Below, piece by piece: positions 1 through 27,206 of a stretch of DNA of 27,206 nt; within the stretch, counting starts at the first letter, position 1; the number at the start of each line of letters is the position of its first letter. The notes below the pieces were generated by a model. That model saw nothing but the letters and a program-made list of their open reading frames with translations, was not told where the DNA came from and ran no database searches. Made by a program: the position numbers and the translations under genes. Source of the DNA: a virus; IMG/VR virus record IMGVR_UViG_3300048023_000090, positions 1 through 27,206 of that record. One strand, 5' to 3'.

Positions 1-421
1 AGAAATCTATCTCATCAATCTCAGTGTAAGACTTGATTATCTCACCTTTCAATGTGTGTTCGCGGTAGAGTTCTTCGGTGTCACCCCTATCTGATCTCAA
101 TACGATTACATGTTTACCCTTGAAGTGAGGGATGATCTTATCCATGTGAGACTGAGACTTGGCAAGGTCTTTTGGATTCATCTGCAACTCACCGTGATAT
201 CGAAACTCGCTGTCACTAGGGATCACAATTACATCTGCCCACTCAATCACTTCTGGGTCACGCGATGGTTTGCCGCCAAACGAAATGTTGTACTCTCTGT
301 ATTCGTGTTGGGGATTGTCTTTCATCCAACGAACATAATTCTCCAAGAAACTGTCCAACACAGTTTGTAATGGGCCCTCGTATCTCACATTGGATCGCAA
401 TCTGGCACATGCAATTTTCAT
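1..421 (-). CDS. Unknown phage protein, C-terminus beyond the window
   Basis: An open frame starts at ATG 421-419 and runs without a stop off the left edge, so about 140 N-terminal residues are visible. The protein begins MKIACARLRSNVRYEGPL. It holds a hydrophobic strand near residues 70-75 (WADVIVIPS) and a second strand further on (HVIVLRSDR), an alternating alpha/beta pattern as in Rossmann-like or GT-B-like folds. No catalytic motif is recognisable, so no function is assigned. Its ATG overlaps the TGA of the upstream nucleotidyltransferase gene (ATGA), which makes it the fourth gene of a translationally coupled operon. A role next to the nucleotidyltransferase, for example in sugar or polyol transfer, is inference from position only. 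Confidence 0.75.
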   Translation of the reverse strand, partial: MKIACARLRSNVRYEGPLQTVLDSFLENYVRWMKDNPQHEYREYNISFGGKPSRDPEVIEWADVIVIPSDSEFRYHGELQMNPKDLAKSQSHMDKIIPHFKGKHVIVLRSDRGDTEELYREHTLKGEIIKSYTEIDEIDF

Positions 422-813
422 GATAACTTCACTCGGTCTCGCAAACTAGTAGAAGAAAAAGAATGTTTCCTATTGGTATATGCAACAGGTATATTCAATT
501 CATCACCAGTAAAACGTTTGTCTCTGTAGTCTTCGCCAACAAATCTCACATCAATTTTTTTCGTGAGAAGAATATCCATCAAGCAAGTCTCGGTTGAGTA
601 TGGAATAATTTCATCTACATACTTCAACCCGTCAAGCTGGATAAACCTTTCGTATACGGACTGCACTGGTGAATTCTTATTCTGTCTATCCACACTCGGA
701 TCAATGTGCAACCCAACAATCAACCAATCACATCGACTGGCCGATTCTTCCAACATTACTACATGTCCAGCATGTAACAAATCAAATGCACCACAAGTAA
801 ATCCAACTTTCAT
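418..813 (-). CDS. Cytidylyltransferase-like nucleotidyltransferase (TagD/HldE type)
   Basis: This 131-residue protein looks like a single-domain member of the HxGH nucleotidyltransferase superfamily, the family of glycerol-3-phosphate cytidylyltransferase. Visible signatures are GAFDLLHAGH near residues 8-17, which contains the HxGH nucleotide-binding motif after the first strand, a GLHIDPSVDR segment near residues 34-43, GEDYRDKRF near 93-101, and a STSLRDR motif near 121-127. The last matches the ISTTxIR-type motif that contacts the nucleotide phosphates. Length is close to that of TagD. Family members activate a phosphorylated polyol or sugar with CTP or ATP; the substrate here cannot be read from sequence. 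Start and stop are both ATGA-coupled to neighbours, so it is expressed with the DruA-like gene and the truncated gene. Confidence 0.85.
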   Translation of the reverse strand: MKVGFTCGAFDLLHAGHVVMLEESASRCDWLIVGLHIDPSVDRQNKNSPVQSVYERFIQLDGLKYVDEIIPYSTETCLMDILLTKKIDVRFVGEDYRDKRFTGDELNIPVAYTNRKHSFSSTSLRDRVKLS

Positions 814-1922
814 CGTATAATATCTATCTTATCAATTGTATTTTGGTTCCACACTTCCAACTCTTTTCTAATCCTACCATCGGACATCAGATTGTTGTGT
901 CGTTTGGTTGCAAGTTTCTTCCACCACTTGATGACCTCTGGCAATTCAAACCTGTCAAAGTTCTCGGCTTTCTGTAATGTGTCGGTCTTACCTAGAAGAA
1001 CATCCTTTGTATTAGAGTATCCATACTCCGACATATAAAATCTTTTGTTTGTTGTTACATCAGTAGATGACTTGATCGTGTCAGTAAATCTTTTGTACTC
1101 ATCAGCATCATGTTGTTTCAAGGATGCCTTGACGATACCAACCATCTTGGTTTGAATTTTTAGTTTGCGACTAGACGCACCTTTGTGTATCAGTTCTTCT
1201 CCATCGTTCTTTTCAGTAAACCAATCACGCAGATGAAAGTATATGTCCTCACCCATAGTCAACAAAAACTGTGACTGCGTGTCACCCTTATATCTAAGGA
1301 AGGGTCTCATGCCATCATACATGGATGCGCCTTTGATGTTACCGTACAGAGAGGTGGTCTCAAACAAACAGAATTCTGTTTTATATTTTTTGTCCAACAT
1401 GCGGCGAACCTCATGGGAACAACAGATTGCGGCCATAAGTTTACCACCAAGATAGTTGAACCCGAATGGTTGTACGGGGACAATGTTGAACCCCATGATC
1501 GCACGTTGGTTAAAGATTCCAAGATCGGGAACGCCACCTAGATAATCGTTTCTGGGTTTTGAGTTGATGAGAGGAGAACCCATCTTAATAAACCCAACGG
1601 CTTTGTTTGTGTTTGTCTCTTTGACCACCAGTTTTAGAGATTTGCCTGGCGCTTCATCGGGGGAGAAAGAAGCGGTCATCTCTAACATCTGGTCAAAGAT
1701 TTCGTTGTTCATTTGAACAACTTCAAAGTCCATATCATCGGGTGGCGTTTCCCAATCTTGAAACATGTCGTCTTCAACAGACATACCAAAAAGGGGTGGA
1801 GGTAATGCCTTCACCCTTTCAATTTTTCTTGCACGAAAATAATCATCAATTCTTCCAAAGTTTGAGAAGTAATCAATAATTAGATTGCTCGCGTACAGCG
1901 AGTCTTCTTTACATAGAATCAT
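810..1922 (-). CDS. DUF4338/DruA-like phage protein
   Basis: This 370-residue protein has a central segment that I recognise, without a database check, as the DUF4338 type, the family that includes DruA of the Druantia defence system. The cues are FNYLGGKLMAAICCSHEVRR near residues 155-174, followed by a TTSLYGN motif and a SMYDGM segment. Upstream, KAVGFIKMGSPL looks like the strand pair seen before the LGGKL helix in this family. The N-terminal 110 residues and the C-terminal 150 residues are not recognised. The C-terminus is rich in Lys, Arg and Trp. Proteins with this domain occur in phages as well as in defence islands and their biochemical activity is not established. Start and stop are ATGA-coupled on both sides. 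The domain call is moderate; the coding call is strong. Confidence 0.7.
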   Translation of the reverse strand: MILCKEDSLYASNLIIDYFSNFGRIDDYFRARKIERVKALPPPLFGMSVEDDMFQDWETPPDDMDFEVVQMNNEIFDQMLEMTASFSPDEAPGKSLKLVVKETNTNKAVGFIKMGSPLINSKPRNDYLGGVPDLGIFNQRAIMGFNIVPVQPFGFNYLGGKLMAAICCSHEVRRMLDKKYKTEFCLFETTSLYGNIKGASMYDGMRPFLRYKGDTQSQFLLTMGEDIYFHLRDWFTEKNDGEELIHKGASSRKLKIQTKMVGIVKASLKQHDADEYKRFTDTIKSSTDVTTNKRFYMSEYGYSNTKDVLLGKTDTLQKAENFDRFELPEVIKWWKKLATKRHNNLMSDGRIRKELEVWNQNTIDKIDIIR

Positions 1923-2461
1923 ACAACAGTCATGAATTGTGGAACAGGTCGATTAGTCCACTTAGAAAAATGAGCTTTGTATTTGCGATAGTACAGTTGA
2001 TATGCCTCAACAAAGTCATCACGTTTTACGTCATCGGGCATTGCTTGCGGTAATATTGTGAGTTGTCCCATCGGAATATTCTCTGGCGGTTTCTCCAGAA
2101 CCTTGTGGAGTTTGACCCACGAAGCATGGTGTTTGCCATATCGATGGGTGTATTCTTTGGCAAGTTCTGACCAAAGAGTGTACATCCACATGTAGTTTTC
2201 CTGAGTGGCACGGACCCAGATATTAGTAGGATGATTGATATGGGATGCCTTGTATAAGGTTTGTTCCACCAAATCATCATCCATGCGCCAACGTTTGATG
2301 TTTCTACCGTTAGCAGTCTTATCAAGGTATTGAGAACCGTCAAGTACACGGTGTGCCGTGGACATCATTTGCGGATACTCAATGTTCATTTTCACAACGT
2401 GTTTGTCATTGTGTAAACGTGCAGCAATGACAGGGTTTTTGTGAAGTCCAAATGCGTTCAT
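1919..2461 (-). CDS. Conserved phage protein with DKHVVKM signature, function unknown
   Basis: This 180-residue protein has an N-terminal signature of a family common in T4-like and marine phages: HNDKHVVKMNIEYPQMMSTA near residues 17-36, followed by HRVLDG. Later features are a HPTNIWVRATQENYMWMY segment and an EYTHRYGKHHAS segment. The many conserved His, Lys and Glu residues suggest an enzyme or metal site. I recall some members being annotated as pyrimidine-dimer glycosylase-like, but I do not see enough to claim that. It is the first gene of the four-gene operon, with a strong AGGGGGT ribosome-binding site and a consensus sigma-70 promoter about 28 bp upstream. Its TGA overlaps the next ATG (ATGA). 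Confidence 0.8.
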   Translation of the reverse strand: MNAFGLHKNPVIAARLHNDKHVVKMNIEYPQMMSTAHRVLDGSQYLDKTANGRNIKRWRMDDDLVEQTLYKASHINHPTNIWVRATQENYMWMYTLWSELAKEYTHRYGKHHASWVKLHKVLEKPPENIPMGQLTILPQAMPDDVKRDDFVEAYQLYYRKYKAHFSKWTNRPVPQFMTVV

Positions 2462-2488
2462 AATGTATACCCCCTAGTATCATGTACC

Positions 2489-2517
2489 ATTATACACACT
2501 GTCCGGCCAGATGTCAA
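2489..2517 (-). promoter_or_regulatory. Perfect-consensus sigma-70 promoter for the left operon
   Basis: Read on the minus strand, TTGACA (2517-2512), exactly 17 bp, then TATAAT (2494-2489). Both hexamers match the bacterial housekeeping consensus at all positions. Transcription would begin near 2482, about 20 bp before the ATG of the DKHVVKM gene. The -35 box overlaps the last codons of gp55. This predicts strong, immediate-early transcription by unmodified host polymerase. Confidence 0.9.
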
Positions 2518-3104
2518 GACTCTTTTAGTGCATCAATCTTCTCTTTGGCCAAGTCCATTGCTTCCTTGTCATTGAAGTACTTCGGTCTACGTTTTGGTTG
2601 ATTCTTGTTAGTCTCCGCGAACTTCTCGTTAGACTTCTCAGCATCTTCAATCTGTCTCTTCATGTACTCAAGAAATTCAGTAGAACCAGAGTCTCCACCA
2701 AGTTCTTCCATCATACTATGAAGATCAAGACTCTGGATATACTTGTTCTTGGTATCAATCTGTTTCTTCTCTTTCTGAATCCTACGCAAGAAAGCATAGT
2801 AGGTAATCTGAGTAAAATATGCAAAGGGATTCTTGGACTTAGCAGGGTCAAAGTTATTGATATAGGTGATGCAGTTTTCAATACCGTCGAGAATCATTTC
2901 CTCTCGGAAAGTATAGTTTACAAAGTTAGACTTGTAAGCCAAGTGATTAGCAATCTTAACGAAACACTCACCGATGTAGTTTGACACCCTCGGTTTGGGT
3001 TCGCCAGCATCTTCTGCAGCAAGACGTTCTTCGCGGTACTCTGTCATCGCCGCCAGAAAATCTTTGTTGTTGACGTAGTGTCGGTTTTCTTTTTTGTTTG
3101 CCAT
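2514..3104 (-). CDS. 55: gp55, sigma factor for late transcription
   Basis: This 196-residue protein matches T4 gp55 (185 residues) along most of its length. It begins with a YVNNKDFLAAMTEYR segment (T4: YVNNKELLQAIIDWK), followed by an IGECFVKIANHLAYKSNF helix and REEMILDGIENCITYINNFD, the region equivalent to the sigma -10 recognition and core-binding part. KNPFAYFTQITYYAFLRRI and KEKK come next. gp55 directs host RNA polymerase to TATAAATA late promoters, which occur across this window. The chosen start (ATG 3104) has an AAGGA ribosome-binding site; a longer frame to 3185 has none. The T4 C-terminal clamp-binding motif (SLDFL) is not seen: the protein ends in KIDALKES. Confidence 0.93.
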   Translation of the reverse strand: MANKKENRHYVNNKDFLAAMTEYREERLAAEDAGEPKPRVSNYIGECFVKIANHLAYKSNFVNYTFREEMILDGIENCITYINNFDPAKSKNPFAYFTQITYYAFLRRIQKEKKQIDTKNKYIQSLDLHSMMEELGGDSGSTEFLEYMKRQIEDAEKSNEKFAETNKNQPKRRPKYFNDKEAMDLAKEKIDALKES

Positions 3105-3134
3105 AATATAATTCCTTTTATGGATAGAATGTAT

Positions 3135-3163
3135 AATATACCACTCTATCAGGTAAATGTCAA
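3135..3163 (-). promoter_or_regulatory. Sigma-70-type promoter for gp55
   Basis: On the minus strand, TTGACA (3163-3158), 17 bp, then TATATT (3140-3135), one mismatch from TATAAT. The gp55 ATG is at 3104 with AAGGA just upstream. The late sigma factor is thus made from an early/middle host-type promoter, as its role requires. Confidence 0.8.
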
Positions 3164-3178
3164 TGATAGAATAAACCC

Positions 3179-3207
3179 TTGACAACAGGTCAAAAAACGA
3201 TTACAAT
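3179..3207 (+). promoter_or_regulatory. Possible plus-strand sigma-70 promoter (antisense)
   Basis: On the plus strand, TTGACA (3179-3184), 17 bp, TACAAT (3202-3207). It points rightward, antisense to the small acidic-tailed gene and uvsW. The -35 box is part of a small inverted repeat, TTGAC-AACAG-GTCAA (3179-3193). No plus-strand gene follows, so if active it would make an antisense RNA. It could also be chance in an AT-rich gap. Confidence 0.35.
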
Positions 3208-3235
3208 TGACTTGTAGTTCTAAGGATAATTAAGC

Positions 3236-3646
3236 TTAATGTAGCTGGTCCTTGGGTTTACCCAATGAATTAATTTGATCGATTAGATCATCAAGCGTGG
3301 CATCTTCATCTATCATCGGGTCAAAATCATCCAGAGCGTCTAAGAAATCTAACCCCTCTCGTCTGTCTTCCATGTATCCCTCTGTCATCTTGAAGAATCC
3401 TTCGGTATACTGTTCATCCAAACCGCAGATGGTTATGATTTTACTTTGTTTTATTCTATAGGTTTCGTCGGTTGTAAAAGACAACCAAGGTCTCAACGAT
3501 AAAGCTTCGTGGGTAGAATTAATTTTTACTCTGGTTACTTCCAGCGGAATAGTCGTTTCAATATCGACTTCGTTTTCTGAGATGATACCAGCAATAAGCT
3601 GCATACCATTTTCTAAACAAATAATACTAGGTTTGCATTTTACCAT
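3236..3646 (-). CDS. Small acidic-tailed protein between uvsW and gp55
   Basis: This 136-residue protein of unknown function has an N-terminal half rich in beta strands (KPSIICLENGMQLIAGII, then DIETTIPLEVTRVKI), resembling a small Sm-like or OB-like barrel. The second half is very acidic and amphipathic. It contains GLDFLDALDDFDP near residues 98-110, followed by DDLIDQINSL. The gene overlaps the end of uvsW by 20 bp and lies just before gp55, the same slot as a small conserved gene in marine T4-like phages. The LDFL-containing acidic stretch resembles the clamp-binding tail of T4 gp55, so a role in late transcription or clamp contact is possible, but this is inference. Confidence 0.75.
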   Translation of the reverse strand: MVKCKPSIICLENGMQLIAGIISENEVDIETTIPLEVTRVKINSTHEALSLRPWLSFTTDETYRIKQSKIITICGLDEQYTEGFFKMTEGYMEDRREGLDFLDALDDFDPMIDEDATLDDLIDQINSLGKPKDQLH

Positions 3647-5114
3647 TAGAGTCTATCCTTATAACTTTGTATTCAAAGTTCTCTTCATTATATAATTTAA
3701 TTCTCTCAAGCACATGATTCAAAGTATAGTTCTTTTTGTTCTTCCATGATAAATCATCACCAATATCAAATAAATTACAACTAGATTTGTCTTCGCCTTT
3801 CCTCAGACCCCTACCAATAGACTGTAGATTTCTTATTCGACTCTTACTTGGCGAGGCGAACACTACATTGTGTAGGTTTCTAATATTTATACCAGTGGAG
3901 AACGTGCCATAAGAGGCCACAATTATAGTGTCTTTTGATTGTTCTGTCAACTCACGAATCTTTTCTCTCTGTTCGGTCTCGGTGCCACCGAAAACAAAGT
4001 ACACTGGTTTGTCAGTCATTTCCTTTATCATCTTATACAGGACATCACCGTGTTTCTCTACAAACTGGTACAAGACCAGCGTATTACCCTTCTGAGAGGT
4101 CGCCAGCTTCGCCAGAATGTCATTGCGTTCTGGGTTCGATACTAGGAAGTCCATCTCTTCTTGATAGGTCATTTTAGATACAAGTTTTCTTTGTTCGTCT
4201 GCATACCCTATTACCATACAGATAATTTTAAGTTCTGCAAGTTCTTTTTTGTCCATCAATTTTTTGGTTGTGGTCACTTTAAACACCGGACCAAACACAC
4301 CTTCCAAGACAAGTTTGTGTGTCTTTGTGCCGTCTAGTGTACCAGTAGTACCAATTCTGAAACGGGCGTTAGTACATTTGTCCATGAGTGTCATCAGTGA
4401 CTTCGCCTTGAACAAGTGAGCTTCGTCACCATAGACTACATCAAACTGACTGAACCACTCTTGGGGAAACTTGTAGATAGACTGCCATGTAGATATCACT
4501 ACATCAGCATTGTTGGATTTCTCTTTCCCACCATAAATTCTGTGACAGTGTTTTGCCACTTTGAACCCGTTATTACTTGAGTAGTCTCGGAAGTCACCGT
4601 ACATCTGTTCTACCAGTGAGGTGGTGGGTACTACGATCAACTGTTTGCGACCCAGAGCTTGGTGGTATCTAATCAGTGAGTAAATGATAAGTGACTTACC
4701 AGATGCAGTCGGTGATAACAACAGAGTCCTACCAGAGTTTATCGCCTCATGGATTGCGTCTTGTTGATAATCTCTTGCTTCGATTTTTTTCTTTTGGCTG
4801 TGAAGATTCAAGACACCACAAAACTCTGATATCTCTTCTTTGGAAATCTTTTCACCGAATGGTTCAAGATCAATCTGAATCTCATACTCTAATTGTTTTG
4901 CAAACTTAATTAGATACGGGACCAAACCAATATAGAGTTCAGCCTTGTTGACGTTGTATAGTCGTATCTTGCCATCCCAATACTTGTTTCTATAGGACGG
5001 CATAAACTTGGCGCCAGGCACTTCAAAGGTAAAGAAATCTGATATTTCTCTCCTTATGCCATCGTCTGCCTCGACGTAAACGTGAACGTTATCTTTTTGT
5101 TTTACCCAAATCAT
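3627..5114 (-). CDS. uvsW: UvsW, recombination DNA-RNA helicase and ATPase
   Basis: This 495-residue protein is a superfamily 2 helicase homologous to T4 UvsW (503 residues), which remodels recombination and stalled-fork intermediates and unwinds R-loops. The N-terminal domain has the T4-like pattern FFTFEVPGAKFMPSYRNKYW and WDGKIRLYN. Walker A is SPTASGKS (134-141) and the DEAH box is at 230-233. Motif III is TTGTL, and motif VI is QSIGRGLRKG (431-440). ASYGTFSTGIN closely matches T4 UvsW. The start chosen is ATG 5114, which forms an ATGA overlap with the uvsY stop; the longer frame would use a GTG at 5141 with no better ribosome-binding site. Confidence 0.95.
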   Translation of the reverse strand: MIWVKQKDNVHVYVEADDGIRREISDFFTFEVPGAKFMPSYRNKYWDGKIRLYNVNKAELYIGLVPYLIKFAKQLEYEIQIDLEPFGEKISKEEISEFCGVLNLHSQKKKIEARDYQQDAIHEAINSGRTLLLSPTASGKSLIIYSLIRYHQALGRKQLIVVPTTSLVEQMYGDFRDYSSNNGFKVAKHCHRIYGGKEKSNNADVVISTWQSIYKFPQEWFSQFDVVYGDEAHLFKAKSLMTLMDKCTNARFRIGTTGTLDGTKTHKLVLEGVFGPVFKVTTTKKLMDKKELAELKIICMVIGYADEQRKLVSKMTYQEEMDFLVSNPERNDILAKLATSQKGNTLVLYQFVEKHGDVLYKMIKEMTDKPVYFVFGGTETEQREKIRELTEQSKDTIIVASYGTFSTGINIRNLHNVVFASPSKSRIRNLQSIGRGLRKGEDKSSCNLFDIGDDLSWKNKKNYTLNHVLERIKLYNEENFEYKVIRIDSNGKMQT

Positions 5115-5554
5115 ATAAGCCCGGATTGCATCTTCGTCCACTCAACCGCAGTCTTGATGTCCCAACCTCGGCCATTCAAACTGCGGAGTACTCGGTCCAC
5201 GAAATCTACGGTAGTCTCCAAGTAGTATACTTTATCCTGTTGACGAATGACATCCGCATCACTATCTAGATGTTCTCTCATGTCTGTTCGCAACACAGAG
5301 TTCTTTCTCCAAGGTTCCCACCCCAGATTATCAAGTTCTTCTTTTGAAAGTTCTCCACGGAAGTATTCTGCTTTAACTCTCTCAAGTCTCTTGAGATCAG
5401 CAATTGCTTTTCGGAGTTGAAGTTTTGTGTTAGATAAAATTGTTACATACTTTGAGTGTAGTACAGGAGTTCTTGTTGACTCCCCACCCAAATCCAATTC
5501 ATCAAGTTTACAGTCTTCAGCCCATTGGGTCTGAAGTTCATTCAATGTTGCCAT
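5111..5554 (-). CDS. uvsY: UvsY, recombination mediator
   Basis: This 147-residue protein matches T4 UvsY (137 residues), which loads UvsX recombinase on gp32-coated single-stranded DNA. Shared features are the N-terminal LNELQTQWAEDCKLD segment, SKYVTILSNTKLQLRKAIADL (T4: SKWLNKHSSIKKEMLRIEAQK), KAEYFRGEL (T4: RLDYYSGRG), a VLRTDM...D segment and a C-terminal helical VDFVDRVLRSLNGRGWDIK block (T4: LDFCSGALDAIKSRGFAIK). The ribosome-binding site is AAGGT upstream of ATG 5554. It is translationally coupled to uvsW by ATGA. A minus-strand TATAAT box (5587-5582) lies upstream, but no convincing -35 box was found. Confidence 0.9.
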   Translation of the reverse strand: MATLNELQTQWAEDCKLDELDLGGESTRTPVLHSKYVTILSNTKLQLRKAIADLKRLERVKAEYFRGELSKEELDNLGWEPWRKNSVLRTDMREHLDSDADVIRQQDKVYYLETTVDFVDRVLRSLNGRGWDIKTAVEWTKMQSGLI

Positions 5555-5563
5555 AATATACCT

Positions 5564-6154
5564 TTAGGTCACGTTTCTAATATTATATATCCTATATTTA
5601 AATGACGCCGATCCAGTGAAGTATGGTGAATCACCAGATGATTGATCGAATTCTAGTCCAGACAATGCAATTGGAAATGCGCCTCTAAAAATAATTTCAA
5701 TGTTTGGATTGTCATTTGAGTCAAGAACAAAGAGACTCGCATCACTTACCTGAGCGAGAGCCTCTCTCTTGTCTTTCCTGTTTGACAGACCCGTTCTCCA
5801 CTCCTGACTTGCAACATAATCTTTGTATTGTTGCGTACCTTCTGGTGCTCCAAGACCGACCAACCAATCGTAAAGTTCCTTGTAGTTTGACATATCCTCT
5901 TGGATAAGGAATCTAATATTCAGATCACCAAAGGTCAACTTATCGCCTGGATATGCGATATCCTGCAACGGGGTAGCTTGAGTAGGGAACCCCATACTAA
6001 TGTCTGGAATGTTTGCACCCTGACAGAAAAATGCAACGTGCGGAATGTTGTGAATCTGAAACTTAAACCCAGTGGGTCTCAGATAATCTAGATCACCGTT
6101 AGCATGTGCATTGTACAACCCCGTATTGGGCGACAGTGTGGGAGTGTAAGCCAT
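5564..6154 (-). CDS. gp19-like tail tube paralogue
   Basis: This 196-residue protein is related to T4 gp19-type tail tube proteins. It has a PTGFKFQIHNIPHVAFFCQG first-strand region, a PLQDIAYPGDKLTFGDLNIR block, and IQEDMSNYKELYDWLVGLG, the typical tube-fold EDxxNxxxLxxWL helix. It ends in a strand-rich TGSASFKYRIYNI segment. The canonical gp19 is a different gene at 12912-13427, so this is a second tube-fold protein, perhaps a tube initiator or baseplate adaptor as T4 gp54 is. T4-like marine phages carry such a gene between gp23 and uvsY. It has an AGGAG ribosome-binding site and its own TATAAATA late promoter at 6177-6184. Confidence 0.85.
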   Translation of the reverse strand: MAYTPTLSPNTGLYNAHANGDLDYLRPTGFKFQIHNIPHVAFFCQGANIPDISMGFPTQATPLQDIAYPGDKLTFGDLNIRFLIQEDMSNYKELYDWLVGLGAPEGTQQYKDYVASQEWRTGLSNRKDKREALAQVSDASLFVLDSNDNPNIEIIFRGAFPIALSGLEFDQSSGDSPYFTGSASFKYRIYNIRNVT

Positions 6155-6176
6155 TATAGTCTCCTATGTATGGCAC

Positions 6177-6184
6177 TATTTATA
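6177..6184 (-). promoter_or_regulatory. T4-type late promoter, tail tube paralogue
   Basis: The minus strand reads TATAAATA, an exact match to the T4 late -10 octamer recognised by gp55. It lies 22 bp upstream of the ATG at 6154, giving a short leader that contains the AGGAG ribosome-binding site. Confidence 0.88.
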
Positions 6185-6196
6185 AGGATTCTAAGC

Positions 6197-6226
6197 CAAA
6201 AAAAAGAGGGTGTATGAACACCCCCC
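6197..6226 (-). terminator. Intrinsic terminator after the 30-residue peptide gene
   Basis: On the minus strand, a GGGTGT/ACACCC stem (6223-6218 with 6213-6208) and a four-base loop are followed by a U-rich tail TCTTTTTTTT. It ends the transcript of the beta-barrel and small membrane peptide genes just before the next late promoter. Confidence 0.85.
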
Positions 6227-6246
6227 TTTCATTCAAAATAATAAAG

Positions 6247-6339
6247 TTACATCAGGATCATCAACAGAATAACAATTCCGGCTCCCATTCCGAGTGAGGG
6301 TAGGTGAACCTTACCAATTACGGGTACTTGCATTTCCAT
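6247..6339 (-). CDS. 30-residue single-pass membrane peptide
   Basis: A short frame reads MEMQVPVIGKVHLPSLGMG, then AGIVILLMILM and a TAA stop, 30 residues in total. It is preceded at good spacing by AAAGGAGAAGTAA, a strong ribosome-binding site, and by a CATAAATA late-promoter variant 38 bp upstream. A terminator follows directly. The last 14 residues are a hydrophobic stretch suited to crossing or anchoring in a membrane. Size and context suggest a late-expressed membrane peptide, possibly a lysis or envelope accessory factor. I do not recognise a family. A second in-frame ATG two codons in (6333) could also be used. Confidence 0.75.
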   Translation of the reverse strand: MEMQVPVIGKVHLPSLGMGAGIVILLMILM

Positions 6340-6377
6340 TTACTTCTCCTTTATTATAGCCCTTATCGAGCATATAA

Positions 6378-6385
6378 TATTTATG
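6378..6385 (-). promoter_or_regulatory. Late promoter variant CATAAATA, small membrane peptide
   Basis: The minus strand reads CATAAATA, one base from TATAAATA, in the gap between the beta-barrel gene stop (6391) and the small peptide start (6339). The position is right for a separate late transcript. Confidence 0.6.
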
Positions 6386-6390
6386 TTAAA

Positions 6391-6972
6391 TCATAGTTTG
6401 ATCTCAAAATGTGTACCAAGTACCGTCATTTTTTGGTCCCACCCCTCAGTACCCTTTCGTTCAATGAAAGGTGTGATCTTCCAGTTACCCTGTTTGTATG
6501 TAATACCTAACTGGTCTCTTGAATCAAACTTGGTGCCCGCATCCTTAAACGCCCAACGTGGTTGGAGTTTAGCATACAAATACCAATTACCGTACAGATG
6601 GGGAGTGTACTCAAAGATAAACCGATACCGCCAGTGATCTTCTTTCTTGTCAAATGACCGAAACTCCATCCTACCTTCTACTGTCAAGTCCTTATAGGAA
6701 AAGAACTCACCAGTAAACTTGATACGATTTTCCCTCGTATCTCTCAAGTCTGCATACCGATACATCACTTCGATTGGTCCAACCTTATTACCGATCTCAA
6801 CGTGCCAAGCACCTTCCCGATGTCGATAAGTGTATTCCCAATCATCCTGCTTTGCTTTATAATTATGTTCAGATGGTGCAGACATAACTAGCATAGGAAA
6901 TATCGTTGCTACCACAGCAATGATCGTGAAACTGATAACCAGCCCCCACTTCTCTCTCTTCTCTAGTGCCAT
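6391..6972 (-). CDS. Putative secreted outer-membrane beta-barrel protein
   Basis: This 193-residue protein has a signal peptide: positive N-terminus MALEKREK, hydrophobic core of residues 10-30, and an MSA|PS cleavage-like site near residue 32. The rest alternates polar and hydrophobic residues in strand-length blocks, for example HVEIGNKVGPIEVMYRYA, LTVEGRMEFRSF, HWRYRFIFEYTP, NWYLYAKLQPRWAF, QLGITYK and NWKITPFIE. It ends in a strand, LGTHFEIKL. Such a pattern is typical of small outer-membrane barrels (KdgM- or DUF2490-like in style). No specific family is claimed. The start at 6972 is preferred over ATG 7005, which lies only 7 bp from the late promoter and lacks a ribosome-binding site. 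It sits next to the strongly expressed capsid gene. Confidence 0.75.
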   Translation of the reverse strand: MALEKREKWGLVISFTIIAVVATIFPMLVMSAPSEHNYKAKQDDWEYTYRHREGAWHVEIGNKVGPIEVMYRYADLRDTRENRIKFTGEFFSYKDLTVEGRMEFRSFDKKEDHWRYRFIFEYTPHLYGNWYLYAKLQPRWAFKDAGTKFDSRDQLGITYKQGNWKITPFIERKGTEGWDQKMTVLGTHFEIKL

Positions 6973-7011
6973 GAGAAATACTCTTGTTGCGATGCAACAT
7001 TGCATCCATAA

Positions 7012-7019
7012 TATTTATT
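7012..7019 (-). promoter_or_regulatory. Late promoter variant AATAAATA, beta-barrel gene
   Basis: The minus strand reads AATAAATA, one base from the T4 late consensus, 39 bp upstream of the chosen ATG at 6972. The same variant precedes gp19 at 13454-13461, which supports its use in this phage. Confidence 0.65.
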
Positions 7020-7063
7020 TTGAGGCCTTGGAGTTTTATGTTAAGGTTTTGTGAAGTTTAAGC

Positions 7064-7095
7064 CAAAAAAAAGGGACTCCGTAGAGTCCCTTAAA
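7064..7095 (-). terminator. Strong intrinsic terminator after gp23
   Basis: On the minus strand, a nine-base perfect stem AAGGGACTC/GAGTCCCTT (7092-7084 with 7079-7071) and a TACG loop run into eight T residues. It lies 26 bp past the gp23 stop and insulates the major capsid transcript from the beta-barrel gene. Confidence 0.92.
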
Positions 7096-7120
7096 ATCGT
7101 CCCTTTAGGGATTCTTTTTA

Positions 7121-8392
7121 TTACATCAAGTTTGAAACCTTAACAGCGCGGTAGTACTGGTTACGATCAGCAGTGAAAGTATCACCGTCAGTGTTACCAG
7201 AACCATCAACAACGTAAGGGTTAGCAATCATACCGTAACGAGTCTTGAAACCAATTTTTGGTTGGAAGGTGTCAGGGTCAATTGCGCGTACCATTTGCAG
7301 AGGTACATATGGGCAGTAGAACAGACCTGCGTCATAAGGTGAAGTACCCTTGTAACCAGCAACGTAGAACTGACTAGCAGCACCAGTGTTTGCAGAATAA
7401 GGATCAACGTAAACCTTGTAACGACCATTAAGTACACCAGCGAAAGTATTACCAGTGTCATCAACGTTTAGGTTAGTAGAAAGAGCAGGAGTGTAATCAA
7501 GTACACCAGCCATTGACAGGGCAGAAGCAACATCTGAAGAACAGATGATGAAGTTACCCTTACCGCGACGAGTGTCTTGCGCGATTACGTTCGCGTCTCT
7601 TTCGATGTTGAACAACAGACCCTTGAATCTTTCAACAGACCAGCGACCATTTGAATCTACGTCAAGGTCAAAAGTACCAGGCGTTGCAGTAGAAGCAGCA
7701 CCCGTCTTAGCGACTTTGTAGATTGTACGGATCACTTCGCGGTTGATTTCAGCGAGGATTTCCTGAGACAGAATGTTTGACAACTCTGACTCGGCGTCAA
7801 GACCGTGAACTGCCTTGAGGTCTTGCGCGAGTTCGACAGTATACTCTGCCTTCAGTGCGCGTGACTTAGCAGTTACAGTGGTCTTCTCAATTGAGAATGC
7901 CATCTGGTTCAGTGTAGTACCACCGGAATCACCGAATCTCTCAGCGTCATCACGCGACACACCAGCACCAGTAGTGTAGGAACCGTCAACTGGGTTTGAA
8001 CCAGCGTGAGTACCACCACCAGAGAAGTCTGTATCAGCTTCGTTGAACAGAGCTTCTGTACCAGTTTGTGAAGTGTAGTGCGACTTCATCGCAAAGATAA
8101 GACCAGTAGGACCAGTCATCGGTTGAACACCAGCAACGTCATACGCCATCAGGTTAGGAAGGGCGCGACGAACCAGAGAAATCAGGATCGGATCGTATGT
8201 ATCGATCTCACCTGACATGTTGTTAGCGTGTACCGCTTCAGAGAAAACATTCTTCTCTTCACGGAGAGCCTTTTCTTGGTTCTCAAGAACTACAGAAGTT
8301 ACTGCCTTACGATAAGGGTCAGCAATCTCTTGCAGATCGGGATGATCCAGAACAGGACTCCACTTTTTTTGTATTTCTTCAGAAAGATACAT
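7121..8392 (-). CDS. 23: gp23, major capsid protein
   Basis: This 423-residue protein is the T4-type HK97-fold major capsid protein. It matches T4 gp23 (521 residues) in blocks: RRALPNLMAYDVAGVQPMTG (T4: RRAIPNLIAFDICGVQPMNS), PTGLIFAMKSHY, the MAFSIEKTTVTAKSRALKAE segment, YTVELAQDLKAVHGLDAE, EILAEINREVIR, GKGNFIICSSDVASAL, FAGVLNGRYKVYVDPY and GFKTRYGMIANPY. It is shorter than T4 gp23, mostly in the region after residue 110 where T4 has an insertion domain, and in the N-terminal propeptide. gp23 is normally cleaved by gp21 during maturation. It has an AAGGAG ribosome-binding site, a perfect late promoter, and a strong terminator behind it, a one-gene high-output unit. Confidence 0.97.
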   Translation of the reverse strand: MYLSEEIQKKWSPVLDHPDLQEIADPYRKAVTSVVLENQEKALREEKNVFSEAVHANNMSGEIDTYDPILISLVRRALPNLMAYDVAGVQPMTGPTGLIFAMKSHYTSQTGTEALFNEADTDFSGGGTHAGSNPVDGSYTTGAGVSRDDAERFGDSGGTTLNQMAFSIEKTTVTAKSRALKAEYTVELAQDLKAVHGLDAESELSNILSQEILAEINREVIRTIYKVAKTGAASTATPGTFDLDVDSNGRWSVERFKGLLFNIERDANVIAQDTRRGKGNFIICSSDVASALSMAGVLDYTPALSTNLNVDDTGNTFAGVLNGRYKVYVDPYSANTGAASQFYVAGYKGTSPYDAGLFYCPYVPLQMVRAIDPDTFQPKIGFKTRYGMIANPYVVDGSGNTDGDTFTADRNQYYRAVKVSNLM

Positions 8393-8429
8393 TGTAATCT
8401 CCTTGATTGGTTTTTGTTTTACCTAAGTT

Positions 8430-8437
8430 TATTTATA
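8430..8437 (-). promoter_or_regulatory. T4-type late promoter, gp23
   Basis: The minus strand reads TATAAATA, 37 bp upstream of the gp23 ATG (8392), in the gap after the gp22 stop (8444). Exact consensus, as expected for the most abundant virion protein. Confidence 0.92.
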
Positions 8438-8443
8438 AAAATT

Positions 8444-9667
8444 TTACTTTTTAATCTGTTTTGAAATTGCCTGAGCGTACTTATTGATTGAAGTACCTTC
8501 GTCAAGATGTCCAGCGTCAACTGTATCTGACATTACTTCACCAGTGTCCACACCCTGTTTGGGGAAATAGTTTTCCTTAACAACAGAGACTTTTTCAGCA
8601 AAGAGTTCGGAATCACCAAAGTCTACATCAGCAAGAAGTGAAGACAGTTTTTCTGATTCTGTCATTGTCAAATCGTCAGATGCCTCAGCGATGATCTTCT
8701 CACGCAACATGTCTTCTCTTTCTTTCGTCAGAGATACTTGCGATTCGATAGACTCGTTGAGTTTTCCTTTGAGTTCTTCGATCTCAGTTTGCATTTCACC
8801 AAGTACATCGTACTTTTCTTCAGGCACTTCAATATAGTGTTCGGTGAAAACGGTTTTCAGAGACTTGATAAAGTCTTCTGTAATTTCAGTACGAATACCG
8901 CGTTCAATAGCGAGTTCGTTCTCTTTCATCCAGTTCTCAGAAACATAGTTGAGGTATGCGTCAATCTTCTCAACCATATCGTCTTGGAATTTTGCTTGAG
9001 CGGCATCAGCCTCTTCTGCAAGTTCGGCCTGGATACCTTCGATTTCGTTAGCAAGACGAGCAGTAACTACCGTCTCAAAAAGTTCAGCGGCCTTAACCTT
9101 AAAGTCTTCTGAAAGATGTTCTTCGTCTGCGAACAGACCAGCGATGTCACCTTCAAAGAGACTTTCGCCTTCGACTTCTTCTTCAGCGTCTTCAATAGAC
9201 TCTTCTTCAGAAACAACTTCAACTTCTTCAGACTCTTCTACAGCTTCGTCTTCAGCAATAACTTCTTCTTCTTCAGACTCTTCTACTTCTTCTTGGTTGA
9301 CGTTGCCCTTTGAAGATGACTGATTGACAACCTTGCGGGGGTCTTCGTCAGTTTCATAGTTGGGCGCATCACCAGCACCAGAGTGAGTAAGTTCACCAGA
9401 CTGACTCATCTTGTCAGCAGCAGCCTTACCAATAGAGGATGTCAACCCGCCATGCTTGTCACCTGTACCAGACAGGTCTTGCATCTCGGGTGAAGGGTTA
9501 GAAGAACCCTGAGTAGGATTCTTGGAATCGCCAGGTGTTGCATTGGGCTTAAGGTTTTCCGCAGCAGCCTTCTCTTCCAGTTCATTGACTTCTTCAGCGA
9601 GCTGCAGAGACTCTTCGATCTCCTTACCCTTCTTCAGAAAGTCTCTGATTTTACTTTCTACGCTCAT
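8444..9667 (-). CDS. 22: gp22, prohead core scaffolding protein
   Basis: This 407-residue protein is very acidic, lies between the protease gp21 and the capsid protein gp23, and is assigned as the main scaffold by position and composition. The N-terminus (MSVESKIRDFLKKGKEIEES) is helical. A long Glu/Ser-rich stretch spans about residues 125-180, and helical, coiled-coil-like segments cover the region from about residue 190 to 330. The C-terminus is basic (YAQAISKQIKK). It is longer than T4 gp22 (269 residues), mainly through the low-complexity acidic insert. In T4 the scaffold is degraded by gp21 after head assembly. AAGGAG ribosome-binding site. Confidence 0.88.
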   Translation of the reverse strand: MSVESKIRDFLKKGKEIEESLQLAEEVNELEEKAAAENLKPNATPGDSKNPTQGSSNPSPEMQDLSGTGDKHGGLTSSIGKAAADKMSQSGELTHSGAGDAPNYETDEDPRKVVNQSSSKGNVNQEEVEESEEEEVIAEDEAVEESEEVEVVSEEESIEDAEEEVEGESLFEGDIAGLFADEEHLSEDFKVKAAELFETVVTARLANEIEGIQAELAEEADAAQAKFQDDMVEKIDAYLNYVSENWMKENELAIERGIRTEITEDFIKSLKTVFTEHYIEVPEEKYDVLGEMQTEIEELKGKLNESIESQVSLTKEREDMLREKIIAEASDDLTMTESEKLSSLLADVDFGDSELFAEKVSVVKENYFPKQGVDTGEVMSDTVDAGHLDEGTSINKYAQAISKQIKK

Positions 9668-9704
9668 GATTGTCTCCTTTGAGAATTTTTGCGTTACTGA
9701 TAAT

Positions 9705-9712
9705 TATTTATA
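9705..9712 (-). promoter_or_regulatory. T4-type late promoter, gp22
   Basis: The minus strand reads TATAAATA, 37 bp upstream of the gp22 ATG (9667) and just before the gp21 stop (9718). Same spacing as at gp23. Confidence 0.9.
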
Positions 9713-9717
9713 AAAAA

Positions 9718-10371
9718 TTATATCTTTGATAAACGATCTAGGAATGAACTGAACACTTGGAGTTTTTGCTCCTCCAGTTCACGGGAACTAGATTCTCTAA
9801 TAACCCTTTGAGCAATGTCCATTTCTCTTTCGGTCCATATACCGTTTATCATCATCCATTCTTTGTTTTCCATGATACCTCTAACAAAGGCATCAGGAGC
9901 AGAAGGGTCTGCCACAATATCAGCAGCAGTTGCGAGAACAAAATCATCTTGTACTTCATTGATGCCGTTCTTCTCTTTCAGTGAACCAAGGCCTCTTGAT
10001 GACACACCAAGTTGTGCGCCTTCGTCCATCAAATTCTTAACAATGTTACCCATAGGAGTATCTAGGATTTTAGCTTTACCTACCCAGTTATCACCACTTT
10101 CTTTCAGAGAGGTAATCATGTGAGATACGCGGTCCAGATTAAGAGTCGGTCCTTCTGGGTGACCCAATTCACCCATCGCTCTTTTCTTATCTATCTGTTC
10201 TGTGCGATATCTATCCACCTCTTTACGCATAATCTCTTTGGGGTAAGAACGATTATTACGATTGGTGAGATTGGACTGCAAGAAAACACCTTCAATGTAA
10301 AGGTTTCTCTTGCCGTTTTTCTCTTCTGAGATATATTGAATATCTTCAGTGACTTCAGTTATTAGTTTCAT
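9718..10371 (-). CDS. 21: gp21, prohead core protease
   Basis: This 217-residue protein is the T4-type maturation protease (U9/herpesvirus assemblin-like serine protease fold). Catalytic residues appear to be His71 in GELGHPEG and Ser124 or Ser125 in LGVSSRGLGS; these are the conserved motifs of the family. NLTNRNNRSYP near residues 34-44 and the DIVADPSAPDAFV segment are also typical. It cleaves gp22, gp23 and other core proteins during head maturation. Length matches T4 gp21 (212 residues). Its start overlaps the upstream stop (TAATG), so it is coupled to the preceding small gene. Confidence 0.95.
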   Translation of the reverse strand: MKLITEVTEDIQYISEEKNGKRNLYIEGVFLQSNLTNRNNRSYPKEIMRKEVDRYRTEQIDKKRAMGELGHPEGPTLNLDRVSHMITSLKESGDNWVGKAKILDTPMGNIVKNLMDEGAQLGVSSRGLGSLKEKNGINEVQDDFVLATAADIVADPSAPDAFVRGIMENKEWMMINGIWTEREMDIAQRVIRESSSRELEEQKLQVFSSFLDRLSKI

Positions 10372-10763
10372 TAATTACCTCCCAGAGTTCCCTGATCTTG
10401 GTGTTGTTGTGAACCAAATCCAGTAACCTTGGATAGTTCTAACCAGACAACAGCATCACCACCTGCAATAGCAACAACGATATCTTGATCGTTCTCGGTA
10501 TTTTCTACCCATCCGTACCAATCAGTAAACCCGTTACCAGATACAGACATAATCTCTACCGAGTTACGAGTGATTGTTGCGGAAGCACCACTAGCGCAGT
10601 TCCAGTGTACTCTTGTTATGTTTACTGTCGGACTAGAGGCCGTCTCTCCCGACTTTTTTATATCGGTGTCGATATCGATGGTTCCGCTGTCACCACCAGT
10701 GCCCGTACACCTAACAACTGCCTGCACTTGAGTCAGTTTTAAGTTAGATTTTGCGAATGCCAT
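10371..10763 (-). CDS. Small putative structural protein upstream of gp21
   Basis: This 130-residue protein is strand-rich and Gly/Thr/Ser-rich (AVVRCTGTGGDSGTIDIDTD, PTVNITRVHW, GASATITRNS, VVAIAGGDAVVWLELS). It has the look of a small beta-sandwich virion or head-decoration protein, and it ends in a Gln/Gly-rich tail. It has no recognised family. It has a GGAG ribosome-binding site and is coupled to gp21 by TAATG. T4 has no gene in this slot; the location in the head operon suggests a capsid role. That is inference. Confidence 0.8.
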   Translation of the reverse strand: MAFAKSNLKLTQVQAVVRCTGTGGDSGTIDIDTDIKKSGETASSPTVNITRVHWNCASGASATITRNSVEIMSVSGNGFTDWYGWVENTENDQDIVVAIAGGDAVVWLELSKVTGFGSQQHQDQGTLGGN

Positions 10764-10776
10764 CTACCTATCTCCG

Positions 10777-11124
10777 TTAGTATTTCTTTTTGTGGTTAGC
10801 GTGACCCGACATTTCTTGGATATCCAAGGCATATGTCTCGCACATTTCGATACCATGTTCAAACATAACTTTGTACCACCACACATCACCGTTAGCATCT
10901 GGTTCTGCGTGTTCTCCCATGATGGGTTTACCTTCACCGAATTTGGGATGAACTACTTTTGTAGCACACATATGAGTGAGTTTGGGGTCTTCAGAACTAC
11001 CCTGCTTCGGGGGAGTCTTGTCTCCCTCAGTGCCAGTTTCAGTAGGATGATTCGCAGTAGGCTCTTCCTTTGAAACCTTTTCTACTGGTTTGGCCTCTTC
11101 GCGAAAATCTTTAAACGTCTTCAT
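10777..11124 (-). CDS. Head-operon protein in the gp68 slot, function unknown
   Basis: This 115-residue protein starts MKTFKDFREEAKPVEKV at ATG 11124, overlapping the end of gp67 by 14 bp; a longer frame to 11241 runs inside gp67 and is rejected. The first half is charged and disordered. The second half is a compact domain with VHPKFGEGKPIMGEHAEPD, then GDVWWYKVMFEHGIEMCE, and an HANHKKK tail. This resembles a small barrel that could bind a charged ligand. The MKTFKDF-type start is common in scaffold-associated proteins of T4-like phages. Its place after gp67 is that of T4 gp68, but sequence alone does not prove homology. Confidence 0.75.
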   Translation of the reverse strand: MKTFKDFREEAKPVEKVSKEEPTANHPTETGTEGDKTPPKQGSSEDPKLTHMCATKVVHPKFGEGKPIMGEHAEPDANGDVWWYKVMFEHGIEMCETYALDIQEMSGHANHKKKY

Positions 11125-11383
11125 CTGACTCTTCCTCTGATTCTTCTGGGGTTGCTTCCAAACCCATCTTTTGCATTTCTGGATCATTAAAGATGCCTGG
11201 TACGATCTCGGACTTTCTAACCGCGAGCATATCATCGGCACGTTTGTTCATCATTGCAAAGAATTCGTCATTTGCACCAGCGAGGTCTCCGTCAGCCCAC
11301 TTATCCATCATTTGTCTGATGGCATCTTGAGAACCAACTTCGTCCTGCACTTCTACTTCAACGTTTTCAGCTTCTTCACTCAT
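11111..11383 (-). CDS. 67: gp67-like prohead core protein
   Basis: This 90-residue protein has the T4 gp67 layout: an N-terminal helical part (DAIRQMMDKWADGDLAGAND and EFFAMMNKRADDMLAVRKSE, compare T4 LIEAIKSNDLVAARKLFAEA) followed by an acidic tail (PEESEEESDEDV). T4 gp67 is 80 residues, also helix plus acidic tail, and lies just after gp20, as here. It is part of the internal scaffold and is processed by gp21. AGGAG ribosome-binding site; the start overlaps the gp20 stop by 8 bp. Confidence 0.82.
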   Translation of the reverse strand: MSEEAENVEVEVQDEVGSQDAIRQMMDKWADGDLAGANDEFFAMMNKRADDMLAVRKSEIVPGIFNDPEMQKMGLEATPEESEEESDEDV

Positions 11384-12884
11384 TATTATCTCCTACTACA
11401 TTATCTTCTGGTTGACTTGCTCCGATTTGACTATCTATCAAAGCAATTTCATCGTCACTAAATCTTAAAATTTGTTTCTGGACATATTCTTTACTGAACA
11501 ATTGTCCAACATAAGGTGCAACCTGATTGAGAATTTCAACTCGACTTCTCAATACTTCCTGTTCCTTCGACTCAGTGTAGTAAGCATCAGATGCAAACTT
11601 ATACTGAAGGGCTTCCCTAATCGCAGGCCACTCTGTCTCGTTGATAACTCCCTTGAGAATCAACTGCGTCTTCAACAAATCATCAAAGACACCAGAGAAT
11701 CTTTTTCTCAACTTAGAAATGAACTTAGTAAACTTGAGTTCATCTCTTGTGATCTCAGCAGACCTACCAAAGTTAAGACCAGCCTGTTGTTCTAATCTAG
11801 AGACAGGAACATTGAGTGATTGATATAGTTTCTTCTGAAAGTAAACTACGTCTTCAATCTCACCCAAGTTCTGGCCACCAGGCAATGTTTGAATTTCTGT
11901 TCCTCTGCCACCTTCTTTTCTTGGCAACCAGAAGTCTTCAAGCATTGACATAAACTTTTTGTCATCTCGGATTTCTCCGGTCTCAGAATCGTATACTAAC
12001 TTGTTACGATATCTGTTCATGACATCTTTTAGATATTGTTCTGCCTTACTAGTAGGCAAGTTACCAACATCTATGTAAAAAATTCTTCTTTCTGGTGAAC
12101 GAGTGATACGATAAATCACCACCGCGTTCTCCATCATTCTTAACTGGTTAGCAGGGCGAATCGCTTTGTGCAGATACGATAGTGGTATATTCTTGTCTTG
12201 GTCAACCAAACCAGACGTACAATATGCAACTGCATCCTTACTAACTTTGATTGCCTTATCATTAGCAACATCCGTCTTGTACATTTGGTTGCTAGTGAGA
12301 GCAATACCTTTCTCATCAAATACAAAATACTCGTTTACTTCTTTGACCAGAGAAACTTGTGTTCTAGTATCTTTCTCTTTCCTGATCTCTCTGACCTTAC
12401 GAATCTTTCTCGGGTCAACGTAACGAATATCTTTTAAACCCTCTTTGGGTTTTTCTGTATCAATAACTTTATGGAAGTAAATTCTTCCATCGATGTACCA
12501 CCTTCTAAAATAATCTTGTGCCTTCGTATTGAAGTCCAAGATAGTCATGATGTTGTTAAACTCTTCTGCAATGGTTTTCTTAACACCCGCAGAGACAGAT
12601 AATTTATCAACATCAATCAGTACTGGTTTTTCATCATCAAGGTTTGATATAGAATCATTGACAACATCTTCAATAGCTGCGTCAACATCTCCCATCATGG
12701 AGATGTCTCTATATCTTTTAATTAACTGGCTCTCGTTATTAGCAGTACCTTCGATATCAAAGTATGTACCGTAATACCCACCAGCCTTAATAGCTTCGAG
12801 CGACCCATCATCCGTGGGGGGAACAAAAGACTTCTCCCCTTTAGACGATTTGGATCGCTCTATGCTGTATCCAAATAATTCCAT
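11376..12884 (-). CDS. 20: gp20, portal vertex protein
   Basis: This 502-residue protein is the T4-type portal (T4 gp20 is 524 residues). It forms the dodecameric DNA entry ring, initiates head assembly and docks the terminase. Recognisable blocks are LIKRYRDISMMGDVDAAIED near residue 54, IEDVVNDSISN, FRRWYIDGRIYFHKVID, DIRYVDPRKIRKVREI, a VIYRITRSPERRIFYIDVGN segment and PTSKAEQYLKDVMNRYRNKL. EDFWLPRKEGGRGTEIQTLP follows, then SRLEQQAGLNFGRSAEITRDE, all characteristic of gp20. It overlaps gp67 by 8 bp. The ribosome-binding site is a GGAT before ATG 12884. Confidence 0.97.
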   Translation of the reverse strand: MELFGYSIERSKSSKGEKSFVPPTDDGSLEAIKAGGYYGTYFDIEGTANNESQLIKRYRDISMMGDVDAAIEDVVNDSISNLDDEKPVLIDVDKLSVSAGVKKTIAEEFNNIMTILDFNTKAQDYFRRWYIDGRIYFHKVIDTEKPKEGLKDIRYVDPRKIRKVREIRKEKDTRTQVSLVKEVNEYFVFDEKGIALTSNQMYKTDVANDKAIKVSKDAVAYCTSGLVDQDKNIPLSYLHKAIRPANQLRMMENAVVIYRITRSPERRIFYIDVGNLPTSKAEQYLKDVMNRYRNKLVYDSETGEIRDDKKFMSMLEDFWLPRKEGGRGTEIQTLPGGQNLGEIEDVVYFQKKLYQSLNVPVSRLEQQAGLNFGRSAEITRDELKFTKFISKLRKRFSGVFDDLLKTQLILKGVINETEWPAIREALQYKFASDAYYTESKEQEVLRSRVEILNQVAPYVGQLFSKEYVQKQILRFSDDEIALIDSQIGASQPEDNVVGDNNE

Positions 12885-12911
12885 AATTTATCCTAGATTG
12901 ACGGTTAAGAC

Positions 12912-13427
12912 TTATCCCACATCGTAATGTGAGTACTGCCAAGTCACCGTAAATTCTTCAAAAATATCATTCTGTGCATAATTCAATGCGATTTCTGACA
13001 TCTGAATAGGGAAGGCATTGCGTAGTGTATACTGACCACCAGGCAATACTACATCATTACGATCCAGATGTTCAACAACGATGTCGGTCTGATAGTCACG
13101 GGGTGTAAGAACACCAGTGTTATCAGCACGATCATTCAGACCATTCATCCACTGTTCAAATGGAGCCCTGAGACTGAATTCAGAATCATTTACAACCGTA
13201 ATGGTCCACGGATCAAAGATTCTTTCTCCTGCCAACTTAACCTCGCGACCCCTATACTGGATGATCGCGGGGTTGACGTTTGAAGCAGGCAATGCGGCGC
13301 CAGTTACGAGCAGACTGTAAGAAGTGTCAACACCAACCACATAGCCGGGAAACGCGAGTTTCACCCTAAACTGGTTGGGACGAGCACCTCCGGCGCCAAG
13401 TCTTGCCTTAAACTCTTCAATATTCAT
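12912..13427 (-). CDS. 19: gp19, tail tube protein
   Basis: This 171-residue protein matches T4 gp19 (163 residues), the subunit of the rigid inner tail tube. It has the N-terminal RPNQFRVKLAFPGYV segment, ALPASNVNPAIIQYRGREVK, the AGERIFDPWTITVVNDSEFS block and the LRAPFEQWMNGLN helix. The strand-rich C-terminus includes LRNAFPIQMSEIALNY and FTVTWQYSHY. It lies directly after the sheath gene gp18, the usual order. An AGGAG ribosome-binding site precedes the ATG at a slightly long spacing. Its late promoter is the AATAAATA variant. Confidence 0.95.
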   Translation of the reverse strand: MNIEEFKARLGAGGARPNQFRVKLAFPGYVVGVDTSYSLLVTGAALPASNVNPAIIQYRGREVKLAGERIFDPWTITVVNDSEFSLRAPFEQWMNGLNDRADNTGVLTPRDYQTDIVVEHLDRNDVVLPGGQYTLRNAFPIQMSEIALNYAQNDIFEEFTVTWQYSHYDVG

Positions 13428-13453
13428 CTAACTTTTCTCCTAAGTTTGTCTGT

Positions 13454-13461
13454 TATTTATT
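13454..13461 (-). promoter_or_regulatory. Late promoter variant AATAAATA, gp19
   Basis: The minus strand reads AATAAATA, 26 bp upstream of the gp19 ATG, in the short gap after the gp18 stop (13469). One base from the T4 late consensus. Confidence 0.75.
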
Positions 13462-13468
13462 CGTACTA

Positions 13469-15412
13469 TTAAGCGCCAAGTTCTTCAAACGAGATGCCAG
13501 TTCTAGTAGCGATAAACGTCAGAGTGATGAAGTTGATAGACTTAGCAGGTTTGATGTAAATATCCGCTCTAAATTCATTAGAGTCGATAACCTGAGGCGT
13601 GTTGTTTGATTCGTCACAAACTACACGGAAGTCGTAAATACCTCTGCGTCCCTGTACGTCACGCAAGAACGGTTCTACTAGTGCAACAAACTGTGCTCTT
13701 GTGAACGCATCGTTGAACTCAAACAACTGGAATTTTGCAGCAGTTGCAATTGCCTTCTCAAGAACGATAAACAGTCTGCGAACATTGATTCGGTTGAAAG
13801 CAGAAGGTTTGGCAAGCATAGTCTTGTCACCAAACAAAACGATGCCCGTTCCAGGCGTGCTGATTACAGGGTTTACACCCTTTTGATACAGTGAATCTCT
13901 GTCTGCCTTTCTAGGAGACCATGAGAGTTTGATAGCATTCTTGATGATACCGCGATTCAAACCAGCAGGGGAGAACCAAGGATCATCAGCGAGGTCAGTG
14001 ATTACACAACAACCAGCAACGTCACCGTTCAACGGCGCGTATGTATATCTGTCGTTGTACTTGTCGTACATATACTTCCAACCACTGTCCATGACAGCGT
14101 AAGAAGAACGTGTATAAGAACCGTGGTCAGACTGACCGAGGATGTCGGTAACTTCGTCGCCTTCATTGTTTACAACGTTGTTTCTCTGTGGAGAAATAAA
14201 TGCGAGACAGTCTTTACGAACCTCACAGACGTTATCGATAACGTAGTCACCAACAGATGTTGGGTGTGCAGACAACAGAACCAGAGAAACATCTACCAAT
14301 TCGTCGTTTGCAAAGAGATCGTAACCAGTTTGCAGGTTGCCAACACTCGGTGCATCGTCAACACCACCCGTGAGAGAAGTGCTTTGATCTGCATCGGCAA
14401 AATCCATTGTGGCATAAGTAGTACCACCTTCTGAAGAAGTTCCCCAGTTTGTACCAGTTGCGGGGTCATCCATCCACCAAACCCACTTAGAACGATTATT
14501 GATTACGTTCTTGTAGTAGTTGGTAGAGTTGACATCATCTTTTGCATCAGATGCCTTTGAGACACCAGCAAACTTCTCAAGGACAGTACCAGCAATACCA
14601 GTGATCGCACCATCTTCATCGATGATGATGATGTTCAATTCGTCATGTGACGCACCGTTGTTATTAGCCCAATCAGTAGTAGTTGGTACACTATCAAACT
14701 CATCCTTGTAAGTCCACTCTGTTGCGAGAGTAGCAGTAGCAGCAACAGCACCAGTACCGTCAACGGTTACCGTAACTGTCGGTGCAGAACCGTAACCAAA
14801 GCCTGGGTCTGTAACAGTGATCGCAGTAACATTTCCACCAGAAACGGTAGCAGTTGCAGTAGCCTGAATACCACCAGAACCAACAGCAATCTGAGTAGGA
14901 GCGGAGAGTGCTACTGTTGCAGTAGTTCTGTCACCAGCACTGTCAGCTGAATCAAGTGCAATACTTCCAACACTCAGGTTGGTGGACGAGGTGACATCAG
15001 CAATCTCAACTTTGATACTGTTTCCAAGAGTACCGGCATACTTTGCAGCCCAAGGGCCAACAGAGTTTGAACCAGCATGGTACTGTTCGTTGTAGTGATC
15101 TTCGTTCTTAATAAGAACTGCGGTTCCTGTTGACACTGAGTTCTTTGCATCAACACCAACTTCTCTTACTGTAAGAAGGTTTGATCCGTAAGACAAGAAA
15201 CTGCCAGCAGTCATGAAGTCGTAGAAAGTAGTAGTAGATGGTCTACCAAATCTTTCTACCAAATTGTTTTCCGAATCAATTCGGGTAATCTCGTGAACAG
15301 GGCCCCAAGCAAAATCCCCAACTAGACCGCCAATTGTAGTAGCGACGGCTGGGACAACGTTGGTGAGGTCTCTTTCTCGGATTAGGACGCCAGGTGATAA
15401 CTGGAAAGCCAT
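13469..15412 (-). CDS. 18: gp18, tail sheath protein
   Basis: This 647-residue protein is the contractile sheath subunit (T4 gp18 is 659 residues). The N-terminus is LSPGVLIRERDLTNVVPAVA, followed by GLVGDFAWGPVHE. The C-terminal conserved core includes KLSWSPRKADRDSLYQKGVN, FGDKTMLAKPSAFNRINVRR, FEFNDAFTRAQFV, FRADIYIKPAKSINFITLTF and RTGISFEEL. Residues about 181-232 hold an inserted Ala/Thr/Val-rich module with a GFGYGSAPTVTV motif also found in gp15. A GVDDAPSVGNLQTGYDLF segment follows in the middle. It has an AAGGAG ribosome-binding site and a perfect late promoter. Confidence 0.95.
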   Translation of the reverse strand: MAFQLSPGVLIRERDLTNVVPAVATTIGGLVGDFAWGPVHEITRIDSENNLVERFGRPSTTTFYDFMTAGSFLSYGSNLLTVREVGVDAKNSVSTGTAVLIKNEDHYNEQYHAGSNSVGPWAAKYAGTLGNSIKVEIADVTSSTNLSVGSIALDSADSAGDRTTATVALSAPTQIAVGSGGIQATATATVSGGNVTAITVTDPGFGYGSAPTVTVTVDGTGAVAATATLATEWTYKDEFDSVPTTTDWANNNGASHDELNIIIIDEDGAITGIAGTVLEKFAGVSKASDAKDDVNSTNYYKNVINNRSKWVWWMDDPATGTNWGTSSEGGTTYATMDFADADQSTSLTGGVDDAPSVGNLQTGYDLFANDELVDVSLVLLSAHPTSVGDYVIDNVCEVRKDCLAFISPQRNNVVNNEGDEVTDILGQSDHGSYTRSSYAVMDSGWKYMYDKYNDRYTYAPLNGDVAGCCVITDLADDPWFSPAGLNRGIIKNAIKLSWSPRKADRDSLYQKGVNPVISTPGTGIVLFGDKTMLAKPSAFNRINVRRLFIVLEKAIATAAKFQLFEFNDAFTRAQFVALVEPFLRDVQGRRGIYDFRVVCDESNNTPQVIDSNEFRADIYIKPAKSINFITLTFIATRTGISFEELGA

Positions 15413-15467
15413 GTTGTTCTCCTTCGTATTTTTGGTTTTATACTAAATAAATAGTGTTCCTGAGAAT

Positions 15468-15475
15468 TATTTATA
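15468..15475 (-). promoter_or_regulatory. T4-type late promoter, gp18
   Basis: The minus strand reads TATAAATA, 55 bp upstream of the gp18 ATG, overlapping the last codons of gp17 (stop at 15471). Confidence 0.88.
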
Positions 15476-17099
15476 AAAAATCTTTTCTCTCATCTGCCCA
15501 CATCCAATAGTCGCCGTCGATCACTTCTGCCTCTGGTTCAAGCCCGTTATCTAAAAATCCAAAGGGAGTTAAATCTTTTTCAATGTACCTCATCTGTGAG
15601 TCATACAACCCTTCTCTTATATCTACATCGGTCAAGTCCTTAAAAAACTGTTGAGTAGACAACCACGCAAACAAAACCATACACATGGCTAAGTCATCGT
15701 GGTATCCCTCATCAGCAGAAAATGAACCAGCCTTTTCCACAAAGGTTGATAATTCATTGATGCAGTCTGCATCCCAAACTAAAAACTTAGTTTCTTCTAC
15801 CAAACTTTTTAGTGCCAAACATCCCTGTCTCTTGACAGCTTTTGATGTTCTAACACCCAAAGTGGTTTGTTTTCCAAAACCAGGCGATACATATTGTTTG
15901 TTTTTTTCCTGCACCGTACTAAAAATGTTTTCATACTCTAATTCTTGGTGCAAGATGTCAACTACCTGTTGACCAATATCATTATTTTCGATCAATACAT
16001 ACGCATTGTTAAAATCTTTTGCCACTCTTGCAATAAAGTCTGGATACAGGAGCGGCGAAACCTTGTTGTCTCTAAACTTGCCGACAACCTTGAAAGGCAT
16101 TTCTGTAATATCAATGACAACAAAAGCTGAATAATCTCCACCGATTCCCCTCGCAGTGTCGGTTGTTATTACATAGTATTTATTTTCTTGAGGTTCTTCA
16201 TAAATGTCCAGACCGTCCTTCTTGTAAATGATCTCTTTTGATGACATCATCGCTAATGCTTTACCACTAATCAGAGTGTTTGTTGACCCCAAGAACTCAC
16301 ATAAAACTTCCTGATTATATTTTACTTCACCGAGAAGTTTGAATTGTTCTTCTGCCCACTTCTCATCACGGCCAGGAATCTCCGTGTAGTGGATGAACAT
16401 ATTCTTAAACCCATTAGTACCCTTCTCCGATTCATTCCAGAATTTCCAGAAGTGATTGTATCCCAATGGTGTTGATGTCAAAAGAATCTTTGTTGTCTCA
16501 CCAGCAGAAATGGTTGGGTACACAGAAGCAAAGAACTCATCCGCAATGTTATTTGGAATGATCGCCGCTTCGTCAATGTACAACCAGTTTACCGACTTAC
16601 CACGAATACCAGATGTGGTGGTTGCAGATGTGAATACCCTTGATCCATTTTCTAAATCAACGTCACCCTTGTTCCATGTCTTGACACCCTGTTGCATCCA
16701 TATGGGTAGGTTCTCATACATGATTTGATAACGAGACAATACCTCTCTGGCAGCTGCGGTCTTGTTCGCCATAATAGCAACGTTTTTATTGTCTTGGAAA
16801 ATGGTGTAGTGTAGAATACATGCAGCAGAAGTAATCGTTTTTCCCTGCTGACGACCTTCCATCAAGATCGTCTTACGATTATTCATAATAAAATCTACTT
16901 TTGTTTTTTGACAATCATATAGCTTGAAGGGTTGCAAACCCCTGTCAAGAGTTACTATCTTGCAATAGTTTTCTATAAAATATATGGGGTCATCAGAACA
17001 CCGAACAAATTCTTCCAGTTGTTCTTTGGTGAAATCGTGTTGGTATCCAACTGCTTTTAGATTTGGATTGCCGTGATATGAGGTTTCAGTCTGGTTCAT
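15471..17099 (-). CDS. 17: gp17, terminase large subunit
   Basis: This 542-residue protein is the DNA-packaging motor and nuclease (T4 gp17 is 610 residues). The ATPase domain has Walker A GRQQGKT (82-88), Walker B LYIDEA (173-178) and coupling motif TSTP (208-211). The nuclease domain has Asp314 in TTDTARGIGGDYSAF, Glu371 in LIENNDIG and the HDDLAMCMVLF motif (Asp468/Asp469). These correspond to the T4 acidic triad. It is shorter than T4 gp17 chiefly in the N-terminal region before the ATPase. It overlaps the end of gp16 by 14 bp. Confidence 0.97.
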   Translation of the reverse strand: MNQTETSYHGNPNLKAVGYQHDFTKEQLEEFVRCSDDPIYFIENYCKIVTLDRGLQPFKLYDCQKTKVDFIMNNRKTILMEGRQQGKTITSAACILHYTIFQDNKNVAIMANKTAAAREVLSRYQIMYENLPIWMQQGVKTWNKGDVDLENGSRVFTSATTTSGIRGKSVNWLYIDEAAIIPNNIADEFFASVYPTISAGETTKILLTSTPLGYNHFWKFWNESEKGTNGFKNMFIHYTEIPGRDEKWAEEQFKLLGEVKYNQEVLCEFLGSTNTLISGKALAMMSSKEIIYKKDGLDIYEEPQENKYYVITTDTARGIGGDYSAFVVIDITEMPFKVVGKFRDNKVSPLLYPDFIARVAKDFNNAYVLIENNDIGQQVVDILHQELEYENIFSTVQEKNKQYVSPGFGKQTTLGVRTSKAVKRQGCLALKSLVEETKFLVWDADCINELSTFVEKAGSFSADEGYHDDLAMCMVLFAWLSTQQFFKDLTDVDIREGLYDSQMRYIEKDLTPFGFLDNGLEPEAEVIDGDYWMWADERKDFL

Positions 17100-17523
17100 G
17101 GTCTATGACGGTCCCATCTTTTTCATCACGAATAGCTTTAAGAATATCACTTGTAGTACCGGCAAAAACAATGTTGTTCTGTGTTTCTATCTTTGGTTTA
17201 TTATCTACACCAGACTTAACATCAATCCTATGTTTCTTTTCTTGGACATCCATCATGTCTTTTGCCTGTTCACCCATTGTCTTGATGATCTGACCAGCTA
17301 CCTCATAGGCTCGAGGGTTGTCACTGTTCATCGCAACATTCAAAATACCTTCTGCGGCTTGCTCGCTGTAAGACATGGCCTTTTCCATGGCCTGTCTTGC
17401 CTTTTGGAAGTCTGCATCAACATCATTATTGTCGGTCACGGCAGGAGGATTGACCTTGGTTGTTTCAGTTGACACTGTTTGAAATGTTTTATCAAGAGCA
17501 TCGAATACTTTGTTTCTGCTCAT
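17086..17523 (-). CDS. 16: gp16, terminase small subunit
   Basis: This 145-residue protein lies directly upstream of gp17, as gp16 does in T4 (164 residues). It begins MSRNKVFDALDKTFQ and has a central helical region (DADFQKARQAMEKAMSYSEQ, AAEGILNVAMNSDNPRAYEV, AGQIIKTMGEQAKDMMDVQE), as in the coiled-coil oligomerisation part of T4 gp16. A NNIVFAGTTSDILKAIRD segment near the C-terminus is like the conserved terminase-small-subunit tail that contacts gp17. ATG 17523 is preferred to an adjacent GTG at 17526 because of the spacing to the AGGTGA ribosome-binding site. Confidence 0.92.
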   Translation of the reverse strand: MSRNKVFDALDKTFQTVSTETTKVNPPAVTDNNDVDADFQKARQAMEKAMSYSEQAAEGILNVAMNSDNPRAYEVAGQIIKTMGEQAKDMMDVQEKKHRIDVKSGVDNKPKIETQNNIVFAGTTSDILKAIRDEKDGTVIDHEPD

Positions 17524-17531
17524 CACATCAC

Positions 17532-18533
17532 CTATTCATATACTTGTTCAAATTCTTCAATGAACCTGTAAGGTTCATCCTTGTAGGGATTATCATTGTA
17601 GTCCGGTGGTTCTTCAAACGATACTGCTGGAGCAGTTATATATCCAGAACCCACATCATCAATAACAATTTTCGTAACCACTCCATCGGTGATCTCTGCG
17701 TGTGCTCGAGCATTACCATCTATAGTTATATTGGGCGGACTAGATGTATACCCGTCTCCGCCATATGTGAGAGTAATTGCGTCAACAGAACCACCACTGA
17801 TCGTGGCAGTCGCAGTCGGAAGAGTTGGGGTAATCTCAAATTGTCTCTTGATATGAGGCCCCGACATAGACTCGCTCTCGAAAACTCTTGCAATGGCTTT
17901 CTTGATGAATCCTTGATTCTCAACGACACCGTAGTAATTTAACTTCATCGTGAAGTTCAGTGACCAGATTATACTTTGTCTTGCGGCAAAGTCACCTTCG
18001 TATTCATCTTCAAATGCGATACTGTCCAGTGTGATTTTGATGTCACGTTTAATCCCCATTGATGGGAGATCATTTACCGTGACGTTGAAATCAGGATTGA
18101 AGTATGGCAGAATTTGTTCTACAATCTGCAAACCATCTTCTTGATTCTTGGAGAAGATATAAAGACCGATTTGCATATCGTATGGTGTTGATACAAAAGT
18201 TTTTCTGAATGTGTTAGCATCATCTCCAGTACCGACAGAAATGTTTTTCTGGATCGGTGACAATTTTCTGAGGGGGTCAAAGTTAAAACCAAGAATCTCA
18301 AACCCCATTCTGGGCAATGTAACTGCAACCTCACCCCTAGTACTTGTGTCTGGAACCTGTGCGATACGAGACAGAAACTTTTGTTTTGGGGAATATGCCA
18401 GCGGTACACGAATGTTTTGTGCAACCTCATCATTGGCATTTTCTCTAACAATCTGAATGTTGTTGAATATTGTACCGAAAGCAATAATTGCTTTCTTCGT
18501 ATGTTGATTGTAAAACTGTTGATTCTTAAACAT
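17532..18533 (-). CDS. 15: gp15, tail sheath stabiliser / tail terminator
   Basis: This 333-residue protein matches T4 gp15 (272 residues), which caps the tail and joins it to the neck. Shared blocks are FYNQHTKKAIIAFGTIFNNI with QIVRE (T4: FYNSSFRRYATLMGDLFSNIQIKR), IRVPLAYSPKQKFLSRI, TLPRMGFEILGFNFDPLRK, and SKNQEDGLQIVEQILPYFNP followed by a KRDIKITLDS strand. Residues about 238-310 form an extra region with two copies of a GxGYxSxP module (GGDGYTSSPPNIT and GSGYITAPAVS). This module explains the extra length relative to T4 and also occurs in gp18. The start overlaps the gp14 stop by one base (TGATG). Confidence 0.94.
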   Translation of the reverse strand: MFKNQQFYNQHTKKAIIAFGTIFNNIQIVRENANDEVAQNIRVPLAYSPKQKFLSRIAQVPDTSTRGEVAVTLPRMGFEILGFNFDPLRKLSPIQKNISVGTGDDANTFRKTFVSTPYDMQIGLYIFSKNQEDGLQIVEQILPYFNPDFNVTVNDLPSMGIKRDIKITLDSIAFEDEYEGDFAARQSIIWSLNFTMKLNYYGVVENQGFIKKAIARVFESESMSGPHIKRQFEITPTLPTATATISGGSVDAITLTYGGDGYTSSPPNITIDGNARAHAEITDGVVTKIVIDDVGSGYITAPAVSFEEPPDYNDNPYKDEPYRFIEEFEQVYE

Positions 18534-19276
18534 CAGATTTCACCAAAAGGATTTATTTCCGTGAAGTCAAGAATACCTTCTTGTTCTTGGAACAAATCTA
18601 TGTCATCGTTGTCAGTGTTAGTAAGACTTCTTTGTGCAGTGAAGTCCTCCAAGATAAGACATCCACTGTCTTCTTGCAACAACAGATCACCGTTCTCAAG
18701 TTCAAATTGGAATCTCAGTGCGTCTAGACTCAGATCATCAACGATACCATCAAGATCGTCAAGACCAGTGGCAAACGTCTCTGAAGAGTACTCAAAGAGT
18801 TCGCATTGCAATCTAAAGACGTAAATCTTTCCTAATTGATAGAAAGGATTTTGGAATTCTACATATTTAATTTCAAAAATAGAACCCGTCTTTTCAAAAT
18901 ACAATAAGTCTCCTTCTGCTGGACGAGCATCTAATTGAAAAACTCCACCAGAAGTATCTACTAGTTGTTCCCATCTTCTTTTTGACAGGATAAAGTTTGC
19001 TTGGTCTCGTATTTCAATACCAAACTTAGTAAATAAGTCACCCTCACCCTCAAAACCATCCACGTTTTCCAAATACATTTCTAAAGGATAGGCTTGAGTA
19101 AACTGAGACAGTGTATCTTCATCAAAGATAGTGTCTCGGTCTACTACAGTTCTTGGGAGATAGTAAACATCATGTCCGTATATCTTTAGGCTTTCAATAA
19201 CTAAGTCTTCGACCAATGTTTGTTCATTGGTCGTGCCCATTGTGTTACCGGACTGAAAATAAAAGTTAGTGGGCAT
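18533..19276 (-). CDS. 14: gp14, neck protein
   Basis: This 247-residue protein is assigned as gp14 (T4: 256 residues), the head-completion/neck protein that caps the portal with gp13. The N-terminus is NFYFQSGNTMGTTNEQTLVE. EDLVIESLKIYGHDVYYLPR then RTVVDRDTIFDEDTLSQF is the highly conserved gp14 block. FGIEIRDQANFILSKRRWEQ and RPAEGDLLYF also fit. The C-terminal 70 residues are acidic (LLLQEDSGCLILEDF). It lies between gp13 and gp15 as in T4. Confidence 0.95.
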   Translation of the reverse strand: MPTNFYFQSGNTMGTTNEQTLVEDLVIESLKIYGHDVYYLPRTVVDRDTIFDEDTLSQFTQAYPLEMYLENVDGFEGEGDLFTKFGIEIRDQANFILSKRRWEQLVDTSGGVFQLDARPAEGDLLYFEKTGSIFEIKYVEFQNPFYQLGKIYVFRLQCELFEYSSETFATGLDDLDGIVDDLSLDALRFQFELENGDLLLQEDSGCLILEDFTAQRSLTNTDNDDIDLFQEQEGILDFTEINPFGEI

Positions 19277-19279
19277 AAC

Positions 19280-20239
19280 TTACCCCACCATAAGTGTCGG
19301 CGGTAGTTCGTATTTGAGTTGCATTTCTTCTTCTATCTGTGCAATCTCTTGGACCGCTTCTTGATAGATCGTTTCACCATTCAAAGTCACACCGCCAGGC
19401 ATTTGAATCCCTTGAAACTTTTTCATGTTCTCTCCCCACTGTCTTTTGATCTGAGCAGTGGCATATCTTTTGAGGAACATGTCATCATATACTTCAGTAT
19501 ATTCGTTGGGGTCTAGAATTGCATAAGCCTCAGCAACAATGTAATCTCCGATATCATACGTCTCTGACAGATCAGCATCAATATGGAGTTTATTTGTTTT
19601 GCGATTCCACCTGATCGCCCTTTCATTTCTAAACAATTGTTCAAGGGTTGACATGTGAGTTTTGGTCATCGCATAGTATGTGACATCAGCAGACAACAAA
19701 TTGTACAGATCGTTCAGTGCAAACTGATAGTCAACATCAAACAGACCGTCTGATTTTCCTCCCATTATTTGGCCAAACTTAAACAACCTAACAATGTTTA
19801 GAATGTTATTACTAACGGTGACATATCCATTTTCAATGTCACCTTTCGTATAGGGATCAGAAGAAAGTGTTGCCGTATAGTCAGTATTGCTACCAGTAAT
19901 GGTCTCACTGGCAGCAAAAGTTCCTTTACTTTTTTCTACGGATATGTCGTTTCCGTCCAATGATACTACATTGGCAGTGGCACCAGAGGTATTTCCAGTA
20001 ATGATCTCACCGACCTCAAAGTTGCTTGCTAGAGATGCTTGAAGGTTCACAGTGGAACCTGTCAGCTTATGTTTAACGTATGTTCTCTCTGTTCCATCAA
20101 AATGATACTCTTGCCAAAACTGCAACGCATCATCTACTCTGTCCGAGATTTGATCTTCGTCAACATTTATCTCAATTACAGGAAACCCTAGTCGCCTGAG
20201 GCAGTAATCGATGAGTTCTTGTCTACTAGACAAAGCCAT
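19280..20239 (-). CDS. 13: gp13, neck protein
   Basis: This 319-residue protein is assigned as gp13 (T4: 309 residues), a neck protein that binds the portal. Conserved blocks are LIDYCLRRLGFPVIEINVDE, DDALQFWQEYHFDGTERTYV, VSNNILNIVRLFKFG, DVDYQFALNDLYNLL, and YIVAEAYAILDPNEYTEVYD with DMFLKRYATAQIKRQWGENM. Between residues about 58 and 128 lies an insert made of two similar halves: FEVGEIITGNTSGATANV and GTFAASETITGSNTDYTA. T4 gp13 has no such repeat, so this is a lineage-specific surface addition. AGGAG ribosome-binding site. Confidence 0.95.
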   Translation of the reverse strand: MALSSRQELIDYCLRRLGFPVIEINVDEDQISDRVDDALQFWQEYHFDGTERTYVKHKLTGSTVNLQASLASNFEVGEIITGNTSGATANVVSLDGNDISVEKSKGTFAASETITGSNTDYTATLSSDPYTKGDIENGYVTVSNNILNIVRLFKFGQIMGGKSDGLFDVDYQFALNDLYNLLSADVTYYAMTKTHMSTLEQLFRNERAIRWNRKTNKLHIDADLSETYDIGDYIVAEAYAILDPNEYTEVYDDMFLKRYATAQIKRQWGENMKKFQGIQMPGGVTLNGETIYQEAVQEIAQIEEEMQLKYELPPTLMVG

Positions 20240-20254
20240 CGGTGTCTCCTAATA

Positions 20255-21214
20255 TTATGATTGATCGTATGCGTATAACAGTGCCTTCAGCGCAGTGATC
20301 TCTTGTTGCACAAATGCAGTAGTAGCAATTTGTGTAGTACTAGTACCAGTTGAAGCAGTAGGTGCAGTCGGCGATCCCGTCAATGCGGGTCCAGCAAGTG
20401 CAGCCTTTGCATCAAGTTGGGTTTGGATTGAACTTGAAACACCATCAACATAGTTGAGTTCAGTTACAGAAGCGGTCAAAGATGTCAAAGTGGTTGCTTC
20501 GGAAGCAACACCAGTTAGAGCACCAATAAAGGTTGCCGCGACAAATGTTTCTGAACCAACAGTCCAACGATCATTTGACTCATCCCATATCAGAGTTTTG
20601 TTGGAATCGTCACCACGTTCAATTTCAATACCAGCATTTTCTGAAGCAGAACCAGTTGCGTTTGAATTTAGAACAATTTGGTTGTCAGCAAGACTAATAG
20701 TCTCCGTGTTGACCGTTGTGGTTGTACCAGACACGGTAAGATTACCACTCACCGTCATGTCGTTAAATGTTACGTTAGAGGTTGTGTCAACAGTCTGCCC
20801 AATACTAACTTGACCACTTGAAACCGTTACACCAGTACCAGCACTGATAGCGGCCTGTGCTCTGGCAGTAGTAAAGTATTGATTACTAGAACCTTCCGAG
20901 AGATTGTCGGTATCAAATGCACCGAGATTGACTGCAATATCGTCTGCGTTTACGGTAATACCCGTACCACCACCGATATTTACTGTGACAGAACCACCGT
21001 CTCCGCCTCCGGTTAAACCCGCCCCAGCGGTAACACCTGTAATGTCACCTGCTTGTAGATCAGCGTGTAACGCAAGACGATAACCCCCAGCGGTAGAACC
21101 ATCATGGACTCGCAGGGTGTTGTTGGTAGTATCATAAGATACCTCACCCTCCGCTCCAGTGAAGTTGCCGTTTTGGGTGGACGTTCCTCTTCTAAATTGT
21201 ACCTGTGTTGGCAT
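20255..21214 (-). CDS. Fibre-like virion protein with VQFRRGT N-terminal module
   Basis: This 319-residue, Gly/Thr/Ser/Ala-rich protein begins MPTQVQFRRGTSTQNGNFTG, then AEGEVSYDTTNNTLRVHDGS. This N-terminal module is widespread in phage fibre and receptor-binding proteins and likely anchors the protein to the virion. The middle has TGGGDGGSVTVNIGGGTGIT and DTDNLSEGSSNQYFTTARAQ, typical fibre repeats, then a TVSGNLTVSGTTTTVNTETI block. ELNYVDGVSSSIQTQLDAK and the TTAFVQQEI segment near the end are characteristic of tail fibres. The C-terminal helix suggests trimerisation. It shares sequence blocks with the protein at 22133-23527. A candidate late octamer lies at 21375-21382 inside the upstream gene. 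Confidence 0.88.
   Translation of the reverse strand: MPTQVQFRRGTSTQNGNFTGAEGEVSYDTTNNTLRVHDGSTAGGYRLALHADLQAGDITGVTAGAGLTGGGDGGSVTVNIGGGTGITVNADDIAVNLGAFDTDNLSEGSSNQYFTTARAQAAISAGTGVTVSSGQVSIGQTVDTTSNVTFNDMTVSGNLTVSGTTTTVNTETISLADNQIVLNSNATGSASENAGIEIERGDDSNKTLIWDESNDRWTVGSETFVAATFIGALTGVASEATTLTSLTASVTELNYVDGVSSSIQTQLDAKAALAGPALTGSPTAPTASTGTSTTQIATTAFVQQEITALKALLYAYDQS
20842..20866. repeat. 25-bp direct repeat, copy 1 (fibre genes)
   Basis: The segment encoding the (T/S)ARAQAAIS region of the 20255-21214 gene is identical over 25 bases to 22918-22942 in the 22133-23527 gene. The identity covers codons that could vary silently, so it looks like a recent exchange or duplication rather than protein-level convergence alone. 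Confidence 0.85.
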
Positions 21215-21234
21215 AGTAGTTTCCTATAATATCT

Positions 21235-21459
21235 CTAGTACGATCCACCGTCTATAGCATCAACCTGTGAACCAGGCACTGTTGCAGACGTACTTAAATT
21301 GTCCAAATCTGACCTTAGTTGTTCGATTCCACCCTGAGTTGCCCCATCGTGGATAACCAAACACTTCTTTGTCGTATTTATAGTCAGTTCCCCAGACGCT
21401 CCAGTAAAGCTGGAGTGATCTGATGTAGTTCCTCTCTTAAACTGTACCTGAGTAGACAT
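21235..21459 (-). CDS. Mini virion protein: VQFKRGT module plus IDGGSY tag
   Basis: This 74-residue protein is essentially the N-terminal module alone (STQVQFKRGTTSDHSSFTGA, then SGELTINTTKKCLVIHDGAT), a short helix (QLRSDLDNLSTS) and a C-terminal AIDGGSY tag. Its first 45 residues align with the start of the fibre-like protein at 20255-21214. It ends in the tag shared with two neighbours. It has a GGAAAAAT-type ribosome-binding site. It looks like a stand-alone form of the virion-attachment domain, perhaps a spacer, decoration protein or competitor for the same site. Function unknown. Confidence 0.8.
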   Translation of the reverse strand: MSTQVQFKRGTTSDHSSFTGASGELTINTTKKCLVIHDGATQGGIEQLRSDLDNLSTSATVPGSQVDAIDGGSY

Positions 21460-21474
21460 ACGTTATTTTTCCTA

Positions 21475-21783
21475 TTAGATTGATCCAAAATCCTCTACGA
21501 CTAGTGCCGCTGTGGGTTTTGTAAGACAATCGAATGACGCAGTAATGATAACATTAAATGCATCAGTGTCGGGATTTGTTAAATCACCATAATCACCAGT
21601 TGGAAAAACTTGATTTGGGTCCGCTTTAGAAAAGTTAGCGACGGCAATAATGCTATCATTGGAATCTCTAGTGTAAAGTTTTTTATCATAAGTGTTTAAT
21701 GCAACTTCTCCTACTTCCAGATTACTGGTAGATGGAACAGAAGATTCGGTTTCACTTCTTTTGATTTTTATTACATTAGACAT
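21475..21783 (-). CDS. Small virion protein with IKIKRS N-terminal module
   Basis: This 102-residue protein begins SNVIKIKRSETESSVPSTSN, then LEVGEVALNTYDKKLYTRDS. It is another variant of the module that opens the neighbouring fibre-like proteins. The rest (DAFNVIITASFDCLTKPTAA and LVVEDFGSI) is strand-like and ends in DFGSI rather than IDGGSY. The ribosome-binding site is AGGGGAAT. Function is not known; the context in the fibre cluster suggests a virion component. Confidence 0.78.
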   Translation of the reverse strand: MSNVIKIKRSETESSVPSTSNLEVGEVALNTYDKKLYTRDSNDSIIAVANFSKADPNQVFPTGDYGDLTNPDTDAFNVIITASFDCLTKPTAALVVEDFGSI

Positions 21784-21794
21784 TCATTATTCCC

Positions 21795-22079
21795 CTAATT
21801 TGTCTCTCTTCTAATTTTGTCACCCAAACTTTCCTTTTTGCCTTTTGGAAAGTTCTCCGGTTTAACCTTTTTAGCAGTAGCAACTGCCTCTGGTTCTTCA
21901 TAAGTGGATGGTTCCTGATAATCAGACTGTTGGGGTTCCTCCGTTGGAGGTTCGGACAATGCCTGCAACCTTAAATTTGCATGATCCAACTGAGCTTTCA
22001 ACAAAAGATTTTCTTGTTGTAACTCATTTACCCTACCAGCCATCTTATTCAGATACGTTTGTACAAATTCTTCATCCAT
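21795..22079 (-). CDS. Small coiled-coil protein in the fibre cluster
   Basis: This 94-residue protein starts MDEEFVQTYLNKMAGRVNEL and continues QQENLLLKAQLDHANLRLQA, a clear coiled coil through about residue 42. A Pro/Glu/Gln-rich linker follows. The C-terminus is basic (KKVKPENFPKGKKESLGDKI). Such a layout suits an assembly adaptor or fibre chaperone. No family is recognised. GAGG ribosome-binding site. It lies directly downstream of a terminator and has no obvious promoter of its own, so it probably depends on read-through. Confidence 0.75.
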   Translation of the reverse strand: MDEEFVQTYLNKMAGRVNELQQENLLLKAQLDHANLRLQALSEPPTEEPQQSDYQEPSTYEEPEAVATAKKVKPENFPKGKKESLGDKIRRETN

Positions 22080-22097
22080 AATTTTGCCTCACTATGA

Positions 22098-22125
22098 TAA
22101 AAAAGTGGGGGACGAAAGTCCCCCG
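22098..22125 (-). terminator. Intrinsic terminator after the long fibre-like gene
   Basis: On the minus strand, a GGGGGAC/GTCCCCC perfect seven-base stem (22124-22118 with 22113-22107) and TTTC loop are followed by ACTTTTTT. It lies 8 bp past the stop at 22133 and overlaps the leader of the coiled-coil gene, which suggests partial read-through. Confidence 0.88.
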
Positions 22126-22132
22126 TCAAAAA

Positions 22133-23527
22133 TTAATATGAACCACCATCAATGGTAGCGTTAGCAATAGTCTTTGCAGTACCACCAGACAAGAAACTAC
22201 CTACTCTAGTATCAGTAAAGTAAAGGTTTGTTGAACCTTCTGAAAGACCGTCTGTGTCGTGGTTAGAAATACTAGAAACAGTACCAGTTACGTTACCTGT
22301 TACGTTTCCTTCCAAAGCCGCAACCAGCGTACCAACCGTATAACCACTTGCAGTGGTGTCAACAGTTGTAGTAGGAGCAGACTGAGAGTCCTTAAACAGT
22401 TTCCACTTACCACCGTCTCCCGCATCACGGAACAGACCAGCGTAAAGGTCTTGTGAACCAGATGTGTCATAGAGACCGTAGAAACCGATGTCTACTGAGT
22501 CAGATGAACCGTTACCAGAAGCAAGTTTGAACAGAGGATCGGTAACATCCAAGTTAGTGGTGTTTACTGTAGTAGTTGTACCGTTTACAGTAAGGTTACC
22601 AGAAACCGTCAAGTTACCACCAACAGTCGGGTTAGTTACAAGACCAACCGCAATCTGGTTGTTACTTACAGTAGTTTCAATCTCGTTCGTAGTACCAACA
22701 AAACTAAGAGTTTCACCACCCGCAACCGTGTCATTAGAACCACTGTCAGCAGCAATATCAAAAGATGTTGCAATTGCAGCAGTAGTTGCAGCAGTGACAC
22801 GACCCTGTGCGTCAACCGTGAGTACGGGAACAGCAGTAGTAGAACCGTAAGATGCGGCAGTAACACCAGAAGCAGGCATACTGATTGTGCCACCTGACTT
22901 AGCAAGAGTACTATCTACACTGATAGCGGCCTGTGCTCTGGCGGCAGTGTGATATAGATTCGTGGAACCTTCAGAAAGGTCATCAGAATCATTGTCGGAG
23001 AGGTCATCTGAATCATCAGCAGCAGCCCAACTTGAACCGTTGTACTTCAGTACTTGACCGGAAGATACACCAGCAGTTGAAACGTCACTGAGATCATTGA
23101 CACCGATTGCAATATTTGCACTACCATCAAATGATACACCAGCGATTGTACGAGCAGTTGCAAGAGCGGTTGCGGTGTCTGCGTTTCCTGTTACGTCACC
23201 AGTGACATCACCAGTTACATTACCAGTTACGTTACCAGTAAGTGCAGCAGTGATTGTACCAGCAGAGAAATTACCAGAACCATCTCTCTTTACAATTTTG
23301 GATGCGGTGTTCGCATTAGTAGCGCCATCGATCTGATCGGTAAAGAACTTACCACCGACTGCATGAATTACCTGATTAGCCCCGCTGTCAACTGATTCAA
23401 TATATAGTTTAGCAGAAGCACCATCATTCGATGTATCCTGAGCGTAAGCCATTTCACCATTTACAAGATCAGTTGTAGCAGGTGCGGTATTGCCCGTGGA
23501 TCGTTTGATCTGAATTGTTGTGGACAT
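22133..23527 (-). CDS. Long fibre-like virion protein with GNVTG repeats and IDGGSY tag
   Basis: This 464-residue, low-complexity protein begins STTIQIKRSTGNTAPATTDL and contains VNGEMAYA, the same N-terminal module as its neighbours. Residues about 94-116 are a run of GNVTG/GDVTG tetrapeptide repeats, echoed near residue 410. Fibre motifs include SDVSTAGVSSGQVLKYNGSS, DDLSEGSTNLYHTAARAQAA and TVDAQGRVTAATTA, then GNLTVSGNLTVNGTTTTVNT. This last and the LSEGS block are shared with 20255-21214. DIGFYGLYDTSGSQDLYAGL resembles a known structural-protein block of marine T4-like phages. It ends in NATIDGGSY. GGGAG ribosome-binding site; terminator behind. Likely a tail or baseplate fibre; receptor binding is inferred. 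Confidence 0.88.
   Translation of the reverse strand: MSTTIQIKRSTGNTAPATTDLVNGEMAYAQDTSNDGASAKLYIESVDSGANQVIHAVGGKFFTDQIDGATNANTASKIVKRDGSGNFSAGTITAALTGNVTGNVTGDVTGDVTGNADTATALATARTIAGVSFDGSANIAIGVNDLSDVSTAGVSSGQVLKYNGSSWAAADDSDDLSDNDSDDLSEGSTNLYHTAARAQAAISVDSTLAKSGGTISMPASGVTAASYGSTTAVPVLTVDAQGRVTAATTAAIATSFDIAADSGSNDTVAGGETLSFVGTTNEIETTVSNNQIAVGLVTNPTVGGNLTVSGNLTVNGTTTTVNTTNLDVTDPLFKLASGNGSSDSVDIGFYGLYDTSGSQDLYAGLFRDAGDGGKWKLFKDSQSAPTTTVDTTASGYTVGTLVAALEGNVTGNVTGTVSSISNHDTDGLSEGSTNLYFTDTRVGSFLSGGTAKTIANATIDGGSY
22918..22942. repeat. 25-bp direct repeat, copy 2 (fibre genes)
   Basis: Identical over 25 bases to 20842-20866. It encodes the ARAQAAIS segment next to the LSEGSTN block. Surrounding blocks (LSEGS, GNLTVSG, TTTTVNT) are also shared between the two genes, though less exactly. 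Confidence 0.85.
23187..23240. repeat. 12-bp tandem repeat encoding GNVTG/GDVTG units
   Basis: Four consecutive 12-base units, variants of CCAGTTACRTTA as read on the plus strand (starts 23187, 23199, 23211, 23223), plus a partial fifth. On the minus strand each encodes a four-residue (N/D)VTG unit. A shorter form recurs near 22270-22310. In-frame tandem repeats of this kind can change copy number without breaking the gene. Confidence 0.85.
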
Positions 23528-23555
23528 TTAAGTCTCTCCCATTTGGTTTAGTACT

Positions 23556-23563
23556 TATTTTTA
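23556..23563 (-). promoter_or_regulatory. Weak candidate late promoter TAAAAATA
   Basis: The minus strand reads TAAAAATA, seven of eight bases of the late consensus, 28 bp upstream of the ATG of the 22133-23527 gene. The spacing agrees with the other late promoters, but the mismatch at position 3 makes it uncertain. Confidence 0.4.
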
Positions 23564-23579
23564 CTTTTTTCTTGTTGCT

Positions 23580-23846
23580 TTAAAATGTTCCGCCGTCTAT
23601 ATTTGCCACGTTAGCAGCAACATCTGCCGCCGGCGCAGCTTCCCAATTACCAGATGCAGCATCATATACTAAGGTATATCCATTTTGCACCCCATCTACG
23701 TCCACTCCCTGCAAACCATCAATACTTGTTGCAGTCTGTGTCCTAGAAGGATTCTGTACAGACGATTTCAGTCTGACATTACCTGTAGGTACAGAAGTTG
23801 TTACCCTTCTGACGTTTGTGGACCCCACCTTTACGTTCACTGCCAT
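23580..23846 (-). CDS. Small virion protein ending in IDGGTF
   Basis: This 88-residue protein starts MAVNVKVGSTNVRRVTTSVP, continues with a basic strand-rich segment (TGNVRLKSSVQNPSR), then GVDVDGVQNGYTLVYDAASG and NWEAAPA. The GYTLVYDAASGNWEAA pattern is like the short repeat seen in many phage fibre proteins. It ends in ANIDGGTF, the tag shared with 21235-21459 and 22133-23527. Its start is coupled to the upstream stop (TAATG). A function beyond virion association cannot be assigned. Confidence 0.78.
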   Translation of the reverse strand: MAVNVKVGSTNVRRVTTSVPTGNVRLKSSVQNPSRTQTATSIDGLQGVDVDGVQNGYTLVYDAASGNWEAAPAADVAANVANIDGGTF

Positions 23847-24172
23847 TACTTTGTTACCTCCGGTGTTACGGTTACAATTCCTTCCAGAATTCTCAAAGTC
23901 TCAGCACTACTTTCAATCTCAATATCATAAACATATCTACCAGCCTTGATACCACTGGTCTGCGCGGCAGTCAGTGATATAGTCAACTCTCCGTCGTTAT
24001 CTACTTTTGCTGTTGTAAAAGCTGTATAAGTAGATGTATAATAACTCTTACGCATTTGTGCAGAGACAGTATAAGAACTTAGGTCTTTTTCCGTCCCATC
24101 GTCATTTGTAAGATTTATCGTCAAGGAAAATGTTGTACCCTGATCGATAGTGATGTTTTGTACAGTTGCCAT
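23846..24172 (-). CDS. Small Ig-like structural protein
   Basis: This 108-residue protein is strand-rich, with a pattern found in small phage baseplate or fibre-associated beta-sandwich proteins: NITIDQGTTFSLTINLTNDD, KDLSSYTVSAQMRKSY, NDGELTISLTAAQTSGIKAG, RYVYDIEIESS and RILEGIVTVTPEVT. The order (DQGxTF...D...L..Y...A.MR...GxYxYDIEI...G.xxVxPxVT) resembles BppU-type or Ig-like N-terminal domains. It is the first gene of the fibre cluster and has a perfect late promoter. The ribosome-binding site is a weak GGGTGA. Confidence 0.8.
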   Translation of the reverse strand: MATVQNITIDQGTTFSLTINLTNDDGTEKDLSSYTVSAQMRKSYYTSTYTAFTTAKVDNDGELTISLTAAQTSGIKAGRYVYDIEIESSAETLRILEGIVTVTPEVTK

Positions 24173-24174
24173 AC

Positions 24175-24204
24175 TTCACCCATTCGTTATGAAATATTTA
24201 TAAT
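24175..24204 (+). promoter_or_regulatory. Possible sigma-70 promoter for glycosyltransferase genes
   Basis: On the plus strand, TATAAT (24199-24204) is a perfect -10 box, with TTCACC (24175-24180, four of six matches to TTGACA) 18 bp upstream. It overlaps the late octamer of the opposite strand. The first plus-strand ATG is only 14 bp further on and lacks a clear ribosome-binding site, so the transcript may be nearly leaderless. Confidence 0.4.
24195..24202 (-). promoter_or_regulatory. T4-type late promoter, fibre cluster
   Basis: The minus strand reads TATAAATA, 22 bp upstream of the ATG at 24172. It is the first promoter of the structural block that runs leftward from here. Confidence 0.85.
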
Positions 24205-24217
24205 ACCCAAAAATTCT

Positions 24218-24952
24218 ATGAAAACTATAGTCACAGTCCTTTATGGTGAGAAGTACAACTCAGATGATGTCCATTATATTTATGAAAAAACGAAATGCTA
24301 CAATCATGTATGCATCGTAGATGATGAGAATAGTAAATATCTCAACAAGAATATAAAACAAATACGAATAGAAGAACCAGAGGGACACTGGGAGAAGATA
24401 AAAATATTCAAAAATAATTGGCAGGGGGATTGCCTTTACCTAGACTTAGATGTTATAATACAGGGTAGTCTAGACAAATTGTTCGACCATTGTTCAAAAC
24501 CAACAATTTGTTATTGTTACTGGAAGGCTCCGTGGGACACCAGTGAGAATAAAGTGTACAACAGTCCAAAGCGGTACAAGGAAGATGACGGTTCCGATAC
24601 TGTACCTTGGACATATAAGTGGTTGGGGTCATGGAATTCCAGCGTCATGGCATGGAACGGGAATGACGCAAGATACATCTACAACTACTTTGAAGACAAC
24701 GACCAATATTTCATGACTAAATATTGTGGAGATGATAGATTTTTGTATCATGAAAAACTGTTTGACAATGTGTTTCCAAAAGGACTTATGTATTCATTTG
24801 TCGCTGGGGTAGATTTCGACACAGACGTATCTCCAAGGGGATATAAGATCAAACCAGAATATCCAATTGTGCTGATGAACGGTTCAATATCAAAAGATGA
24901 GTTGAGAAAAAAATATTATGATGCACTTTCTCTGCATGAAATGGGGAAATAA
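24218..24952 (+). CDS. GT-A-type glycosyltransferase-like protein
   Basis: This 244-residue protein starts MKTIVTVLYGEKYNSDDVHY, a first Rossmann-like strand and loop. A DCLYLDLDVIIQG segment holds the DxD motif at 76-78, the metal and nucleotide-sugar site of GT-A enzymes. Further motifs are GSWNSSVMAW near 137-146 and GDDRFLYHE near 171-179. The start at 24218 puts strand 1 at the N-terminus; the longer frame from 24158 would run across the gap and into the opposing gene. The next gene is a paralogue (shared LDLDV and NSSVM motifs). Acceptor and sugar are unknown: host surface glycan, virion protein or DNA are all possible. Confidence 0.85.
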   Translation: MKTIVTVLYGEKYNSDDVHYIYEKTKCYNHVCIVDDENSKYLNKNIKQIRIEEPEGHWEKIKIFKNNWQGDCLYLDLDVIIQGSLDKLFDHCSKPTICYCYWKAPWDTSENKVYNSPKRYKEDDGSDTVPWTYKWLGSWNSSVMAWNGNDARYIYNYFEDNDQYFMTKYCGDDRFLYHEKLFDNVFPKGLMYSFVAGVDFDTDVSPRGYKIKPEYPIVLMNGSISKDELRKKYYDALSLHEMGK

Positions 24953-27206
24953 GTACTCGGCAGAATATGTAAACAATTTACGCAAGATGGTTCAACAGAA
25001 CTATACCAAGCGACACAAGTTTATATGTTACACCGATGATCCAGATGGTATTGACAAGGGCATAACCATTCGATCAATACCCAAAGTCGATCCTCTGCAT
25101 CCCGATTATTGGTTTGGCCGAGAAAATTATTGTTGGGATCGAGCAAAGTTTCTTGTTCTAAATTCTCATCATTGGTTACGCACCAAGGGCCCATTCTGTT
25201 ATCTGGACTTAGATGTTGTCATCCAGAACAACATTGATGAAATCTTTGAGTTATCTGCCACACCTCATATGTTATATTCTCATTGGGAAGACCCCAGTGT
25301 GTTGCATGACCGGAGATTCAAGGACATCCGTGGCAGTCTCTATAACTCCAGTGTTATGTTATGGTGCAACGACGAGGGTGAAAAGATTTACAATGATGTC
25401 CTCAAACACAAAGACGCCGTATTCAAAACATTTTGGAAGGGAACAGACAACTACTATCCCTACCGAGAACACGATGTGGTTGGTGACAACTACTGGTCTT
25501 TCCTGCCGTCGGATTGGGTTTACTCTTACAACAGGGGTCAGTCATACCCAGATAATTTGACAGAACACCTATACAGAGAAGAGGCAAAATTCTGTATCTT
25601 TGATGTCCCCGTGGTCCCAAGGAAAAGTGTTCAAAAATATTTCAAACCATCCGAGGTAAAAGACTACAACATACTGATACACTGGTATGGCAAGAATGAG
25701 TTTGAAAAACTTTGGATGCCTAAGTTTCCAGAGAACTTTTTCACTGATAACAAACACACAAAAAGAATTGATACACTAATCAATGATGCAAACTCATATG
25801 ATCCGTTTGTAAAACAAATAGAATCCAGACACCTAGAAACTATCAAAGAACTTGATGGTGATCTGATTTCAATGCACAAGAAGTTTCTTGCAGATTTTCC
25901 TACTGACCCCCTATTATTGGAGGGCGATGAATCATTGTATTGGAACAAAAACGTAGACGGCATCTATAATTTCTACAAAGAAAGATACGTTTACAAAATG
26001 CACAAGGTGGTCTTTGATGTTTTGGTAGATAAGTTTTACAAAGACCTACCAAGAATAAAAGAAGATTGGGGGAAGTACAAAGACAAGTTTGACAGAATAA
26101 AAAACTGGTGTCAGTTTGATTCCATGACGGATGAAACTCTGGAAAAAAACTATATGGACCAGAGTATCATAAACAAACTGCGCCAGATGGTAGAGGAGAA
26201 CGATCTAACGTCCCTATCAGACAAGATGATCGAATGCTTCCCAGAGTTAAAAGATCAGCTGAAGGGAACTATATCCGACATCAAGGAGTCTGTTCCAGAG
26301 TTAGAAAAAGAAATATCAAACTTCACTTTCATCAGAAGAATTGAACCGCAACACAAACAGATCATCAAAGAAATATTTGACACTGGTGATATGATATCCA
26401 TGCACAAGAAGTTTTTGGCAGACTTCCCAGATGATCCGATGTTGCAACGCGGCGACCAATCTCTGTACTGGAATAGAGACGCAGACGGAATCTACGATTT
26501 CTATAAAGAGAGATATATTTCTCGACAACATAAAATTGTCTACAACGAGGCAAACGACATTGGGTCTGTAAGATACTTCTGGAACATAAGTTGGATGCAG
26601 TGTTTTGCATTGTATCGTAGACTGTGGTACAAGAATAATCTTCCACAGATCAAAAAGGAGTTTATGAAGAATGTTGAACTATACGGCATTCAAAGATTGT
26701 TCTGGGATGCGGATGACGCAGACACACAAAAGTTGTACAAGAGATACTACATAGAAAATCTCAAAGAACTTTTTTATAAACAGGACTATGAGGCAGTGTT
26801 TGAAAGACTTTACAACATCATGCCAAAAGATGAACTGTTATCGATACTCAAACAAGACAACATGTCTGACGATGACACGTTAGTAAAATACTTTCAGATG
26901 CACGGCGAACAGTACTCTGACATGTACCGTGGTCTATATGAAGACGGCGCACCGGATGGAGCACTAGTGCAGCTAAGTGCCGCAAGAAATGACACAAAAG
27001 ATTCTTACAACGACATTTTTTTGACGGGGTACGAACATAATTTAAAATCCATCCGTAAAATTTTTGACAGGTATAGAGTGAATTGGGTGACGTTGATGTG
27101 TGAACTTTCTGACCCCACCAAAACAGAACACTTTGAAGAGATATGCAAATACTTCAGAGACAATGGCATAACACTTACGGTGCAAACTTACGATCAAACT
27201 TTTATG
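24921..27206 (+). CDS. Large multidomain glycosyltransferase-like protein, truncated by window end
   Basis: The frame starts at ATG 24921, overlaps the previous gene by 32 bp and stays open to the last base, giving 762 residues without a stop. Residues 1-260 form a GT-A domain: HFLCMKWGNKYSAEYVNNL first strand, FICYTDDPDGIDKGI, PFCYLDLDVVIQNNIDEIFE with DxD at 96-98, YNSSVMLW (141-148) and ILIHWYGKNEFEKLW. The rest is mostly helical and charged. A 48-residue unit occurs twice, at 315-362 and 491-538 (34 of 48 identical; core SMHKKFLADFP and DGIYxFYKERY). The last visible part (LSDPTKTEHFEEICKYFRDN then GITLTVQT) has a strand-helix-strand rhythm like half of a TIM-type or radical-SAM barrel, but no Cys cluster is seen. 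Starts at 24918 or 24936 are alternatives. Confidence 0.85.
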   Translation, partial: MHFLCMKWGNKYSAEYVNNLRKMVQQNYTKRHKFICYTDDPDGIDKGITIRSIPKVDPLHPDYWFGRENYCWDRAKFLVLNSHHWLRTKGPFCYLDLDVVIQNNIDEIFELSATPHMLYSHWEDPSVLHDRRFKDIRGSLYNSSVMLWCNDEGEKIYNDVLKHKDAVFKTFWKGTDNYYPYREHDVVGDNYWSFLPSDWVYSYNRGQSYPDNLTEHLYREEAKFCIFDVPVVPRKSVQKYFKPSEVKDYNILIHWYGKNEFEKLWMPKFPENFFTDNKHTKRIDTLINDANSYDPFVKQIESRHLETIKELDGDLISMHKKFLADFPTDPLLLEGDESLYWNKNVDGIYNFYKERYVYKMHKVVFDVLVDKFYKDLPRIKEDWGKYKDKFDRIKNWCQFDSMTDETLEKNYMDQSIINKLRQMVEENDLTSLSDKMIECFPELKDQLKGTISDIKESVPELEKEISNFTFIRRIEPQHKQIIKEIFDTGDMISMHKKFLADFPDDPMLQRGDQSLYWNRDADGIYDFYKERYISRQHKIVYNEANDIGSVRYFWNISWMQCFALYRRLWYKNNLPQIKKEFMKNVELYGIQRLFWDADDADTQKLYKRYYIENLKELFYKQDYEAVFERLYNIMPKDELLSILKQDNMSDDDTLVKYFQMHGEQYSDMYRGLYEDGAPDGALVQLSAARNDTKDSYNDIFLTGYEHNLKSIRKIFDRYRVNWVTLMCELSDPTKTEHFEEICKYFRDNGITLTVQTYDQTFM
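25863..26006 (+). repeat. Protein-level internal repeat, copy 1
   Basis: This segment encodes residues 315-362 of the large glycosyltransferase-like protein and matches copy 2 (26391-26534) at 34 of 48 residues. Weaker similarity extends upstream (IExxHxxxIKE). The period is 176 residues. Confidence 0.9.
26391..26534 (+). repeat. Protein-level internal repeat, copy 2
   Basis: This segment encodes residues 491-538 of the same protein. The conserved core is ISMHKKFLADFP, SLYWN and DGIY.FYKERY. The nucleotide sequences have diverged at many third positions, so the duplication is old and kept by selection on the protein. Confidence 0.9.

Follow-up and report, generated by a model that had tools for sequence, protein, structure and literature searches.

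The gene at 6391–6972 of the window (the whole 27,206-nt stretch of viral DNA that was analysed, IMG/VR record IMGVR_UViG_3300048023_000090) is probably cargo of a marine T4-like phage, encoding a small anion porin of the outer membrane that would speed the entry of phosphate into the infected cell and thereby feed viral DNA synthesis. What is new here is its genomic context: in other viral contigs the barrel repeatedly adjoins phosphate-transporter-like genes. The features of the window that bear on this proposal are collected in Table 1.

Table 1. Features around the barrel gene, in window coordinates
Feature	Position	Strand	Basis and remarks
gp23 major capsid protein	7121..8392	minus	phrog_138, 1.2e-159; upstream neighbour, one edge of the cargo site
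Hairpin followed by a T-run, terminator-like	7065..7092	minus	sequence inspection; after gp23, separates gp23 from the barrel gene
ATAAATA, T4-type late promoter element	7012..7018	minus	upstream of the barrel gene
Barrel gene	6391..6972	minus	product of 193 aa, predicted to fold as a KdgM-type barrel of about 12 strands; proposed porin for phosphate or other anions
N-terminal signal-like segment, alternative type, residues 1–31	6880..6972	minus	occupies the place of the PiT-like gene and conventional signal peptide of sister phages
Small ORF, 30 aa, one hydrophobic stretch	6247..6339	minus	own ATAAATA at 6378–6384
gp19-like tail-tube paralogue	5564..6154	minus	phrog_45, 3.9e-35, and empty-site comparison; downstream edge of the cargo site

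The barrel ORF is a real gene under purifying selection. Its dN/dS relative to the barrel of locus L005 is 0.046 (loci compared with the window are designated by L numbers), and in each of the five pairs compared the differences are concentrated at third positions of codons. The initial annotation had located the gene correctly; it is read from the minus strand, the plus strand across the same positions being interrupted by stops. Counted from the ATG at 6972 the product has 193 residues and ends in IKL. A second in-frame ATG, at 7005, follows the ATAAATA element by no more than 6 nt, and the start at 6972 is therefore preferred.

The 31 N-terminal residues are signal-like but unusual. The same alternative N-terminus is found in 16 of 65 barrel loci (a count that excludes L045); the remaining 49 have different N-termini, mostly conventional signal sequences. 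Thus the signal peptide announced by the initial annotation holds as far as the signal-like character of the segment goes, but its type is not the ordinary one. No origin of this segment apart from the barrel was found in the loci compared.

The predicted structure of the product gives good support to an outer-membrane-type beta-barrel. The AlphaFold2 model, made with an alignment of 25 sequences, has a mean pLDDT of 88 and a pTM of 0.72; it comprises an N-terminal helix and then about 12 strands, i.e. more than the “eight or so” first counted. Foldseek of this model against the PDB returned mainly beta-barrel membrane proteins, and VIA-align ranked KdgM-type porins first: KdgM (4fqe; Z 15.8, rmsd 2.4, 149 residues), then NanC (2wjr; Z 15.0) and VhGalP (8xua; Z 14.2), the other barrels being at 13.3 or less. 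For these three matches 149–154 residues are aligned with an rmsd of 2.4–3.0 and 10–12% identity. The predicted model also has the size and strand number of the KdgM family (12-stranded barrel, about 170–210 residues). In the BFVD fold search the top matches, with E-values no better than 1.5e-3, were porin-like proteins, some named and others not, for the most part from uncultured phages. The outer-membrane barrel suggested at the outset is thus borne out by structure prediction and by searches against barrel structures, which give it a KdgM-type fold. The caution expressed at the same time about recognition by BAM, because the chain ends in IKL, extends to the whole family, whose C-terminal residues are L, I, F, M or P; BAM may still insert barrels with such ends.

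Lumen- and lipid-facing positions were assigned through the hydrophobic phase of the strands, not through the model coordinates. Defined in this way, the lumen phase carries 21 Arg/Lys versus 12 Asp/Glu in 65 positions, and the mean majority frequency is 0.886 at lumen-phase versus 0.737 at lipid-phase positions of the barrel. A lumen phase that is both basic and better conserved favours an anion pore with an important interior; the barrel would therefore be anion-selective. These counts agree with the basic, anion-binding lumen of the KdgM family; the barrel may bind anions as well. Against this reading, 3 of 24 barrels have a mature protein with a negative net charge. The barrel thus resembles KdgM, NanC and VhGalP in predicted fold, size and basic lumen phase, but it differs from them in being phage-encoded and in being linked to transporters of phosphate type, not of sugar type.

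The barrel family was found here only in uncultured viruses. A single-sequence search gave 45 barrel loci and a profile search 63 viral contigs, and iterating the barrel HMM over the retrieved loci brought zero extra members. No match was obtained by tblastn of the barrel against 50,697 cultured-phage records. In the genome_contigs collection (84,980 species) the barrel was found in two MAG contigs (one MAG labelled Neomarinimicrobiota) and nowhere else. Against Pfam, PHROGs and PDB sequences the matches were weak and scattered, the lowest E-value (0.0022) corresponding to a designed TIM barrel. Neither the window protein nor any of 25 members matched PF06178 (KdgM) in Pfam with an E-value of 10 or less, a negative limited by the HMMER filters, which discard most weak matches.

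The neighbours of the barrel in five loci belong to one membrane-protein family (60–86% identical), and HMM searches over 182 loci revealed the same family adjoining the barrel in many more. Because some contigs occur more than once among the 182 loci, we counted clusters, defined at 95% identity. Of 32 non-redundant barrel clusters, 15 have this neighbour adjacent and in the same orientation. The 32 were retrieved via the barrel sequence alone and retain those with cut flanks (L039, L045 and L076 among others); including the divergent barrels of L160, L179 and L182, retrieved by PiT, the proportion is 18/35. Counted by locus it is 30/65. The gene lies before or after the barrel, mostly overlapping it or less than 100 nt apart, and in L063 and L070 the barrel stop and the start of the neighbour have one base in common. 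It is missing from 21 of the 22 barrel-bearing records scanned whole, most of which are fragments; the absence of a phosphate transporter from viral contigs therefore says little.

We call this neighbour PiT-like, and not PiT, because its score for Pfam PHO4 (PF01384) is under the curated cut-off: one protein in five matched, with an E-value of 5.5 and 6.3 bits versus 33.7. A profile search against the PDB gave no matches for it. Its predicted model (18 relatives, pLDDT 78.6) has the PiT fold: the match to TmPiT (6l85), a sodium-dependent phosphate transporter, reaches a Z of 20.0 by VIA (rmsd 4.0, 285 residues), the next one being at 6.3, and the two Foldseek matches under 1e-3 are both chains of 6l85 (5.3e-4). 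The motifs AND.. / HDMAN.. and PVSTS / PMSTT, which we take to be the signature of the two homologous PiT halves, are invariant or almost so in the alignments. The internal-repeat test, made by hhalign of the two halves, gave a probability of 0.4% (E 0.14).

The PiT-like family is present in at least 455 viral contigs, which suggests that uncultured viruses commonly carry genes for phosphate import; against the 50,697 cultured-phage records the protein gave no tblastn match. The 80 PiT loci retained out of these contigs (L103–L182) are mostly devoid of this barrel. Secreted OMP-like proteins, defined by a home-made signal-peptide rule and a last residue F, W, Y, L or I, represent 22/112 of the proteins adjacent to phage PiT-like genes versus 2/339 of the distant ones, these figures being distinct sequences and not independent events, in a set that includes the barrels themselves (L108, L110, L179, L180 and L182), PstS proteins ending in L and a few probable false positives (MEAKDPEE type). 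This comparison shows an enrichment of secreted proteins; it does not tell how many barrel families there are. At positions 2858–4162 of L144, heme oxygenase-like and ferredoxin-dependent bilin reductase-like genes stand directly upstream of the PiT-like gene.

One further cluster of the 32 has another kind of transporter next to the barrel. In L066 and L098 the barrel is directly followed by a PBP_like_2 protein (PHROG “phosphate transporter subunit”) and a BPD_transp_1 permease, then by a second gene of PHROG “phosphate transporter subunit” and an ABC ATPase, a gene set that reads as a pstSCAB-like operon. Beyond it lie UDP-glucose dehydrogenase-like and PRPP synthetase-like genes, both also seen near the PiT-like gene in other contigs. 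L098 is contig C57 (335 kb), the larger of the two MAG contigs, L097 being the smaller. A bacterial origin of the barrel was considered and rejected for this larger contig, which carries phage genes: since capsid, portal and sheath genes are present on it, C57 is probably a jumbo T4-like phage mis-binned as Neomarinimicrobiota, not a host source.

Gene neighbourhood and lumen charge are what points to phosphate as the substrate of the barrel. Against this, in 16 of the 32 barrel clusters the adjacent genes include no phosphate-transporter-like one, and members of the PiT family are able to transport anions other than phosphate, as CysP does with sulfate. For these two reasons the main rival is a general anion porin, or one specific for other anions (sulfate, acidic oligosaccharides, nucleotides, organic phosphates), inorganic phosphate not being its main substrate. 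Sulfate permeases belong to the PiT superfamily, and the porins that match the model best are carriers of acidic sugars, as is the case of KdgM and NanC. For VhGalP, acidic-sugar transport is given by the title of PDB 8xua. We nevertheless judge this broader anion porin unlikely: the barrel has two unrelated types of transporter beside it, PiT-like and Pst-like, both phosphate systems by family, and PstS is found near the PiT-like gene in 8 of the 80 PiT loci.

A porin for phosphate would act as follows. Made late in infection, the barrel would be exported by Sec and inserted by BAM in the outer membrane, where its Arg/Lys-rich lumen would speed phosphate into the periplasm. An inner-membrane carrier would then move it to the cytosol, and the extra phosphate would feed viral DNA synthesis, to the presumed benefit of the phage. 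In many relatives this carrier would be the phage’s own PiT-like protein or Pst-like system. In phages like that of the window it would perhaps be the host’s, none being seen in the 27-kb fragment; a PiT-like gene may also lie elsewhere in this phage, beyond the fragment.

The proposed passage of anions or phosphate across the outer membrane, before transport by Pst or PiT, is reminiscent of PhoE and OprP, the phosphate-starvation porins, which are trimeric, 16-stranded, host-encoded and under PhoB. Unlike them the barrel is small and has about 12 predicted strands; its gene is preceded by a late promoter element of phage type, and nothing resembling a Pho box was found near it. In the whole window a single Pho-box match with 3 mismatches is present, versus 3.87 expected, far from the barrel. 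Among phage phosphate-acquisition genes, pstS of cyanophages is long known (PMC3686209), and pit and other pst genes are reported in soil phages (PMC10987575). In these two papers such genes are, as proposed for the barrel, cargo thought to raise the phosphate uptake of the host, but their products act in the periplasm or the inner membrane. The words “porin” and “PhoE” have no occurrence in the main text of PMC10987575. No phage outer-membrane phosphate porin was found in the literature searched, mostly papers outside subscription, which leaves its absence from print unproven. If phages do own such a porin, viruses would be remodelling the outer membrane, too, so as to let nutrients in, and a function would be given to this gene family of uncultured viruses.

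The barrel behaves as mobile phage cargo: its presence varies at a fixed site and it has spread between phages. Among 60 gp23–tube sites of related loci, 5 contain the barrel and 55 do not. In L186–L189, whose gp23 is 99–100% identical to that of the window, the site is empty and the gap is only 103 nt. In L036 and L073 (gp23 95% identical) the order at the same place is gp23–PiT–barrel, versus gp23–barrel in the window. In L224 the barrel is 98% identical, yet gp23 is 85% and the tube 66% identical; the barrel gene therefore moves between phages.

The alternative N-terminus corresponds to a local exchange. L073 was aligned with L047, whose genes are 99–100% identical to those of the window. 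The upstream flanks match up to just before the first ATG; about 99 nt with the alternative N-terminus are then found in L047, versus the PiT-like gene and the ordinary barrel signal peptide in L073. L058 and L060 differ by the same exchange, both flanks being 98–99% identical. Barrels with the alternative N-terminus have an adjacent PiT-like gene in 0/16 cases, versus 30/49 for the others. We lean, with somewhat less assurance than for the porin itself, towards a two-membrane phosphate import route built by marine phages, which would combine a phage-specific outer-membrane anion porin with a PiT-like or PstSCAB-like inner-membrane system; the porin would be its mobile core, kept when the partner is replaced by the alternative signal segment. 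If this is correct, the outer membrane would limit the phosphate supply of infected small marine bacteria.

In the window the barrel gene lies within a T4-like block (gp17 to gp23 homologues, UvsY and a UvsW-type helicase) and, as the initial annotation had it, beside the capsid gene. ATAAATA, presumably the T4-type late promoter consensus, has 13 matches in the window versus 4.67 expected; 12 of the 13 are on the minus (coding) strand and several stand just upstream of late genes. Because of this excess on the coding strand and of the copy upstream of the barrel, the latter seems to have its own late promoter, in agreement with the late expression first assumed. The 30-aa ORF downstream is also found in L185, which is without the barrel, and is therefore probably a separate cargo.

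Such a location in a virion-gene block, together with the late promoter element, would suit a lysis helper or a virion component merely resembling a porin. We consider this highly improbable, since the barrel is missing in 55 of the 60 related loci with the same capsid and tail-tube genes, adjoins clamp-loader and DNA-polymerase genes in other phages, and has a signal-like N-terminus. The late promoter element and the outer-membrane barrel fold would also suit a protein that masks receptors or excludes superinfecting phages at the outer membrane during the late phase of infection. Phage-encoded outer-membrane barrels are indeed known, namely the lambdoid Lom and the porin Lc of PA-2. Moreover, Melnitz and pelagimyophages encode the CsgGF pore, according to PMC9004378. 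The barrel has in common with Lom, Lc and CsgGF that all are phage-encoded outer-membrane pores or barrels, but these are different proteins, for which no link to phosphate transporters was seen here. An exclusion role appears quite improbable: it leaves unexplained why the barrel adjoins PiT-like and Pst-like genes, in both orders, and why the lumen phase is conserved and the lipid phase more variable, and a barrel 98% identical in L224 with a gp23 of only 85% would be unlike a phage-specific exclusion factor. Thus, among the roles initially put forward, help in lysis and blocking of superinfection or re-adsorption received no specific support, the neighbourhoods in relatives pointing to phosphate uptake; altered permeability stands only insofar as any porin forms a channel, and has no specific support otherwise.

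By the gp23 of the window, the closest cultured relatives are two phages, Melnitz of Methylophilales (70%; host OM43) and the pelagiphage HTVC008M (68%; host SAR11). The T4-like block contains two tail-tube (phrog_45) paralogues, the one bordering the cargo site and another at 12912–13427. The small gene at 3236–3646, which adjoins that of the UvsW-type helicase, has phrog_471, labelled “methylamine utilization”, as its best PHROG.

Follow-up and report, generated by a model that had tools for sequence, protein, structure and literature searches.

A phage protein joining a glycosyltransferase-like domain, a helical repeat array and a C-terminal domain of radical-SAM/SPASM lineage

We found in a marine T4-like phage a long open reading frame whose product probably unites a GT-A glycosyltransferase and an array of helical repeats with a C-terminal tail derived from SPASM/Twitch radical-SAM proteins. 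Judged from sequence patterns and structural models, this tail would be a non-cleaving acceptor-binding or scaffold module that holds one Fe-S cluster, a reading we favour with fair confidence. Its placement in the radical-SAM/SPASM lineage is settled by profile-profile and fold comparison rather than by pairwise searches. This radical-SAM/SPASM-derived C-terminus is the most informative domain of the protein, and most of it lies beyond the window, i.e. the stretch of DNA analysed here, which is the whole virus record IMGVR_UViG_3300048023_000090 (27,206 bases). The tail has lost the very cluster that defines radical-SAM enzymes.

The gene, its completion and its genomic setting

The reading frame has ATG codons at 24918 and 24921 and, as an earlier note on this DNA had remarked, runs without a stop from 24918 to the right window end at 27206. 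The stop, which that note proposed to seek further to the right, was found in the overlapping contig L002 (100% identity over the overlap) and completes a protein of 911 aa, with the SPASM part encoded beyond the right window edge (Table 1). A first scan of relatives yielded 62 loci, to which further loci were added via profiles of other gene parts; all family members are known from uncultivated contigs. The same frame is uninterrupted in dozens of contigs and across length classes, and the possibility that an assembly error had joined two genes is therefore ruled out. Glycosyltransferase and tail are fused in every uncut copy except in the frameshifted contig L012, a close relative in which the gene (L012:191-2937) is split by a frame change exactly at the NDT loop of the tail; from the sequence, we read this as a sequencing error or a recent loss.

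Table 1. Positions of the gene and its parts (window coordinates unless a contig is named)
Feature	Position	Strand	Basis or remark
Upstream paralogous glycosyltransferase gene	24218..24952	+	phrog_1962, 1.5e-12
Studied gene, first 762 of 911 codons	24921..27206	+	GT-A domain, helical repeat array, radical-SAM-like barrel
Completed gene in contig L002	L002:411-3143		identical to window over overlap
GT-A glycosyltransferase domain, residues 1-275	24921..25745	+	phrog_1962
Helical array of degenerate repeats	25746..26945	+	hhalign self-comparison; helices in full-length AF2 model
In-frame insertion of ~77 residues with unit copy 1	25791..26021	+	alignment; tree support 98/98
48-residue unit, copy 1	25869..26012	+	
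48-residue unit, copy 2	26397..26540	+	common to single-module relatives
Radical-SAM-like C-terminal domain, start (residues 676-762)	26946..27206	+	beta1, loop, alpha1, beta2, alpha2, beta3
N-D-T...N-D-I-F loop, residues 690-700	26988..27020	+	place of radical-SAM CxxxCxxC
CELSDP, residues 727-732	27099..27116	+	counterpart of radical-SAM GGEP/G-GDP motif; hhalign

The gene sits in a row of similar glycosyltransferase genes: the upstream paralog overlaps its start by 35 bases, and of the 64 complete frames that could be assessed, 59 are followed immediately by another glycosyltransferase gene, in all length classes. T4-like genes for terminase, sheath, portal, capsid, neck (Hc2, Ad2) and tail-fibre-like proteins occupy the minus strand of the window; portal proteins of Methylophilales phage Melnitz, cyanomyoviruses and Pelagibacter phage Mosig match the one encoded here at 54-55% identity. 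A small protein (23846-24172, minus strand), encoded divergently from the glycosyltransferase row, matches the PHROG family for L-shaped tail fibre assembly (4.5e-20). In pelagimyophages, the host-recognition cluster between VrlC and the neck gene gp14 comprises glycosyltransferases, with GT8 most represented, as well as radical-SAM cassettes, and O-chain modification has been proposed (PMC7029224). A T4-like marine phage genome with 12 radical-SAM genes has likewise been described (PMC5332604).

Several related loci hold further unusual genes. A fatty-acid desaturase-like gene with histidine boxes (L236:7633-8397, plus strand) adjoins a relative of the studied gene that has no array, within the glycosyltransferase row. 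Contig L054 encodes a structural-looking protein (12728-14059, minus strand) marked by an extended tract of 'YTGxYTGxYxG' repeats, near which lie fibre-like proteins with 'GNVTGDVTGDLTG' repeats. The T4-like relatives L135 (G001:134000-149500), L136, L137 and L138 carry clusters of at least five radical-SAM genes of ~400 aa, between which lie other genes of biosynthetic appearance, and each genome has 7-9 radical-SAM frames. Several of the clustered radical-SAM genes have an N-terminal SPASM-like segment, 'CLPWIH...PCC'.

The GT-A domain that the earlier note had recognized stands as a GT-A-like domain. Its motifs are DLD (residues 96-98), NSS (142-144), GTDN (174-177) and HW-GK (about 254-258), and DLD is invariant in an alignment of 12 diverse members. 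The PHROG family 1962, 'glycosyltransferase', matches 10 of these 12 domains (best 1.1e-15) and the window protein over its N-terminal half (4e-5). A search of PDB sequences with the domain returned no relative. The gathering score of Pfam Glyco_transf_8 was missed, the best score being 17.5 bits against a cut-off of 24.3, and this for the upstream paralog only; we therefore call the domain GT8-like and do not file it as GT8.

Helical array and duplicated unit

The middle of the protein is mostly helical, as had been proposed: helices appear in the full-length AF2 model, and hhalign self-comparison reveals a helical-repeat array with scores of 40-43, compared with a column-shuffled maximum of 17.7. 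The full-length model was built from 11 sequences and reaches a pLDDT of 49, at which it is unusable for the glycosyltransferase domain; its structure search peaks at Z 6. Tiled profile-profile self-comparison of single-module proteins resolved two kinds of repeat. A-type units ('I..L...DY.sL..KF..DFP') occupy columns 17-43, 82-108, 147-172 and, weakly, 279-303, and B-type units ('G..R.FWD....LYK.YY') lie at about columns 184-220, 221-261 and 255-288. Pfam searches with the P0001 and P0002 arrays, covering TPR, HEAT and other helical families, gave chance-level matches only, and one homolog matched DUF6557 at 6e-4, under the cut-off of that family.

The 48-residue unit noticed earlier does occur twice, with 34 of 48 residues identical at a spacing of 176 residues, and consists of one A-type and one B-type repeat. 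The DNA beneath it has diverged as described, since only 98 of 144 bases are identical and, among the 34 identical residues, no more than 14 share a codon. Synonymous sites between the copies are saturated (pS 0.97) while dN is 0.20, and conservation therefore acts on the protein, in agreement with the view that the duplication is real and under selection. Strict conservation of the HKK, YWN, DGIY and KERY residues holds among close relatives and fails in deeper ones: L054-type homologs match the unit at 13-17 of 48 positions, where roughly S[MV]H..F, QS and WN are left. Searches with the unit against Pfam, PHROG, NCBIfam and PDB sequences gave no worthwhile match, and its membership in a known domain family, raised as a possibility in the earlier note, thus found no backing.

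Nor do the data support the idea that the unit is a catalytic module by itself. From sequence comparison, it is rather the youngest copy among older, degenerate helical repeats, and the array is missing altogether from at least 13 distinct members of the family. One compact relative, L241, measures 461 aa. Array length, counted from the HW-G of the glycosyltransferase domain to the NDT loop of the tail, comes in steps of 24, 155, 257-260, 359-363 or 435-436 residues, the 155-residue step being represented by one tree row (L192). In a midpoint-rooted tree built from the two end domains, members without the array form one clade (100/99), and the two-module proteins form another (98/98), which is nested within the class of roughly 361 residues; because the root is the midpoint, the tree does not settle the ancestry of the array-free form. 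The insertion that carries copy 1 is restricted to the two-module clade, whose proteins measure 906-911 aa, and a late gain of this copy is well supported by alignment and tree. In this family, the growth of a repeat array can be followed through clearly graded natural forms.

The radical-SAM/SPASM-derived tail

The tail comprises the C-terminal 235 residues, i.e. a shortened radical-SAM barrel followed by a SPASM/Twitch domain. Even with SPASM removed, the barrel half aligns by hhalign with phage GDP-type radical-SAM proteins at a score of 30.8 (E 5.4e-5), compared with at most 20.3 in 100 column shuffles, and the register is right, with SDP pairing with GDP. The SPASM half matches intact phage radical-SAM proteins at E 1.1e-3 in a single comparison. 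Pfam SPASM (PF13186) is matched at E up to 0.1 by 27 of 35 C-terminal domains; its gathering score of 21.5 is missed by the window-type protein, reached by L236 (21.8) and also reached by the L054 ortholog when its neighbours in frame are included (22.2). Direct matches of the tail to a phage radical-SAM protein are weak (E 0.025 in pairwise BLAST, 0.015 in single-sequence hhalign).

An AF2 model of the tail, built from the family's own 35 sequences only, has residues 10-105 at pLDDT 86-98 and predicts a partial TIM barrel of shortened form. Its matches are led by SuiB (Z 13.2), BtrN (Z 13.1, rmsd 2.9 over 150) and PqqE (Z 13.0); rows 1-27 of the match list are all radical-SAM proteins, and the first other fold follows at Z 5.6. 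Radical-SAM phage proteins also lead the matches in a viral structure library, and Foldseek gave a best E of 1.5e-3, with none below 0.001. The closest intact relative found is family A8, one member of which (L142:752-2299, plus strand) joins an intact radical-SAM/SPASM enzyme to a C-terminus resembling short-chain dehydrogenases. Among 50,697 GenBank phages, matches were confined to the glycosyltransferase part and nothing related to the tail rose above chance, and a scan of the bacterial and archaeal genomes of 84,980 species gave 29 pattern matches and no relative; as these collection scans were pattern-based, distant relatives may escape them, and the bacterial and archaeal result is therefore no proof of absence.

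In radical-SAM enzymes, CxxxCxxC usually binds the SAM-cleaving [4Fe-4S] cluster, and a Twitch domain binds one auxiliary cluster (PMC9012708). None of 91 C-terminal domains has a cysteine in the CxxxCxxC region, and a relative with this motif at the loop was sought among the 91 copies and not found. In the loop that takes its place, one N never varies, and D, T, N and D are nearly always kept. We are unsure of the register here, as hhalign favours a deletion of the cysteine triad and reading by eye a replacement of C by N. Five SPASM cysteines, by contrast, are kept in 86 of 87 sequences, a set that could bind an auxiliary Fe-S cluster, and the distance from the GDP-like motif to SPASM is about 90 residues, compared with about 180 in intact relatives. 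Across all domains, dN is 0.04-0.26 and dS mostly saturated, which indicates strong purifying selection. This pattern of cysteine loss and retention, together with the selection, argues for a working, non-SAM-cleaving domain and not for a decaying one, and the tail is likely to hold a single Fe-S cluster with a structural or substrate-binding role.

Possible roles and comparison with known systems

We propose that the GT-A domain transfers a sugar, and that the tail, no longer cleaving SAM, would fold around one auxiliary-type Fe-S cluster and, without catalysis of its own, bind the acceptor or serve as a scaffold, presenting the substrate to the glycosyltransferase. Candidate acceptors are the phage fibre proteins encoded nearby and glycans on the host surface. 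The array may set the reach of the protein or add binding surface, an acceptor-recognition or scaffold role being possible, and the duplicate in the window would be its latest extension. A more specific scenario is speculative and in our view rather unlikely: loss of the SAM-cleaving centre would predate the radiation of the known family, and what remained, still with its auxiliary Fe-S cluster, would have been co-opted to bind a protein or peptide acceptor for a glycosyltransferase that modifies the phage's own fibre proteins.

The array could also be explained in other ways. Multi-site acceptor recognition, with each repeat binding one unit of a repeated substrate, would fit repeats that are under purifying selection and an array that lengthened in discrete in-frame steps, but the array-free members, the loss of motif residues in deeper relatives and the lack of a match to any known binding family leave it doubtful, if still conceivable. 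That the array is a mere spacer, growing and shrinking by slippage or recombination with little function beyond separating the end domains, could account for the large length differences among relatives and the strongly diverged repeats; we think this improbable, because lengths are discrete and clade-bound instead of scattered, and dN is low throughout the array.

Two further readings concern the end domains. The tail might still perform radical or redox chemistry through its SPASM cluster or non-cysteine ligands such as the loop Asn/Asp, which would make the protein a glycosylating and oxidising enzyme. The conserved loop under strong purifying selection and the close fold match to BtrN, an aminocyclitol dehydrogenase (PMC9012708), speak for such chemistry, yet CxxxCxxC is missing in 91 of 91 copies and the stretch between GDP-like motif and SPASM is cut by about half, so that we regard it as very unlikely. 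Even less probable is a fibre-associated virion component with an inactive glycosyltransferase domain: the gene does adjoin tail-fibre-like and neck genes, but DLD and other glycosyltransferase positions are invariant, and the gene lies among similar glycosyltransferases. A viral lineage in which the fold and the auxiliary-cluster cysteines persist under strong selection while the catalytic centre is gone would separate the role of SPASM/Twitch alone, in binding and structure, from radical chemistry, a question that the field calls open (PMC9012708), and a new architecture would be added to the glycosyltransferases beside the host-recognition genes of marine T4-like phages.

The tail resembles SPASM/Twitch radical-SAM enzymes (SuiB, BtrN, PqqE, MoaA, anSME) in its predicted fold (Z 9-13) and in the order of barrel and cysteine-rich end, and its spacing C-x18-C...C-x3-C is that of the intact phage radical-SAM proteins A8, which occur in similar genomes. 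Unlike these enzymes, it has no CxxxCxxC, its barrel is shortened and it stands behind a glycosyltransferase; it cannot be named a radical-SAM enzyme. Radical-SAM cassettes known from marine T4-like phages (PMC5332604) occur in the same kind of genomes, and the GDP-type proteins (A8) are a possible source of the tail, but the cassettes keep CxxxCxxC and the full barrel and have no glycosyltransferase. In the literature covered, which left out most subscription journals, we found neither a description of the glycosyltransferase/tail fusion nor of a cysteine-less radical-SAM domain. The type of locus is already known from pelagimyophages, whose GT8-like PHROG 1962 enzymes (PMC7029224) are likewise GT-A proteins with DxD, several in a row in a tail-fibre/neck cluster. 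These neighbours are single-domain proteins of 220-290 aa, whereas the protein studied here adds a repeat array and a radical-SAM-derived tail.
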